Assembly (NCBI RefSeq): GCF_000018545.1
Contig: NC_012587.1
Coordinates: forward strand, 1,798,001 to 1,862,000
Reading direction: 5' to 3'
Length of the DNA: 64,000 nt
DNA from: Sinorhizobium fredii NGR234
GTDB lineage: Bacteria; Pseudomonadota; Alphaproteobacteria; Rhizobiales; Rhizobiaceae
The notes under the pieces were generated by a model. That model did no database searches and was not told the DNA's origin. It was given only the letters and a program-made list of their open reading frames with translations. The position numbers and the translations under genes are program-made. Every line of letters begins with the position of its first letter. Position 1 is the stretch's first letter. Shown here piece by piece: positions 1 to 64,000 of the stretch.

Positions 1-558
1 AAAGGGCAGACACTGGTCGGCGTGGATAACCGAAGAGGCGGCTATCTCGCCGCCGACTACCTGTTGTCACTCGGGCACCGCCGCCTCGGCTACATGGGGG
101 GGCCCCAAATGCTGGACGTCGCGCGCGAGCGGTATGAAGGCTTCCTCAGTCGGATTCAGGCGTTTCAGCAACGGCATCCGGGCCAGTCACTCGCCGTCCA
201 GACTGTTGACGGCAATTTCGACTACAAGGCCGGTGAGGAACTTGGAAACAGGCTGTTGCGACAGGAACACCCGCCGACGGCGATCGCCACCGCCAGCGAC
301 CAGCAGGCGATCGGCCTGATGCGCGCGGCCGCCGACGTCGGTCTCTCCATACCGGACGACCTGTCGATCGTCGGCTTCGACGATATCCCCCTCGCCTCCC
401 TCGTCCTGCCGCGCTTGACGACGATTCGCCAACCGCTCGCCGAGATCGCGCGGATTGCGCTCGACGCGATCCTAAACCGCCCATCGGCGACCACAGAATG
501 CAAACTCGAGCCGGTGCTGGTGGAGCGAAGCTCGACGCGTGCCTGGTCCGCGAGATAG
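1..558 (+). CDS. LacI-family transcriptional regulator, C-terminal part
   Basis: The reading frame is open from the first base, so the gene starts before the window and its DNA-binding helix-turn-helix is not visible. The 185 residues present are the periplasmic-binding-protein-like effector domain of LacI/GalR regulators: a VDNRRGGYLAADYLLSLGH segment near the start, then ATASDQQAIGLMRAA, and the hallmark SIVGFDDIPLASLVLPRLTT followed by IRQP. Such proteins repress sugar genes until a sugar binds this domain. The effector cannot be inferred because the neighbours on the left are missing; the gene to the right is convergent and unrelated. Confidence 0.9.
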   Translation, partial: KGQTLVGVDNRRGGYLAADYLLSLGHRRLGYMGGPQMLDVARERYEGFLSRIQAFQQRHPGQSLAVQTVDGNFDYKAGEELGNRLLRQEHPPTAIATASDQQAIGLMRAAADVGLSIPDDLSIVGFDDIPLASLVLPRLTTIRQPLAEIARIALDAILNRPSATTECKLEPVLVERSSTRAWSAR

Positions 559-580
559 CTCGACAATTGGTGCTGAACCG

Positions 581-1342
581 TCAGTTGCGCAGTCTGTAGC
601 CGGTTCGGAAGATCCAGGTCAGCACGGACATGCAGATCGCCAGGAAAGCGAGAATGATCACCGCGCTGGCGAGCGGATTGACGTCGGAGATCTCGAAGAA
701 GCTCCAGCGGAAACCGCTGATCAGATAGAGCACCGGATTGAAGTGGCTGACCGCCCGCCAGAAGGGCGGCAGCATATCGACCGAGTAGAAGCTGCCGCCG
801 AGGAAGACGAGCGGCGGGACGACCAGCATCGGGATCAGGTTCAACTGCTCGAAATCCTTCGCCCAGATGCCGATGATGAAGCCGAACAGGCTGAAGGTCA
901 CCGCGGTCAGGACGAAGAAGAAAATCATCGCCAACGGGTGGGCGATACTGAGATCGACGAACAGCGACGCGGTGATAAGGATGATCGTACCGATCATCAA
1001 CCCCTTGGTCGCCGCCGCGCCGACATAGCCGAGAACGATTTCCAACATGGAGATCGGCGATGACAGCACTTCGTAGATCGTGCCCGTGAACTTGGGGAAA
1101 TAAATACCGAAGGAGCCGTTGCCGATGCACTGCGTCAGCAGTGTCAGCATCATCAGCCCCGGTGTGATGAAAGCGCCATAGGAAACACCGTCGATCTGCT
1201 GGATGCGTTCGCCGATCGCCGCGCCGAAGACGATGAAATAGAGCGAGGTCGAGATGACCGGCGACACCACGCTCTGCAGCAGGGTGCGTCGCGTACGCGC
1301 CATCTCGAAGAAATAGATGGACTTGACCGCCTCGATGTTCAT
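581..1342 (-). CDS. ABC-2 type transporter permease
   Basis: This 253-residue integral membrane protein is the transmembrane half of an ABC-2 exporter. It starts [20 protein letters not shown] and has about six hydrophobic segments, with the cytoplasmic amphipathic start and the [16 protein letters not shown] first membrane segment typical of the YadH/NodJ-like family. It overlaps the upstream ATPase gene by 4 bases (ATGA), so the two are translationally coupled and form one transporter in the inner membrane. The family exports drugs, polysaccharides or lipo-oligosaccharides; the substrate here is unknown. Confidence 0.88.
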
Positions 1343-2265
1343 CGCCCCGCCTCCACGATCTCAACGAAAATATCTTCGAGCGAGCTTTGCTGGGTCGAAA
1401 GATCCCGAAGTCTGATCCCGGTCTCCGCGAGCGTCGCGAGCAGTGCCGTGATGCCGGTCCGTTCGGCACTCGTGTCATAGTCGTAGATCAGGCTTTGACC
1501 ATTGTCCTCGAGCGTCAGATTGTAGGATGACAGAGAATCCGGGATGCGCTCCAACGGTTGGGCGAGGTCGACGCGCAACTGCTTGCGTCCGAGCTTGGTC
1601 ATCAGAGCCTCCTTGTCCTCGACCAGGAGGATTTCACCACCGTTGATGACGGCGATCCGGTCGGCGATCTCTTCCGCTTCCTCGATGTAATGCGTCGTCA
1701 GGATGATCGTCACGCCCGAGGCGCGCAGCCGCTGGACAACCTCCCACATGCTCTTGCGCAGGCTGACGTCGACTCCCGCGGTCGGCTCGTCGAGGAAGAG
1801 CACGCGCGGCTCGTGCGACAGCGCCTTGGCGATCAGGACGCGCCGCTTCATGCCGCCCGAAAGCTCGCGCAGCATGTTGTCCTTCTTGCTCCAGAGCGAC
1901 AGGTCCTTCAGCACCTTCTCGATATGGGCGGGGTCCGGTTTCTTGCCGTGCAGGCCGCGCGAGAAGGAAACCGTGTTCCACACCGTCTCGAAGGCATCCG
2001 TCGTCAGTTCCTGCGGCACGAGCCCGATCATGGACCGCGTCTGGCGGAAGTCGCGCACGACGTCGTGGCCGTTGACGGTGACTTCGCCGCCGCTCGGATT
2101 GACGATGCCGCAGATGATCGAGATCAGGGTGGTCTTGCCGGCCCCGTTGGGTCCGAGCAAGGCGAGAATCTCCCCCTCCTCTATCTCGAGGCTGACGCCC
2201 TTCAGTGCCTCGAAACCGGAGGCATAGGTTTTCGACAGGTTCGAAACGTAAACAATAGAAGCCAT
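1339..2265 (-). CDS. ABC transporter ATP-binding protein
   Basis: This 308-residue ATPase partners the permease that follows it. Visible motifs are Walker [11 protein letters not shown] (about residues 39-48), the signature LSGGMKRR (about 136) and Walker [13 protein letters not shown] (about 155), followed by the H-loop TTHYIEE. The C-terminal ~90 residues beyond the nucleotide-binding domain are typical of ABC-2 exporter ATPases of the YadG/NodI type. It is the first gene of a two-gene operon read leftwards. Confidence 0.9.
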
Positions 2266-2444
2266 GAAAAACGGATCCGGATGCGGGGCAATATCGGCAG
2301 GGTGCCGCTCCTATATGGGCCAATTCACGTTGTTTTGCAGCCCATCCCACGCAATTTTAAAGGTGACGCTATGTCAACTGATACCACAAGACGGGTGCTA
2401 GGAGGCCCGCTGCCTTAGCGGGGTGCCCGGAAGCGGTCATTGCT

Positions 2445-2780
2445 TCATCCCCTGCCACAGAATATCTCGTAGAGCGCCGTGATCAGCCGTGCCGCCTTCT
2501 CCTCGGCGAGGCGATAGAAGATCTGCTTCGCATCGCGCCGTGTCGCGACGATGCCTGCCTCGCGCAGCACGGTCAGTTGTTGCGACAGGGTCGGCTGGCG
2601 GATGCCAAGCGTCTCTTCCAACTGGCCGACGGAATGCTCGCCCTCGACGAGCCTACAGACGATCATCAGCCGGTTCTGGTTTGCGAGCGTCTTGAGCAGG
2701 GCCGCCGCTTCGCCCGCCCGCTCGCCCATGTCCGGGCCGACGCTTCGGATTTTCGTGACCATTCGCATGCCCATCGCCAT
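2445..2780 (-). CDS. bigR: ArsR/SmtB-family persulfide-responsive repressor (BigR/SqrR type)
   Basis: This 111-residue winged-helix regulator has the ArsR core LKTLANQNRLMIVCRLVEGE, the recognition helix region QPTLSQQLTVLREAGIV and a beta-wing TRRDAKQIFYRL. Two cysteines lie at residues 42 and 108, the spacing of the redox pair of BigR/SqrR proteins, which sense sulfane sulfur by forming a bond between those cysteines. Metal-site residues of ArsR are not evident. The start codon directly follows the stop of the persulfide dioxygenase gene (TGA-ATG), so the pair is one operon. Inferred role: derepress sulfide detoxification. Alternative in-frame ATGs occur at codons 3, 5 and 7. Confidence 0.88.
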   Translation of the reverse strand: MAMGMRMVTKIRSVGPDMGERAGEAAALLKTLANQNRLMIVCRLVEGEHSVGQLEETLGIRQPTLSQQLTVLREAGIVATRRDAKQIFYRLAEEKAARLITALYEIFCGRG

Positions 2781-3671
2781 TCAGCCCCATGCCGCTCCCT
2801 TGAGCGCATTGAGCGGAAATTTCAGATAGCGCGCGCCATTGGCTTCCGGTTCCGGCAAGCGCCCGCCGCGAATATTGACCTGCAGGGCGTGCAGGATCAG
2901 TTTCGGCATCGGCAGCGACCTATCGCGCGCCTCGCGCAATTGAACGAACTGATCCTCGGTCACGCCGGCAATATGCGCATTGCAGCGCTTCTCCTCGCCG
3001 ACCGTACTCTCCCAGCGCGGCTCGCGGCCTTCCGGCCGATAATCGTGCCCGGTGAAAACGCGGGTTTCGTCCGGCAGCGCCAGGATCCCGGCGATTGAGC
3101 GCCACAACTGGCGCGCGTCGCCGCCCGGGAAATCGGCACGGGCAGTGCCGCTATCCGGCATGAAGATCGTGTCGTGAACGAAGGCTGCATCGCCGAAGAC
3201 GTAGGTCACGGACGCAAGGGTGTGGCCCGGCGAATAGAGCACCCGTCCTTCGATCGACCCGAGGGGGAAGTGTTCGCCCTCGACGAAGAGATGGTCCCAT
3301 TGCGACCCGTCGGCCTCAAGCTCCGGCCAATTGTAGATACTCTTCCAGAGATTCTGGACGCGCACGATCTTGGATCCGATGCCTGTCGGCGCCCCGGTCC
3401 GTTCCTTCAGATAGGCGGCAGCCGAGAAATGGTCCGCATGCGGATGGGTATCGAGGATCCATTCGACCGTCAGACCGTTTTGCGCCACGTAGTCAAGGAT
3501 CAGATCCGCCTGCTCGGTCGCGGTCGTACCGGATTTCTCATCGAAATCCAGCACCGGGTCGATGATCGCGCAACGCTTGGTCAGCGGATCGGAAACGACA
3601 TACTGGATACTTCCGGTACGACATTCGTAAAAGCCTTGGACGTCCGGTTTTGCAGTCGCGGCTGCAGCCAT
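2781..3671 (-). CDS. blh: MBL-fold persulfide dioxygenase-like hydrolase (Blh)
   Basis: This 296-residue metallo-beta-lactamase-fold protein has the iron-binding motif THPHADH (about residues 75-81), the later GHT segment and the C-terminal TGHDY motif, as in ETHE1-like persulfide dioxygenases that oxidise glutathione persulfide to sulfite. The start chosen is the ATG at 3671 because GGAGG lies 5 bases upstream; a longer in-frame ATG at 3698 has no ribosome site and falls inside the AT-rich operator-like sequence. It is the first gene of blh-bigR; sulfite made by it could be exported by the TauE-like protein encoded just upstream on the same strand. Confidence 0.87.
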   Translation of the reverse strand: MAAAATAKPDVQGFYECRTGSIQYVVSDPLTKRCAIIDPVLDFDEKSGTTATEQADLILDYVAQNGLTVEWILDTHPHADHFSAAAYLKERTGAPTGIGSKIVRVQNLWKSIYNWPELEADGSQWDHLFVEGEHFPLGSIEGRVLYSPGHTLASVTYVFGDAAFVHDTIFMPDSGTARADFPGGDARQLWRSIAGILALPDETRVFTGHDYRPEGREPRWESTVGEEKRCNAHIAGVTEDQFVQLREARDRSLPMPKLILHALQVNIRGGRLPEPEANGARYLKFPLNALKGAAWG

Positions 3672-3689
3672 CGTCGCCTCCACTTTATC

Positions 3690-3720
3690 AATATACATTT
3701 AAATATATTATATATCGTTG
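3690..3720. promoter_or_regulatory. AT-rich palindromic operator-like element upstream of blh-bigR
   Basis: A run of about 25 bases that is almost entirely A/T stands out in otherwise GC-rich DNA. It contains the 8-base palindrome ATTTAAAT (3697-3704) and flanking TATA blocks. It lies directly upstream of the blh ribosome site. BigR-type repressors are known to bind AT-rich palindromes overlapping their own promoter, so this is the likely operator; that assignment is inference. Confidence 0.6.
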
Positions 3721-3861
3721 ACTCGGACAAGTGACCGGACATGACGACTATCGCATCGCGCGTTCAATGCTCCGGGAGACCAATTATCGCACAGCCGCGA
3801 TGACAAGGCTCATCCAAATCGGGACGCCGGCGATTCAATGGCCATGGGCGCTTACTCCGGG

Positions 3862-4683
3862 CTAGCCGTAAAGGCTGTAAAGGAAGCGCAAGGCTATCAA
3901 GATCATGAAAATGCCGAAGCCCGCTTCGAGCTGCCGCCTGTCCATGGCATGGGCCAGACGGACACCGAGCGGCGCCACCAGCAACGAGACCGGAATGATC
4001 AAGGCAACCGCGATCCAGTTGACGAACCCGGTGGAAAGCGGCGGCAGACCGGGTTCGCCCGAGCCCGCCCAGATATAACCGAACAGTCCGGGGATCGAGA
4101 TCAGTACCCCGACGCCGGAGGACGTCGCGATCGCCTCGTGGATCGGCCGGTTGTAGAGCGTCATGAACGTATTGTTGAGCACGCCGCCGCCAACGCCCAT
4201 CAGGCCGGACAAAACGCCGATCACAACGCCGACGAGCCACGTGATCGGATTCTTCGGAAGGTCCCTGCCGAGGCGCCAGGTGGCGCGGTTGAAGATCATC
4301 CGCAATGCCACCGCGAGCGCGATCATAGCGAAGATCAGCCGCAAGGTTTCGCTGCTGACATAAGCCGCGATCACGGTGGCAAGTATGGCGCCGAGCGGAA
4401 TGGCGAGGATCCAATTGCGCAGCAGGGCCGTATCGACGACGCCGCGCCGGTAGTGCAGCAGGAAGGAACGCACCGATGTCGGCACGATGATTGCCGTCGA
4501 GGTGCCCACCGACAGATGCATCCGCACCGCGTCGTCGACGCCGAGAAGCCCGAAGACCTGAAAGAAGACAGGCACGAGGATGGCGCCGCCGCCGACGCCG
4601 AAGAGACCCGCAAGTACGCCGGACACGACGCCGGCCGCGGCCAGCGCCAAGGCAAACATCATCAATTCCGAGAGCGGCGGCAT
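3862..4683 (-). CDS. TauE/SafE-family sulfite exporter-like membrane protein
   Basis: This 273-residue inner-membrane protein has about eight hydrophobic segments in two related halves. Each half carries a glycine-rich turn: GLFGVGGGAILVP near residue 26 and GLMGVGGGVLNN near residue 160, the duplicated signature of the TauE/SafE/DUF81 family of sulfite or organosulfonate exporters. It lies upstream of blh-bigR on the same strand with about 190 bases between, so it belongs functionally to the sulfide-to-sulfite detoxification module even if transcribed separately. Confidence 0.85.
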   Translation of the reverse strand: MPPLSELMMFALALAAAGVVSGVLAGLFGVGGGAILVPVFFQVFGLLGVDDAVRMHLSVGTSTAIIVPTSVRSFLLHYRRGVVDTALLRNWILAIPLGAILATVIAAYVSSETLRLIFAMIALAVALRMIFNRATWRLGRDLPKNPITWLVGVVIGVLSGLMGVGGGVLNNTFMTLYNRPIHEAIATSSGVGVLISIPGLFGYIWAGSGEPGLPPLSTGFVNWIAVALIIPVSLLVAPLGVRLAHAMDRRQLEAGFGIFMILIALRFLYSLYG

Positions 4684-4876
4684 GGAGAACCCGATCTTGC
4701 TGAAGGCCGGCAGCAGATCCTGCCGATGGGGATGAGCCCCATCACTGTCATGAAACGGTGATGCTTTTCAATCACCTTCGGACGGCGCAGAGCGACCCCG
4801 CTCTCGTGATTTGCACGCCGGAGCCTCCCCTATCCTCCGGCCGTTTTTGGCCGGCCCCCGCCGGCCTCTTTTTTTG

Positions 4877-4968
4877 CTGCGCTAAAGCGCATCATGCGAC
4901 GCGCTTTAGGTCTTTGTTTTGCGCATGTCGTTATCCCAAACCCGCTGCACACTTTTGGGCGACATGCG
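4877..4968. repeat. Intergenic palindromic repeat (GCGCATGTCG / CGACATGCGC type)
   Basis: Two nested inverted repeats are visible: AAAGCGCATCATGCGACGCGCTTT at 4884-4907, in which AAAGCGC pairs with GCGCTTT, and then GCGCATGTCG (about 4921-4930) matched by CGACATGCGC (about 4960-4969). This is the form of a short mosaic repeat common between rhizobial genes. It lies between the TauE-like gene and the extensin-like gene and reaches the stop codon of the latter. Confidence 0.65.
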
Positions 4969-6195
4969 CTAATCGCAATGCCGATAGCCCGACTTCCGGG
5001 TCCTGAGGTCGAAGTGGAAATGGTCCTTGTGGTAGGGGTCGCTGCCGGGGCCGAGCACGGTGTGGAAATACTTGCAGCTGTCGGCGCGCACCGCCTTCAG
5101 CAGCCCACGCTCCCGGAAGGCGAAGAAGCCCTTTCGGCGCACGTCGATCTCCTTGCCGTTCTTCAGCACGAATTTGCCGACGTCGATCGCATTGCCGCGT
5201 GCATGTTCCGACATCGGATTGCCGCGGCGCGAGTTCATCGTCCGGCAGGAATAGCCGCCGAGCGGCTTGATCGTCTTGACACCGGACCAGTAGCGGTAAC
5301 GCGAGGACGGCGCGAGCTCGTATTTCACCCATTTGGCGAAGGCTTCGGTGACCTGGCAATTGAGCTTCACCGCGGGCTTGACGGCAATGTTGCCGGATAG
5401 GCCGCTGATCTCGACCGGGTAGTCGATGCCGCACGACGGACCGTTATAGATGCGCGGCACGTCGCGGAAGGTGACGCCGAGCTTCCTCAGCCGCTGGCGG
5501 CAGGCGATCTCAGAGCGCGGCATTTCGCCGGTATATTCAGGCGTCGACAGCGGATTGCGGGCGCGCGGCAGGAAGGCGACCTGCTGCGGCTCCTCGGTGC
5601 GCCGAATGGTGCGCTGCGGCTCGACACGTCGCGCCCTCTTCGCCTCTTCGGCGGAAATCTGCTCGGGCGTCAGTGGCGGCAGATCGGGATCAAAATCCGG
5701 ACTTGCTTCCGAAACAGGCTCCGGCTCGGCCGGGACGCCCAGTTGACGCACATTGTCCTCACCGATGCCGCCGACGACCGGCTGGGCGGTGTTGCCTTCG
5801 GCGATGTCGCCGGCCTGCTCCTGCGCCAGGCCGACGACCGGCTCGACACCGAGCATCGCATCCATATTGACGCCTTCGGGAGGAACCGTCATCGGACTGG
5901 CGCTTGCGACCTGCGTTTCCGCCATCTCCGGCTGGCTGTCGATCATCGGCAGGCTGCCCTGCGGCTCGGCGGCGCCGGCGGTCCTGTCGCTGAACGTCGA
6001 TACCGGCTCTTCCGAAGGATAGGCGGCCGCCTCCCGTTCCGGATTGGCAACGACGCGGCTCGGCCTGATGGCGCCGACGCGGGAGGCGTCATCGATCCTG
6101 GCCGGTGGCGAAAGTACGTCCGTGCTGCAGGCGACAAGCGGAATGGACAGCAGCAGCGCCGTCAACGGTCGATGGAGAAGAGAAACATACGCCAT
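4969..6195 (-). CDS. Extensin-like domain lipoprotein
   Basis: This 408-residue protein begins MAYVSLLHRPLTALLLSIPL and has a lipobox LVAC with the lipidated cysteine at residue 23, so it is probably a lipoprotein. Residues ~25-240 are a low-complexity Pro/Glu/Ala-rich linker. The C-terminal ~170 residues form the extensin-like domain: CRQRLRKLGVTF, GCGIDYP-like CGIDYPVEI, RGNPMSEHARGNAIDVGKF and HKDHFHFDLR. The His/Asp pattern resembles D-Ala-D-Ala peptidase folds, so a cell-wall role is plausible. A longer frame to 6318 exists but the signal peptide fixes the start here. It appears monocistronic. Confidence 0.87.
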   Translation of the reverse strand: MAYVSLLHRPLTALLLSIPLVACSTDVLSPPARIDDASRVGAIRPSRVVANPEREAAAYPSEEPVSTFSDRTAGAAEPQGSLPMIDSQPEMAETQVASASPMTVPPEGVNMDAMLGVEPVVGLAQEQAGDIAEGNTAQPVVGGIGEDNVRQLGVPAEPEPVSEASPDFDPDLPPLTPEQISAEEAKRARRVEPQRTIRRTEEPQQVAFLPRARNPLSTPEYTGEMPRSEIACRQRLRKLGVTFRDVPRIYNGPSCGIDYPVEISGLSGNIAVKPAVKLNCQVTEAFAKWVKYELAPSSRYRYWSGVKTIKPLGGYSCRTMNSRRGNPMSEHARGNAIDVGKFVLKNGKEIDVRRKGFFAFRERGLLKAVRADSCKYFHTVLGPGSDPYHKDHFHFDLRTRKSGYRHCD

Positions 6196-6393
6196 ACCAG
6201 TTGCCGCCTTCGTCCATGACAAAGCCACCGCCTGCCCACAATCGAAACGTGACGTGCCGCTATGTCGCCAAGCAGGCAAGCGGCCGAAAAAGTCGGGTTC
6301 AAGCCGCACTATAGGCAAACGTGGTTAATGAAGCTTTGCCCGCTGCCAAAAGTGACCCGCACTGGCACAAGCCTCTGGCTCGGCTGCCCTATG

Positions 6394-6791
6394 TCAGACG
6401 CACTCGCCGCGGCGGACAATCCGGAAACCGGCCGCGCCGGCCTCGCAGGCATTCGGGAACGTCCGCCTCAACCTGCCGCGCTCGCCGCAGACCGGCGCAT
6501 ATTCGCGGGTGCAGGCCTGCTCCACCGGCGGACGCACATTCGGCCGGCATTCGCCGCGGTGCAGGACGCGGAAGCCGTCGGCGCGCGCGTTGCAGGCGTT
6601 GGGGAAGGTTCTGAGCCGGTTGCCACGCTCGCCGCATACTGGTGCGAATTCCATCGTGCACATTTGCGGCGGCCGGATCGGCGCGGGCCAGGACGTGGTT
6701 CGTCGACGACGACCGTGCAGGCGCAAAGAAACCCGATCACCATCAAGACCGAAGCGGATGGCCGCGAGATCAATAGCCTGAGAAGCGACAT
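6394..6791 (-). pseudogene. Kazal-type protease-inhibitor lipoprotein interrupted by a one-base frameshift
   Basis: An ATG at 6791 has a perfect GGAGG six bases upstream and encodes a lipoprotein signal, MSLLRLLISRPSASVLMVIG then FLCACTVVVDEPRPGP. That frame then turns into non-protein-like sequence. In the next frame from about 6705 leftwards two Kazal-like modules appear, CTMEFAPVCGERG...GEC and CTREYAPVCGERG...GEC, each with the C-VCG pattern. Restoring one missing base around 6700-6710 (CCCGCGCCG run) joins the two. Known rhizobial relatives have a CTVVV-type lipobox directly before the Kazal modules. So this is either a recently broken gene or a sequencing error; an alternative Kazal-only start at 6810 lacks a ribosome site. 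Confidence 0.78.
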
Positions 6792-7001
6792 GGAAATCCT
6801 CCGCGAACATGCTGCGCGTCGGGCGAACTGCACACAGCCGCCCTCTCCCGGCGCGATCTCACCTGGAACGGACGGCGCGGTCAAGATCCGCGAACCGGAT
6901 CAGTTTCATACAACTGGCGATAGGAAGCGGTCGAAACAAGAAGCCCGCGCCCTTTCGAACGCGGGTCAGTCCTGCAACGGGTCTTGTCTCTTGTTGATGC
7001 G

Positions 7002-8810
7002 TCAGGCTGCCCGGCCATACGCAACCTGCCCGTCGCGCAAGCGGAACTTCTCGAGCAGCGACTTCAACTCGCGACTCTCCTGCGCCAGCACCTGGCTCGC
7101 AGCGGTCGTCTCCTCGACCATCGCCGCGTTCTGCTGGGTCATCTGATCCATGCTGTTGACGGCCGTGTTGACCTCCTGGAGGCCCGTCGCCTGTTCCCGT
7201 GCCGCGGTGGCGATAGAGGCGACCTGTTCGTTCACCTGGTTGACGAGCGCCTCGATCTCCATCAGGGCGTCGCCCGTCGAGCGCACCAGTTCGACGCCAG
7301 CGCCGACTTCCTTGACCGACGTGCCGATCAGACCCTTGATCTCCTTCGCAGCCCCCGCCGACCGTTGCGCAAGCTCGCGGACTTCCTGGGCGACGACCGC
7401 AAAGCCGCGTCCCGCCTCGCCTGCCCGCGCCGCTTCCACGCCGGCGTTCAGCGCCAGCAGGTTGGTCTGGAAGGCGATTTCGTCGATAACGCCGATGATC
7501 TGGCTGATGCGGCTCGAGGAGTCCTCGATACGGCCCATGGCATCGATCGCGTTGCGCACGATGCCGCCGGATTTCGCCGCACTCGCCTTGGTCTCGTTGA
7601 CCATGTCGCGCGCCTCGACGGCGCGGTCCGAGGCGTGGCGCACGGTGGAGGTGATCTCGTCGAGCGCCGCAGCCGTTTCTTCCAGGGCGGCGGCCTGCTG
7701 TTCGGTCCGCCGTGCCAGGTTGTTCGCCGCCTCGGAAATGTCGCCGGCGCTGCCGTGCACGATCTCCGTCGATTGCGAGATCGCCCCGATCACATCGCGA
7801 AGCGCGGCAACGGCGGTATTGAAGTCGTGCTTGAGCTTGCCGTATTCCGGCGCGATCCGCCCGACTTCGGCCGTCAGATCGCCGCTTGCCAGCCGCTCCA
7901 GTGCGGCGCCGAGCGCTTCCATCGCCTCGGCCTGGGAGGCGGCGGTCGAGCGCTGCAGTTCTTCGTTGCCGCGTCGCTCGGCGTTCAGCCGATCCTGCTG
8001 CTCGGATTCGCGCGAGCGCAGTTCCAGCCGCTCCTTCACGGAATCGCGCAGCACCAGCAGCACCTTGGCCATCTGGCCGATCTCGTCGGCACGGTCCGTT
8101 TCCGGGATATTCGAGGAAACGTCCTCGTCGGCAATCGCCTGCATCGAGACCTTCAGCTTTTCAACCGGCCGCACGACGCTGCGGACGATCGCCAGCGCCG
8201 CCAGCAGGATCGCCAGCGCGGCCGCCGCGAGAATGCCGCCAACCTGCCAGGCGCGCTCGCGGAACATCGCCGCGAGGTCGTCGGCATAGACGCCGGTGCC
8301 GACGACCCAGCCCCAGGGCTTGAAGCCGGCCACGTGCGAATATTTCAACACCGGTTCCTCGGCGCCCGGCTTCGGCCAGTAATAGTCGACGAAGCCCCTG
8401 CCCTCAGCCTGCACGGTCTTGACGAATTCGACGAACAGGAATTTTCCGTTCGGGTCCTTGTTCTGGGAAAGATCCTTGCCGTCCAGTTCCGGCTTGATCG
8501 GATGCATCACCATCGCTGGCTGCATGTCGTTGACCCAGAAATAGCCGCTGTCCTGGTAGCGCATCGCCTTGATCGCTTCGAGCGCACGCTTCTGCGCCTC
8601 CTCGCGCGACAGCGTTCCGGCCTGTTCCTGCTTGTGATAGGCCTCGAACACCGCGACGGCGTTCTCGTTCATTGCCGAAAGCATTGCCTTGCGTTCGGCG
8701 ACGAGCTTGTCCTGCGCCTGGACCAGGCCGAAGGTCAATGCCGCCGCCATGGCCAGCAGCGCAAATGCCACGAGCGCGTATAGCCGCGCCGAAATCCGAA
8801 ATCGTCTCAT
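7002..8810 (-). CDS. Methyl-accepting chemotaxis protein with sCache domain
   Basis: This 602-residue chemoreceptor begins [20 protein letters not shown] (first membrane segment), followed by a periplasmic single Cache domain (about residues 35-180, with [16 protein letters not shown] and [12 protein letters not shown]), a second membrane segment (about 190-212), HAMP, a further linker and the methyl-accepting signalling domain with the conserved hairpin [20 protein letters not shown] and [16 protein letters not shown]. sCache domains often bind small organic acids. GGGAGG precedes this start, so the longer frame to 8870 was not used. No che genes are adjacent; it is a stand-alone receptor. 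Confidence 0.93.
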
Positions 8811-9002
8811 CCCAGCCTCCCTCTCAGTGGCTTGCAGGATAAGGACAGGTATTTGCGAAGCTCCTAACAAATATTTCGCTAGATTTTACAGTCGATCCTT
8901 AATGAATCGGCAACCATGGCAGCCGCCGGAGATTTGGCGGACCCTCTTTTTCCGATACCCGCCATAGGCTAAACCTTTTGCCGACAACGGGAGACAGGCC
9001 GG

Positions 9003-9389
9003 ATGAATGCAGTGAACAGGCCGAACGGCGAGCTAACCTTGCGCACGCTGGCGATGCCCGGCGATGCCAACGCGGCCGGCGATATTTTCGGCGGATGGGT
9101 GATGGCGCAGATGGACCTTTCCTGCGGCATCCGCGCCGCCGAACGCGCCAGGGGCCGCGTCGTCACCGCCGCGGTGAAGGAAATGGCTTTCGCGCTGCCG
9201 GTGAAGATCGGCGACACGCTGTGCATCTATACGGATATCGTCACGGTCGGACGCACCTCGATGACGCTCAAGGTCGAGGCCTGGGCGCAACGCTATCTCT
9301 CGCATGTGATGGAGAAGGTCACCGACGCCATTTTCGTGATGGTGGCGCTCGACGGCAGCGGCAAGCCGACGCCTGTGCCGGCGGAATAG
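9003..9389 (+). CDS. Acyl-CoA thioesterase, hotdog fold (YciA-like)
   Basis: This 128-residue protein has the hotdog thioesterase pattern: RTLAMPGDANAAGDIFGGWV at residues ~14-33, where the Asn-Ala-Asp-GG segment supplies the catalytic Asp, and VVTAAVKEMAFALPVKIGD with the SMTLKVEAWAQR strand. Members hydrolyse acyl-CoA to free acid and CoA in the cytosol. The ribosome site is GGGAGACAGGCC just upstream. The next gene follows after 9 bases and may be co-transcribed. Confidence 0.88.
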   Translation: MNAVNRPNGELTLRTLAMPGDANAAGDIFGGWVMAQMDLSCGIRAAERARGRVVTAAVKEMAFALPVKIGDTLCIYTDIVTVGRTSMTLKVEAWAQRYLSHVMEKVTDAIFVMVALDGSGKPTPVPAE

Positions 9390-9398
9390 CGGCAAGCC

Positions 9399-9989
9399 AT
9401 GGACGCGCCCGCGCCCGATCCGGCGATCTTCTCCCACATCCGCGTCGTGATGGGCATGATCATCAGCCTCAGCCTGGCGCGGCTGCTGAGCGGCGTGGCA
9501 CTTTTCATACAGCATCCCGGCAAGACCAAGGTGTACTGGATCCATCTCGGCTGGGTGCTGTTCCTGTTCGTTTTCCTCGTGCATTTCTGGTGGTGGGAGT
9601 ACCACCTGCACGCAGTTCCTGTGATCGACGTCACAGTCTATCTCTTCGTCATCCTCTACGCCTGCGTCTTCTTCTTCCTGTGCGTGCTGCTTTTCCCCAC
9701 GTCACTGGAGGACTACAGCGGCTACGAGCATTATTTCATGTCGCGCCGCGCCTGGTTCTTCGGCTTCCTCGCCCTCGCCTTCCTGGTCGACCTCATCGAC
9801 ACGGCGGTGAAGGGAAAGGCCTATTTCGAGTCCTTCGGGATCGAATATCCGCTGCGCAATACCGCCTACATCGCGCTCTGCGTCGTCGCCGCGCTGACGC
9901 CAAGCCGCCGGTTCCACGCCGCCTTCCTCGTCGGCGCCCTGCTCTACCAACTGGCGTGGATGTACCGCGCCTTCGATTTGTTGGATTGA
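9399..9989 (+). CDS. Uncharacterised membrane protein
   Basis: This 196-residue protein has about six hydrophobic segments (for example VVMGMIISLSLARLLSGVAL, LGWVLFLFVFLVHFWWWEY and VTVYLFVILYACVFFFLCVL). No catalytic motif is recognised. It starts 9 bases after the thioesterase gene, suggesting a shared transcript. Tryptophan and phenylalanine are concentrated in the second membrane segment. I do not recognise a named family. Confidence 0.75.
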   Translation: MDAPAPDPAIFSHIRVVMGMIISLSLARLLSGVALFIQHPGKTKVYWIHLGWVLFLFVFLVHFWWWEYHLHAVPVIDVTVYLFVILYACVFFFLCVLLFPTSLEDYSGYEHYFMSRRAWFFGFLALAFLVDLIDTAVKGKAYFESFGIEYPLRNTAYIALCVVAALTPSRRFHAAFLVGALLYQLAWMYRAFDLLD

Positions 9990-10009
9990 GGTGAAATCGC
10001 AGCGAAATG

Positions 10010-10142
10010 CCCCTCTCCTCGGGTTTAACCCGAGGACTAGCCCTCTACCCGCTTTCGGGGAGAGGGGATTGAGAGGGCGCCGCATGCCCCTTCTCCCCGC
10101 TTGCGGGGAGCAAGAAGGTCGCGGCAGCGGGATGAGGGGCAA
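10010..10142. repeat. RIME-like palindromic repeat cluster
   Basis: Between convergent genes there is CTCGGGTTTAACCCGAG (10019-10035), a near-perfect hairpin, followed by CTCCCCGCTTGCGGGGAG and other GC-rich inverted units. The same units occur at 16467-16530 and, in part, at 25361-25485. Their mosaic structure and position after gene ends match rhizobial intergenic mosaic elements; they can also act as bidirectional terminators for the two converging genes. Confidence 0.7.
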
Positions 10143-10157
10143 TTCCACGGAAGACTG

Positions 10158-10511
10158 TCACCCCTTGAATATGAACGACGCTCCGAGCGCGATCAGCGCG
10201 AAGCCGATCAGTTGGTGCCAGCCGAGCGGCTCCTTCAGCCAGAAGACCGAGAAGATGACGAAGACTGAGAGCGTGATCACTTCCTGCATCGTCTTCAACT
10301 GCGCCGCCGAATAGACGGAATGGCCGATGCGGTTGGCCGGCACCGCCAGCCAATATTCGAAGAAGGCGATGCCCCAACTCGCGACGATGACGATATAGAG
10401 CGGCGAGGATGTGAACTTCAGGTGGCCGTACCAGGCGAAGGTCATGAAGACATTGGAGGCGAGCAGCAGCACCACCGGCCAGACATAGGCGGGATTGACG
10501 GCAAGGGACAT
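10158..10511 (-). CDS. DMT-superfamily small membrane protein (DUF486-like)
   Basis: This 117-residue protein has four hydrophobic segments, as in small DMT/DUF486 proteins: VWPVVLLLASNVFMTFAWYG, IVIVASWGIAFFEYWLAVPA, EVITLSVFVIFSVFWL and LIGFALIALGASFIF. The internal sequence NRIGHSVYSAAQLKTMQEVI is characteristic. The start is the ATG at 10511 before MSLAVNPAYVW; an upstream extension to 10583 is hydrophilic and has no ribosome site. Transport substrate, if any, is unknown. Confidence 0.82.
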   Translation of the reverse strand: MSLAVNPAYVWPVVLLLASNVFMTFAWYGHLKFTSSPLYIVIVASWGIAFFEYWLAVPANRIGHSVYSAAQLKTMQEVITLSVFVIFSVFWLKEPLGWHQLIGFALIALGASFIFKG

Positions 10512-10766
10512 GAAGACCTCGGAAGGACGCGAATCGGTGTTCGAGGATGATCCGGCCGCCCCCGCCGTTTCAAGCCTCTCCATGCCGCGCGACCTGCAGT
10601 CCCTTCATCGTCGACATATCCCTGTCATCGAAAAGCAACGGGCGGCTCGGCCCGGTTGCTGTTGGCCGGAGATTGATCCGAGAAGACCGAAAATCCAAGC
10701 CGGCCGTTTCCCTTTTGTACTCCTTCCCCCTTGGCTTTCGGCCTGACTCTCTCCATATTCCCGGCC

Positions 10767-13751
<2,985 letters not shown>

Positions 13752-14033
13752 CAGTCGTGGCGACAGACCAGGCTAGAATCGTATAGCCCGCTTTCTGGAC
13801 AGGGCGCCGACAGGTGGCGTCCGTCGACGCAGATTCGCAAGAAGCCCTTCATCGTCCATCGGCTCGCCGCACGCGGAGCGCGCGTGCAGAGCCTCCATAC
13901 ATTTCAACTGCCACTTGAACTACGCGCTACAACTGCTCGTTACAACAGGCTTTTCCGCTTCCAATTTGCCTGACCGAGGGAACAAACGCGCGGACTACGA
14001 ATTTCAGTTCTTTCTAATTTAGGGAGAACGAAC

Positions 14034-14663
<630 letters not shown>

Positions 14664-14982
14664 GACAGGTCCGGCGGGCGCAGGGGCGCTCCTCCCTGCT
14701 GAGGCCAAATAAATAAGTCGCGCCGGCTCACGGCAGCCGGCGCATGAGGTTCCCTTGTGGGAAATAGTAGGAGGAGACTTCTTCTAGCGCCTGGGGTCGG
14801 GCTCGCGAAGTCGGGGAAAGCGCGAATCCTACTTTTTCGCCAAGCGCCCCCTAGATCGAACCGATCGTCCCCACTTTCCGCGAATTGGACATCCAGCAAC
14901 GTGTCGCCGGTCGGCGATCCCAATTGGCTGCAGATTGAAGTCTCTGCCAGAAGTAGGCGTTTGGAAGCGATTCGGAAGCCCC
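14664..14982. other. Intergenic region, no gene recognised
   Basis: This 319-base stretch separates the convergent poly-glycine and J-domain genes. It includes the inverted match CGCCGGCTCACGGCAGCCGGCG (about 14721-14742), a hairpin that could terminate transcription in either direction. No plausible ORF with a ribosome site, tRNA or other RNA gene is seen. Confidence 0.5.
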
Positions 14983-15663
14983 CTACTCCGCCGCCCGCGC
15001 CTCCACCTCCAGCGGCTCCATCTCATAGGAATAGCCTTCGAGCATCTGATAGGCCTGCTCGATCACGCCGATCTGCGCTTCGGCCGTCTTGATCGCATCG
15101 CTGATCGACTGGCTGCGGGCGCGCAGCATCGAGCCGAGGACGTCGGTCTCCGGCCGCCGGCCGAGGCGGTCGAGGTGCTTGCGGACGCGCGCCCGGTGGC
15201 GCTCCAGTTCGAGGATGTGGAAGCGCGTCTTGACGATGTCGTCGGAGAGCTTTCGGCGCATGGCCGCGATCGGATCGAAGCTGCCGGGCTCGCGCAGGTC
15301 GAGGATGAAGTCGTTGACGAGCGTCTCGAGCATCATCAGACCCTTGACCTGTTTGGGGTCGACGAGCTGCGGATCGTAGCCGGTGTCGTCAAAAACCTTG
15401 CGGCGCACTGGATCCTTCAAAAGGTCATAGGCCGTCTGCAGTTTGCCGAACTGCTCGGCATCGCCGCCGCGGTCCGGATGCGCCGTCTTCACCGCCCGGC
15501 GGTAGGCCGCCCGGATAGCCCGCTCATCGGCGTCGCGTTCAAGTCCAAGGAGGGCATAGGGATCGATCAAGCCGGCCACCTGTTGTTCATCGATTTGCAA
15601 TGGTCCTGTCCGGTTCAGACCTACCGGTTCGCTGCGCCGGCAGCAAGTCCACGGCGATCGCAT
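14983..15663 (-). CDS. J-domain molecular chaperone
   Basis: This protein of about 226 residues carries an N-terminal J domain: DPYALLGLERDADERAIRAA, the catalytic HPD motif within TAHPDRGGDAEQF, and FGKLQTAYDLLKDPVRRKVF. J domains stimulate DnaK ATPase. The remaining ~130 residues are a charged helical region with no Gly/Phe or zinc-finger part, so it is not DnaJ itself. The start is uncertain: the ATG at 15663 has no clear ribosome site, and a TTG near 15601 after GGACAGGACCA would give a start much closer to the J domain. Confidence 0.8.
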   Translation of the reverse strand: MRSPWTCCRRSEPVGLNRTGPLQIDEQQVAGLIDPYALLGLERDADERAIRAAYRRAVKTAHPDRGGDAEQFGKLQTAYDLLKDPVRRKVFDDTGYDPQLVDPKQVKGLMMLETLVNDFILDLREPGSFDPIAAMRRKLSDDIVKTRFHILELERHRARVRKHLDRLGRRPETDVLGSMLRARSQSISDAIKTAEAQIGVIEQAYQMLEGYSYEMEPLEVEARAAE

Positions 15664-16102
15664 CGAAACCGCGCCACGCTCACCGAAGCGTCGCGGCGAA
15701 AATGTGGTGGAAACGAGGCAATCCACGACATTTGCGTGTTGGTTCGGCTTTATCAAAGTCCCGGAAAGCCCGGTCGTGCAAGGCATTGCGCAGGCGCGCC
15801 TGTAGGCGGAACTCTTCGCTTGCCTTTTACCCCGAATACTGCCAATCCTATCGCCGTTCGGGCGATTTCAATCCCGGAGACTGGACTTTCGTTTGAGCCC
15901 GGCCATAGCCGGGTCTGCCGCAAGCGGCATCGTAGACGTCTTTTCCCCGATATCGTGACCACTCGACGCCTTTCAGCCTACCGCTGAAGACGACATATTC
16001 GTTTCCCAAAAGGGGCACGAATCCACTACCTCAAGCAGCCAAGCCGTGCTATTGAAGCGCTGGGTTGCGGCAAAGACAGACTGAAGGAAAAGGACTTCTT
16101 CC
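15664..16102. other. Intergenic region containing the cold-shock gene leader
   Basis: This 439-base stretch separates the divergent J-domain and cold-shock genes. No convincing ORF is present. The bases before 16103 include AAGGAAAAGGACTTCTTCC, which supplies the ribosome site. Cold-shock genes usually have long structured leaders, so part of this region is probably transcribed; I cannot mark the promoter with confidence. Confidence 0.45.
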
Positions 16103-16315
16103 ATGGCCACCAAGGGCATCGTAAAATTCTTCAACCAGGACAAGGGTTTTGGTTTCATCACGCCGGACGGCGGCGCCAAGGACGTTTTCGTCCACATCTC
16201 CGCTGTTCAGGCCGCCGGCCTCGCGACGCTCAAGGATGGCCAGCAGGTCAGCTTCGACACCGAGCCGGACCGCATGGGCAAGGGCCCAAAGGCGGTCAAC
16301 CTCCAGGCTCTCTAA
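16103..16315 (+). CDS. Cold-shock protein, CspA family
   Basis: This 70-residue single cold-shock domain has both RNA-binding motifs: KGFGFITP (RNP1, residues 14-21) and DVFVHISAV (RNP2, residues 27-35). The start is set by AAGGA upstream and by the typical [11 protein letters not shown] opening. Members melt RNA secondary structure and act as RNA chaperones in the cytosol, many being induced by cold. A strong intrinsic terminator follows, so the gene is monocistronic. Confidence 0.95.
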
Positions 16316-16343
16316 GCCGGACGTTTCGATCGGATTTTGAAAG

Positions 16344-16373
16344 ACGGCGCTTCGCAGGAGGCGCCGTTTTTTT
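16344..16373 (+). terminator. Intrinsic terminator of the cold-shock gene
   Basis: The stem ACGGCGC (16344-16350) pairs with GCGCCGT (16361-16367) around a 10-base loop and is followed by a run of seven T. It begins 28 bases after the stop codon. Confidence 0.9.
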
Positions 16374-16399
16374 GTTGCCTGCGGTGCCCCTCATCCGGC

Positions 16400-16464
16400 C
16401 TACAGCGCCGCGCGCCTTATCAGGCGCGCAAAGGTCGCTGTAGCACTTTGAATTGCTGCATGTC
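16400..16464. repeat. Copy 1 of the CTACAGCG...GCATGTC intergenic repeat
   Basis: The element contains GCGCGCCttatcaGGCGCGC as an inner hairpin and outer arms CTACAGCG / CGCTGTAG, then CACTTTGAATTGCTGCATGTC. Nearly the same sequence occurs at 19672-19735 and, inverted, at 21135-21230. It is followed here by a RIME-like unit. Confidence 0.8.
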
Positions 16465-16466
16465 TT

Positions 16467-16530
16467 CGTCCCCTCGCCCCGCTTGCGGGGAGAGGGTTAG
16501 TCCTCGGGTTAAACCCGAGGAGAGGGGCAA
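16467..16530. repeat. RIME-like palindromic repeat
   Basis: CCCCGCTTGCGGGG is followed by CTCGGGTTAAACCCGAG (16502-16518), the same two hairpin units as at 10010-10142 but in the other order. It lies just downstream of dusA and could end its transcript. Confidence 0.7.
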
Positions 16531-16554
16531 AGCCAGGCAGACCCGCGAGTGCCC

Positions 16555-17712
16555 CTATTCCGCCGCTTGGCGCGCCGTGATCGCCACGAACACAGCCTCG
16601 AAGGCGGCGTGGATCACCTCCGGGCCGGCGCCCTTGCGGGTGGCGTCGGCGGAAAGCATCTGGCGGTAGCGCCGCGCGCCGGGCCAGCCCTGGAAGAGCC
16701 CGACCATGTGGCGCGTCACATGGATCAGCCGGCCGCCATTGTCGATATGGGCGGCAGCATAGGCCGCCATGGCGTCGCGCACATCCGCCCAGAAGGTGAG
16801 CGACAGGCAATGGCCGCGCTCCGAGAAGCTGTCGGGGTCAAGCGGCACAGGTGGAGCGCCGGTCAGCGGATGGGCGAAATAGCCGTCCGCGGCGGTGAGC
16901 AAGCCGCTGTCGTGGTAGGCGGCGCGGCCGAGCATGACCCCGTCCAGGGGGACCTCATGTTCGGCCTCGGCCACGGCAAGCTTCGGCGCATGCGCCGGGA
17001 GCAATCGCGGATCGAGATGCGCGAGCGCCTGATCCAACGTCTGAAGACCGCCGTTGAGGCCGATGAAAAGGTTCTTATTTTCCGACTTGAGCCGGTGCAC
17101 GAGGCCGTAATCGAGCGGCGGGATTTCGCGGTTTTCCCGCGGCGACAGGCCCTGCAGCCAGGCCTTGCGGGCATGCACCCAGACGGCATCCGCGCCGGCG
17201 CTCTTGACGCGGGCGACAAGCGCGCGAAGCGCCACCTCGGGATCCTGATCATCGACGCCGATGCGGCACTTGACGGTGACCGGGATCGTCACGGCCTCCT
17301 TCATCGCCGCCACGCATTCGGCGACCAGCGCCGGCTCCTGCATCAGGCAGGCCCCAAAGGTGCCGGATTGCACCCGGTCCGAGGGGCAGCCGACATTCAT
17401 GTTGATCTCGTCATAGCCGAAAGCTTCGGCGATCCGCGCCGCCTCCGCCATCTTCGCCGGATCGTTGCCGCCAAGCTGCAGCGCGACCGGATGCTCCGCG
17501 GCGTCATGGCCGAGCAGCCTGTCCCGATCGCCCCGCAGGATTGCATCGGCGACGATCATTTCCGTATAGAGCAGCGCATGGCGCGAGAGCTGCCGCGCGA
17601 AGAAGCGATAGTGCCGATCGGTCCAGTCGATCATCGGCGCCACGGCGAACACGGGCCGCTTGAAGTATCGCCCCTTCTCAAACGTTCCGACCGTTTGCGA
17701 CGTCTCTCTCAT
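16555..17712 (-). CDS. dusA: tRNA dihydrouridine synthase DusA
   Basis: This 385-residue FMN enzyme reduces uridine 20/20a in the D-loop of tRNA with NADPH. Visible family features are VFAVAPMIDWTDRHYRFFAR near residue 22, VALQLGGNDP, the catalytic-cysteine loop EINMNVGCPSDRVQSGTFGA, VKCRIGVDD and WVHARKAWLQGLSPRENREI. The C-terminal helical tRNA-binding domain holds HMVGLFQGWPGARRYRQ. The start is the ATG at 17712 before MRETSQTVGTFEKGRYF; an extension to 17841 is not conserved-looking. Confidence 0.93.
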   Translation of the reverse strand: MRETSQTVGTFEKGRYFKRPVFAVAPMIDWTDRHYRFFARQLSRHALLYTEMIVADAILRGDRDRLLGHDAAEHPVALQLGGNDPAKMAEAARIAEAFGYDEINMNVGCPSDRVQSGTFGACLMQEPALVAECVAAMKEAVTIPVTVKCRIGVDDQDPEVALRALVARVKSAGADAVWVHARKAWLQGLSPRENREIPPLDYGLVHRLKSENKNLFIGLNGGLQTLDQALAHLDPRLLPAHAPKLAVAEAEHEVPLDGVMLGRAAYHDSGLLTAADGYFAHPLTGAPPVPLDPDSFSERGHCLSLTFWADVRDAMAAYAAAHIDNGGRLIHVTRHMVGLFQGWPGARRYRQMLSADATRKGAGPEVIHAAFEAVFVAITARQAAE

Positions 17713-17978
17713 GGTCTGATCAAATCTCTTCCATCTTCTTGACCGCGCGCAGCGCGGCCAAATGGCGGCATTTGCAGCCTCGATTTGGCGCGCGAAATCC
17801 AAACGACCGCGCCATGCGGACGCCTTATACTGCGCCGACATCGATAAAGCGAGATGGCTTGGCTGTTCGGTGCGCTACGCAGATGCTAGGTGGCGCCCAT
17901 GCGATGCAATTGGCTGCCTAGACCCAGGGCGATGAACCGGGGCGCATACATCGTCATGCGGCGGAAATCCCTCGCCCG

Positions 17979-18227
17979 TTACCGAAATCCTGCCTGGCGA
18001 AACCATTCCTGGACGCCGGCCAGCACTGCCGCCTTGGCGGTTTCGAGCGTCGACGCATAGTGAAAGCCGGTATTGTTGGTGCCATTGCAATGGGAAATCC
18101 GCCAGGCCCAGTCGCTCATCGTCTCGCGCTTCATGACGAAGGCGACTTCGTGCCGACCGAGCATGGCACAGTAGATCCCGTTGCGCAGCGGTAACCACGT
18201 CAAACGAATTTCTGCAACCTCTATCAT
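17979..18227 (-). CDS. Conserved small hypothetical protein
   Basis: This 82-residue protein is preceded by a strong ribosome site (GGGGAGG five bases before ATG), which supports it as real. It is rich in Trp and Cys for its size (AEIRLTWLPLRNGIYCAML, SDWAWRISHCNGTNNTGF) and ends QEWFRQAGFR. No membrane segment or known motif was recognised. It stands alone, with no obvious operon partner. Confidence 0.7.
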   Translation of the reverse strand: MIEVAEIRLTWLPLRNGIYCAMLGRHEVAFVMKRETMSDWAWRISHCNGTNNTGFHYASTLETAKAAVLAGVQEWFRQAGFR

Positions 18228-18648
18228 TTATGCCTCCCCAGCAGAAAATATATAGGCCCGCGGTCAAGTCATTGAAACCCGCACATTTAAGGGGCTTTCT
18301 GTCCAACGTCGCGACGGAGGACGGCTCTCCGATTGGTGAACAACCCTGGATAGGAAATTTGCGCCTGGCCGAGGTGGGGAAGCGAGCGGCAGCAATCCCT
18401 CGCCCGCATCGGATCGCCCGAATTCTCGAAATTGCGGACAAACGAAAAATCCTGCGCTAGATTGAGGAGCCTTGCCCGCCGACGCGCACAAAGGCCGCGC
18501 GGAACCGGACAATGGCCGACGACGTTTTTTGCATTGAATCCCGGGAGTCGGGAGGAGCAGTGCGCGAGGGGCCCTCCACCCGACGACCGGAACCGAAATC
18601 GCGGTACGCCCGGACTTGCCCGGGACGTTGTTCTTCAGGAGGAGAAGC
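18228..18648. other. Intergenic region, nothing recognised except the leader of the next gene
   Basis: This 421-base stretch lies between divergent small genes. A weak frame at 18230-18460 has no ribosome site. The last bases, CAGGAGGAGAAGC, are the ribosome site of the DUF982-like gene. Confidence 0.4.
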
Positions 18649-18888
18649 ATGCATCAGGTGTTGTGGAACCGTCCCATCGAGCTTGGGTTGATTAGCGGCG
18701 ATGTCCGCATGGTGAAGGGGCCGTCCGACGCGCTCGCATGCCTGGCCGGCCAATGGCCCCACCGCGGTCCCTATTACGTCGCGGCGCGGAGCGCCTGCCG
18801 CGCGGCGATCGCCGGCCGCCGGACTCCTGACGAGGCCCGCAGGCTGTTCATTTTCGCGGTTGAAGAAGCGCACCTGACGGCTCATTGA
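18649..18888 (+). CDS. DUF982-family small protein
   Basis: This 79-residue protein matches the pattern of DUF982 proteins, which are expanded in rhizobia: an opening W-x-x-P-I segment (VLWNRPIELGL), a central ALACLAGQWPHRGPYYVAAR and RSACRAAIAGRRTPDEARRL with a final acidic helix. GGAGGAGAAGC directly precedes the ATG at 18649, which is preferred over an upstream ATG at 18616. Function unknown; members are short, single-domain and often stress- or symbiosis-linked by location only. Confidence 0.78.
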   Translation: MHQVLWNRPIELGLISGDVRMVKGPSDALACLAGQWPHRGPYYVAARSACRAAIAGRRTPDEARRLFIFAVEEAHLTAH

Positions 18889-19301
18889 GCCGGCGAGACG
18901 CAGTCGCAGGCCGGCCACTGTTCAGTGTCTGTGGACGGCGAGACCTCTATTGTTCCAATATGCCCTGCCGAAACGCCTTCGACGGCAGCAATTATATTAT
19001 TTATAGATAGATCGAAGCGCTCAAAAATAGTATTAATGTCACAGAGAGACGGCTTTGCTTGAAGACCAGGGCCGTTTCCAATATAAGCTATGACGCAAAC
19101 TCCAAGTCATCAGCATGCCTTCGGGCCCGGCCAGATTGCGGCCGATCTTGAAATGACACGGAAATTTCCGCGAAACCGCCAGATTTCTGTCGTGAAGTGT
19201 TCATTTAAAACACGTATATTCTGAGGTGCCTCATAAAGAACAAGTTCGGAGTGTTTAACTCCGGATCAAAAGGGAAAAGAAAATAATACGGGAGAGACAT
19301 C
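18889..19301. other. Locally AT-rich intergenic region
   Basis: This 413-base stretch has a clearly lower GC content than its surroundings, especially 18985-19045 (runs such as ATTATATTATTTATAGATAG) and 19195-19300. No ORF with a ribosome site is seen. The end, AATACGGGAGAGACATC, is the ribosome site of the next small gene. It could hold a promoter or a small RNA, but nothing specific can be shown. Confidence 0.45.
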
Positions 19302-19511
19302 ATGATGAGAGAGAGCAATCTCCGACGTATCGTCGAAGTCAGCATGAAACGTGAAACCGGCCGCAAGGACATAGGCATCATGACCGTCCGCCAGGCCCTT
19401 GAACTTCCCGAAGTACCGAGCCTCGAATACAGCCACCCGGAACTGAACTCGCGCTCGGACGGTCGCTTTCTGACCCGCGACCAGCTTGAAGCCTATGCCC
19501 GCTGCGCCTGA
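19302..19511 (+). CDS. Small hypothetical protein
   Basis: This 69-residue, hydrophilic protein starts MMRESNLRRIVEVSMKRETG after a good ribosome site (GGGAGAG, 6 bases). The C-terminal half (PEVPSLEYSHPELNSRSDGR, FLTRDQLEAYARCA) looks like folded protein sequence rather than a chance frame. No family was recognised. It is flanked by an AT-rich leader and by intergenic repeats, so it is probably transcribed alone. Confidence 0.6.
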   Translation: MMRESNLRRIVEVSMKRETGRKDIGIMTVRQALELPEVPSLEYSHPELNSRSDGRFLTRDQLEAYARCA

Positions 19512-19597
19512 CCTCAGACCTCACGGGCCCAATAAATTCCCCTCGGCATAAGTTTGCCTATTGCCGCAGCCCTTCCGGCTGCTAACGTCCCACCAAG

Positions 19598-19770
19598 ATT
19601 CGCTACAGCGCCACCGCCCATCACCGGCATGGGAGGTCGCTGTAGCGTTTTGACTTTCCGCATCATTCCCTACAGCGCCGCTCGCCTTATCAAGCGCGCA
19701 AAGGTCGCTGGAGCACTTTGAATTGCTGCATGTCTCTTTAAATCGAGGTCGATTTAAGGAGACATGCAGT
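19598..19770. repeat. Tandem copies of the CTACAGCG...GCATGTC intergenic repeat
   Basis: Two related units are adjacent: one at about 19602-19655 (CTACAGCGCCACCGCCCATC ... GGTCGCTGTAGCG) and one at 19672-19735 nearly identical to the copy at 16400-16464. The second continues into GCATGTCTCtttaaatcgaggtcgatttaagGAGACATGC (19727-19767), another perfect-arm hairpin. Confidence 0.8.
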
Positions 19771-19795
19771 AGAGTCAGGCGAGGACCGAACGACC

Positions 19796-20482
19796 ATGGA
19801 AACCGTCATACCGCCTTCATTGCCTGTCCTCTTGCCGATTTTCGAGAGCCCCGTCGGATTTCCGGTCCGGCGCGTCTATTGCGTCGGACGCAATTATGCC
19901 GCCCATGCGCGGGAAATGGGCCATGACCCCGACCGCGAACCGCCCTTCTTTTTCCAGAAGAATGCGGACAACCTGCTGCTCCCCGGCCAGGATTTCCCCT
20001 ACCCGCCGCTCTCCTCCGACGTGCATCACGAGGTGGAGCTGGTCGTCGCCCTAAGGCATGGCGGTGCGGACATCCCGATCGAGGAGGCGATCGCGCATGT
20101 CTATGGCTATGGCGTCGGCATAGATTTTACCCGCCGCGACCTGCAGGCGCAGGCGAAGGAGGCGGGGCGCCCCTGGACCGCGGCCAAGGCCTTCGAGCAT
20201 TCCGCGCCGATCTCCGCGATCGCACCGGCGACCGCAGTCGGCCATCCGACGAATGGAAATATCTGGCTGAAGGTCAATGGCGAGATGCGCCAACAGGGCG
20301 ACCTCGCCCAGATGATCTGGACCGTACCGGAGATCATCGCCGAACTGTCGCGTCTCTTCACACTGGCGCCGGGCGACATCATCATGACCGGCACGCCCGC
20401 GGGGGTTGGGGCGGTACAGCGCGGCGACGTCGTCACCTGCGGTATCGACGGCCTCGCGGCGCTCTCCGTCAAGGTCGTCTGA
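19796..20482 (+). CDS. Fumarylacetoacetate hydrolase family protein
   Basis: This 228-residue protein has the FAH fold core: RRVYCVGRNYAAHAREMGHD near residue 24, PFFFQKNADNLL, the acidic metal ligands in HHEVELVVALRHG, GVGIDFTRRDLQ and the C-terminal GDIIMTGTPAGVGAVQRGD. The length fits the short FahA-like/acylpyruvate hydrolase branch that cleaves carbon-carbon bonds of beta-dicarbonyl acids with a divalent metal. It precedes a gamma-carbonic anhydrase gene by 58 bases on the same strand, perhaps one transcript. Confidence 0.9.
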   Translation: METVIPPSLPVLLPIFESPVGFPVRRVYCVGRNYAAHAREMGHDPDREPPFFFQKNADNLLLPGQDFPYPPLSSDVHHEVELVVALRHGGADIPIEEAIAHVYGYGVGIDFTRRDLQAQAKEAGRPWTAAKAFEHSAPISAIAPATAVGHPTNGNIWLKVNGEMRQQGDLAQMIWTVPEIIAELSRLFTLAPGDIIMTGTPAGVGAVQRGDVVTCGIDGLAALSVKVV

Positions 20483-20540
20483 TCGTATCGGGCGGCAGGA
20501 AAAGCCGGACGCGCCTTCCTCCAAGCACAAGGAACACACC

Positions 20541-21071
20541 ATGCCACTCTATGCGCTGGGACCGCTGCAGCCGACCACGCCACCGGAAGGCAGCTACTGG
20601 GTCGCGCCTGATGCCAATGTCATAGGGCGGGTGGAGATCGGCGAGGAGGTCGGCATCTGGTTCGGCGCGACGTTGCGCGGCGACAACGAGCCGATCCGGA
20701 TCGGCGCGCGGACCAACATCCAGGAGGCGGTGATCGTCCATGTCGACCCAGGCTTCCCGGTGACGATCGGCGAAGGCTGCACGATCGGCCATAGAGCGAT
20801 CGTTCATGGCTGCACCATCGGCGACAATTCGCTGATCGGCATGGGTGCCACCATCCTGAACGGCGCCAGGATCGGCCGCAACTGCCTGGTCGGCGCCAAT
20901 GCGCTGATCACCGAGGGCAAGGAATATCCCGACAATTCACTGATCGTCGGAGCGCCCGCCAAGGCGATACGAACGCTGGATGAGGCGGCCGTGCAAGGCC
21001 TGAAGCGCTCCGCCGAGCACTATGTGAAGAACTGGCAGCGTTACGCGACACAACTCAGCCGGCTGGACTGA
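20541..21071 (+). CDS. Gamma-class carbonic anhydrase family protein
   Basis: This 176-residue protein is a left-handed beta-helix built from hexapeptide repeats (for example IGRVEIGEEVGIWFGATLRG, TIGEGCTIGHRAIVHGCTIG, IGRNCLVGANALITEGKEYP). The three histidines in VIVHVD, GHRA and VHG match the metal ligands of the gamma-carbonic anhydrase/YrdA family, which is trimeric and cytosolic. True CO2 hydration has not been shown for many members. The start MPLYALGPLQP follows AAGGAACACACC. Confidence 0.9.
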   Translation: MPLYALGPLQPTTPPEGSYWVAPDANVIGRVEIGEEVGIWFGATLRGDNEPIRIGARTNIQEAVIVHVDPGFPVTIGEGCTIGHRAIVHGCTIGDNSLIGMGATILNGARIGRNCLVGANALITEGKEYPDNSLIVGAPAKAIRTLDEAAVQGLKRSAEHYVKNWQRYATQLSRLD

Positions 21072-21134
21072 GCCTTCGCCAGCATGAGTAGGCGCGGCCG
21101 TTCCGTTGCGCTATGCTCAGCCACCATTTCCGAC

Positions 21135-21230
21135 TTGCATGTCTCTTAAATCGACTTGATTTACGAGACCTGCGCCAATTCAAAGTGCGACAGCGACCTT
21201 TGCGCGCCTGATTGGCGCGCGGAGCTGTGG
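21135..21230. repeat. Copy 3 (inverted) of the CTACAGCG...GCATGTC repeat
   Basis: GCATGTCTCTTAAATCGACTTGATTTACGAGACCTGC is followed by CAATTCAAAGTGCGACAGCG, ACCTTTGCGCGCC and GGCGCGCGGAGCTGT. Read on the minus strand this is the same element as at 16400 and 19672, in the opposite orientation and with its hairpin arms kept by paired changes. Confidence 0.78.
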
Positions 21231-21241
21231 GGGTCCGAACG

Positions 21242-21895
21242 ATGAGGCGTGGACTGCTCGTCGGTGCCGCAATTGGTCTCGCCGTCGCCCTCGGCGGCGC
21301 CTACGCATTGCGTCCGGCCGAAGTCTCGCCTGCGGCGATCCGCGCCTCCGTCGAGCAATCGCCGGAAGTAATGGACCGGGCCTGGGGCTTGCCGGTCGCC
21401 CTCAGCTACGGACGCAGCGTGACGTGGCAGGCAAATGGCTCGTTCTGCGGCCCCGCCAGCATCGCCAATCTCTTTCGCTCCGTAGGAGAGGAAGAGACGA
21501 CTGAAACCGCGGTCCTCGAGGGCACCGGCTGGTGCCGCCTCGGTTTCTGCTGGATGGGGCTGACACTCGACGAGCTTGCCGAGGTGGCGCGAGCGAAAAC
21601 GGAGCGCAAGGTGACCGTATTGCGCGATCTGACTCCAGACGAGTTTCGCCGCCATTTGCTGGCCAGCAACGATCCCGGCAGGCGCTATATCGTCAACTTT
21701 TCGCGAGAGGCGATCTTCGGCGCCGGTGTCGGCCATCACTCGCCGATCGGCGGCTATCTCGAGGCCGAAGACCTGGTTTTCGTCCTGGACGTGAATGAGC
21801 GCTTCAAGCCGTGGCTCGTCTCGCGCGAAAAGCTCTACGCTGCCGTGGACACGCTGGATGGCGACCACAAGCGCGGCCTGTTGCTCATCGAATAG
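21242..21895 (+). CDS. Phytochelatin-synthase-like cysteine peptidase
   Basis: This 217-residue protein has an N-terminal hydrophobic segment (MRRGLLVGAAIGLAVALGGA) that may anchor or export it, then a papain-like phytochelatin synthase domain. The catalytic triad is visible: Cys69 in NGSFCGPASIAN, His165 in GHHSPIGGY and Asp183 in VLDVNERFKPW. Bacterial short forms mainly hydrolyse glutathione to gamma-Glu-Cys rather than make long phytochelatins. It converges on zur with only 7 bases between, and the zinc locus next door makes a metal- or thiol-homeostasis role attractive, though regulation by zinc is not shown. Confidence 0.87.
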   Translation: MRRGLLVGAAIGLAVALGGAYALRPAEVSPAAIRASVEQSPEVMDRAWGLPVALSYGRSVTWQANGSFCGPASIANLFRSVGEEETTETAVLEGTGWCRLGFCWMGLTLDELAEVARAKTERKVTVLRDLTPDEFRRHLLASNDPGRRYIVNFSREAIFGAGVGHHSPIGGYLEAEDLVFVLDVNERFKPWLVSREKLYAAVDTLDGDHKRGLLLIE

Positions 21896-21902
21896 TCTTG
21901 GT

Positions 21903-22298
21903 CTAAGCGCAGCTCTTGCAGTGCCCGCGGATCTCGATGGTCGTCTTCTCGGTCTTGAAGCTCTGGGCGCGGACCAGCGCCGACAGTCGCTGTTCGATCG
22001 CCTCGTCGTGGAATTCCGTCACCTGGCCGCAGCCCTCGCAGATGGTGAAGGCGGTGACGCCGTGGTCATGCTCATGATCCTGCGGGCAGCTGCAGGCCAC
22101 GAAGGCATTGAGGCTCTCCAGCCGATGGACGAGGCCGTATTCCAGGAGCTTGTCGAGGGCGCGATAGACCTGCAGCGGCGCCCGGAAACCGTGGTCCCTG
22201 AGCTTGTCGAGGATCGTATAGGCGCTCATCGGCCCCTCCGCGTGCGTGAGAGCACCCATCACCAGCGACTGGTTCTTCGTCAGTTCGGGCGTACCCAT
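21903..22298 (-). CDS. zur: Zinc uptake regulator, Fur family
   Basis: This 131-residue Fur-family repressor has the winged helix LTKNQSLVMGALTHAEGPMS and AYTILDKLRDHGFRAPLQVY, then the dimerisation domain. The structural-zinc cysteines are in CEGCG and CKSC, and histidine/cysteine ligands in CSCPQDHEHDHG. It is the last gene of znuC-znuB-zur, sharing one base with znuB (TGATG). With zinc bound it should repress the znu genes through the palindromes at 24063-24098. Confidence 0.92.
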   Translation of the reverse strand: MGTPELTKNQSLVMGALTHAEGPMSAYTILDKLRDHGFRAPLQVYRALDKLLEYGLVHRLESLNAFVACSCPQDHEHDHGVTAFTICEGCGQVTEFHDEAIEQRLSALVRAQSFKTEKTTIEIRGHCKSCA

Positions 22299-23119
22299 CA
22301 GTGTCCTCCATGCGAAGAATGCGACGCGCGCTCCGGGCGCCCGAGAGGCAGAAGACTGAGCACGAACAGCGCCAGCGCGGCAACCACGATAGACGGCCCC
22401 GACGGCGTATCCCAGTGCAGCGAACCGAAAAGACCGCCGGTAACGGCAAGCGCGCCGATCAGCGAGGCGATAATCGCCATGACTTCCGGCGACGTCGCAA
22501 AACGGCGCGCGGTCGCCGCCGGGATGATCAGCAACGAGGTGATGAGGAGGATGCCGACGATCTTCATGGCAATCGCGATCACCAGCGCCATCAACAGCAT
22601 GAAGAAGAGCCGCGCCCGTTCCGGCTTCAGTCCTTCGGCTTCTGCCAGTTCCGGATTGACGGTCGAGGCGAGCAGCGGCCGCCAGAGATAAACGAGCGAC
22701 AAGATCACCAGAATGCCGCCGCCCCAGATGATGTCGATATCGGCTTCCGAAACGGCGAGGATGTCGCCGAACAGGAAGCCGACCAGATCGATGCGGACCC
22801 AGGTCATGAAGGCGACGATGACGAGGCCGATCGACAGCGCCGAATGCGACAGGATGCCGAGCAGCGCATCCGTCGACAGCGCGCCGCGCTTCTGCAGGAA
22901 GAGCAGCAGCAGCGAGACGGCCGAGGCTACGATGAAGACGCTGATCATCAGGTTGAGCTCGAGAAGCAGCGACAGCGCCACCCCCAGCAGCGCCGAATGG
23001 GCCATCGTGTCGCCGAAATAGGCCATGCGCCGCCAGATGACGAAGCAGCCGAGCGGTCCCGCAACCACGGCAATGCCGATGCCGGCAACGAGGGCGCGAA
23101 CGAAGAAATCGTCAAGCAT
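22298..23119 (-). CDS. znuB: Zinc ABC transporter permease ZnuB
   Basis: This 273-residue inner-membrane protein has about eight hydrophobic segments of the ABC-3 permease family. It starts MLDDFFVRALVAGIGIAVVA and contains CFVIWRRMAYFGDTMAHSAL, a conserved ZnuB stretch, and a coupling region with LLIIPAATARRFA. The start lies 8 bases inside the end of znuC, so translation is coupled. A longer frame to 23260 only mirrors znuC sequence. Confidence 0.93.
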   Translation of the reverse strand: MLDDFFVRALVAGIGIAVVAGPLGCFVIWRRMAYFGDTMAHSALLGVALSLLLELNLMISVFIVASAVSLLLLFLQKRGALSTDALLGILSHSALSIGLVIVAFMTWVRIDLVGFLFGDILAVSEADIDIIWGGGILVILSLVYLWRPLLASTVNPELAEAEGLKPERARLFFMLLMALVIAIAMKIVGILLITSLLIIPAATARRFATSPEVMAIIASLIGALAVTGGLFGSLHWDTPSGPSIVVAALALFVLSLLPLGRPERASHSSHGGH

Positions 23120-24020
23120 CGCGCTTCTCCGCCGTGTCGTAGCCGTGCAGGCGTGCGTGATGTCCGCAACCGCAGTCGGAATCGTGGTCGTGGACGTTTT
23201 CGGCCTCGTCATGGTGATGATGGCCATCGCCGGGGAAACAGCTCTCCGTAATGCTGCCATCGGCGTGCAGCACCCGACCGTCCGGCAGGTGCGTGTGGTC
23301 GTGGTGGTGGCTGTAGACGGCCAACGCCCCGGCGGCCCGCCGTCCGAACAGCTTCAGGTATTCCGGGCTCTGGCTGACCGCCTGCGGCGTGCCGCGGCAG
23401 CAGACATGGCCGTTCAGGCAGACGACCGTATCGGTCTCCGCCATGACGATGTGAAGGTCGTGCGAGATCAGCAGGATGCCGCAGCCGGTGCGGTTGCGGA
23501 TCTGCTTGATCAGCTCGTAGAGCGCGATCTCGCCGGAAAAATCGACGCCCTGCACCGGCTCGTCGAGAACGAGAAGATCCGGCTTGCGGGCGATCGCGCG
23601 TGCCAGCAAGGCCCGCTGGAATTCGCCGCCGGAAAGATGCTGCACCTCGGCCTTGGCCATATGCAGCATGCCGGTGGACGCCAGCGCCTCTTCGATCTCC
23701 CTGCCCTTCAGCGGCCCGGTCAGCGTCATCAGCCGCTCGACGGTCAGCGGCAGCGTCCAGTCGACGGCAAGCTTCTGCGGCACGTAGCCCACCTTGAGAC
23801 CGGCAAGACGCTCGACATTCCCTTCGTCGGGCTTCAGCACGCCGATTGCGGTCTTCGCTGTCGTCGACTTCCCCGAACCGTTCGGACCGATCAGGGTGAC
23901 GATTTCGCCGCGGCTGATCGAAAACTCGACGCCGCGCACGAGCCAGCGCCCATTGCGGCGGACGCCCGCATTCGCAAGGCTGACGAGCGGCGTGATATCG
24001 GGCGATCGGACATTCAGCAT
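23112..24020 (-). CDS. znuC: Zinc ABC transporter ATPase ZnuC with His-rich tail
   Basis: This 302-residue ATPase has Walker A IGPNGSGKSTTAK, signature LSGGEFQRALLARAIA, Walker B LLVLDEPVQGVD and the H-loop ISHDLHIVMA. The C-terminal ~50 residues are rich in His, Asp and Cys (HHHDHTHLPDG, GDGHHHHDEA, DCGCGHH), likely a zinc-binding extension that senses or buffers the metal. It is the first gene of znuCB-zur; the start at 24020 (MLNVRSPDITPLV) is chosen because the longer frame runs into the operator region. Confidence 0.93.
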   Translation of the reverse strand: MLNVRSPDITPLVSLANAGVRRNGRWLVRGVEFSISRGEIVTLIGPNGSGKSTTAKTAIGVLKPDEGNVERLAGLKVGYVPQKLAVDWTLPLTVERLMTLTGPLKGREIEEALASTGMLHMAKAEVQHLSGGEFQRALLARAIARKPDLLVLDEPVQGVDFSGEIALYELIKQIRNRTGCGILLISHDLHIVMAETDTVVCLNGHVCCRGTPQAVSQSPEYLKLFGRRAAGALAVYSHHHDHTHLPDGRVLHADGSITESCFPGDGHHHHDEAENVHDHDSDCGCGHHARLHGYDTAEKRDA

Positions 24021-24062
24021 CGAAAAATTCCGGTTTGGGCGGTTGCCTCTGGCTATCGCACA

Positions 24063-24098
24063 CGTTATAGCATAACGCAATTGATGTAATAACATTAC
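24063..24098. promoter_or_regulatory. Two Zur-box-like palindromes in the znuA-znuC divergent promoter
   Basis: CGTTATAgCATAACG at 24063-24077 and GTAATaacATTAC at 24086-24098 are perfect-arm palindromes separated by 8 bases. Their sequence resembles the GTTATAnnATAAC type of Zur operator. They lie 43 bases upstream of znuC and about 190 bases upstream of znuA, as expected for shared repression. Confidence 0.75.
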
Positions 24099-24137
24099 GT
24101 GCATCACTGTGCAACAATTGCTGCGCAGCGCCGCCGC

Positions 24138-24255
24138 TAGAGCGGGATGAGGAAAAGTGTGTGCGGTTTTCCGTCCGCATCCCGCTCTAACCCATTAGAA
24201 TCGATCACGTTCATGATTTTAGGTCGATCCGACCTTAAATCATCGTGATCTAAAG
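24138..24255. repeat. Palindromic repeat with AGCGGGATGAGG...CCGCATCCCGCTCT arms
   Basis: AGAGCGGGATG (24140-24150) pairs with CATCCCGCTCT (24178-24188) around GAGGAAAAGTGTGTGCGGTTTTCCGTCCG. A second hairpin follows (GATCACG ... CGTGATC with inner GATTTTAGGTCGATCCGACC). The first hairpin recurs at 57834-57909 inside the fixQ coding sequence. Confidence 0.8.
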
Positions 24256-24284
24256 CACGTTGACCTGCAACCTCGGAGAACCCG

Positions 24285-25307
24285 ATGAAATCGACTGCCG
24301 CCTTTCTCTTTGCGTCCACGATCCTTCTGTCTTCGCCGGCCTTTGCCGAGGCTCCCAACGTGGTCGTCTCGATCAAGCCGATCCACTCGCTCGTGGCGTC
24401 GATCATGCAGGGCGTCGGCGAGCCGTCTTTGGTTGTCGAAGGCGCCGCCTCACCGCATACCTACAACATGAAGCCGTCGAACGCCGCGGCGCTGCAGGCG
24501 GCAAAGGTCGTGTTCTGGGTCGGTCCCGGCCTCGAAATCTTCCTTGAAAAGCCGCTCGAGGCCCTCGGCGGCGACGCCAAAGTGGTCGAACTCAGCGAGG
24601 CGCCCGGTCTCGAAAAGCTGAAATTCCGAGAGGGCGGCGCCTTCGAGCCGCATGACGACGGAGATGAGGATGGCGAGGAAAGCCATGAGCACAGCGCAGA
24701 GGACGCCAGCCATGAGGGGCATGATGCCGACGCCCATGGCGCCGCGGCGGAAACCGCCGAGCACGACCACGAGCATGGCGAAGGCGAGTTCGACATGCAT
24801 GTGTGGCTCAACCCGATGAATGCCAAGGCCATGGCGGCCGAGATCGAGAAGACGCTCGCCGAGGCCGACCCCGCCAATGCCGCGGCCTACAGCGCCAATC
24901 TGCAGAAACTGAACGAAAGGCTCGATGCCCTGGACAAGACCCTTGCCGAGACGGTGGCGCCGATCAAGGACAAGCCCTTCGTCGTCTTCCACGACGCCTA
25001 TCAATATTTCGAGCATCGATACAACGTGCGGGTCGCCGGCTCCATCACCGTCAGTCCCGAAGTGCTGCCGGGGGCGGAACGGCTGTCCGAGATTCACGCC
25101 AAGATCGAGGACCTCGGCGCCACCTGCGTCTTCGCCGAACCGCAATTCGAACCGAAGCTGGTCAATGTCGTCATCGAAGGCACGTCGGCAAAATCCGGCA
25201 CGCTCGACCCCGAAGCGGCCACCCTCGAGGGCGGTCCGGATCTTTATTTTCAACTGATGGAGAACATCGGCGCTTCGTTGAAGGATTGCCTTTCGTCGGC
25301 AAGCTGA
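24285..25307 (+). CDS. znuA: Zinc ABC transporter periplasmic binding protein ZnuA
   Basis: This 340-residue cluster A-I binding protein has a signal peptide (MKSTAAFLFASTILLSSPAF, cut after AFA) and the family's opening VVVSIKPIHSLVASIMQGVG. Zinc ligands are the histidines in SPHTYNMKPS, the conserved DMHVWLNP and FHDAYQYFEHRY. Between residues ~120 and 165 there is a long charged loop rich in His and acidic residues (HEHSAED, HDADAHG, HDHEHGEGE), typical of ZnuA metal capture. It is divergent from znuCB-zur and completes the high-affinity zinc importer. Confidence 0.95.
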   Translation: MKSTAAFLFASTILLSSPAFAEAPNVVVSIKPIHSLVASIMQGVGEPSLVVEGAASPHTYNMKPSNAAALQAAKVVFWVGPGLEIFLEKPLEALGGDAKVVELSEAPGLEKLKFREGGAFEPHDDGDEDGEESHEHSAEDASHEGHDADAHGAAAETAEHDHEHGEGEFDMHVWLNPMNAKAMAAEIEKTLAEADPANAAAYSANLQKLNERLDALDKTLAETVAPIKDKPFVVFHDAYQYFEHRYNVRVAGSITVSPEVLPGAERLSEIHAKIEDLGATCVFAEPQFEPKLVNVVIEGTSAKSGTLDPEAATLEGGPDLYFQLMENIGASLKDCLSSAS

Positions 25308-25354
25308 CGTCGTTCTCCTGTGGACTCCACCTTCAATCGTTGACGTGGAGGCGA

Positions 25355-25485
25355 GGATCATCCCCCTCATCCGGCCTGCCGGCCACCTTCTCCCCGCAAG
25401 CGGGGCGAAGGAGACCCGCGGCAAACGCCCTGCGTCCCCTCTCCCCGTTCTTACGGGGAGAGGGCTAGGGTGAGGGGCAAACTCC
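25355..25485. repeat. RIME-like palindromic repeat cluster
   Basis: CCCCTCATCCGGCCTGCCGG, TCTCCCCGCAAGCGGGGCGA and CCCTCTCCCCGTTCTTACGG followed by GGAGAGGG form three hairpin units between the convergent znuA and RcnB-like genes. The CCCCGCaaGCGGGG unit is shared with the copies near 10 kb and 16.5 kb. Confidence 0.7.
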
Positions 25486-25496
25486 CCGTAGCTAAA

Positions 25497-25850
25497 TTAG
25501 CGGGCCAGGCTGACGATGACACCGGTTGCCAGGCTGATCAGCAGGAAGTCGTTGTCGACGCGGACCCATTGCTGGCCACGCGGCGGGGGCCGCAGCCTGT
25601 AGCGGCGATAGTCGTTGACATAGGCCATGTGGCGCCGTTCGGCCGGGCTCATCCTGTGGCCGCGCGCCCAACGGTATTTCTTCACCATGACGCGCTTTTC
25701 GACGGTCCTGTCGACATGGCGGTCGACCGGCCTGTGACGATAGCGCTCATGCGACTGTGCAAGCTCGAAAGAGGCGCCGGCCGTCTGAGCGAACGCGATC
25801 GGCGTGGCAAGGAATGAACTGGCGACAAGCGCGATCAGGAGGCGTTTCAT
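25497..25850 (-). CDS. RcnB-family periplasmic protein
   Basis: This 117-residue protein has a signal peptide (MKRLLIALVASSFLATPIAF, cut near AFAQ). The mature part is basic and rich in Arg and Tyr, with RWARGHRMSPAERRHMAYVN and RYRLRPPPRGQQWVRVDNDF followed by a hydrophobic end LLISLATGVIVSL. This is the DUF1236/RcnB pattern (PxGYxWVR..ND..L), a family linked to nickel/cobalt homeostasis in E. coli but of unknown role in rhizobia. The start at 25850 is supported by AAGGAAACGCC upstream. Confidence 0.82.
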   Translation of the reverse strand: MKRLLIALVASSFLATPIAFAQTAGASFELAQSHERYRHRPVDRHVDRTVEKRVMVKKYRWARGHRMSPAERRHMAYVNDYRRYRLRPPPRGQQWVRVDNDFLLISLATGVIVSLAR

Positions 25851-25977
25851 GGCGTTTCCTTTCTTTGTCTGCCCCTTGAAACTAGTCTCCGCCTCCTGAA
25901 CCGAATATGAAGTCCAGATTACATTTATGTAATGATAATCTATACTTATAAGAAGTACCTTACAAACGAATCTCAGA

Positions 25978-27603
25978 TCATAAGCCAAGCGCCTCATATC
26001 GAAAACGGTCGAAGTCAGCGGTCATCGCACTGCCGGACGTATCGAAGGCGAACATGCCGGTAAAAGCGCCGGTGAAGGAACCGTGCTCGCCGCGCCCGCC
26101 CTCGTCCGAGACGACGCCGGCGTCGAGCACAGGGCCGATCGGCTGCCAATCCGCCTGCGTCGCCTCCCGCCAGAAGAATTGGAGGTCGTTGTCCCTCACT
26201 TCCATCGCCAGTTGCACCGGGCCGTCCGGGACCGCGACGCCGCTGCCGGCCGGGTACTGCAAGCGCCCGTGCGGGAAATCTCCCGGGCATGAAAGGATGG
26301 TGACGACGCGGCCGAGCATCTCGTGCCAGGTGACGCCGAGAGCATGGAACTTGTGGCGGTTATAGTAATGCGTCAGGCCCGCGACCTGCTGGTAGGTGTG
26401 GGGCGCGAAGTCGACCACGGTCTCGGCGCGGAAGGAGTGATGGTCCTGGCGTCTGGCGACAAGCGCCTGCTCGAACCAGCTGCCGATGCTTTCGCGGCCG
26501 AACAGGCGCAAGTGGCCTTCCCGCCGCTGCAGCGAAAAGATCCGCTCCGGCATCGGGGTGCGCAGCCATTGAAACTCGGGTGCAAGCACTCCCTCGTCGA
26601 AATCCGTCTCGATAACAGCGGGTAGCGGCACAGAGCTCGTCTCGGCCGGAGCCGGTACAATCACCTCTGGCACGACACCGCCGTTCTCCAGATAGAGCCA
26701 TCCGTCCTCCCGCCAGACGCATTTCTGCAGCGCCGTTTCGCGGCCAAGCGTGCAGCGGCGATGCGGCGGCAGCGGACGGCCGCAAAGATGGGTGTGATAG
26801 GCCTGCCCGTCCGGCGTCTCGACATATTGGCCGTGGCCGGCCCGTTGCAGGGCCGCTTCCGGATGATCCTTCGACGTGATGAGGTGGGCGTTCGGATGTA
26901 TGTCATACGGGCCATGGATCGACCGGGAGCGCGCCATGGTGACGGCGTGGTCGTAGCCCGTTCCGCCTTCGGCCGTGGTGAGGTAGTACCAGCCGTCACG
27001 CTTGAAGAGATGCGGCCCCTCGACGAGACCGAGCGAACTGCCGGCGAAGATGTTCTTGACCGGGCCGACCAGCTTGCGGGACCGCTCGTCCCATTCCTGC
27101 AGCAGGATGCCGTCGAAGGCGGGATGCTTCGGCGCGCCGCCGAAGCTCTCAGAGCGGTGGTTCCACTGCATGTTCAGGAACCACTTGCGGCCGTCGTCGT
27201 CATGGAACAGCGACGGGTCGAAGCCCGACGAGTTGACATAGACCGGATCGGACCACGTCGCCTCGACCGCTTCGGCCGTGACGATGTAGTTGTGCGCGTC
27301 CTTGAAGTTGCCGTCGAAGCGCTTGACGTCCGTATAGACGAGCCAGAACAGCCCGTCGCAATAGGAAAGGCACGGTGCCCATATCCCGCAACTGTCGGGG
27401 TTGCCGCGCATGTCGAGCTGGCTCGCCCGCTCCAGCGGCCGACGGACGAGACGCCAGTTCACCAGATCGCGCGAGTGGTGGATCTGCACGCCAGGATACC
27501 ACTCGAATGTAGAGGTCGCGATGTAGTAATCGTCGCCCACCCGGCAGATCGACGGGTCGGGATTGAAGCCCGGCAGGATCGGATTGCGGATCATCGCGGT
27601 CAT
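25978..27603 (-). CDS. Glycoside hydrolase family 43 protein (beta-xylosidase/arabinofuranosidase-like)
   Basis: This 541-residue cytosolic enzyme has no signal peptide. The five-bladed propeller is recognisable: NPILPGFNPDPSICRVGDDY with the general-base Asp, WAPCLSYCDGLFWLVYTDVK, SGFDPSLFHDDDGRKWFLN with the pKa-modulating Asp, and the catalytic-acid region GLVEGPHLFKRDGWYYLTTA. The last ~200 residues form the concanavalin-like domain of GH43 xylosidases. It cleaves xylosyl or arabinosyl oligosaccharides. The start at 27603 has GGAGGAG upstream. It stands divergent from the TRAP transporter, which might import a related acid sugar, but that is inference. Confidence 0.9.
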   Translation of the reverse strand: MTAMIRNPILPGFNPDPSICRVGDDYYIATSTFEWYPGVQIHHSRDLVNWRLVRRPLERASQLDMRGNPDSCGIWAPCLSYCDGLFWLVYTDVKRFDGNFKDAHNYIVTAEAVEATWSDPVYVNSSGFDPSLFHDDDGRKWFLNMQWNHRSESFGGAPKHPAFDGILLQEWDERSRKLVGPVKNIFAGSSLGLVEGPHLFKRDGWYYLTTAEGGTGYDHAVTMARSRSIHGPYDIHPNAHLITSKDHPEAALQRAGHGQYVETPDGQAYHTHLCGRPLPPHRRCTLGRETALQKCVWREDGWLYLENGGVVPEVIVPAPAETSSVPLPAVIETDFDEGVLAPEFQWLRTPMPERIFSLQRREGHLRLFGRESIGSWFEQALVARRQDHHSFRAETVVDFAPHTYQQVAGLTHYYNRHKFHALGVTWHEMLGRVVTILSCPGDFPHGRLQYPAGSGVAVPDGPVQLAMEVRDNDLQFFWREATQADWQPIGPVLDAGVVSDEGGRGEHGSFTGAFTGMFAFDTSGSAMTADFDRFRYEALGL

Positions 27604-27920
27604 GTCTTGCTCCTCCATGTTTGCGCAGCATCCAGCCCCAAACTCGGGGCCGTTTCAAGGTCTTTCGTCCACGCTCGGAGAACGCATCGCCGCCCCCCGG
27701 ATCGCGTCTACGCAACGAGAACCGCACGCCAATACGGTGCGCCGTCGTGGGAATCGCGCCTACGCCTTAGGCACTCCAGGGGCCTGCCCATGATACTTTC
27801 GTACATCCGCCGGCCGCGAGAGGGAAAAATGGCAGCCCAGACTTGAAAGGGAGCTTGAAATCAGCACTGTGACTGTGCTTGGCAAAACACCAAAAACCAG
27901 CCAATGCGGGGAGGTATTTA
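27604..27920. other. Divergent promoter region between the GH43 and TRAP transporter genes
   Basis: About 317 bases with no plausible gene. It must contain both promoters. A weak inverted pair around CCAAACTCGGGGCCG is visible, but no operator could be identified. Confidence 0.45.
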
Positions 27921-28496
27921 ATGAAACCGTTACTCGGCTTCAGCCGATTGATCGACGCAATTACCGAGCGAATCGGCAAGGCAGTTTCCTGGCTCATACT
28001 CGTTGCCGTTCTCGTCAGCGCCGGCAACGCGGTCATCAGAAAAACGTTCAACGTATCGTCCAACGCCTGGCTCGAGGCTCAATGGTACCTCTTCGGCGCG
28101 GCCTTCATGTTCGCGGCCGCCTATACGCTCAGCCAGAACGAGCACATCCGGATCGACGTCGTCTACGGAATGTTTTCGCGGCGCGTCCAGCATTGGATCG
28201 ATCTCTTCGGGCACATCTTCTTCCTGATGCCCTTCGTGCTGCTCATGCTCTATTACCTCGTGCCCTACGTCCGGATGTCCTATGTCTCGGGTGAGGTATC
28301 GTCGAGCGCCGGCGGGCTGATCATCTGGCCGGCCAAGGCCATTCTGCTGATCGGCTTCATCCTCCTCGCCCTGCAAGGCGTCTCGGAAATCATCAAGAAG
28401 ATCGCCATCATGACCGGCAACATGGATGATCCGACCCCCTACGTGCCGACCCACGCGCCGCTTGAAGACCCCGTCGCTCCGGAGGTACGCCCGTGA
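27921..28496 (+). CDS. dctQ: TRAP transporter small permease subunit (DctQ)
   Basis: This 191-residue membrane protein has four hydrophobic segments and the DctQ-family features LILVAVLVSAGNAVIRKTFN, NAWLEAQWYLFGAAFMFAAA and LSQNEHIRIDVVYGMFSRR. It forms the small membrane subunit of a TRAP importer driven by the sodium or proton gradient. The start is set by GGGGAGGTATTTA before MKPLLGFSRL. Its stop overlaps the dctM start by four bases. Confidence 0.93.
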   Translation: MKPLLGFSRLIDAITERIGKAVSWLILVAVLVSAGNAVIRKTFNVSSNAWLEAQWYLFGAAFMFAAAYTLSQNEHIRIDVVYGMFSRRVQHWIDLFGHIFFLMPFVLLMLYYLVPYVRMSYVSGEVSSSAGGLIIWPAKAILLIGFILLALQGVSEIIKKIAIMTGNMDDPTPYVPTHAPLEDPVAPEVRP

Positions 28497-30283
28497 TCGA
28501 ACTCATCGCTGAAAACCTGGCACCGATCATGTTCGCATCGCTGATCGTGTTCCTGCTGCTGGGATACCCGGTCGCCTTCTCGCTCGCCGCCAACGGCCTG
28601 CTGTTCTTCATCATCGGCGTGGAACTTGCGCCGCTTTCGGACTCGATCAATCTCTCCTGGCCGCTGCTCAATGCACTGCCGGAACGCTTCTGGGGGGTGA
28701 TGTCGAACGACACATTGCTCGCCATCCCATTCTTCACCTTCATGGGGATAGTGCTCGAGCGCTCCGGCATGGCCGAAGACCTTCTCGACACGATCGGCCA
28801 GCTCTTCGGTCCCGTCCGGGGCGGCCTCGCCTATGCGGTGATCTTCGTCGGGGCGCTGCTTGCGGCAACCACCGGCGTGGTGGCGGCCTCGGTCATTGCC
28901 ATGGGCCTGATCTCGCTGCCGATCATGCTGCGCTACGGCTATGACCGGCGCGTCGCGTCGGGCGTCATCGCCGCCTCCGGCACGCTTGCCCAGATCATCC
29001 CGCCGTCGCTGGTGCTGATCGTTCTGGCCGACCAGCTCGGCCGCTCGGTCGGCGACATGTATGCCGGCGCCCTGATCCCGGGCCTGGTCCTGACGGGCCT
29101 CTACATGGGCTACATCCTGCTCATGTCGTTCCTGAAACGGGACTCTATGCCGGCGCTGCCGCTCGAAGCGCGTACGCTCGGCTCCGGTGTGACGTCGCTG
29201 ATCGTCGCGCTCGCCGTCGCCGGCGGTATCGCCTACGCGGCCCATGTCCTCCTGTCGCCGACCCAGGGAGAAAACGCCGACATTCTCGGAGCAACCGTCG
29301 GTGTCGCGTTCATCTACATGGTCGCGCTGATCGACAGAGCGATGAAGATCAACGCTCTTTCCCGATTGGCCCAGCAGGTGATCATCGTTCTGATCCCGCC
29401 GCTGGCGCTGATCTTCCTCGTGCTCGGCACGATCTTCCTCGGCATCGCGACGCCGACCGAAGGCGGCGCCATGGGTGCAGTGGGCGCACTGATCATGGCG
29501 GCCGCGAAGGGCCGGCTCAACATGGAGGTCATCCGGGCTGCACTTGCGTCGACCACGCGCCTATCGGCCTTCGTGCTGTTCATCCTGATCGGCGCCCGCG
29601 TTTTCTCGCTGACCTTTTACGGCGTCAACGGGCACCTCTGGGTGGAACACCTGCTGGTTGGATTGCCGGGCGGCGAAATCGGCTTCCTGATCGCCGTCAA
29701 CCTGCTCGTCTTCTTCCTGGCCTTCTTCCTCGATTTCTTCGAGCTCGCCTTCATCATCGTGCCGCTGCTCGCACCGGCCGCCGACAAGCTCGGCATCGAC
29801 CTGATCTGGTTCGGCGTGCTGCTCGGCATCAACATGCAGACGAGCTTCATGCACCCGCCTTTCGGCTTCGCGCTCTTCTACCTGCGTTCGGTTGCAGCAA
29901 GGGTGCCCTATCTCGACAAGGTGACCGGCAAGATGACGCAACCGGTGACAACCGGGCAGATCTATTGGGGTGCGGTGCCCTTCGTCGGCATCCAGATCCT
30001 GATGGTGGCGTTGACGATCCTCTTCCCGCAGATGGTCATGCACTACAAGGGAAGCGGCGCCACGGTGGATCCGTCGACGATCAAGATCGAGGTGCCCGGC
30101 TTCGGCCAGGGCGGCGGCGGTCTGACCCTGCCCGACAACGGTGGCGGCCTCGGCCTGCCGGGCGGACTGCAACTCCCCGGCGGCAGCCCGCTCGATGGCG
30201 GCCAGCAGCAACCGGGGCAGCAGAACGCGCCTCAGCAGAACAATTCGGCGCCCGATCTCAGCGCGCCGCCCTCGTTCAACTGA
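28493..30283 (+). CDS. dctM: TRAP transporter large permease subunit (DctM)
   Basis: This 596-residue protein has a dozen or more membrane segments and the DctM hallmarks NDTLLAIPFFTFMGIVLERS, TGVVAASVIAMGLISLPIML, ASGTLAQIIPPSLVLIVLAD and HPPFGFALFYLRSVA. It is longer than the usual ~430 residues because of an extra segment in the middle (about 215-265) and a Gly/Gln/Pro-rich cytoplasmic tail after residue ~520. It is the transport channel working with dctQ and the binding protein DctP, whose gene here is convergent and 4 kb away. Two terminators follow. Confidence 0.93.
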   Translation: MIELIAENLAPIMFASLIVFLLLGYPVAFSLAANGLLFFIIGVELAPLSDSINLSWPLLNALPERFWGVMSNDTLLAIPFFTFMGIVLERSGMAEDLLDTIGQLFGPVRGGLAYAVIFVGALLAATTGVVAASVIAMGLISLPIMLRYGYDRRVASGVIAASGTLAQIIPPSLVLIVLADQLGRSVGDMYAGALIPGLVLTGLYMGYILLMSFLKRDSMPALPLEARTLGSGVTSLIVALAVAGGIAYAAHVLLSPTQGENADILGATVGVAFIYMVALIDRAMKINALSRLAQQVIIVLIPPLALIFLVLGTIFLGIATPTEGGAMGAVGALIMAAAKGRLNMEVIRAALASTTRLSAFVLFILIGARVFSLTFYGVNGHLWVEHLLVGLPGGEIGFLIAVNLLVFFLAFFLDFFELAFIIVPLLAPAADKLGIDLIWFGVLLGINMQTSFMHPPFGFALFYLRSVAARVPYLDKVTGKMTQPVTTGQIYWGAVPFVGIQILMVALTILFPQMVMHYKGSGATVDPSTIKIEVPGFGQGGGGLTLPDNGGGLGLPGGLQLPGGSPLDGGQQQPGQQNAPQQNNSAPDLSAPPSFN

Positions 30284-30287
30284 AGTC

Positions 30288-30314
30288 AGAAGGCCGGTCA
30301 AGCACCGGCCTTCT
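30288..30314 (+). terminator. Hairpin terminator after dctM
   Basis: AGAAGGCCGGT (30288-30298) pairs perfectly with ACCGGCCTTCT (30304-30314) around a 5-base loop, starting 5 bases after the dctM stop. The T run is short (CGCTTG), so termination may be partial; a second hairpin follows. Confidence 0.75.
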
Positions 30315-30339
30315 CGCTTGTCGGACCTTGACAGAAGAG

Positions 30340-30364
30340 CCCCGGGGTAGCCCCCGGGGTTTTT
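30340..30364 (+). terminator. Second intrinsic terminator downstream of dctM
   Basis: CCCCGGGG (30340-30347) and CCCCGGGG (30352-30359), each self-complementary, are separated by TAGC and followed by five T. The counterpart next to the intact dctP is at 34140-34168. Confidence 0.85.
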
Positions 30365-30365
30365 C

Positions 30366-30545
30366 CTTTCAACGATGCGGCACAGCTCGGACCTTGCCGT
30401 TGCCACGCCGGATTATCGTGAAAGCGTCGTCGTTCTATTCGGCGATTTGGGCGTTCAGGCAGCACGTGGCGCGCAGCGCCTTGATCGAATACCAGATCTT
30501 CCTGAAGTCGGGTTCGACGCTTCCTCTCAGCTTGGCGCCGGCCCT
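30366..30545 (-). pseudogene. Decayed copy of the dctP 3' end
   Basis: Read on the minus strand this stretch gives FRKIWYSIKALRATCCLNAQ-IAE, clearly related to the C-terminus of intact DctP ([23 protein letters not shown]). On the DNA level the match starts before the stop codon (AACGATGCGGC is shared with 34180-34190), runs through about 150 bases with many substitutions, has lost about 75 bases between GGGTTCGACGCTTCC and CTCAGCTTGGCGCCGGCC, and then stops. No start or N-terminal part is present, so it is a relic. Confidence 0.85.
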
Positions 30546-30654
30546 AACAGAACCGTCAGGCGCCCGATCCAGAGCGCCCGCCCTCGTGCATCCGAAGTAT
30601 CCATCCGAGGTGGGCCGCGGGACTTGGGGGTCTCGCGCGTGGTAGGATAGCAGA

Positions 30655-30879
30655 ATGGAGATCGACGAGGACAAAATCGATGACGCGGTGCTGGCACTGT
30701 TATGGCTGACGCTCCACAACGAGCGTTGCGCCTGGAAGGGATTTGACTGGGCGACGACGGACCGGTTGCATGAGAGGGGACTGATCTGTGATCCGGTGAA
30801 CAAGTCGAAGTCGCTGGTGCTGACGGACGAAGGTCTACGGCGCTCGGAAGAACTGTTCCGCCGGTTGTTTACACGGTAA
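30655..30879 (+). CDS. DUF6429-like small protein
   Basis: This 74-residue acidic-to-basic protein (MEIDEDKIDDAVLALLWLTL, RCAWKGFDWATTDRLHERGL, LTDEGLRRSEELFRRLFTR) resembles small proteins often found beside rhizobial IS66 elements, annotated DUF6429. The fold looks like a winged-helix-like LTDEG module. Its stop lies at the apparent left border of the IS66 island. Whether it belongs to the mobile element is unclear. No strong ribosome site is visible (GATAGCAGA). Confidence 0.65.
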   Translation: MEIDEDKIDDAVLALLWLTLHNERCAWKGFDWATTDRLHERGLICDPVNKSKSLVLTDEGLRRSEELFRRLFTR

Positions 30880-30913
30880 AATCAACTTTCGGCCTTCGGC
30901 CACAGCCCGGCGT

Positions 30914-31498
30914 TCAGGTTTTGCGGCGCGCTTTTCGGGCCCATTTTGCAGCGAGGTCATCGACGGCTTTGTTGAGCTGCGAGAAGTTGGCGGCGGCGGA
31001 ATCATAATCGCTGCTGCCGCACCATTCGAGGGTTTCGGCATGTCGCTCGTGCGCCGGGTCTGCAAGCGCCTCGCAGAACTCCTGATAACCCCATGGACCA
31101 CCAACGTCTTCGGGCGGGCAGTGCCCCGTTGCTTCGAGAAGCATCGGTCCTTCCGTGCCGACCGCAGGAAAGGTGCGCTCGATCTTGATGCTGTGTTCCC
31201 AGCCGTCGCCAAAGTCGTAAAGGTATTTGAACGATTTCGCACCGGTGTCCTGGACTGCCGACAGCAGCGAGACCCTGCGGGCATCGATCGGACCATCCCC
31301 CCATTCCTCGTCAGGCAAACCAAAGCCGACGTCACGCATGCGGAATTCGTAAAGGTGGCTGTTGGTCCAGCCCATCGCCGCCTGCAACACCTCGTGCAGC
31401 CGACTGAGCCTGATGGTGAACGGCACGACAACGCGCCGCATCACTATCGGCTCGACATGATCGAGGGTGACCTTCAGGCGGACGACGGAAGCCACCAT
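30914..31498 (-). CDS. Plasmid pRiA4b ORF-3 family protein
   Basis: This 194-residue protein has the PRiA4_ORF3 pattern: VVRLKVTLDHVEPIVMRRVV, LSRLHEVLQAAMGWTNSHLY-EF, FKYLYDFGDGWEHSIKIERT, a CPPEDVGGPWGYQEFCEALA stretch and a C-terminal DYDSAAANFSQLN segment. The family's biochemical role is unknown. The ATG at 31498 lies two bases after the tnpC stop, so its translation is coupled to the transposase; it behaves as a passenger of the IS66 element. Confidence 0.87.
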   Translation of the reverse strand: MVASVVRLKVTLDHVEPIVMRRVVVPFTIRLSRLHEVLQAAMGWTNSHLYEFRMRDVGFGLPDEEWGDGPIDARRVSLLSAVQDTGAKSFKYLYDFGDGWEHSIKIERTFPAVGTEGPMLLEATGHCPPEDVGGPWGYQEFCEALADPAHERHAETLEWCGSSDYDSAAANFSQLNKAVDDLAAKWARKARRKT

Positions 31499-31500
31499 CG

Positions 31501-33159
31501 TCAGGCCGCCAGCATGACGGTTGCCGCCGATGCACGTTTCCACTCCCAGGGCAGCAGTTCGTACAGGCGCGTGACAGGATGGTCGGCGATGCGAGCCAGC
31601 ACGTCTGCAAGCCATGCCTTCGGGTCGATATCGTTGAGGCGGCAGGTGGTGATGACGGTCAGCATGACAGCGGCACGATCGGCCCCGCGCTGAGAACCGG
31701 CGAAGGTCCAGTTCCGTCTTCCCAATGCGACACTTCTCAGCGCCCGCTCGGCTGCGTTGTTCGTTAAACAAACTCTCCCGTCTTTGAGGAAGAGAGCAAA
31801 GCCCTCCCAGCGCTTGAGCATGTAATCGATCGGCTCGATGACCTCGGACGATCTGCTGAGCATGGCGCGTTCCTTCGTCAACCACTCGTGCATGTCATCG
31901 AACAGTGGCTTGCTCTTCTCCTGCCGCACAGCCAGTCGTTCTTCGGCGCTCAATCCGTTGATCTGGCGCTCGATCTCGAACAATTCGTCGTAGCGCTTGA
32001 CGGCTTCCAATGCGATCGGCGAGATCGGCTTGCCCCTCCGTTTGCGATCCCGCGCATTCTTCTGGATATCGGCCAGCTCAAAGAATTTCCGCCGCGCATG
32101 CGCGTGACAAAAGGCGAATGTGATCGGGACCGCTTTCGTTGCGGCAACAGCGATCGGCTCGAAGCCATTGTAGCAATCGCTCTGCAGAATGCCGCCGTAT
32201 CCGGCCAGGTGTTTCTGCGGATGTTCGCCGCGCCGGTCACTCGACGCATAATAGATTGCGGCTGGCGGCGCCGTTCCCCCGAATGGCCGGTCATCGCATA
32301 CGTAAGTCCATATGCGTCCGGTCGTGCATTTGTCCCTGGCCTGAATGGGAATGGTGGTGTCATCACCGTGAAGACGCTCGGCCGCGAAGACATGCGCCTC
32401 GATCAGATCGAAGACAGGCATGAGAGCGGCTGTTGCGTACCCGACCTGGTCGGCCAGCGTCGAGGTCGAAAGATCGATCCCCTCGCATTTGAACCGGGCA
32501 CTCTGCCGGTTGAGCGGGCTGTGCATGCCGAACTTGTCGAACAGGATCGTCGCCAGCAGGTTCGGCCCGATAAAGCCGCGCGGCGTGGCATGGAAGGGTG
32601 CGGGCGTCTGACTGATCGCCTCACAGTCGCGGCAGGTGAACTTTTCCCGCACCGTCTCGATCACTTTGAACCGGCGTGGGATCTCTTCCAGCGTCTCGGT
32701 GACGTCCTCGCCCAGCTTCGACAGGCGCGAACCACCACAGCAGGTGCAAGTCGTCGGCGGCTCGATGACAACACGTTCGCGCTCGATATCGTCCGGCCAT
32801 GGTTTGCGCACCGGCCGTTTGCGCGTGAACGAACGTACGCTCGAGGTTCTGGCGCTTGCTGCTTGTGCCGCGACCTCATCCTCCGTCGCCGCCGCCACGA
32901 GTTCCTCGAGCTGCAGTTCCAACTGGTCGAGCAGGCGCGCCGTGCGCTCAGAGCGCTGGCCCCGCAACTCGCGCCTGAGCTTCTCGATCTTCAATTCCAG
33001 AGCAACGATCAGCGCCTCGTTGTCAGAGAGCATCGCCTGCGCATTGGCGGCTTCCGCTACTGCGATAGCGTGTTTAGCCTGCAAGGCTTCATGCTCGCCA
33101 CGCAGCGCCAGGTAAGCGCCAACAACATCCACAGGAAGATCGACAGGCTTTGAGATCAT
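31501..33159 (-). CDS. tnpC: IS66 family transposase TnpC
   Basis: This 552-residue DDE transposase is full length. It has an N-terminal leucine-zipper-like coiled coil (about 20-80), the zinc-finger segment CTCCGGSRLSKLGED near residue 138, the IS66 core with LHGDDTTIPIQARDKCTTGR, LQSDCYNGFEP, FCHAHARRKFFELAD and the glutamate region LTNNAAERALRSVALGRRNW, followed by a C-terminal DIDPKAWLADVLARI motif. No internal stops or frameshifts are seen, so the element may still be active. Confidence 0.95.
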   Translation of the reverse strand: MISKPVDLPVDVVGAYLALRGEHEALQAKHAIAVAEAANAQAMLSDNEALIVALELKIEKLRRELRGQRSERTARLLDQLELQLEELVAAATEDEVAAQAASARTSSVRSFTRKRPVRKPWPDDIERERVVIEPPTTCTCCGGSRLSKLGEDVTETLEEIPRRFKVIETVREKFTCRDCEAISQTPAPFHATPRGFIGPNLLATILFDKFGMHSPLNRQSARFKCEGIDLSTSTLADQVGYATAALMPVFDLIEAHVFAAERLHGDDTTIPIQARDKCTTGRIWTYVCDDRPFGGTAPPAAIYYASSDRRGEHPQKHLAGYGGILQSDCYNGFEPIAVAATKAVPITFAFCHAHARRKFFELADIQKNARDRKRRGKPISPIALEAVKRYDELFEIERQINGLSAEERLAVRQEKSKPLFDDMHEWLTKERAMLSRSSEVIEPIDYMLKRWEGFALFLKDGRVCLTNNAAERALRSVALGRRNWTFAGSQRGADRAAVMLTVITTCRLNDIDPKAWLADVLARIADHPVTRLYELLPWEWKRASAATVMLAA

Positions 33160-33204
33160 GAAGCCATTCGATCAGATTTCCCCTGTATTTTCAATAGAAT
33201 AATG

Positions 33205-33558
33205 CTAGCCGACCTTCGTCGGCCGCCAGGTTTCCTGAGGATGCCTCCAGTCGATTCCGGACAGAAGATAACTGAGCTGCGCGGGTGATATCGCTATCGC
33301 TCCGCCTTCGGCAGAAGGCCAGACGAACCGGCCACGGTCCAATCTTTTTGTAAAAAGGCAGCTCCCCTGGCCGTCACTCCAGATCACTTTTAGCAGCGAT
33401 CCGCTGCGACCGCGAAACACAAAAAGATTGCCGTCCAAAGGGTTCAGTTTCAGCACCTCCTGCACCCGCAACGCAAGCGATGGAAACCCACACCGCATGT
33501 CCGTATGGCCCGTTGCAATCCACACCCGCACATTTTGACCGGAAGGAAGCATGATCAC
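33205..33558 (-). CDS. tnpB: IS66 accessory protein TnpB
   Basis: This 117-residue protein has the conserved IS66 Orf2 sequence: [40 protein letters not shown] and [20 protein letters not shown]. It is required for IS66 transposition although its activity is not defined. It overlaps tnpA by four bases (ATGA) and precedes tnpC by 45 bases. Confidence 0.95.
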
Positions 33559-33989
33559 CGCAACGTCTCCAGCCCCCGCATGATCCGCAGCAGCGCCTCA
33601 ACGTCGACGCTGCCGTCCACGACCACACGACGGCCGTTCGCCGCAACAATCTCCATGCGGCCGGAAGGAGACGCCACCGGCTGCTCCATCGCAGCAGGTG
33701 GAGTGACCTGCTTCACCGGCACAAAAGTTTCCGGCATGACGAACGCCGGCACAAAACCATCGGTTTGTTTCTGGCCGTGCAAACCCTGGCGAACCGATTT
33801 GCGCCAACGGTTCAACAGGGAGCGACTGATGCCGTACTGACGGGCCGTGGCCGACGCACGGCCTCTCCCGGCAAAGCTTTCTGCGACAATCCGCAGCTTC
33901 TCATCTTCCGTAAATCGACGCCGCCGTCCGGTGTTGATCACCTCAAGACGGCTCACCCGAGACCCGCTGTCTCCTTCAAAAATCTCCAT
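33555..33989 (-). CDS. tnpA: IS66 accessory protein TnpA
   Basis: This 144-residue protein carries a helix-turn-helix, [20 protein letters not shown] and [19 protein letters not shown], characteristic of IS66 Orf1/TnpA (IS3-orfA-like fold). The start [20 protein letters not shown] at 33989 is preferred over a TTG at 34046 because the latter lies in the putative terminal repeat. It is the first gene of tnpA-tnpB-tnpC. Confidence 0.9.
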
Positions 33990-34139
33990 GTTGGCAACTG
34001 TCCTTATGCATGGGAATAAGGACAGGGTCTGAACAGTTTTACTCAATATGCAAAGGCGGTCGCGCTCGGACGGATACCATCCGAATGCAGAAGGCCGGGC
34101 TGCTCCCCGCTCTTCTCGGTTGTCAGCCCCGCACCAAAG

Positions 34140-34168
34140 AAAAACCCCGGGACAGCGGCCCCGGGGTT
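34140..34168 (-). terminator. Intrinsic terminator of dctP
   Basis: Read on the minus strand, AACCCCGG and CCGGGGTT form an 8-base stem followed by a T run (TTTTTC). It lies 26 bases after the dctP stop and is the counterpart of the hairpin at 30340-30364. Confidence 0.85.
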
Positions 34169-34193
34169 CTTCCGTTCAACGATGCGGCGCAGT

Positions 34194-35309
<1,116 letters not shown>

Positions 35310-35594
35310 CTAGTTCCCGCCTGGCGATCGACGCCGTTCACTGCCAACGCCGCCGCCTATCGAGGCGTCTTCACCCCGTTTCGGATGATCGAAGCGCCTT
35401 GTTTCTCCTCGCTTGCCGGCCGATACGAATTTGCCAAAAGCACTGCGCAAATCGGACAACAGCAACGCACCATACAGAATCGCAACTCCATGTCCAGCGG
35501 CGGCATTGAGCCGCCACCCCCCTACTTTTGTACAGGCCATGGAAACCGTGCTTGCTTGCCTAAAATCGAGGCAAATCAAGGCATTCAGCTGCAA

Positions 35595-36623
35595 TCAGCG
35601 CTCTGCAGACGATGCCCAGAGATTGATATCGGCTTCACGGGCATAGAGATCGATCTCCGCCAGTTCCTCGGCCGTAAAGGCATCGTTCTCGAGCGCCCTG
35701 ACGCAATCGACGATCTGCTCGGAACGGCTTGCGCCGATCAGCGCCGAGGTAATGCGGCCGCCGCGCAACACCCAGGCAAGCGCCATCTGCGCCAGCGTCT
35801 GACCGCGCCGTTCGGCGATTCCGTTCAACTTGCGGATGTTGTCGGTGATCGCCGGACGGATGAAATCCTTCTTGAGGAAATGGTTCTGCGCGGCGCGGCT
35901 GTCCTGAGGGATGCCGTTCAGGTATTTCGTCGTCAACATGCCCTGGGCGAGCGGCGAGAAGACGATCGAGCCGATGCCGAGCTCTTCGAGCGTGTCGACG
36001 AGACCATCATCCTCGATCCAGCGGTTGAGCATCGAGTAGCTCGGCTGGTGGATGAGGCACGGCGTGCCGAGTTCCTTGAGAATTGCTGCCGCCTCGCGAG
36101 TGCGCTGCGAATTGTAGGAGGAGATGCCGACATAGAGCGCCCTCCCCGAGCGGACGATATGGTCGAGCGCCGCGCAGGTTTCCTCGAGCGGCGTGTCCGG
36201 ATCGAAGCGGTGGGAATAGAAGATGTCGACATAGTCGAGCCCCAGGCGCTTGAGGCTTTGGTCGCAGGAGGCGATCAGGTATTTGCGGCTGCCCCATTCG
36301 CCATAGGGACCGGGCCACATGTCGTAGCCCGCCTTGGACGAGATGATGAGCTCATCGCGCAGGCCGGCAAATTCAGTCCGGAGGATTTCCCCGAAGGCGG
36401 TCTCGGCCGAACCGGGCGGCGGTCCGTAATTGTTGGCGAGATCGAAATGCGTGATGCCGAGGTCGAAAGCCGTCCGGCACATGTCGACCTTGCGCTCGTG
36501 CGGCGTGTCATTCCCGAAATTGTGCCACAGCCCGAGCGAGATCGCCGGCAGTTTCAGTCCGCTCCGGCCGCAGCGGTTGTACTTCATCTTCTCGTATCGG
36601 GTTTCCGCCGGTTGCCAGGGCAT
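35595..36623 (-). CDS. Aldo/keto reductase (L-glyceraldehyde 3-phosphate reductase-like)
   Basis: This 342-residue NADPH-dependent oxidoreductase starts after AGGAG at MPWQPAETRYEKMKYNRCGR. The tetrad appears as D and Y in FDLANNYGPPPGSAE, K in LIISSKAGYDMWPGPYGEWG and H in FYSHRFDPDTPLEETCAAL. The GYDMWPGPYG segment is typical of the YghZ/Kv-beta-like branch that reduces L-glyceraldehyde 3-phosphate and related aldehydes. It is the last gene of the sugar operon, 204 bases after the Gfo/Idh gene; an inverted repeat sits in that gap. Confidence 0.9.
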   Translation of the reverse strand: MPWQPAETRYEKMKYNRCGRSGLKLPAISLGLWHNFGNDTPHERKVDMCRTAFDLGITHFDLANNYGPPPGSAETAFGEILRTEFAGLRDELIISSKAGYDMWPGPYGEWGSRKYLIASCDQSLKRLGLDYVDIFYSHRFDPDTPLEETCAALDHIVRSGRALYVGISSYNSQRTREAAAILKELGTPCLIHQPSYSMLNRWIEDDGLVDTLEELGIGSIVFSPLAQGMLTTKYLNGIPQDSRAAQNHFLKKDFIRPAITDNIRKLNGIAERRGQTLAQMALAWVLRGGRITSALIGASRSEQIVDCVRALENDAFTAEELAEIDLYAREADINLWASSAER

Positions 36624-36660
36624 CGTCATACTCCTCGTTTCGGATTGCGTGGGTTTGAAT

Positions 36661-36822
36661 ACCCCTCTCCAACCTCTCCCCACAAGGGGGAGAGGCTAGT
36701 CGTGCCTGCCGCGACGGCCTGCCGCTTTCAACGTCGCACTAGGTTGAGATGTCGAGACGAAGGCAGAAACGGTGCGGCGAAGGAGCCCCTCCCCCTTGTG
36801 GGGAGGGGTTGGGGAGAGGTCT
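36661..36822. repeat. Inverted pair of RIME-like units inside the sugar operon
   Basis: CCCCTCTCCAACCTCTCCCC-ACAAGGGGGAGAGGC at 36662-36696 has an inverted copy at about 36785-36820 (GCCCCTCCCCCTTGTGGGGA-GGGGTTGGGGAGAGG). The arms of about 35 bases with roughly 85 bases between could fold into a long hairpin in the mRNA between two operon genes. Confidence 0.75.
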
Positions 36823-36827
36823 TCCCT

Positions 36828-37961
36828 CTACCGCAACAGCGCCCGCGCCTCCTCGATGCCGAGCGCCGCCGGCTGGGTGCAGGTCGTCGAAAGCGTCACG
36901 AAACGGCCCTCCTCGCCCGATTTCAGGATCGACACCATGACGTCGACGGCATGCAGGGCGCGATCGAGCGAGCAACGCGCATCGCGTCCGTTCAGGATCG
37001 CGTCCGCGAGGTCGGCGAGGCCGGCGGTGCGATAGTTGGCGATCGGACCGAGCGGATGCTCCCAGTTGTTGACGGCGAACGGATGATCCCACATCTCCAG
37101 CGGCTGGATGTCCTTGCCCTGCCCGCTTGCTTCGACCGTGCCGCCGAAGAAATTGGGATCCGGCACGAACAAGGAGCCCTCGTTGCCGTAGAGTTCCATA
37201 TGGGCGTGGCGGTGCGACCAGACATCCCAGCTTGCCGAAAGCGTGATCGTCGCGCCGTTGTGGAATTCGAGCAGCGCGTGGATGTTGGTCGGCGTCTTGA
37301 CCGGAATCACCTCGCCCTTGCGTGGCTCACTGGTGATGGTGCGGGTCTGGCTTGCCATGGAGGAAAGCGCTGCGACCCGCTTCACCGGCCCGATGAGGTT
37401 GACGAGGTTGGCAATGTAATAGGGTCCGAGATCGAGCACCGGGCCGCCGCCCGGCAGGAAGAAGAAGTCCGGGTTGGGATGCCACATTTCCATGCCGGGG
37501 CTCATCACATGGCAGGTCCCGGAAGTAATCCGGCCGATCTTGCCCGCGTCGATATGGGCACGGGCGAGCTGGTGCGCGCCGCCGAGAAACGTGTCCGGCG
37601 CCGAGCCGACCATCAGCGCCTTCGCCCTGGCGATCGCCCGCAGTTCCTCGCCCTGTTCCATGGTGAGGACGAGCGGCTTCTCTGAGTAAACGTGCTTGCC
37701 GGATTCGAGGATCGCCTTCGAAACCGGGAAATGCGCATCCGGGATGGTCAGGTTGACGACGATGTCGACTTCCGGATTGACGAGCATCGCCTCGATGCTC
37801 TGCGCGCTCACGTCGAATTCAGCCGCCCGCGCCTCGGCGGCGACCGGATTGATATCGGCGCAGGAGACGATCCTGATGCCCTTGAAGAGCGGCGCAAGCT
37901 TGAAATAGGTGGTTGAGATGTTGCCGCATCCGATGATGCCGACGCCAAGTTCTTTTACCAT
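36828..37961 (-). CDS. Gfo/Idh/MocA-family oxidoreductase
   Basis: This 377-residue protein has an N-terminal Rossmann fold (GVGIIGCGNISTTYF, residues ~5-19) and the signature SGKHVYSEKPLVLT with the catalytic Lys of the EKP motif near residue 96. The C-terminal domain has GGGPVLDLGPYYIANLVNLI. Such enzymes oxidise or epimerise sugars or inositols with NAD(P). The start has AGGACATCTCC upstream. It lies 13 bases after the sugar isomerase gene in the operon and probably handles the intermediate made by that enzyme. Confidence 0.9.
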   Translation of the reverse strand: MVKELGVGIIGCGNISTTYFKLAPLFKGIRIVSCADINPVAAEARAAEFDVSAQSIEAMLVNPEVDIVVNLTIPDAHFPVSKAILESGKHVYSEKPLVLTMEQGEELRAIARAKALMVGSAPDTFLGGAHQLARAHIDAGKIGRITSGTCHVMSPGMEMWHPNPDFFFLPGGGPVLDLGPYYIANLVNLIGPVKRVAALSSMASQTRTITSEPRKGEVIPVKTPTNIHALLEFHNGATITLSASWDVWSHRHAHMELYGNEGSLFVPDPNFFGGTVEASGQGKDIQPLEMWDHPFAVNNWEHPLGPIANYRTAGLADLADAILNGRDARCSLDRALHAVDVMVSILKSGEEGRFVTLSTTCTQPAALGIEEARALLR

Positions 37962-37974
37962 GGAGATGTCCTGC

Positions 37975-38736
37975 TCAGTAGGATTGAATCGAAGCCAGCG
38001 AGCGCTTGGCGAAGCGCCGGAAGTCGCTGGGATTGTCGTGTTCGGCAATGAAATACTTGGCCGAGGTCTTTGAGAGCGCCTTGATGAGCGCCTTCCAGTC
38101 GAGCGTGCCCTGGCCGACATCCGCCCAGCCGTCCTCACTTGCATTCTCGCCCTTGGCCGCGATGTCCTTGACATGGACGGCGGTGATGCGACCGCCGTGT
38201 TTCGAGATCCAGGCGAAGGGGTCGGCGCCGCCGCGCACGATCCAGGCGATATCCGCCTCCCAGGAGAGTTCCGGGCCGCCGGCGAAAATCAGGTCGAGCG
38301 GCACCGAGCCGTCCGCCAGCGGAAAGAACTCGAAATCGTGATTGTGCCAGCCGAAGTCGAGCCCCGCGTCGCGGAACGGCTTGCCCGCCGCCTGCAGCCG
38401 CGCACCGAAGGCGCGCCAGCCGGTCGCGTCGGTCGGGCGCTGGTCGGGCATGAGGTAGGGGCAATAAATGGCACGGATGCCGAGCGTCCTGGCGATCTTC
38501 GAGACCCGGTCCGGATCCGACTCGAGCATGTCGAGGCCGAAATGGGCGGTCGGCATGGCGAGGCCATGGCGATCGAGGCCGCTCTTGAAGCCGGCGATTT
38601 CACCATCGGTAAGCGACGCATAGAGCGCGCCGTAACCTTCGACCTGGGTATAGCCGGCTTCACCGAGTGCGGAGAGCACTTCGGCAAGCGGCGGGAAGTT
38701 GCGGGCGCTGTAGAGCTGGAAGCTGACGTCTTTCAT
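37975..38736 (-). CDS. Sugar phosphate isomerase/epimerase (AP endonuclease 2-like TIM barrel)
   Basis: This 253-residue xylose-isomerase-like TIM-barrel protein has the metal-binding pattern FGWHNHDFEFFPLADGSVPL, SWEADIAWIVRGGADPFAW, GGRITAVHVKDIAAKGENAS and YFIAEHDNPSDFRRFAKRSL, where the Glu, Asp, His and Glu residues are ligands. Substrate unknown. The ribosome site is AAGGAGATTTTC. The pairing with a Gfo/Idh oxidoreductase is common in inositol and keto-sugar pathways. Confidence 0.88.
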   Translation of the reverse strand: MKDVSFQLYSARNFPPLAEVLSALGEAGYTQVEGYGALYASLTDGEIAGFKSGLDRHGLAMPTAHFGLDMLESDPDRVSKIARTLGIRAIYCPYLMPDQRPTDATGWRAFGARLQAAGKPFRDAGLDFGWHNHDFEFFPLADGSVPLDLIFAGGPELSWEADIAWIVRGGADPFAWISKHGGRITAVHVKDIAAKGENASEDGWADVGQGTLDWKALIKALSKTSAKYFIAEHDNPSDFRRFAKRSLASIQSY

Positions 38737-38880
38737 TGAAAATCTCCTTGTGGGTTCGCGCGATTGGGACTTCGCGGGAATGGACGGAAGAAAGGCGGAC
38801 GCGGCTGGCGCCGCACCCGTATCAGGTGGTGTTCACCGATGGGGAACCACGCGTTCTGGCGGGATGAAACTTCATGACGC

Positions 38881-41361
38881 TCAGCCCCTTCCCTGGCAGG
38901 ATTCGAGGTCATAGGCGGTAAAGTGCGGCACGCCGCCCGTTTGAAGCGGCTCCTTCGGCGCGAAACGGACCGTCTTCACTTCACCGGCGGTCAGGTCGAA
39001 GGCATTGTCGGAATAGAGACCCTCGACATCGGCCTCGATCATCACCTGCAGCGCCAGGCCCGCCGCACGGACAGTCACATCGAAGGCGCCGTCCGGCCGC
39101 GGCGCCGTTTCGAGCGTCAGCCCGGATGGCGCGAGATCGAGGGCCTTGTAGGTGCCATGAACGTAATGCCCCTCGCCGCGCATGCCGTTCGATGCCTCGA
39201 AGGACCAGAAGAGCAGTGCATCCGGCGGAATGTCGCTCGCAGCGATGGCAACGAGCGTCGCCGCACGGTCGGGTGAGCACGAGCCCATCGCCGCCAACAG
39301 CGGACGGCGGCTGCCGTCGAGCGAAACGAGGAAGGTCTCGAGTTCGATCGTCACCGGCTCCGGCGTGTCGTTCACCACCGAGAAGGCGATTTCCCGGCCG
39401 TCCGCCGACGGAATGGCGGCGATGGCGACCGGCTGGAAGAAGCGGCGCGCCATGTAGTGCATCGCTTTCCAATGGCCGCCATAGTCGAGGCTCGACCAGG
39501 AGGCGACCGGCCAGGTGTCGTTGAGCTGCCAATAGAGCGTTCCCATGCAATGGGGCTTCAACGAGCGCCAGTAGTCGACCGCCGTGCGGATCGCCAGCCC
39601 CTGCTGGATCTGGCTCAGATAGACGAAGCTCGGAAAATCCTTAGGGAAACGGAAGTAGCGGAACATCGTCCCGGCGATCCGCTCGTTGCCGCCGGCATTC
39701 TTCTGATGCGCCTCCATCACCGGAGAGGCGATATTCAAGTCGTGCGCCTCGGCGAACTGCCGGATCACCGGCATCGACGTATAGGACTGGAAACCGAATT
39801 CCGAGCAGAAGCGCGGCCGCACGGTGCGGTAATTGTCGAAGGACTTGTTCTCGTGCCAGACGGACCAGTAGTGCATGTCGCCGGCGCCATCCGCATGCCA
39901 GGCATCGCCGAAATTGAGATAACCGACCGACGGACTCGACGGCCACCAGATCGCCTCCGGTGAGGCAGCCTTCATCGCCGTCTCGACGGTTCGGTTTAGC
40001 CGGTCGTAGGAAACGAGATAGCGGTCGCGATCCTTGCGGCTTTCCTCGAACCAGGTCAGCGCGCCGACGAGTTCATTGTCGCCACACCAGAGTGCGATCG
40101 ACGGGTGGGACTGGAGGCGCCTGACCTGGTAGTCCACCTCCGCGGCGACGTTTTCAAGGAAGTCCGGCGTCGACGGGTAGAGATTGCAGGCGAACATGAA
40201 GTCCTGCCAGACGAGCAGGCCGAGCCGGTCACAGAGGTCGTAGAACCAGTCCGGCTCGTAGAAGCCGCCGCCCCAGACGCGGATCATGTTCATGTTGGCT
40301 TCGACCGCCGAGCGCAACAGGTCCTCGACGCCCTCAGGCGTGACGCGCGACATCAGCGCGTCGGCCGGTATCCAGTTGGCACCCCGGCAGAAGATATCGC
40401 GGCCGTTGACGCGCAGCGCGAAGCGGCTGCCGTCCTCGTCCTTGTCGGTGACGAGTTCGAGCCTGCGAAAGCCGATCTGGCGCGTGACGCTTTCCTCGGG
40501 CGTTTCCACCTTGAGGGTCGAGAGCGCCTGCTCGCCGCTGCCGGCCGGCCACCAGCGTCTGGGCTCCGCCACGTTGAACACATGGGTGATGCGTGTCGCG
40601 CCCGCGGCAACGCTGCAATCCAGACGCTCGCGCAGGCCGTCGAGCTCGAAGTGGATCGGCAGGATGCCAGGATCGTGGGCGTAGAGCTCGACCGTCACCT
40701 GCAGATCGACAGACCCGTCCTCCAGCCAGACCTGTCGCGTCGTGACATGTTCGATCCGCGCCGTCTCCAGCCGGCAGAGCGCCAGCGCGCCATAGACGCC
40801 GAGCGGCGCAATGCCGATGTTCCAATCCCAGCCGAAATGGCATTGCGGCTTGCGCAGCATATTGCCGTTGGGGATCGGCGAGTTGCCATCGTGATAGGGC
40901 ACGTAAAAGGGCTGCGCCGCCTGGCGCCGCGCACCTTCTGATATCGAGGAGTGGAGCGCGACGCGGATGCGGTTCTCCCCCGAGACGAGTGCCTGCGAAA
41001 CATCAGCACGATATCGACGGAAGCAATTGTCCGCCTGCAAGACGAGCCGATCGTTGACGAAAACCGAGGCGACGGTGTCGATACTGTCGAGATCAAGATA
41101 CCAATAGCCTTCGAGATCGCCGGAATCGATGGAAACGGTGCGCTCGAGCACCCAGTCCTTGTGGGCCACCCATTGGACGTCCGCCTCGTTCCGGCCGTGA
41201 TAGGGATCGGCAATGATGCCGGCCCGTTGAAGCGCGCTGTGCACGTCGCCCGGAAGCGCAATGGTCAGCGCGTGGCTGTTGTCCGCCGAAGCGAGCAGCC
41301 AATCGCCGGAGAGGTCGACGCGGATGGCGTCGCGATTGTTGAGTTCGGAAGGCATTGCCAT
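38881..41361 (-). CDS. Glycoside hydrolase family 2 beta-mannosidase-like protein
   Basis: This 826-residue enzyme has no signal peptide, so it acts in the cytosol on imported oligosaccharide. The domain order is sugar-binding (SGDWLLASADNSHALTIALP), immunoglobulin-like and a TIM barrel with the acid/base region ALWCGDNELVGALTWF near residue 425 and the nucleophile Glu in RPRFCSEFGFQSYTSMP near 520. GANWIPADALMSRVTPE and NMIRVWGGGFYEPDWFYD are diagnostic of the mannosidase branch rather than galactosidases. It follows the ABC importer genes in one operon, which makes a beta-mannoside the probable substrate. Confidence 0.9.
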   Translation of the reverse strand: MAMPSELNNRDAIRVDLSGDWLLASADNSHALTIALPGDVHSALQRAGIIADPYHGRNEADVQWVAHKDWVLERTVSIDSGDLEGYWYLDLDSIDTVASVFVNDRLVLQADNCFRRYRADVSQALVSGENRIRVALHSSISEGARRQAAQPFYVPYHDGNSPIPNGNMLRKPQCHFGWDWNIGIAPLGVYGALALCRLETARIEHVTTRQVWLEDGSVDLQVTVELYAHDPGILPIHFELDGLRERLDCSVAAGATRITHVFNVAEPRRWWPAGSGEQALSTLKVETPEESVTRQIGFRRLELVTDKDEDGSRFALRVNGRDIFCRGANWIPADALMSRVTPEGVEDLLRSAVEANMNMIRVWGGGFYEPDWFYDLCDRLGLLVWQDFMFACNLYPSTPDFLENVAAEVDYQVRRLQSHPSIALWCGDNELVGALTWFEESRKDRDRYLVSYDRLNRTVETAMKAASPEAIWWPSSPSVGYLNFGDAWHADGAGDMHYWSVWHENKSFDNYRTVRPRFCSEFGFQSYTSMPVIRQFAEAHDLNIASPVMEAHQKNAGGNERIAGTMFRYFRFPKDFPSFVYLSQIQQGLAIRTAVDYWRSLKPHCMGTLYWQLNDTWPVASWSSLDYGGHWKAMHYMARRFFQPVAIAAIPSADGREIAFSVVNDTPEPVTIELETFLVSLDGSRRPLLAAMGSCSPDRAATLVAIAASDIPPDALLFWSFEASNGMRGEGHYVHGTYKALDLAPSGLTLETAPRPDGAFDVTVRAAGLALQVMIEADVEGLYSDNAFDLTAGEVKTVRFAPKEPLQTGGVPHFTAYDLESCQGRG

Positions 41362-41436
41362 AGTCCATTCGTTGACCGGCGGGTTCGCGCCGGCTTTCGT
41401 CCGAGCGGAGGCCGTCGGCGACCCCTCGGATTTCGG

Positions 41437-42522
41437 TCAGAGACGGCTTTCGCTAGTGGCGTCGAAGATCGAGGCAACGGCCATGTCGAAGGAGAGGCGC
41501 ACCGTGCTGCCGGGAGGATAGCGCCGCTGGCCGGCGATCCGGACCGACATGGATTGGCCGGCAAGCGTTAACCAGAGCAGGTTGTCCGCGCCCATCGGCT
41601 CCTCGATATCGACGATTGCCTGGTGCACCTCATGCCCCTCCCTCGCCTCGTCGACCTTGACGTGCTCGGGCCGCAGACCGAGGACCACCTTCTGGCCGGA
41701 CTGCAGCCTCGTGCGCGCCGGATAGGCGGTGACGTCGAAGGCGACGTCGTTCACCCGGACGAAGCTGCGTCCGTCCTTCGCCTCCACCTCGCCGCGGAAG
41801 AAGTTCATCGACGGCGAACCGATGAAGCCGGCGACAAAAAGGTTCTCCGGTGCGTTGTAGATGGTCATCGGGTCGGCAAGCTGCTGGATCACGCCGCTCT
41901 TCATGACGGCGATGCGGTCGGCAAGCGTCAGCGCCTCGATCTGGTCGTGCGTCACGTAGATCATCGTGTTCTTCAGCGACTGGTGCAGCCTCTTGATTTC
42001 GACGCGCAGTTCGGATCGCAGCTTGGCGTCGAGGTTCGACAGCGGCTCGTCGAAGAGGAAGACGTCGACATCGCGCACCAGCGCCCGGCCGATTGCCACA
42101 CGCTGCCGCTGCCCGCCCGATAGCTCCGACGGCTTCCGCTTCAGCAATGCTTCGATCTGCAGGATGGCCGCTGCACGCTTCACGCGCTTGTCGATCTCCG
42201 GCTGCGGAATCTTGGCGACCTGCAGCCCGAAGGAGAGGTTCTTCTCGACCGTCATCTGCGGGTAAAGCGCGTAGGACTGGAACACCATGCCGATGCCGCG
42301 ATCCTTCGGCTCCTCCCAGGTGACGTTGCGATCCTTGATGAAGATCTGCCCGTCCGACACGTCGAGCAGGCCGGCGATGCAGTTCAGCAGCGTCGACTTT
42401 CCGCAGCCGGACGAGCCGAGCAGGACGAGGAATTCGCCGTGGTCGATATCGAGATTGAGCTTGTCGAGAACGGTGATGGCCCCGAAGTTCAGCGACAGAT
42501 CCCTGACGGAAACACTTGTCAT
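41437..42522 (-). CDS. Sugar ABC transporter ATP-binding protein (UgpC/MalK type)
   Basis: This 361-residue ATPase has Walker A LLGSSGCGKSTLLNCIAG, signature ELSGGQRQRVAIGRALVRDV, Walker B LFDEPLSNLDAKLR and the H-loop VTHDQIEALTLADRIAVM. The C-terminal TOBE/regulatory region contains FIGSPSMNFFRGEVEAKDG and VVLGLRPEHVKVDEA. It energises the CUT1-type importer with the two permeases and binding protein of the operon. Six bases separate it from the permease gene. Confidence 0.94.
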   Translation of the reverse strand: MTSVSVRDLSLNFGAITVLDKLNLDIDHGEFLVLLGSSGCGKSTLLNCIAGLLDVSDGQIFIKDRNVTWEEPKDRGIGMVFQSYALYPQMTVEKNLSFGLQVAKIPQPEIDKRVKRAAAILQIEALLKRKPSELSGGQRQRVAIGRALVRDVDVFLFDEPLSNLDAKLRSELRVEIKRLHQSLKNTMIYVTHDQIEALTLADRIAVMKSGVIQQLADPMTIYNAPENLFVAGFIGSPSMNFFRGEVEAKDGRSFVRVNDVAFDVTAYPARTRLQSGQKVVLGLRPEHVKVDEAREGHEVHQAIVDIEEPMGADNLLWLTLAGQSMSVRIAGQRRYPPGSTVRLSFDMAVASIFDATSESRL

Positions 42523-42528
42523 GCTTGC

Positions 42529-43470
42529 TTATCCTTTCACTGCACCGGCTGCGATGCCGCGGACAAAGAGCCGTCCGGAGACGAAGTAGACGACGAGCGG
42601 AACTGCCCCCGTCAAAATCGTTGCCGCCATGTTGACGTTGTATTCCTTCACGCCCTGCACCGAATTGACGATGTTGTTGAGCTGGACGGTCATCGGGTAA
42701 TATTCGGGGCGGGTGAAGACGACGCCGAACAGGAAGTCGTTCCAGATGCCGGTGACCTGCAGGATCATCGCGACCACGAAGATCGGCAGCGACATCGGCA
42801 GCATGATCTTGAAGTAGATCGTCCAGAACCCGGCACCATCGACACGCGCCGCCTTGAAGAGTTCCTCCGGCAAGCCGGCAAAATAGTTGCGGAACAAGAG
42901 CGTCAGGATCGGCATGCCGAAGATCGTATGTACGATGACGAGGCCGGTCAGCGTGCCGTAGACGCCCATTTCCCTGAGGACGATCACGATCGGGTAGATC
43001 ATCACCTGATAGGGAATGAAGGCGCCGACGATGAGGATTGTGAAGAAGAGGTCCGCCCCTTTGAAGCGCCAGTTGGCAAGCGCGTAACCGTTCACCGAGG
43101 CGACCGCGATCGATATGATCACCGAAGGAACGGTGATACGGACCGAATTCCAGAAACCGCGAGAAAGCCCGTCGCAGTTGAGGCCGGTGCAAGCCTCGGC
43201 CCAGGCCTTCACCCAGGGGTCGAAGGTGATTTCGAGCGGCGGCGCGAAGATATTGCCGACGCGGATTTCCGGCATGCCCTTCAGCGACGTCATGATCATC
43301 ACGTAGAGTGGCAGCAGATAGTAGAGAGCGACTACGATCAGGGTGCCGTAGACGATGATGTTGCGGCGCGAGAGCGTTCTGCGCGGCTTGCGGCCTTTCG
43401 GACCGGACGTGATCCTGCCAGGAGCCGCTTCGTGCTCGGCGATGCTGTTGTTGGTGACGAGATTAAGCAC
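42529..43470 (-). CDS. Carbohydrate ABC transporter permease (MalG type)
   Basis: This 313-residue permease has six membrane segments and the EAA loop EELFKAARVDGAGFWTIYFK-IMLPM near residue 215. It starts at GTG 43470 (VLNLVTNN) with GGAGG upstream and overlaps the preceding permease gene by 8 bases. A hydrophilic N-terminus of about 35 residues precedes the first segment (NIIVYGTLIVVALYYLLPLY). Confidence 0.93.
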   Translation of the reverse strand: MLNLVTNNSIAEHEAAPGRITSGPKGRKPRRTLSRRNIIVYGTLIVVALYYLLPLYVMIMTSLKGMPEIRVGNIFAPPLEITFDPWVKAWAEACTGLNCDGLSRGFWNSVRITVPSVIISIAVASVNGYALANWRFKGADLFFTILIVGAFIPYQVMIYPIVIVLREMGVYGTLTGLVIVHTIFGMPILTLLFRNYFAGLPEELFKAARVDGAGFWTIYFKIMLPMSLPIFVVAMILQVTGIWNDFLFGVVFTRPEYYPMTVQLNNIVNSVQGVKEYNVNMAATILTGAVPLVVYFVSGRLFVRGIAAGAVKG

Positions 43471-44371
43471 GCTTGCGACCTCCTCCGAATTCCAGATACG
43501 CCCACGGCACGATGATGATTGCGACGGTCAGGAGCATCATGGTGGAGGCGGCAAAGCCCTGCCCCAGGTTCTGCGCCTGGAACATGTAGTCGTAGACATA
43601 TTTGGCGGGCACTTCGGAGGCGATGCCAGGGCCGCCGCTCGTCTGCGCCACCACGAGGTCGTAAACCTTGACGATGCCGCTTGCGATGATCACCAGGGTA
43701 GTGATGAAGACGCCGCGCATCATCGGGATGATGATCAGCACATAGGTCTTCCACATCGGAATGCCGTCGACCCGCGCCGCCTTCCAGATGTCCTCGTCGA
43801 TGCCCCGCAGACCGGCGAGCATCAGGCACATCACGAGCCCGGTGCCCTGCCAGAGCGCGGCGATCAGGATGCCGTATATGACGATGTCGGCGTTGTAGAG
43901 CGGATCGAAGGAGAAGCTCGTCCAGCCGAGCGAGCGAACGATCGACTGGATGCCGAATTGCGGATTGAGCAGCCACTGCCAGACCAGGCCCGTGACGATG
44001 AACGACAGGGCGAATGGATAGAGCATGATCGTCCGGAACGCATTCTCGAAACGGATCTTCTGGTCCATCAGCGCGGCCAGCACGAAACCGATGACGAGGC
44101 TGAAGATCAGCGACAAGACGCCGTAGATGGCGAGATTCTCGATCGAGACGAGCCAACGTGGTGCCGCCCATAGCCGCTCGTATTGGTCCAGACCGACGAA
44201 GGACAGGCGCGGCAGCAGCTTGGAGTTGGTAAAGGAATAAAGAACTGTCCAGGCCGTGCCGCCGACGAAAATGACCACGGCCGTCAGGATCATCGGAACA
44301 GAGGCGATCTTCGCATTCAGGTTCCGCAACCACTGATTCGGCCGAGCCGAGCCGCGTGTTTGACCTGTCAT
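43463..44371 (-). CDS. Sugar ABC transporter permease (MalF type)
   Basis: This 302-residue permease has six membrane segments and the EAA loop EDIWKAARVDGIPMWKTYVL. The start at 44371 (MTGQTRGSARPNQWLRNLNA) has GGAGGAGCAAAC upstream; the longer frame to 44455 is not needed. It is the second gene of the operon, after the binding-protein gene and its downstream hairpin. Confidence 0.93.
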   Translation of the reverse strand: MTGQTRGSARPNQWLRNLNAKIASVPMILTAVVIFVGGTAWTVLYSFTNSKLLPRLSFVGLDQYERLWAAPRWLVSIENLAIYGVLSLIFSLVIGFVLAALMDQKIRFENAFRTIMLYPFALSFIVTGLVWQWLLNPQFGIQSIVRSLGWTSFSFDPLYNADIVIYGILIAALWQGTGLVMCLMLAGLRGIDEDIWKAARVDGIPMWKTYVLIIIPMMRGVFITTLVIIASGIVKVYDLVVAQTSGGPGIASEVPAKYVYDYMFQAQNLGQGFAASTMMLLTVAIIIVPWAYLEFGGGRKRA

Positions 44372-44587
44372 GTTTGCTCCTCCGGACTGCAAGATATCAA
44401 TGCGCGAACACGCGACTGCTGCGCCAACCGCCTCACCCCGGCTATCGCCCCTCACCAGTCACGCCGCGTTCACGGGAATTCGGAACGGTGATCCAACTCG
44501 AAGGCGGACGCTCCTCGAACGCCGACGCCAACAGACATCGACACGCGTGCCCGGCGCGAGCGCGTCGTGCCGAATGGGGATGAGGGC

Positions 44588-44609
44588 GGCCCCGCGAATG
44601 CGCGGGGCC
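44588..44609 (-). promoter_or_regulatory. Intercistronic hairpin between binding-protein and permease genes
   Basis: GGCCCCGCG and CGCGGGGCC form a perfect 9-base stem with a 4-base loop, 15 bases after the binding-protein stop. There is no T run on the minus strand, so it is more likely an mRNA-stabilising or attenuating hairpin that keeps binding-protein levels above permease levels, as in other ABC operons. Confidence 0.7.
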
Positions 44610-44624
44610 TTCAGGCGGAGAACG

Positions 44625-45860
44625 TCAGTCCGCCGCTGCGATGATCTCGGCAAAGCGCTTCTGCGCGTCCTCCGGAGTTATCGACGTGTTTGCAAAGAAC
44701 TCGGAGAAGAGGTCTTCCTTCTGCTTCTGGCTATCTTGCGAGAGAAGCTCGTCGGTGCTCCGGATCACGTTGCCCTTGGCAAGGATATCGAGCCCCTTCT
44801 TCATGCAGTCATTGGCGGTCGCGAGGTCCACGTCGCCGCGCACCGGCAGCGAGCCCTTTTTCAGGTTGAACGCGACCTGCGTCTCCGGCTTCAGCAGCGT
44901 CGATGCCAACTGCTCCTGCGCCTTCGACTTTTCCTCGTCCTCGAGCAGCGGGAAATAGAACGCGTCGCCACCGGTCGAGATCACCTCGTTGAGGCCAAGA
45001 CCCGGAAGGCAGGTGTAGTCGACTCCGGCCTTCTGGCCAGCAAGCTGGAATTCGCCCTGGGCCCAGTCTCCCATGATCTGACCGCCAGCCTTGCCGGTGA
45101 TGACAAGGTTCGTCGCCTGATTCCAGTCTTGAACATTGCTGCCCTTGGCCATCCGGCGTGCGTCGTCGGCGGCTTTGAAGACCTTGGCGATCTCCGGTCC
45201 GGCCGCCACTTCCTCATCCTTCTTGGCAAAGACGCTCTCGAATACATCCTTGCCGGCGACCGCGACGATCAAGACGTCGAAGGCTCCCGACGACTGCCAC
45301 GGCTGGCCGCCGAGGGCGAGCGGCACGATACCGGCCTTTTCAAGCGCCGGTGCCGCTGCGACGAACTCGTCCCAGTTCTTCGGCACGGGAACACCGGCCT
45401 TCTGGAACGCAGCGTTCGAAAGCCACAGCCACTGCCAGGAATGGATGTTGACGGGGGCGCAGTAGATCTTGCCCTCGATGGTGCAGGAGTCGAGCAGGCT
45501 CGAGGGCTTGACGATCTCCTTCCAGTTTTCGCGTGTGGCGACATCGGTCAGGTCGCGCATCAGCCCTGCCTGCACCAGCTCTTCCGCCTGACGGCCATGG
45601 TTGAACTGCGTGGCGCCCATCGGGTCGCCGCCGGTGATGCGGCTCACCATGATCGGCCGCGCCGTTCCGCCGGAGCCGGCGATCGCACCGTCGACCCATT
45701 TGTTGCCGGTCGCGTCGAAGGCCTTGGCCAGTTCGGCGACCGCGGCAGCCTCGCCGCCGGACGTCCACCAATGCGTGACCTCCAGATCGGTGGCCTGAGC
45801 CACGCCGAACGGCACCGCCACGGTTGCGGCCAGTGCGCCGGCCAAAGAACGTAATTTCAT
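44625..45860 (-). CDS. Sugar ABC transporter substrate-binding protein
   Basis: This 411-residue family-1 solute-binding protein has a signal peptide (MKLRSLAGALAATVAVPFGV, cut near AQA). The mature protein opens TDLEVTHWWTSGGEAAAVAE and includes YCAPVNIHSWQWLWLSNAAF and KAGGQIMGDWAQGEFQLAGQ, typical of glucose/mannose-type CUT1 binding proteins. It is the first gene of an eight-gene catabolic operon. The ribosome site is GGGAGGAGACTC. An operator-like palindrome lies 14 bases before the start codon. Confidence 0.93.
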   Translation of the reverse strand: MKLRSLAGALAATVAVPFGVAQATDLEVTHWWTSGGEAAAVAELAKAFDATGNKWVDGAIAGSGGTARPIMVSRITGGDPMGATQFNHGRQAEELVQAGLMRDLTDVATRENWKEIVKPSSLLDSCTIEGKIYCAPVNIHSWQWLWLSNAAFQKAGVPVPKNWDEFVAAAPALEKAGIVPLALGGQPWQSSGAFDVLIVAVAGKDVFESVFAKKDEEVAAGPEIAKVFKAADDARRMAKGSNVQDWNQATNLVITGKAGGQIMGDWAQGEFQLAGQKAGVDYTCLPGLGLNEVISTGGDAFYFPLLEDEEKSKAQEQLASTLLKPETQVAFNLKKGSLPVRGDVDLATANDCMKKGLDILAKGNVIRSTDELLSQDSQKQKEDLFSEFFANTSITPEDAQKRFAEIIAAAD

Positions 45861-45874
45861 GAGTCTCCTCCCTC

Positions 45875-45890
45875 ACTGTAACGTTACCGT
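45875..45890. promoter_or_regulatory. LacI-type operator candidate upstream of the binding-protein gene
   Basis: ACTGTAACGTTACCGT contains the perfect palindrome GTAACGTTAC (45878-45887) with a central CG, as is usual for LacI-family sites, and matches ACTGTATCGTTACAG at 46196-46210 in 13 of 15 positions. Confidence 0.7.
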
Positions 45891-46195
45891 AAAAAACTTA
45901 GTTCAATCCATTTGCCGACGCAACACCCACAACGAACAATTCAAATTAATTATTTTTGTACAACTCCTGCTTTCATCCGACCGACCTTGGAGGGGCGCGC
46001 TCGCGCCATGTCCAAATATCGCCAACGCTCACCTCTCCGCCATTATCTGATTGTTTTTAATACATAAGGCAGAGACGCTTCGCGTCGTTCCGAAAGCCCA
46101 CCCTTCGCATACGCAGCAAGATATTTCGGATAGTCGTTATTCAACCCTCCGTTTACGCAATTTGCAGCGCAGCAACAAAAACGCTCGACATTACT

Positions 46196-46210
46196 ACTGT
46201 ATCGTTACAG
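46196..46210. promoter_or_regulatory. LacI-type operator candidate upstream of the regulator gene
   Basis: ACTGTATCGTTACAG has perfect outer arms CTGTA / TACAG and a central CG. Together with the site at 45875 it gives the shared pattern ACTGTAWCGTTACMG. The site lies about 160 bases before the regulator's ATG and would allow autoregulation. Confidence 0.68.
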
Positions 46211-46368
46211 ATATTGGGAACACGATTTCGCTTCGCCCCGATATGGTGCGTTCAAGCAAATCGTATATAACCGGCAAGGGGCAGGAGACGGGGCTATCAG
46301 AAAGGCGCCGGCACCGCGGTTGCGGTTGGCATGAGTGGCTTTGGAGGTCCGAACGAGCGGGCTTTGGC

Positions 46369-47436
46369 ATGGAAGGCAGGACAAGGAACAGGCCGGCGGC
46401 AGTGCCGCCAACGGAGGGCGCCAGGCCGACATTGAAGACGATCGCCTTCATGACCGGGCTCGGCATCACCACCGTTTCCCGCGCGCTGAAGGATGCGCCC
46501 GATATCGGCGCCGAGACCAAGGAGCGCGTCCGCCTGGTCGCCAAGCAGATCGGCTATCAGCCGAACCGTGCAGGCGTTCGCCTCAGGACCGGCAAGACCA
46601 ATGTCATCAGCCTCGTCCTGACGCTCGAGGAAGAGATCATGGGCATCACCAGCCCGATGGTCATCGGCATCACGGAAATCCTCGCCGGCACGCCGTACCA
46701 CCTGGTCGTCACGCCCTATAGCTCCTCCAAGGATCCGCTCGGCCCGATCCGCTACATTCTCGACACCGGTGCCGCCGACGGCGTGATCATCTCGCGAATG
46801 GAGCCGAACGACCCACGCGTGACGCTGCTCACCGAACGTCAGTTTCCCTTCGCCACGCATGGACGGACCGAAATGGGGATCGTCCATCCCTATCACGATT
46901 TCGACAATGGACGCTTCGCCTACGAGGCGGTGCGCAAGCTCGTCGAACGCGGCAGACGCCGGCTGGTGCTGCTGGAGCCGCCGCCGCACCTCACCTTTCA
47001 TTCGCACATGCGCACCGGCTTCGAAGGCGGCCTCAAGGATTTCGGTGCCGAGTCGGTCAGCTTCCATCAGGTCAATATCGACTACAGCCTCGTCGCCATC
47101 CGCGACGCCTTTGAAAAACTCATGGGTTCGTCCGACGCCCCGGACGGCATCGTTTCCGGCAGCGGCTCCGGTGCCATTGCACTGATTGCCGGCGTCGAGG
47201 CGGCGCGTAAGAAGCTCGGCGAAGAGGCCGACATGGTCTCCAAGGTCCCGAGCGACTTCCTGCGCTGGCTGCGTCCGGAGGTGATGACCATGTACGAGGA
47301 CATCCGGATTGCTGGCCGTGAGCTCGCCAAGGCGGTGATCGGCCGTATCGAAGGGCAGCCGCCCGAGACCCTGCAGAGCCTCAGCCAGCCGGAGTTTCAG
47401 CCGCCGATGCAGCGGCTGATCAAGGGGCGGGAATGA
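46369..47436 (+). CDS. LacI-family transcriptional regulator of the divergent sugar operon
   Basis: This 355-residue regulator has an N-terminal helix-turn-helix (TLKTIAFMTGLGITTVSRAL, residues ~26-45) with the hinge helix QIGYQPNRAGVRLRTGKTN, then a periplasmic-binding-like effector domain (VLTLEEEIMGITSPMVIGIT, VISRMEPNDPRV, DGIVSGSGSGAIALIAG). Start choice is uncertain: the ATG at 46369 begins a LacI-like N-terminus but has a weak ribosome site; upstream frame sequence is not protein-like. It is divergent from the ABC/mannosidase operon and most likely represses it until a mannoside-derived ligand binds. Confidence 0.9.
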   Translation: MEGRTRNRPAAVPPTEGARPTLKTIAFMTGLGITTVSRALKDAPDIGAETKERVRLVAKQIGYQPNRAGVRLRTGKTNVISLVLTLEEEIMGITSPMVIGITEILAGTPYHLVVTPYSSSKDPLGPIRYILDTGAADGVIISRMEPNDPRVTLLTERQFPFATHGRTEMGIVHPYHDFDNGRFAYEAVRKLVERGRRRLVLLEPPPHLTFHSHMRTGFEGGLKDFGAESVSFHQVNIDYSLVAIRDAFEKLMGSSDAPDGIVSGSGSGAIALIAGVEAARKKLGEEADMVSKVPSDFLRWLRPEVMTMYEDIRIAGRELAKAVIGRIEGQPPETLQSLSQPEFQPPMQRLIKGRE

Positions 47437-47537
47437 TCCGTCGCGATGTCAGGACGGGACGAAGCAGCCACCAACCACCCTCCATGGTTTGAGACCCGAG
47501 CTGTAACGTCGGCACTGGAGCAAAGTCTCACAACACC

Positions 47538-48212
47538 TCAGAGGACACAGCCGCACCGCGCGGAACGGGCATAGGAGACGATCTCGGCTCGCTTGCTGCG
47601 GCCGTCGCCGAGGAACGCATCGACGGCGGCGGCCACTTCGTTGGGTCGATGCCGCGCCCAATGGCCGAGGCCGTGGAGGGCTGCCTCCTGGCACGCGATC
47701 GCATCAAGCCTCAGCGTTCGACGCATGACATCGATCGCCGCCCTGTGCATGAGTTCGCAAGCCGGGTCGTCAGGCAGCGCCAGACATGGGAACTCGTCCC
47801 ACCACATGTAACAGACGGTATTGAGGGGAGCTGCTCCTGGTTCGTCGATGTGCCCCAGCACAGCGGCGCAGCGCGGCGCGAACAGCTCGGCGAAGACATG
47901 CTCGATCGCCTCGACGCAGGCCAGCCGCGCTACCACGGGCGTCGACGTCTTGTAGAACCACCCGTTATCGCCCGAGGCACTGGTGCTCAGCAGATACCGC
48001 AAGCCCTGGGCGATCTGCGCATCGGAGAAGCCGGCGAGCGAACGCTCGGTCGTCGTGAAGAGCCTCGTAAAGTAATCGATGGCGAGAGACGGCTCGGGAT
48101 CCCACCACGGAGGGTCTTCATCGAAGAACCAGGGATTGCCGTGCGGCCGGATCGCGTGGCTGAACGCGTGCTCAAGCCAGTCATCGTAGCTCAGGTCCGA
48201 CACCGCAGGCAT
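47538..48212 (-). CDS. Conserved hypothetical protein
   Basis: This 224-residue soluble protein starts after the strong site GAGGAGGAGG at MPAVSDLSYDDWLEHAFSHA. It is rich in Trp, His and Cys (WFFDEDPPWWDPEPSLAIDY, NTVCYMWWDEFPCLA, CQEAALHGLGHWARHRPNEV) and ends with a Cys pair, RCGCVL. The mid region TRLFTTTERSLAGFSDAQIA looks alpha-helical. No family name is known to me. It stands alone between the LacI gene and a divergent YdeI-like gene. Confidence 0.78.
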   Translation of the reverse strand: MPAVSDLSYDDWLEHAFSHAIRPHGNPWFFDEDPPWWDPEPSLAIDYFTRLFTTTERSLAGFSDAQIAQGLRYLLSTSASGDNGWFYKTSTPVVARLACVEAIEHVFAELFAPRCAAVLGHIDEPGAAPLNTVCYMWWDEFPCLALPDDPACELMHRAAIDVMRRTLRLDAIACQEAALHGLGHWARHRPNEVAAAVDAFLGDGRSKRAEIVSYARSARCGCVL

Positions 48213-48414
48213 GGAAACCTCCTCCTCTAGGCGAGTCCGCCCAACCTTCTCACGAGCCCATCGCGCGCGCCAGCCGCACTCACCGAGTGCCCCCTTCCAG
48301 TTCGCGGCGCGACCGCGCAAACGGAGGCTAAGGGCTGGAAGGCTGATGCACCGCCTTGTAGGCTGCACCGCGATTCAGCAATGAAGATGCAGCCAGCAGG
48401 AGGAAGTTTGCCGC

Positions 48415-49014
48415 ATGCCGCCCGTCAAGGTCGATCCCGATAAGGTGCGCGAGTTCGAGACCGCCGAGCGTTTCTACGATTGGCTCGGCAGCCACCACGA
48501 CAAGGAGGACGAAGTCTGGATCAAGGTCCACAAGGTGGGGTCGGGGCTCGAGTCGATCACGCCCAAAGAAGCGATCGACGTGGTGCTCTGCTGGGGCTGG
48601 ATCGACGGGGTGCGCAAGGGGCTCGATGACAAGAGCTTTCTCCAGCGCTACACGCCGCGCGGCAGGAAGAGCACCTGGAGCCAGATCAATGTCGACAATG
48701 TCGCGCGCCTCATCGAGGAAGGCCGGATGACGGAACACGGTCTCAGGCAGGTGGAAATGGCCAAGGCCGACGGCCGTTGGGACCGCGCCTACAAGAGCGG
48801 CAAGGACATGAAGATCCCCGACGATCTTCAGGCCGCAATCGATGCCGAACCCAAGGCCAGGGAAATGCTCGGCAAGCTCAGCGAACAGAACCGCTTCGCG
48901 CTCGCCTTCCGCACCCACAACATGAAGACGGAAGCCGGCCGGAAGAAGAAGATCGAGACCTTTGTCGAAATGCTGAAGCGCGGCGAGACGATTTACCCGC
49001 AGACGAAGAAGTGA
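48415..49014 (+). CDS. YdeI/OmpD-associated family protein
   Basis: This 199-residue protein has the YdeI pattern: FETAERFYDWLGSHHDKEDE-VWIK, SITPKEAIDVVLCWGWIDGV, RYTPRGRKSTWSQINVDNVA, RLIEEGRMTEHGLRQVEMAK and the C-terminal helix NRFALAFRTHNMKTEAGRKK-KIETFVEMLKRGE. Members have been linked to resistance to antimicrobial peptides or to bacteriocin protection, without a defined mechanism. It is monocistronic. Confidence 0.87.
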   Translation: MPPVKVDPDKVREFETAERFYDWLGSHHDKEDEVWIKVHKVGSGLESITPKEAIDVVLCWGWIDGVRKGLDDKSFLQRYTPRGRKSTWSQINVDNVARLIEEGRMTEHGLRQVEMAKADGRWDRAYKSGKDMKIPDDLQAAIDAEPKAREMLGKLSEQNRFALAFRTHNMKTEAGRKKKIETFVEMLKRGETIYPQTKK

Positions 49015-49092
49015 GGCGGTCGGACGCGTTCTCGGGTTGCTTTGGTGGAACTCTCTGCAAGCTGCCGGAGCGCTTCATCGCGGCCCTGCTCT

Positions 49093-49362
49093 TCAAGTGC
49101 TTGCGGCTGGCCAATATTTGTCGTCGGTAAAATCCGCCGGCATCGGATTGAGCTGTTCGAGTTTCTCGGCAACGAAATCGATCTGCATCTTCAGATATTG
49201 GATCGGCCGCGGAATCGGCGCCCCGGTGGCCAGGTTTCGGACCCGCCACTGGTCATAACCGGCGGCCGTCATGCGCCGCTCCGCCTCGGCGCGAATGGTC
49301 GTTGATCCGACCGTGATTGCAGCTTCGATCGCCTTGCCGCCCTCGATGACTCTGAATTTCAT
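49093..49362 (-). CDS. Conserved small hypothetical protein
   Basis: This 89-residue soluble protein (MKFRVIEGGKAIEAAITVGS, AERRMTAAGYDQWRVRNLAT, PIQYLKMQIDFVAEKLEQLN) ends DDKYWPAAST. A GAGAAG ribosome site precedes it. Amino-acid composition and codon use look genuine. Function unknown. It lies just upstream of gnd's 3' end on the same strand, with about 100 bases between. Confidence 0.7.
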   Translation of the reverse strand: MKFRVIEGGKAIEAAITVGSTTIRAEAERRMTAAGYDQWRVRNLATGAPIPRPIQYLKMQIDFVAEKLEQLNPMPADFTDDKYWPAAST

Positions 49363-49466
49363 GCTTGCTTCTCGTTATTCCCGCACCGGAACGTAGACGC
49401 CTTGGCTTGCCCGAGCTTGTCGCAAAGAGGGCGGCCAAAGCCGCCCTCCGCGCACGGGTGACGTCC

Positions 49467-50897
49467 CTAAGCGTTCAGCCCGCTGCCCCACGGCCCATGG
49501 TGGCTGTCGGCGCCGTCGACGCGGTCGAAGCCGTGGGCGCCGAAGAAGTCGCGTTGCGCCTGGATCACGTTCGCCGTGCCGCGGCCGCGGCGGTAGCTGT
49601 CGAAATAGCCGAGGGCCGAGGCGAGTGCCGGCACCGGCAGGCCGCCGAGCACCGCCGCGGAGACGACGCGGCGGAGTGCTGCATCGGTTTCCTTGACCAT
49701 GGAAGCGAAAGCAGGCGTGACGATCAGGTTGGCTGCATCAGGCGCCTTGGTGAAGGCGGTAGTGATTTCGTCGAGAAATTGCGAGCGGATGATGCAGCCG
49801 GCGCGCCAGATCCTGGCGATAACGGGCATGGGCAGGTTCCAGCCGAATTCCCTCGAGGCGGCCGACATCACCGCAAAGCCCTGCGCATAAGCGCCGATCT
49901 TGGCGGCCAGCAGTGCGCTTTCCAGGTCCTTGATGAAGGCCCGCCTGTCGGCAACCTTGAATTCGCCGACCGGCGGCAGGCCAAGGATCTTCTCAGCCGC
50001 TTCGCGCTCCTCCTTCATCGAGGAGATGCTGCGGGCGGCGACGGCCGCTTCGATGGCGGTCGCCGGAACGCCCATGTTCTGCGCCTCGATCACCGACCAT
50101 TTGCCGGTGCCCTTCTGGCCGGCCTTGTCGAGGATCAGGTCGACGATCGGCTTGCCGGTCAGCGGATCGGCGGCCTTCAATACCTTCTCGGTGATCTCGA
50201 TCAGGTAGGAATTGAGCCGGCCCTTGTTCCAGGCGCCGAAGACTTCGCCGATCTCCTGCGCCGTCATCTTCAGCCCGTCGCGCAGGATGCCGTAGATCTC
50301 GGCGATCATCTGCATGTCGGCATATTCGATGCCGTTGTGGATCGTCTTGACGAAGTGCCCCGCCCCGTTTTCTCCGAGCCAGGCAACGCAGGGATCATTG
50401 TCATATTTCGCAGCGATCGAGGTCAGCACCTTCTCGACGCGGCGGTAGGATTCCTCGGTGCCGCCGACCATGATCGAAGGACCATGGCGGGCGCCCTCCT
50501 CGCCACCGGATACACCCATGCCGATGAAGGTGAGGCCGCTATCCTTCAGCGTGTCGAAGCGGCGCATCGTGTCGCGGAAATTCGCATTGCCCGCGTCGAT
50601 CATGATGTCGCCCGCCGAAAGATGCGACTTCAACGCCTGCATCTGCTGGTCGACCGGATCGCCGGCCTTGATCATGATGATGATCGGCCGCGGCGGACGG
50701 ATCGCCGCGACGAATTCCTCGATCGTCTCGCAAGGGACGATCTGCTCCTTGAGCGCGCCGGCCTCCGCGTAGAATTTCCGCGTCGCGTCAACCGTGCGGT
50801 TGAAAACGGCGATTTTGTTGCCTTTTTCAGCGATGTTGAGCGCCAGGTTCGATCCCATGACGCCGAGGCCGATTAGGCCGATTTCCGCCTGTGACAC
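49467..50897 (-). CDS. gnd: 6-phosphogluconate dehydrogenase, decarboxylating
   Basis: This 476-residue enzyme oxidises 6-phosphogluconate to ribulose 5-phosphate and CO2 with NADP in the pentose phosphate pathway. It starts at GTG 50897 (VSQAEIGLIGLGVMGSNLAL) with GGAGG upstream; the longer frame to 51014 is not coding. The dinucleotide fold GLGVMGSNLALNIAEKG, the catalytic GENGAGHFVKTIHNGIEYAD with its Lys, and the C-terminal YFDSYRRGRGTANVIQAQRD are all intact. Confidence 0.95.
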   Translation of the reverse strand: MSQAEIGLIGLGVMGSNLALNIAEKGNKIAVFNRTVDATRKFYAEAGALKEQIVPCETIEEFVAAIRPPRPIIIMIKAGDPVDQQMQALKSHLSAGDIMIDAGNANFRDTMRRFDTLKDSGLTFIGMGVSGGEEGARHGPSIMVGGTEESYRRVEKVLTSIAAKYDNDPCVAWLGENGAGHFVKTIHNGIEYADMQMIAEIYGILRDGLKMTAQEIGEVFGAWNKGRLNSYLIEITEKVLKAADPLTGKPIVDLILDKAGQKGTGKWSVIEAQNMGVPATAIEAAVAARSISSMKEEREAAEKILGLPPVGEFKVADRRAFIKDLESALLAAKIGAYAQGFAVMSAASREFGWNLPMPVIARIWRAGCIIRSQFLDEITTAFTKAPDAANLIVTPAFASMVKETDAALRRVVSAAVLGGLPVPALASALGYFDSYRRGRGTANVIQAQRDFFGAHGFDRVDGADSHHGPWGSGLNA

Positions 50898-51074
50898 GTG
50901 CTTCCTCCATTGGACAGGAGAGCCATGCACGGGCGACGATTCGCGTGCGTGCCGGCCCCTTCGAATTGAATTGCGCAAGTCCGGTGGCCCAGGAAGAGCG
51001 GGTGCATGGGACATGCAGCGAAGGAGGCTGTTTTGGCACTCAAATCGATTTACGACAAGCCGTTCCTGACAAAA

Positions 51075-51233
51075 TCAATGCCTGTCCGGCTTGCCATCGC
51101 CATCGTCGAGCACCCGCCATGAGGCGCCGTCGAGATCCTCATACTGGCCGCTCTTCAGCGCCCAGAGAAAGGCCGCGAGACTGAGACTGCCGAGCAACAG
51201 GGCGATCGGGATGAGATAGGCGAGCGTGTTCAT
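51075..51233 (-). CDS. fixS: cbb3 oxidase assembly protein FixS/CcoS
   Basis: This 52-residue protein (too short for most ORF searches) starts MNTLAYLIPIALLLGSLSLA and continues FLWALKSGQYEDLDGASWRV, the standard FixS/CcoS pattern: one membrane segment followed by a W-x(3)-SGQ(Y/F)DDLDG motif. It is needed for active cbb3 oxidase, in the copper delivery step with FixI. Its ATG overlaps the fixI stop by four bases (ATGA), making it the last gene of fixGHIS. Confidence 0.96.
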   Translation of the reverse strand: MNTLAYLIPIALLLGSLSLAAFLWALKSGQYEDLDGASWRVLDDGDGKPDRH

Positions 51234-53494
51234 CGGGCGCTTCCTGCCGGCTGCAAAAGGGAGGCAGGCGGCTCGCTGGCCGTTGCCGAACCGAGGCTTC
51301 GCAATCTCAAGGCATTCGCGACGACGATCACCGATGAGGTGGACATCGCCACTGCTGCCACCAGTGGCGTCGCGTAACCGAGAATGGCGATGGGTACGGC
51401 GATCAGGTTGTAGCCGATTGCGAGGGCGAAATTCTGCCGGATCAGCCGGCCGGCGCGACGCGAGGTCTCGATGGCGAAGGGAATGGCGGTCAATGGCTGG
51501 TGCATGAAGACGAAATCGGCGGCCTGGCGGCCGACGTCGGCGGCCGTCGCCGGGGCCATCGAAACATGGGCGGCGCGAAGGGCCGGCGCATCGTTGATGC
51601 CGTCGCCGACCATCAACACCCGCCGCCCGCCCGCGGCGACGGCATCAACCTTGCCGCGCGGCGAGAGCTCTGCACGCCAGTTGGCAATGCCGAGCCTGCG
51701 GCCGATCTCCGCCACGACCGGCTCGCGGTCGCCGGAAAGAATGCCGGTCGCAAGTCCCAGTTCATGCAGCGCCGCGATGCTCTCGCGCGCGCCGGGGCGG
51801 AGGCGATCTTCGAAGCGGAAACAGGCGAGCTCCTGGCCGCCGAGCGAGAGGATCGCTTCGGGCAACCCGCTCGAGACGCCGATGGTGCCACAGGCGAAGC
51901 TGCGGCTGCCGAGCCGATAGACACCGTTCGCCGTCTTGGCCTCGATGCCTGCGCCCGGAATTTCGCTGATCTCGCCTTCCAGATGAGAGCTACGGGCCGC
52001 ATCGTGCAAGGCGACCGCGATCGGATGGCGAGAATGCGCGGCGAGTGCAGCGGCGGTTGCCAGCACGCCACGCGCAATCTCATGCGCGTTGACGAGGCGC
52101 GGCTCGCCGAGGGTGAGAGTTCCGGTTTTGTCGAGAAGCACCGTGTCGATCTCGGCAAGCCGCTCCATGGCAGAACCGTCCTTGACCATCACCCCGCCCT
52201 GGAAAAGGCGCCCGGCCGCAACCACTTGCACCACCGGCACCGCCAGCCCGAGCGCGCAGGGGCAGGTGATGATCAGCACCGCAACCGCAATCAGCATGGC
52301 ATGGCGGACGTCACCCTCCACCAGCATCCAGCCGATGAAAGTTAGAAGCGCCAGCAGATGGACGGCCGGCGAATAGTAGCGCGCCGCCCGGTCGGCGATG
52401 CGGCGATAACGGGCCCGGCCCCCTTCGGCCGCCTCCATCAGCCCCATGATCTCGGCGAGAAAGGAATCGCGCGCCGCAGCGGTCGTCTCCAAGGTCAGCG
52501 GGCCCGTCAGGTTGAGCGTCCCGGCCTGGACGAGATCGCCCGCTCCGACCGTGATGGGCGCACTCTCGCCGTTGACGACGGAGCGATCGAGATCGCTGCT
52601 GCCGAAAAGCACGCGCCCGTCGACCGGAATTCGCTCGCCGGCGGCGATCATCAGCCGTTCGCCCGGCCTGATCTCGTCGACGGCACGGTATTCGCGCGTG
52701 CCATCGGGGTGAACGACCGTCGCGCCGCGTGGCGACAGACGTGCCAGACCGCTGATGGCGGACCGCGCCCGCCCCCGCATCATGTGGTCGAGGGTCCGGC
52801 CGATCAGCAGGAAAAACAGCAAGGTTACGGACGCATCGAACCAGGCATGCTCGCCATGGCCGATCGTTTCGTAGAGCGACATACCGTAGGACAGCGTCAC
52901 CGCCAGCGCGATCGGCACGTCCATGTTGGTGCGTCCATGGCGAAGGGCGTTCCAGGCCGACTGGTAGAAGAAGCGGCCGGCATAGACCAGCGTCGGTGCC
53001 GCGATCATCGCCGAAATCCAATGGAACAGATCGCGGGTGGCCGCATCCGCCCCGGACCAGACGGAGACGGAGAGCAGCATGATGTTGGTTGCCGCAAAGC
53101 CGGATACTGCCACGGCGCGGATCAATTGCTTGAGCAGCTCATCGCCTTCGTCTTCGCCGGATGAAAGGAGATGCGCCTGGTAACCGCAAGCCGTGATCGC
53201 GCTGACGAATTCGCGGGGTTCGCTGCGGTGACCGCCAACCTCTTCCTTCCACACGATCGAAACGCGGCGCGAGGAGAGATTGACACGGGCGCGCTCGACC
53301 TCGGGTCTGGCGCGCAACGCGCTCTCAATCGTGCTGATGCAGGCGCCGCAGTGGACCCCGGGGACGCTGAGATCCGTCTGGAGCAACCCGCCTCCGAGGC
53401 TTCGGCTCGCAAGCCAGAGCTCTTCGGAGGCGGGCTGCGCCTGCCCCCCTTCGGCAACCGTCGTGATTTCGGCGCCAGGCGCGCAGCAGCTCAT
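51230..53494 (-). CDS. fixI: Copper-translocating P-type ATPase FixI/CcoI
   Basis: This 754-residue P1B-type ATPase delivers copper for cbb3 oxidase assembly. It begins with a cysteine pair (MSCCAPG), then an HMA domain with VPGVHCGACISTIESALRAR, eight membrane segments including the CPC ion-binding motif IITCPCALGLAVP, the phosphorylation motif LLDKTGTLTLGE and the hinge MVGDGINDAPALRAAHVSMA. The start at 53494 overlaps the fixH stop by four bases; the longer frame to 53578 was rejected. Confidence 0.95.
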   Translation of the reverse strand: MSCCAPGAEITTVAEGGQAQPASEELWLASRSLGGGLLQTDLSVPGVHCGACISTIESALRARPEVERARVNLSSRRVSIVWKEEVGGHRSEPREFVSAITACGYQAHLLSSGEDEGDELLKQLIRAVAVSGFAATNIMLLSVSVWSGADAATRDLFHWISAMIAAPTLVYAGRFFYQSAWNALRHGRTNMDVPIALAVTLSYGMSLYETIGHGEHAWFDASVTLLFFLLIGRTLDHMMRGRARSAISGLARLSPRGATVVHPDGTREYRAVDEIRPGERLMIAAGERIPVDGRVLFGSSDLDRSVVNGESAPITVGAGDLVQAGTLNLTGPLTLETTAAARDSFLAEIMGLMEAAEGGRARYRRIADRAARYYSPAVHLLALLTFIGWMLVEGDVRHAMLIAVAVLIITCPCALGLAVPVVQVVAAGRLFQGGVMVKDGSAMERLAEIDTVLLDKTGTLTLGEPRLVNAHEIARGVLATAAALAAHSRHPIAVALHDAARSSHLEGEISEIPGAGIEAKTANGVYRLGSRSFACGTIGVSSGLPEAILSLGGQELACFRFEDRLRPGARESIAALHELGLATGILSGDREPVVAEIGRRLGIANWRAELSPRGKVDAVAAGGRRVLMVGDGINDAPALRAAHVSMAPATAADVGRQAADFVFMHQPLTAIPFAIETSRRAGRLIRQNFALAIGYNLIAVPIAILGYATPLVAAVAMSTSSVIVVANALRLRSLGSATASEPPASLLQPAGSAR

Positions 53495-53985
53495 TTGACG
53501 TCTCCCGGGGCGATGAAGCGGATGGCCTGGCGGTAGACGACGGCGTCGCCGGACATCGCCGTCACATCGGCGATCCATTGGCCGGGCTTCAGACTTTCGG
53601 TGACGAGGAAAGTGCCCTCGTCCTGCCGATCGAGCTCGACGCGAAGATCCTCATGCTCCTCGACCGGCCGCTTGAACACGACGACGACCCTGTCGATCTG
53701 TTTCACCGGTAAGCCGTTGTACGTCACGACGTAGCGAATCCCGCCCGGCTCGGCGGTCAGCCGACCGGTGATGCCGCTTGCCTGAAATGCTCGAGTCTCG
53801 GCGACCTTGCCGTTGAACTGCTGGCTGGCGATATAGGTGTTCTCGACGACGAGGCCGCTCCAGCTTCGGCTGGCATTCCAGGCCATGACGAAGTTGACGG
53901 AGATGATGGTCCCGAAGAACAAGGCCATCACGGCGATCATGTGCCAACCGGTGAATTGACGCTGCTTGCTCGAATGATGGGTCAT
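53491..53985 (-). CDS. fixH: cbb3 oxidase assembly protein FixH
   Basis: This 164-residue protein has one N-terminal membrane segment (GWHMIAVMALFFGTIISVNF) and a periplasmic FixH domain with NTYIASQQFN near residue 50, GGIRYVVTYNGLPVKQIDRV and QWIADVTAMSGDAVVYRQAI. It acts with FixI in cofactor insertion into the oxidase. The start at 53985 (MTHHSSKQRQF) is preferred; 7 bases separate it from fixG. Confidence 0.94.
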   Translation of the reverse strand: MTHHSSKQRQFTGWHMIAVMALFFGTIISVNFVMAWNASRSWSGLVVENTYIASQQFNGKVAETRAFQASGITGRLTAEPGGIRYVVTYNGLPVKQIDRVVVVFKRPVEEHEDLRVELDRQDEGTFLVTESLKPGQWIADVTAMSGDAVVYRQAIRFIAPGDVK

Positions 53986-53992
53986 GTGCGTC

Positions 53993-55564
53993 CTATCTTT
54001 CTGGTGCGGCCCGGTTGAAATTCGCCCGGTACGCGTCCTGCTCACGGCTCAACGGATCGTCGGCAATCAATGTGAAGCCGGCATCCGCCTCGGCGAGGTT
54101 TTCCTTGGGCAGCGTCACGAAAACCTTGAGCGCGGTCACCTTGTCCGGATCGACGTCGATCGCGAAGCTCCGGCCATCGCCGGCGTGGCCGGCAAGCTGC
54201 ATCCGCGCCGATGGCATGCCCTCGATCGCAAGGGTAATGGTGCGCCGCTCAGGGATCATGTTGAGCAGCTTGACCATGTAGCCGTTGCGCACCGAACCAT
54301 CGGACTCGACGACATATTGCGGATTTCGATCGTGCAGCACGTTGAGTTCGAGCCGGTCACGCGATGCGAGCCCATAGACCAGGCCGAGCCCCATCGCTGC
54401 CCAGACGGCGAAATAGAGGAGAACGCGGGTGCGGAAGACGATGCGCCAGTCGAAATGCCTGACCGCGTCCACGAAGGTGCCGTTCGTGTCGCGGACGCGC
54501 CTCGGGTCGATCGCCGCCGCCCCCTTGTTGGTCGCAAGCGCCATATTGGCGGCATAGTCGCTGAGCGTCGCATAGGAGATCAGCCCGCGCTCGCGGCCGA
54601 GCTTGTCCATCACGCCGTCGCAAGCGTCGATGCAGAGTGCGCAGGTGATGCATTCGAGCTGCTGGCCGTCGCGTATGTCGATACCCATCGGACAGACCGC
54701 GACGCAGGCATTGCAATCGACGCAATCGCCGACGACCTCGCCGGCTGCCGCTGCCTTCTTGGCATGGCGCGAGCGCGGTTCGCCGCGCCAGTCGTTATAG
54801 GTGACGACCAGCGAATTCTCGTCCAGCATCGTCGCCTGGATGCGCGGCCAGGGGCACATATAGGTGCAGACCTGCTCGCGCATCAGCCCGCCGAAGACGT
54901 AGGTCGTGGCCGTCAGGATCGCTACGGTGAAATAGGCGACGGGGGGCGCTTCGAACGTGACGAAACTCCTGAGCAGCGATGGAGCATCGGCGAAATAGAA
55001 GATCCAGGCGCCGCCGGTCGCCACGCCGATGACGAGCCAGATTGCATGCTTGGCAATGCGTTTGGAGAACTTGTCGAGCGTCCAGGGACCCGCATTGAGC
55101 CGCATTCGCGCGTTGCGGTCGCCTTCGATGAAGCGTTCGATGACCAGGAAGAGATCGACCCATACCGTCTGCGGACAGGCATAGCCGCACCAGGCCCGGC
55201 CGACGGCGGAAGTCACGAGGAAAAGACCGAGGCCCGCCATGACCAGCAGCCCGGCGACGAAGAAGAACTCCTGCGGCCAGATCTCGATGAAGAAGAAATA
55301 GAAGCGCCGTGCCGCAAGGTCGACGAGGACGGCCTGATCCGGCGCATGGGCGCCGCGATCCCAGCGGATCCACGGCGTCAGGTAATAGATGCCGAGCGTC
55401 GCCAGCATGACGAGCCACTTGAAGCGGCGAAAACGTCCCTCGGCCCGCTTTGGAAAGACTTTCCTGCGCTTTTCGTAGAGGGGCTTGCGAACGCGCGCGG
55501 CATTGACCGGTTCGGCTTCCAGTCTTTCGATCGTCTGAGCTTTGGCGAGGGATCGGGGATGCAT
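53993..55564 (-). CDS. fixG: Cytochrome c oxidase accessory protein FixG/CcoG
   Basis: This 523-residue membrane protein has about five membrane segments and two 4Fe-4S ferredoxin motifs: CVDCNACVAVCPMGID and CITCALCIDACDGVM, plus the conserved AWCGYACPQTVWVDLFLVIE and CTYMCPWPRIQ segments. CcoG reduces copper(II) for the CcoI/FixI pathway. The C-terminal immunoglobulin-like domain is FixG-specific. It is the first gene of fixGHIS with a FixK-type box 63 bases before the start. Confidence 0.95.
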   Translation of the reverse strand: MHPRSLAKAQTIERLEAEPVNAARVRKPLYEKRRKVFPKRAEGRFRRFKWLVMLATLGIYYLTPWIRWDRGAHAPDQAVLVDLAARRFYFFFIEIWPQEFFFVAGLLVMAGLGLFLVTSAVGRAWCGYACPQTVWVDLFLVIERFIEGDRNARMRLNAGPWTLDKFSKRIAKHAIWLVIGVATGGAWIFYFADAPSLLRSFVTFEAPPVAYFTVAILTATTYVFGGLMREQVCTYMCPWPRIQATMLDENSLVVTYNDWRGEPRSRHAKKAAAAGEVVGDCVDCNACVAVCPMGIDIRDGQQLECITCALCIDACDGVMDKLGRERGLISYATLSDYAANMALATNKGAAAIDPRRVRDTNGTFVDAVRHFDWRIVFRTRVLLYFAVWAAMGLGLVYGLASRDRLELNVLHDRNPQYVVESDGSVRNGYMVKLLNMIPERRTITLAIEGMPSARMQLAGHAGDGRSFAIDVDPDKVTALKVFVTLPKENLAEADAGFTLIADDPLSREQDAYRANFNRAAPER

Positions 55565-55849
55565 CCATGGATTCCGGATTATTTCATGATCGCCTCTGTC
55601 ATCACCGATTTCGCCCGTCTCAAACCTTGATCTGCGTCAAGTCTGCGGCCGAATGCCAGCGGTGCGTCGATAAGTCCGCGTCGCATCTTTGACGACAAGC
55701 CACTCCTTTCTGCCTACTTCTCGCTGTAGGATGGTCAGGCGCCGTCGAACGGCGCATTGAGGCAGGCACCGTAAGCTCGAAGGAGATGGCCGTTTCATCC
55801 AGGACCGCGGCGCAGTGAGGTGCTAACCAGGCTGAAAACGGAGAGACGC
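55565..55849. other. Divergent promoter region between fixG and the SRPBCC gene
   Basis: About 285 bases with no gene. It contains the FixK/FNR-type box at 55627-55640. Nothing else was recognised. Confidence 0.5.
55627..55640 (-). promoter_or_regulatory. FixK/FNR-type anaerobox upstream of fixG
   Basis: TTGATctgcGTCAA matches the TTGATnnnnATCAA consensus at all but one position. It lies 63 bases upstream of the fixG start, suitable for activation under low oxygen. Confidence 0.82.
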
Positions 55850-56284
55850 ATGACCACGATGGCCGCCAGAATAATTCATGTCTCGATCGAGCGGGACTGG
55901 CGCGATGTCTATGCCTTCATGGCCGACCACGCGAAGATGCCGCTTTGGGCCTCCGGGCTCTCTTCGGGGCTCACCCGTGACGGCGACGAATGGATCGCGC
56001 CTGGACCGCTCGGCAACGCCCGCGTCCGCTTTGCTCCCGACAATGAGTTCGGCGTCGTCGATCATCTCGTGACGCTCGAGAACGGCGCGAAGGTCCACAA
56101 CGCGCTGCGGGTCGTGCCGAATGGCGATGGCGCGGAAGTGATGTTCACTATTTTGAGGCAAACCGGCATGAGCGACGAGCAATTCGCGACCGACGCCGCC
56201 TGGGTGGAAAAGGATCTCGCCGCCTTGAAGACCATTCTGGAAAAAGATCAAGAACGACCAAAGACGAGAAAGGACATGCCATGA
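55850..56284 (+). CDS. SRPBCC (START-like) family protein
   Basis: This 144-residue protein has the ligand-binding helix-grip pattern of SRPBCC/polyketide cyclase-like proteins: IIHVSIERDWRDVYAFMADH, WASGLSSGLTRDGDEWIAPG, GVVDHLVTLENGAKVHNALR and FTILRQTGMSDEQFATDAAW-VEKDLAALKTILE. The start follows GGAGAGACGC. It overlaps the next gene by four bases, so the two are co-translated. Its divergent position from fixG suggests possible oxygen-linked expression, which is inference. Confidence 0.82.
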   Translation: MTTMAARIIHVSIERDWRDVYAFMADHAKMPLWASGLSSGLTRDGDEWIAPGPLGNARVRFAPDNEFGVVDHLVTLENGAKVHNALRVVPNGDGAEVMFTILRQTGMSDEQFATDAAWVEKDLAALKTILEKDQERPKTRKDMP

Positions 56285-56628
56285 TCGGTAGCGACCGACG
56301 CATCGACTATATCGAGTTCAATGTTGCCGACATCGCGGCGAGCAAGGCCTTCTACGGCAGCGCGTTCGGCTGGACCTTCACCGATTACGGTCCGGAATAT
56401 TGCGAGTTCGCGGACGGCCGGCTGACCGGCGGCTTCACGACGCTCGGTCCGGTCCGCAGCGGCGGGCCGCTCGTCATCATCTATGCCGATGACCTGGAGG
56501 ACGCTCAAACCCGTGTCGAGAGCGCCGGCGGCAGGATCCTCAAGCCGATCTTCGCCTTCCCCGGCGGCCGGCGCTTTCACTTTACCGATCCGGATGGCTA
56601 CGAGCTGGCGGTCTGGTCCAAGCAATAA
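56281..56628 (+). CDS. VOC (glyoxalase/bleomycin resistance-like) family protein
   Basis: This 115-residue single VOC module pair has IDYIEFNVADIAASKAFYGS, WTFTDYGPEYCEFADGRLTG, YADDLEDAQTRVESAGGRIL and RFHFTDPDGYELAVWSKQ. Metal ligands are plausible at E and H positions. Substrate unknown. It shares an ATGA overlap with the SRPBCC gene. Confidence 0.88.
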   Translation: MIGSDRRIDYIEFNVADIAASKAFYGSAFGWTFTDYGPEYCEFADGRLTGGFTTLGPVRSGGPLVIIYADDLEDAQTRVESAGGRILKPIFAFPGGRRFHFTDPDGYELAVWSKQ

Positions 56629-56652
56629 GTTCAACTGGCAGGGAGCGCACTT

Positions 56653-56739
56653 TCATTCGCCGAAACGGATGAAAAGTGCGCTGACGAGGCCGAAGACGAC
56701 GATGCACTGCAGGATGAACATGGGCCATTCCTGTGACAT
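56653..56739 (-). CDS. 28-residue single-pass membrane microprotein near fixP
   Basis: An ATG at 56739 has a near-ideal ribosome site (GAGAGGAGGAGCGAG) and opens a 28-codon frame starting MSQEWPMFI and ending ALFIRFGE before TGA. Residues ~7-25 are strongly hydrophobic (FILQCIVVFGLVSALF), so it is a single-pass membrane peptide with a polar N-terminus and a charged end. It lies 213 bases downstream of fixP on the same strand, after a probable terminator. Small single-helix subunits (CcoM type) are known in some cbb3 oxidases; whether this is related is unknown. Its size is below usual annotation limits. Confidence 0.62.
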   Translation of the reverse strand: MSQEWPMFILQCIVVFGLVSALFIRFGE

Positions 56740-56891
56740 CTCGCTCCTCCTCTCGAATGACCGCCGCCACAACGGCAAACCTGCAATGGAGCGGCTCCGG
56801 AAACGCAGGTGCTGACCGGCAAACGACAGATTATTGATGAGTGGCCGGCCACGAGAAAAGTTTAGCATCTCCTTTTGAATTGCGCACAGAA

Positions 56892-56916
56892 AAGCCGCAC
56901 GCCCTGAGGGGACGTG
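56892..56916 (-). terminator. Probable terminator downstream of fixP
   Basis: On the minus strand GCACG and CGTGC enclose TCCCCTCAGGG and are followed by GGCTTTTCTG. It starts 36 bases after the fixP stop and separates the fixNOQP transcript from the microprotein gene. The stem is short, so some read-through is possible. Confidence 0.6.
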
Positions 56917-56952
56917 CAGCCAACGCATGAGGGAAGCTGTTCGGACGGCTCG

Positions 56953-57816
56953 CTACTCGCCGCCGCCAAGCGAGTGGACGAAGACCGCGAGTTGCTTGAC
57001 TGCCGTGTCGCCGATGCGAGGCAGCCACGCGGGCATGACGCCATGCTTCGGCGCTTTCATCTGGTTGACGATCGCCTGCTCGCCCTCCTCGTTCAACCAG
57101 ATTGCGTCCGCCAAATTGGGTGCGCCCATCTCGCGGTTGCCCTTCGCATCCGCGCCGTGGCAGGCGGAGCAGTTGTCCGCGAAGAGCTGCTTTCCGTTCG
57201 TAACAAGCGCCAGATCGGACGACGTACCACTGAGACTGACGACGTAGGCCGCGGTCTCGCGCATCTCTTCGTGTGTCAGCATCTCCGCGAAGGAGGGCAT
57301 CTCGGAGACACGCGTTTCCGCATCGCCGCTGTGACGGATGCCATGCGCGATCGTCAGATAGATGTCCTCGGGCTTGCCGCCCCAAAGCCACTCGTCGTCG
57401 TTGAGGTTCGGGAAGCCCTTGGCGCCGGCCGCCCCGGAACCGTGGCACTGGGCACAGTTGACTTTGAAGGCCGACGCACCGCCTGCCGCCGCGAATTGCT
57501 GAAGTTGCGGGTCGGCGATGATTTCGTCTAGCGAACTGGACGCGATGCGCTCAAGACTCCCTGCCTGCGCTGCCTTGGCATTGGCAAGCTCCGTGCTGAC
57601 CTCGGCGCGGCTGGAGAACCCGAGCATGCCCTTGGTCGCATCCGTGAGCAGCGGGATCGAGGGATAGGCGACGGCATAACCGACCCCCCAGAGGATCGTG
57701 GCGTAGAACGTATAGACCCACCAGCGCGGCATCGGATTGTTGAGTTCGCGAATGCCATCCCATTCGTGGCCGGTGGTTTCGACGCCGCTGATCTCGTCGA
57801 TATGCTTGTCCGCCAT
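56953..57816 (-). CDS. fixP: cbb3-type cytochrome c oxidase subunit III (di-heme FixP/CcoP)
   Basis: This 287-residue protein has an N-terminal membrane segment (RWWVYTFYATILWGVGYAVA) and two class-I cytochrome c domains with heme sites CAQCH (near residue 120) and CSACH (near residue 215), each followed by its Met axial ligand region (AEMLTHEEM, GVMPAWL). It accepts electrons from cytochrome c and passes them to FixO/FixN. Its ribosome site AAGGAGGACTGATC lies inside the repeat-derived end of fixQ. Confidence 0.96.
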   Translation of the reverse strand: MADKHIDEISGVETTGHEWDGIRELNNPMPRWWVYTFYATILWGVGYAVAYPSIPLLTDATKGMLGFSSRAEVSTELANAKAAQAGSLERIASSSLDEIIADPQLQQFAAAGGASAFKVNCAQCHGSGAAGAKGFPNLNDDEWLWGGKPEDIYLTIAHGIRHSGDAETRVSEMPSFAEMLTHEEMRETAAYVVSLSGTSSDLALVTNGKQLFADNCSACHGADAKGNREMGAPNLADAIWLNEEGEQAIVNQMKAPKHGVMPAWLPRIGDTAVKQLAVFVHSLGGGE

Positions 57817-57818
57817 GA

Positions 57819-58049
57819 TCAGTCCTCCTTTCGAGCGGCATGAGGAAAAGTGTGCAACGGTTTTCCGCCCGCATGCCGCCCTGGCTCGGAGCCGATCACA
57901 TCGTGATTGAAGGGTATGGCAGCGGCCTGGTTGGCGGCCGCCTTGGCGCCAGGCCGGAAGATGAAAGCGACGACGCCGAGAAAGAAGAGCGTCATGCCAA
58001 GGAGAGCCCAGCTGTCGGCGAAATGGCGCATGGCGGTATAGGTTTCCAT
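57819..58049 (-). CDS. fixQ: cbb3-type cytochrome c oxidase subunit FixQ/CcoQ with repeat-derived tail
   Basis: FixQ is a small single-pass subunit that stabilises the cbb3 complex. Residues 1-50 are the canonical form (METYTAMRHFADSWALLGMT, LFFLGVVAFIFRPGAKAA). The usual protein ends about residue 50; this one runs to 76 with EPGRHAGGKPLHTFPHAAR. That extra tail is encoded by a palindromic repeat (57834-57909) identical in its core to one at 24138-24255. The stop is two bases before the fixP start. The start is chosen at METYT after a GGAAC-type site; the frame to 58142 was rejected. Confidence 0.92.
   Translation of the reverse strand: METYTAMRHFADSWALLGMTLFFLGVVAFIFRPGAKAAANQAAAIPFNHDVIGSEPGRHAGGKPLHTFPHAARKED
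57834..57909. repeat. Palindromic repeat inside the 3' part of fixQ
   Basis: AGCGGCATGAGGAAAAGTGT, then CGGTTTTCCGCCCGCATGCC and GATCAC follow the same order as in the intergenic copy at 24138-24255. The arms GCGGCATG / CATGCCGC remain complementary although their bases differ from the other copy (GCGGGATG / CATCCCGC). Confidence 0.85.
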
Positions 58050-58062
58050 GTCAGTTCCCCGC

Positions 58063-58794
58063 TCAGCGATAGCCGGTCGTGTCGTCATAGGTGGAGAAAT
58101 CGACGAGCGTGCCGAGCATCTGCAGATAGGCGACAAGCGCATCCATCTCGGTCAGCTTTTGCGGATCGCCGTCGAAATCACCGAGCTTGGCCTTGGGGTA
58201 GCGCGCCTCGAGGCCGGATGTGTCCGCATTCGGATCGGCTTGCGCTTTGACGTCCGCCAGCGCGGTGTCGATCATCTCGTCCGTGTAGGGGACGCCAACC
58301 GCCCTGTTCGCCTCGATGCTCGCAGCAACGTTCTTCACCTCGAGCGGCGTCTCCTTCAGGAAGGCGTAGCTCGGCATGACCGATTCCGGCACGACCGAGC
58401 GCGGCTCGATCATGTGCTGGACGTGCCATTCGTTGGAATAGCGCGCGCCGACGCGGGCGAGGTCCGGACCGGTGCGTTTCGAGCCCCACTGGAAGGGATG
58501 GTCGTACATCGACTCCGCCGCCAGCGAATAATGACCGTAGCGCTCAACCTCATCGCGGAACGGCCGGATCATCTGGCTGTGACAGACATAGCAGCCCTCG
58601 CGGACATAGATATCGCGACCGGCAAGCTCCAGCGGCGAATAAGGCCGCATACCCTCGACCTTCTCGATGGTGTTCTCGAGGTAGAAGAGCGGAGCGATTT
58701 CGACGATGCCGCCGATCGAGACGACGAGCAGGGAACCGACGAGCAGCAGCGTCGCATTGCGTTCGAATAGCGCGTGTTTGTCGAGAATGGACAT
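58063..58794 (-). CDS. fixO: cbb3-type cytochrome c oxidase subunit II (mono-heme FixO/CcoO)
   Basis: This 243-residue protein has an N-terminal membrane anchor ([20 protein letters not shown]) and one c-type heme site [12 protein letters not shown] (Cys68, Cys71, His72), followed by [34 protein letters not shown], all diagnostic of CcoO. The axial Met is in SVMPSYAFL. It lies 12 bases after fixN in the operon. Confidence 0.97.
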
Positions 58795-58806
58795 GGGTCT
58801 CCCCTC

Positions 58807-60426
58807 CTATTCCGCAGCCGCTGGCAGCGCCGCGGCATCGAGGATCGAGGCCTCGTCGCGGACACGACCGAGGATCGTCATTGTTACGTTGAAGGCCATG
58901 ATGAGCGCGCCGGCGAAGAACAGGGCACCCCCGGCGGCACGCATGACGTAATAGGGCAACATCGCCGCGACCGATTCCGCGAAGGAATAGACGAGGAAGC
59001 CCTGGTCATCGTATTCGCGCCACATCAGCCCTTGCTGGATGCCGGCGACCCACATGGTGGCGGCGTAGACGACGATGCCGAGGGTGGCGAGCCAGAAGTG
59101 CCAGTTGACCATGCGCAGGCTGTAGAGCCGCTCGCGGTTCCAGAGCTTCGGCACCAGGTAATAGATGGCACCGAAGGTGATCAGGCCGTTCCAACCGAGC
59201 GCGCCCGAGTGCACGTGGCCAATCGTCCAATCGGTGTAGTGGCTTAGCGAATTGACGGTCTTGATCGACATCATCGGGCCTTCGAAGGTCGCCATGCCGT
59301 AGAAGGCGACGGCCATCACCATCATGCGGACGATGGGGTCGGTGCGGACCTTGTCCCAGGCTCCCGACAGCGTCATCAGGCCGTTGATCATGCCGCCCCA
59401 GGAGGGCATCCAGAGCATCACGGAAAAGACCATGCCGAGCGTCTGCGCCCAGTCCGGCAGCGCCGTATAATGGAGGTGATGGGGACCGGCCCAGATATAC
59501 ATGAAGATCAGCGACCAGAAGTGGATGATCGACAGCCGGTAGGAATAGACCGGACGGTTCACCTGCTTGGGGATGAAGTAGTACATCATCGCCAGGAAGC
59601 CGGCCGTCAGGAAGAAGCCGACGGCGTTGTGGCCGTACCACCATTGCGTCAGCGCATCCTGCACGCCCGCGAAGGCGGAATAGCTCTTCGAGCCGAGGAA
59701 CGAGACCGGCACCGCCAGGTTGTTGACGATGTGGAGCAAGGCGATCGTCACGATGAAGGCGAGATAGAACCAGTTCGCCACATAGATGTGCGGCTCCTTG
59801 CGCACCAGGATCGTGCCCAGGAAGACAATGAGGTAGGCGACCCATACGATCGTCAGCCAGAGGTCGACGTACCATTCCGGTTCCGCATATTCGCGCCCCT
59901 GGGTGATCCCGAGCAGATAGCCGGTGGCGGCAAGCACGATGAAGAGCTGGTAGCCCCAGAAGACGAACCAGCCGAGATTGCCGCCGAAAAGCCGGGCGCG
60001 GCTGGTGCGTTGCACGACATAGAGGGAGGTCGCAATCAGAGCATTGCCGCCGAATGCGAAAATGACCGCTGAGGTGTGCAGCGGCCGGACGCGGCCGAAG
60101 TTGAACCACGGCTCGATATTGAGGTCGGGAAAGGCGAGTTGCAGCGCCACGACGACGCCGACGAGGAACCCGACGGCGCCCCAGAAAACCGTGGCAATCA
60201 CGCCGTACTTCACCACCTCGTCGAAATATTCCTGCCGCTGCGGCGCGTGCCCCGAAATGGCGGGGCGAAAATCGACCCGCCGCATCAGCACGATCGTGCC
60301 GCCGAACAGCGCGAAGAACAGCACCCACATATGCGCTGCAAAAAAGCGATCCTCAGCGAAACCGGCCCCTACCAGCGCCAGGAAGGCGCCGACACCGAGC
60401 AGGATCGTCTCCACCGTATATTTCAT
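58807..60426 (-). CDS. fixN: cbb3-type cytochrome c oxidase subunit I (FixN/CcoN)
   Basis: This 539-residue catalytic subunit has about twelve membrane segments and reduces oxygen with high affinity at a heme b3-copper centre. Conserved histidines are in [60 protein letters not shown] and [18 protein letters not shown]. The start is [11 protein letters not shown] at 60426; the frame to 60516 has no support. It is the first gene of fixNOQP. Confidence 0.97.
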
Positions 60427-60524
60427 TGTTGGACCCCCAACTTTTCCACCTGCCGGCCATCGCGCACATGGTCGCGCGTCGGCCAACGCGGCTGGAGATT
60501 TGTCGGAATCATCCATCCCCTGCC

Positions 60525-60538
60525 TTGATTCAGATCAA
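60525..60538 (-). promoter_or_regulatory. FixK/FNR-type anaerobox upstream of fixN
   Basis: TTGATtcagATCAA matches the TTGATnnnnATCAA consensus perfectly. It lies 99 bases upstream of the fixN start and should drive microaerobic expression of fixNOQP. Confidence 0.9.
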
Positions 60539-60638
60539 GGTTAGGTACGGCGCACTGCCGCATCTTCCCTGTCGTGGAGGGCCGCGACGTGAAGAGATGC
60601 TGGACGGGACCTGAGCGCATGATAACGAGAAGTCACGA

Positions 60639-61236
60639 CCTCCACCAGAGGTGGAGGTTTGAAACGCTGCGCTTGAACCGCTAGAAGCGGTTTTGCTATA
60701 AGTTAGTAGCTACGGTTAAAGAGGTCGGCAAAGTCGGAAGCTTTGTCGGCCTTTTCTTGATTACGGATATAGCGTCTGACGACCTGCTCATCATAGCCAG
60801 CCGTTGAGACGAAGTACCCACGCGCCCAAAAGTGATAGCCTTTGTAGCGCCGCTTGCGGGCATATTTGTTGGCCACGTAAAGGGCTGTCTTGCCCTTCAG
60901 GAAGCCCACAATGTGCGACACCGAGTACTTCGGCGGGATCGAGATCAGCATATGCACATGGTCGGGCATAAGGTGCCCTTCCTCGATCCGGCAATCCTTT
61001 TGCAGAGCAAGCCGATGCAAAAGGTCACCCAATTCACGGCGCAAGTCACCGTAAAGACGTTTCGTTCGGTATTTACTTGAAAAGACCACATGGTATTTGC
61101 AGTCCCACGTCGCGTGTGATTGCGATCGTTCATCCATAAAACCTCCGTTCTATGTCTCGGCCAGCCTAGCGGTCCAAGCACGGAGGTCTCTCAATCACAA
61201 TGTAGAACGCGTCCAGTCCTCCACCGGAGGTGGAGG
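60639..61236 (-). mobile_element. IS200/IS605-type insertion element
   Basis: A single HUH transposase gene is bracketed by two imperfect copies of the same hairpin: CCTCCACCAGAGGTGGAGG at 60639-60657 and CCTCCACCGGAGGTGGAGG at 61218-61236. Each is followed by TTT. The element is about 600 bases with no terminal inverted repeats or target duplication, as expected for single-strand IS200-like transposition. It lies between the fixN promoter and the hemerythrin gene. Confidence 0.85.
60703..61137 (-). CDS. tnpA: IS200/IS605 family transposase TnpA (HUH/Y1 type)
   Basis: This 144-residue transposase has the HUH motif in LMPDHVHMLISIPPKYSVS and the catalytic tyrosine in FVSTAGYDEQVVRRYIRNQE. The opening HATWDCKYHVVFSSKYRTKR is typical of IS200-like TnpA. 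It is intact, so the element may be active. No tnpB is present. Confidence 0.94.
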   Translation of the reverse strand: MDERSQSHATWDCKYHVVFSSKYRTKRLYGDLRRELGDLLHRLALQKDCRIEEGHLMPDHVHMLISIPPKYSVSHIVGFLKGKTALYVANKYARKRRYKGYHFWARGYFVSTAGYDEQVVRRYIRNQEKADKASDFADLFNRSY

Positions 61237-61242
61237 TTTATT

Positions 61243-61764
61243 TTGCTTACAATCAAGGGACTCGCGCCTTCTCAAGGCGCGCAGTCGCGAACGCCGAAAG
61301 TGGCTGCCGCCGAGCCGTTCGCCTGGCTTGCGGAGGCTCACAAGGACCAATTGGCGCTCTGCGACAGCCTGGAGGCCATCGCCGATACCCTTCCGGACAT
61401 CGACCGGGAGATCTGCGCCTATGCCGCAAGAATGCTTGGCCCCCTGCTCCGGGAACTGCACGCCGGTGAGGAGCGGCTGGTCTTTGCCTGTCTCGAAAGA
61501 CGGCACGGCGACGATCCGGACCTGGCCGCCATGCTCGAAGAGCTGAAATACGAGCATTGCGAGGACGAGTGCTACGCGGAGGAGTTAGCCGAGATGCTGG
61601 CGCGGCTCGGGGCGGCGGACGCGAGCGCCAATGCCGAAACCGCCGGCTACATGCTGCGCGGCTTCTTCACGAATGTGCGTCGGCACATTGCCTTCGAACA
61701 GGAATGCCTGCGCGGCATTCTCGCGCGGCACGAGGGCGAGCAGCCGGATACACTGCCGGCCTGA
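61243..61764 (+). CDS. Hemerythrin domain-containing protein
   Basis: This ~173-residue protein has the four-helix hemerythrin ligand pattern: H in AWLAEAHKDQLALCDS, E and H in LLRELHAGEERLVFACLERR, E-H-x(3)-E in YEHCEDECYAEELAEM and H-x(3)-E in NVRRHIAFEQECLRGIL. It likely binds O2 or NO at a di-iron site, which suits its position opposite fixN. No ATG start is visible in the intact frame: the best candidate is TTG 61243, whose GGAGG ribosome site is part of the IS200 end hairpin. The original start may have been cut off by the insertion. Confidence 0.82.
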   Translation: MLTIKGLAPSQGAQSRTPKVAAAEPFAWLAEAHKDQLALCDSLEAIADTLPDIDREICAYAARMLGPLLRELHAGEERLVFACLERRHGDDPDLAAMLEELKYEHCEDECYAEELAEMLARLGAADASANAETAGYMLRGFFTNVRRHIAFEQECLRGILARHEGEQPDTLPA

Positions 61765-61782
61765 GCGAAGGCATCATGCCGG

Positions 61783-62529
61783 TCAGGCGGCCACCGCCCT
61801 GCGCCGGTCGGCATGTTCCTGAATGACGAGGATGGCGCCGATGAGCTTGCCGGCGCATGATCGGCAGGGTGTCATGCGGCAGCGAACGACGACCGTGCGG
61901 CCATCGACGGTCTTGGCAAAGGTGTAATCGATTACCTCGCCGGCGAAGCAGCGGTCGAGATGGAGCCTGACGCGCTGTTCGAATCGCTGAAGGCCGATGA
62001 ACTCGACGACATGCCGTCCAACCAGGTCCATCGGCCGTCGTTCCAGATGGCTCGCATGCGCGGCATTGGTGTAGAGATACCGGTAATCCGGCGTAATGAC
62101 CGCGACACGGTCGGGAAGACAGTCGAGAATCGCCTCGTTTAGCAATTCCTCGTCGGCGCGTCCCTTCGTCGGCAGTTTCGGGGCCAGGTCGAGATCGAGC
62201 CCGGCGAGGTCGACGGTTCGCGTTGCCGCAAGATAGCGGTCGATCAGCGATTTGAGCAATCGCGAATGGCGCAGCACACAGGCGATGTCGTCCGCCTCGG
62301 AACGCAACAGGTCCACGAGAAACTGGAACTGCAGGCGGGCGTCTTCGACGCTGGCGGCCTTCTCGGAGTAGACGGCCCTCAGAATTGGCTCAAGTTCACG
62401 ATCGAGGATACCGATCAGATGGTCGTCCGCGATCTTTACCGCATACTGCAACTGCGAATACTTGAACCAAAACAGCTCAATCAATTCGTTCAATTTGAAA
62501 ACCTCATCCCGCGGCCAAGGCCGCGCCAA
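61783..62529 (-). CDS. PAS-domain protein
   Basis: This protein has an N-terminal helical region (ELIELFWFKYSQLQYAVKIA) and a C-terminal PAS domain (LNEAILDCLPDRVAVITPDY, LYTNAAHASHLERRPMDLVG, RVRLHLDRCFAGEVIDYTFA and the CRMTPCRSCAGKLIGAILVI strand with a Cys-x2-Cys pair). No output domain such as a kinase or helix-turn-helix is present, so it may signal by protein contact. Start uncertain: TTG 62529 gives 248 residues, TTG 62493 after GAGGTTTTCAAA gives 236. It converges on the hemerythrin gene. Confidence 0.72.
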   Translation of the reverse strand: MARPWPRDEVFKLNELIELFWFKYSQLQYAVKIADDHLIGILDRELEPILRAVYSEKAASVEDARLQFQFLVDLLRSEADDIACVLRHSRLLKSLIDRYLAATRTVDLAGLDLDLAPKLPTKGRADEELLNEAILDCLPDRVAVITPDYRYLYTNAAHASHLERRPMDLVGRHVVEFIGLQRFEQRVRLHLDRCFAGEVIDYTFAKTVDGRTVVVRCRMTPCRSCAGKLIGAILVIQEHADRRRAVAA

Positions 62530-62848
62530 TGCGTCCAGACGAGTTAGTGCAGCTGAAAATTTCTAAGTACCAACCCCTGATGCGACGCGAAACCGCGTTG
62601 CACCTTCCACGTCCCTAGGCCCACGAAGAGTGTACACGCATCGTATGGTCGTTCAACAGCAGAAGGAAAGCGGCAATCGGCCGCAAACGTTTCCGACGCC
62701 GAATATTAGCGGACACCGTTCGGAATTGAGGGCAACCCGATATTCGCAACGCTCCGAGAGATTGGGACGCGGCGCGGCAGGCAGGTCGAAGCGCGATCCG
62801 ATATGCGCTTCGCGGCTCACAGCTCCCGTCCGCAAATAACCGATCGGC
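62530..62848. other. Intergenic region, no gene recognised
   Basis: About 319 bases between the PAS gene and lpxXL, both on the minus strand. No repeat, RNA gene or ORF with a ribosome site was seen. It should contain the promoter of the PAS gene. Confidence 0.45.
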
Positions 62849-63787
62849 TCAGAGATTGCCCTTGATACGCCAGCGGTCGTGATACCAGAGCCATTGGCCC
62901 GGATATTCGCGGACCCAGCTCTCGACCTTGTCGTTCAGCATCTGCGCCGTTGCGTTGACGTCGACGCTGCCATCGGCCCTACGGGGGATTTCGACGGCCG
63001 GTTCCAGTTCCAGGCGGAAGCGGCCGCCGGGGAGACGGACGCAACGGGCCGGATAGACCTCGCAGTTGAACTGGCGGACCAGTTTGGCGAGCAGCGGATT
63101 GGTCTGGACATCCTGTCCGAAAAACTTCGTCTTCAGCCCCTTGCGGAACTTCTGGTCGACCAGCACGCCAACGGCGCCGCCGCGTTCGAGCTGGCGGGCG
63201 AGCGCAAAGGAAGAGCCCGCATGGGACGGCACGAGGCTGCCCATCCGCTCCTTGCGGAACTCGAAGACCTTCTCCGCCATGTAGGGATTGTTCGGCGGCC
63301 GGAAGAGGACAGTCACGTCCAGTCCAAAAGCGGACCCCGCCACCGGCAGCATTTCGAAATTGCCGCTATGCGCCGTGAAGACGATGAAGGGCCGCGGATT
63401 GTCGCGCAGTTCCAGGAAGAGCGGAATGCCCGAGACCTCCACCCTGCCCGGCTCCGGGCGGTGTGGATCGAAGTCGAACAACCGGTCAAGGAAGACATAT
63501 TCGGCGGCGAGCCGACCCATATTGCCCCAGCTTTCGAGCGCGATCGCCTCTATCCAGGCGTCGCTCTTTTCCGGAAAGGCATTGCGCAGATTGGTGAGCG
63601 TCAGTTTATGGCGGCTTGTCTTCGGCCCGATCCAGCGCGCGACACGATCCATGAAATTGATCGCCGCATCCGCCGGGAAAAGCTTCAGGACATTGAGCAG
63701 CAGAAAGACGAGCTGCGCGATCAGCCATTGCCGGAAGCGATCGGCAGCGAGCACCAGCCGTGTGATCAGCATCCGCACCGGTATCAA
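62849..63787 (-). CDS. lpxXL: Lipid A acyltransferase (LpxXL-like, LpxL/HtrB family)
   Basis: This 312-residue membrane-bound acyltransferase has an N-terminal anchor (WLIAQLVFLLLNVLKLFPAD) and the catalytic H-x4-E motif in FTAHSGNFEMLPVAG near residue 140, then GAVGVLVDQKFRKGLKTKFF and the C-terminal PGQWLWYHDRWRIKGNL typical of lauroyl acyltransferases. In rhizobia the paralogue next to an alcohol dehydrogenase transfers the very-long-chain 27-hydroxyoctacosanoate from AcpXL to lipid A. It overlaps the upstream dehydrogenase gene by four bases, which supports that assignment. Confidence 0.88.
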   Translation of the reverse strand: MIPVRMLITRLVLAADRFRQWLIAQLVFLLLNVLKLFPADAAINFMDRVARWIGPKTSRHKLTLTNLRNAFPEKSDAWIEAIALESWGNMGRLAAEYVFLDRLFDFDPHRPEPGRVEVSGIPLFLELRDNPRPFIVFTAHSGNFEMLPVAGSAFGLDVTVLFRPPNNPYMAEKVFEFRKERMGSLVPSHAGSSFALARQLERGGAVGVLVDQKFRKGLKTKFFGQDVQTNPLLAKLVRQFNCEVYPARCVRLPGGRFRLELEPAVEIPRRADGSVDVNATAQMLNDKVESWVREYPGQWLWYHDRWRIKGNL

Positions 63788-64000
63788 TCCATCCGCAGGA
63801 TGATCTTGCCGAAGATCTGGCGCGACTCCATCCGTTCGAGCGCCCGATCGATGTCGGTCAGACCGACCTCCGTATCGATGACAGGATGAACGAGACCGCG
63901 CGCCATCTTCTGCATGGCGTTCGCCATGTTCTCCATGCGGCAGCCGAACGAGCCGAGCAGCTTCAACTGCTGCTGGAAGAGCATCATCAGGTTCATGTCG
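63784..64000 (-). CDS. Zinc-type alcohol dehydrogenase, C-terminal part
   Basis: The frame is open to the window edge, so only the last ~71 residues are seen. The segment FQQQLKLLGSFGCRMENMAN followed by LVHPVIDTEVGLTDIDRALE and SRQIFGKIILRMD is the C-terminus of a medium-chain zinc dehydrogenase. It directly precedes lpxXL with a 4-base overlap, matching the adh-lpxXL end of the rhizobial acpXL cluster that makes very-long-chain fatty acids for lipid A. Confidence 0.85.
   Translation of the reverse strand, partial: DMNLMMLFQQQLKLLGSFGCRMENMANAMQKMARGLVHPVIDTEVGLTDIDRALERMESRQIFGKIILRMD

Follow-up and report, generated by a model that had tools for sequence, protein, structure and literature searches.

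CcoM, which is included in a solved structure entry, and CydX, which has a length of about 30 residues, are oxidase microproteins with which the locus analysed here can be compared. CcoM is described as a 36-residue subunit of the cbb3 oxidase of Pseudomonas stutzeri (PMC10433244), and CydX as a single-helix microprotein that is the small subunit of cytochrome bd oxidase (PMC6005532). A small-protein study of Sinorhizobium meliloti 2011 reported 48 novel small proteins (PMC10117765). According to the part of that paper cited here, SEP6 (sORF6) is shorter than 30 aa, has a predicted membrane helix, is conserved in Hyphomicrobiales and, when tagged, was found mainly in the P100 fraction; SEP20 of S. 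meliloti is encoded between ctaB and ctaG in ctaCDBGE, and an oxidase role was suggested from its place in the operon (PMC10117765).

The window, that is, the whole stretch of 64,000 nucleotides of Sinorhizobium fredii NGR234 DNA that was analysed, contains a similarly small gene beside the genes of a cbb3 oxidase. The features of this region are as follows.

56653 to 56739, minus strand: microprotein gene, 28 codons plus TGA, product MSQEWPMFILQCIVVFGLVSALFIRFGE (by minus-strand translation)
56744 to 56752, minus strand: ribosome-binding site GAGGAGGAG
56858 to 56867, minus strand: TGCTAAACTT motif, candidate promoter element (TG[CT]TA[AG]-type match)
56893 to 56921, minus strand: terminator-like hairpin after fixP, 12 pairs with a T-rich tail
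56953 to 57816, minus strand: fixP (ccoP), upstream neighbour, outside the microprotein gene (TIGR00782, E 3.4e-107)
56281 to 56628, plus strand: VOC-family gene, convergent (Pfam Glyoxalase)
55820 to 56284, plus strand: SRPBCC-like gene, convergent (Pfam Polyketide_cyc2, E 0.021, below cut-off; name taken from how the equivalent locus of S. meliloti is annotated)

An earlier note on this DNA had described a strong ribosome site before the ATG of a 28-codon frame. This was borne out, GAGGAGGAG being located 4 nt ahead of the ATG; plus-strand translation of 56653-56739 gave no such frame. A single helix at about residues 7-24 was predicted for the product from hydropathy alone. With a 17-residue hydropathy of 2.68 it is a small hydrophobic peptide, and its net charge calculated from the sequence is about -1. 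As a screen for chance, all start-stop pairs of 15-50 codons in the window were considered, 1569 in total. Two of them passed both thresholds (a Shine-Dalgarno match of at least 5 nt and a 17-residue hydropathy of at least 1.6), and of these two the microprotein has the higher hydropathy and is alone in starting with ATG. Starts further upstream in frame (56928 would give 91 aa) were rejected because the open frame around the microprotein is only 33-36 aa in many genus loci, and because conservation across the genus does not extend to the upstream DNA.

The neighbours were also as the earlier note had placed them, with the gene on the fixNOQP strand between fixP and the SRPBCC/VOC pair. Upstream on the microprotein strand are fixN, fixO, fixQ and fixP, the end of fixP (56953) being 213 nt away; past the VOC/SRPBCC-like pair come fixG and fixI, and the locus as a whole is flanked by lpxXL and gndA. 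The next same-strand gene downstream is fixG, the start of which is about 1.1 kb off, beyond the convergent pair. In each of the 30 genus loci the VOC gene lies 3' of the microprotein gene, at a distance of 3.1 kb in genome G028. In the window (56628-56653) the stop codons of the two convergent genes are 24 nt apart, and read-through from the VOC gene would therefore be antisense to the microprotein gene.

The terminator-like hairpin, which is not significant alone, would stop fixNOQP transcription short of the microprotein gene. Its count of one against a shuffle mean of 0.4 (sd 0.5) is weak alone, and the folded stretch as a whole was no more stable than shuffles (z -0.73). A search expression of the TG[CT]TA[AG] type matched upstream of the microprotein in 12 of the 30 genus loci and missed a variant in L030; an alignment covered 18 of the 30 loci. 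As a shared promoter, the TGCTAAACTT-type motif stays a candidate. The region upstream of the gene gave no match to the sigma-70 consensus, and Rfam gave a single match on 56400-57100 (RF01046, 19.5 bits, where the cut-off is 50). Separately, a palindrome of the type CCTAAATCGG-N-CCGATTTAGG precedes the gene by about 60-115 nt in L010, L011, L013, L014, L022 and L023, and in imperfect form in L006, L009 and L012. It was found in several species, with fixP nearby or not, and may be a terminator or a repeat.

A peptide search showed the microprotein at full length and uninterrupted in 30 of the 33 genus genomes, that of the window included, with identities of 82-100%. The three others were G009 (70% complete), which gave no match, G021, which gave none in this search but elsewhere a weak one (E 0.017) that contains an in-frame stop and lies beside the apparent 3' end of the VOC gene, and G011, in which only the C-terminal part is present, with no in-frame start. 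The 30 intact copies correspond to 25 distinct DNA alleles and 11 peptides. Over the 25 alleles the mean pairwise pS and pN, given as uncorrected proportions, were 0.390 and 0.034, with a pN/pS of 0.088; the variable columns of the 30 copies number 6, 5 and 19 at the three codon positions. A purine-rich core (GAGG, GGAG or AGGA) precedes the ATG in all 30 loci. The frame and its ribosome site are thus conserved with a codon-like pattern of substitution, the check that had been proposed for the gene. The frame belongs to a conserved small-membrane-protein family with purifying selection on its residues, and the earlier claim of a real, unannotated single-helix microprotein holds.

The DNA upstream of the gene varies between species groups of the genus. 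Within the frame no convincing excess of invariant degenerate codons, which would indicate extra constraint at the RNA level, was seen: never-varying codons among the residue-invariant degenerate ones were 4 of 16 in the microprotein (30 genomes), 7 of 65 in the VOC gene (29 genomes) and, for fixP, 38 of 179 across 15 genomes, of which one has a remnant. On a tree of the VOC/SRPBCC DNA, the row of the window pairs with that of S. fredii USDA 205 with moderate support (85). No feature is annotated under the eight microprotein matches in the plasmid collection, a result that is informative only where a real gene table exists, as it does in three of the records; three of the remaining records carry 6, 2 and 1 features in the entire record. 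The S. meliloti record, the gene table of which is incomplete, has no feature at the microprotein position. One S. meliloti record of 3.72 Mb (L074, CP090106.1) is titled pSymB, yet its size and its lpxXL-gndA region match the chromosome of its relatives.

The family extends beyond the genus. A first profile, made of 17 genus sequences only, matched relatives outside it with a best E of 1.2e-16. A second profile, to which distant members were added, gave a patchy distribution of at least 25 of 394 sampled family genomes and at least 8 of 109 genera, the own genus included; it contains many of the genomes that it finds and gained no new ones. Since about 20-28 candidates were scored per genome in these searches, the lack of a match is not proven absence. 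Seven of the 25 carriers belong to the genus and 18 do not, and 17 of these 18 have at least one open copy. The copy in G158 (L089) has an in-frame TAG at the position of the conserved glutamine and is probably decayed. Genome G379, which has no FixO match, carries three diverged copies (L085, L090 and L091) on three contigs. Among the candidates scored in samples of the order (397 genomes) and of the class (289 genomes), there was no credible match outside the family, the lone one (E 0.006) being located within a 529-codon frame.

In an alignment of 17 cross-genus sequences, M1, P6, M7, Q11 and I24 never vary, and L10, V14 and R25 are almost invariant; exceptions among copies outside this alignment are Leu at position 7 (L091 and L079) and Val at position 24 (L090). 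The conserved residues are located at both ends of the helix and around Q11. For 17 family members at E values up to 10, Pfam gave no family and NCBIfam three weak, unrelated ones. A search of solved structures with the family profile, also at E up to 10, gave two chains, neither of which is credible or belongs to a cbb3 oxidase. At the DNA level, similarity between genus codes runs from about -15 to the stop codon or a few nucleotides beyond. Since similarity hardly goes beyond the ribosome site and the frame, the protein gene is what persists or moves. No conserved promoter or antisense element was visible in the cross-genus DNA comparison. Two pairs in which plasmid records with no genus code take part have longer shared flanks, of 240 nt for L076/L081 and 400 nt for L077/L080. 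In L097-L099 (genus code g78), a GC-rich hairpin with a T-run lies close 3' of the microprotein gene.

We consider it probable, at roughly 0.74, that this is a gene for a single-span inner-membrane microprotein, probably its own transcription unit, which founds an undescribed family of the Rhizobiaceae and has its partner elsewhere. The microprotein would be translated and inserted as one helix in the inner membrane, where it would pack against a membrane protein from another locus of the genome. One face of the helix could be lined by the polar Q11 together with the small residues at positions 17 (in most members) and 20, and P6-M7 and I24-R25 could set the ends of the helix; such packing might stabilise or tune the membrane partner. 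More tentatively, and as a possibility that we would not yet put at even odds, the P-M-x-x-L-Q ... I-R signature might mark an autonomous, position-independent family that tunes a shared core membrane complex or transporter, possibly in envelope or symbiotic stress.

The genomic context suggested no partner for the microprotein. Outside the genus, groups of flanking ORFs are mostly confined to one genus code. The exceptions include an ABC-transporter-like group in differing places in g127 and g78, and an ORF group common to g54a and g78a/b, 0.5-2.3 kb off and on differing strands. They also include flanks that an Ensifer canadensis record (L077) shares with g95, and others that a Rhizobium NLR16a record (L078) shares with g54; each of these pairs may be one genus. 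A Pfam scan of 30 neighbour ORFs from 15 loci, chosen by a heuristic based on GC by codon position, matched families for 21 of the 30. The neighbours vary (LexA, PAS/HWE kinase, GGDEF-EAL, ABC transporters, MgtC, NDUS4-family and HbpS-like proteins); the 30 ORFs have no common functional theme and include no cbb3 gene and no cyd gene. In L087 the neighbour is of the NDUS4 family (complex I accessory-type), and in L086 it is a haem-related HbpS-like protein. In named Rhizobium records the neighbours are 3-hydroxybutyryl-CoA dehydrogenase with TlpA or with a calcium-binding protein. A shared functional context outside the genus was rejected, as the neighbours have no common theme.

The main rival explanation is that the product is a membrane-active, toxin-like peptide, either of a type I toxin-antitoxin system or as a stress-induced depolariser of the membrane. 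This would explain the patchiness, the shifting positions and the paralogues of a short hydrophobic peptide that occurs at scattered places and in three copies in G379, and broken copies, as in G011, G021 and G158, would be in keeping with it. A lexA-family gene lies 0.17 kb from the microprotein gene in G411, and type I toxins are enriched among peptides predicted from bacterial sRNAs, as stated in the part of PMC5521070 cited here. However, no conserved antisense or regulatory segment was seen with the gene in these comparisons: the cross-genus similarity runs out at approximately the limits of the frame, and species groups of the genus differ in their upstream DNA. The peptide is moreover kept at one locus in 30 of the 33 genus genomes and has a net charge of about -1. 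We therefore regard a toxin as unlikely, if deserving of more attention than the other alternatives.

The earlier note had suggested an oxidase subunit or assembly peptide, and the corresponding rival would be a small accessory subunit or assembly peptide that acts on any cbb3 oxidase in the cell. In its favour, the gene follows fixP at a distance of 213 nt and shares its strand, and the tiny subunit CcoM is a precedent (PMC10433244). Synteny with fixP, which had been proposed as a check, was found in part: a complete or nearly complete fixP adjoins the intact microprotein gene in 14 of the 30 loci, which is as expected, but not in the other 16, where a 3' remnant is left in three and no fixP was seen within 1.5 kb in 13. 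Larger stretches of all 16 genomes showed no complete fixNOQP at the locus. Among these stretches, L037 has shards of fixN, and L036 and L038 retain fixG with a long or partial fixI. In 11 of the 13 genomes with no fixP seen, lpxXL is located upstream at 0.14 to 4.7 kb (about 0.14 kb in five).

On the VOC/SRPBCC tree, the state of fixP changes eight times, at least six changes being forced by well-supported branches; the tree was made by a quick method from a short locus, and the changes are blind to gain versus loss. The remnants show that the changes include loss in some lineages. Between lpxXL and gndA on the chromosome, the fixNOQP block and the fixG/fixI block (51230-60516 in the window; L031-L049) came apart repeatedly in Sinorhizobium, and differing species retain different remnants of fixN, fixP and fixI.

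The content of the genomes bears on the same question. FixO was found somewhere in 31 of the 33 genus genomes, including 15 of the 16 with no intact fixP beside the microprotein, and in 15 of the 18 carriers outside the genus. Because FixO is present in most carriers, co-occurrence itself does not point away from cbb3, and an optional role in trans on cbb3 may exist. A TlpA-family gene is the convergent neighbour in one Rhizobium record, and a TlpA acts in oxidase copper assembly in Bradyrhizobium. However, four carriers have no FixO match, G019 (a 99% complete draft), G411, G379 with its three copies, and G303; in single cases the reason could be a gap in the draft or the loss of a plasmid. 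Conversely, two genomes that retain FixO have a broken microprotein gene: G011, where the locus has single long matches to fixN, fixO, fixQ, fixP, fixG and fixI, and G021. No cbb3 gene was found beside the microprotein in other genera: in the 18 other carriers FixO was never within about 80 kb on the same contig and mostly lay on other draft contigs. Furthermore, 369 of the 394 sampled family genomes have no microprotein among the candidates scored, and cbb3 is not rare in the family (15 of the 18 looked at).

The gene is thus neither regularly encoded with ccoNOQP nor in strict co-occurrence with it, its product has no similarity to a known cbb3 subunit in Pfam, NCBIfam or solved-structure sequences, and its presence is independent of the cbb3 locus. 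These facts leave the proposal of the earlier note unsupported, and we consider a cbb3 accessory role improbable. Since the presence of the microprotein and that of the oxidase dissociate both ways, the most likely reading is a small membrane protein that stands on its own and that the oxidase does not require as a part.

It is very improbable that the frame is a leader peptide or translated regulatory element with an irrelevant product; the short frame and its intergenic place would suit this explanation, but the next same-strand gene, fixG, is about 1.1 kb off beyond the convergent VOC/SRPBCC pair, and the residues are conserved far more than the codons. A chance open frame, for which nothing but the small size speaks, is refuted by the conservation (E 1.2e-16 outside the genus with the genus-only profile; pN/pS 0.088) and can practically be dismissed.

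A single-span membrane microprotein of its own family, the preferred reading, contributes a conserved protein gene missed by both Pfam and NCBIfam. The locus also gives a clear caution against reading function from neighbourhood, as the window points to an oxidase subunit, whereas the two-way losses in related genomes argue otherwise. The S. meliloti orthologue makes the function directly testable in that species. In the literature searched, the fragments MSQEWPM, PMFILQ and EWPMFI were not found in the text, and no description of the gene was found apart from a possible one as SEP6.

Compared with the known systems, the microprotein resembles CcoM in being a tiny membrane protein, encoded in the window near cbb3 genes. 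It differs in that genome content does not tie it to cbb3, and no cbb3 chain is among its two solved-chain matches. CydX is likewise a single-helix microprotein of similar length, but the present family has no Pfam match and only three weak, unrelated NCBIfam ones, so that none of the 17 members matched a CydX family profile at E up to 10, and no cyd gene is among the 30 neighbour ORFs. SEP20 is a small membrane protein at an oxidase locus, for which the same guilt-by-association argument was made; it belongs to another locus and is annotated, according to the part of PMC10117765 cited here. SEP6 is described there as conserved in Hyphomicrobiales, whereas the microprotein family was matched in Rhizobiaceae only in the order and class samples. 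SEP6 is nevertheless similar to the microprotein in size and in its predicted membrane helix and, compared by description only, may be its S. meliloti orthologue.
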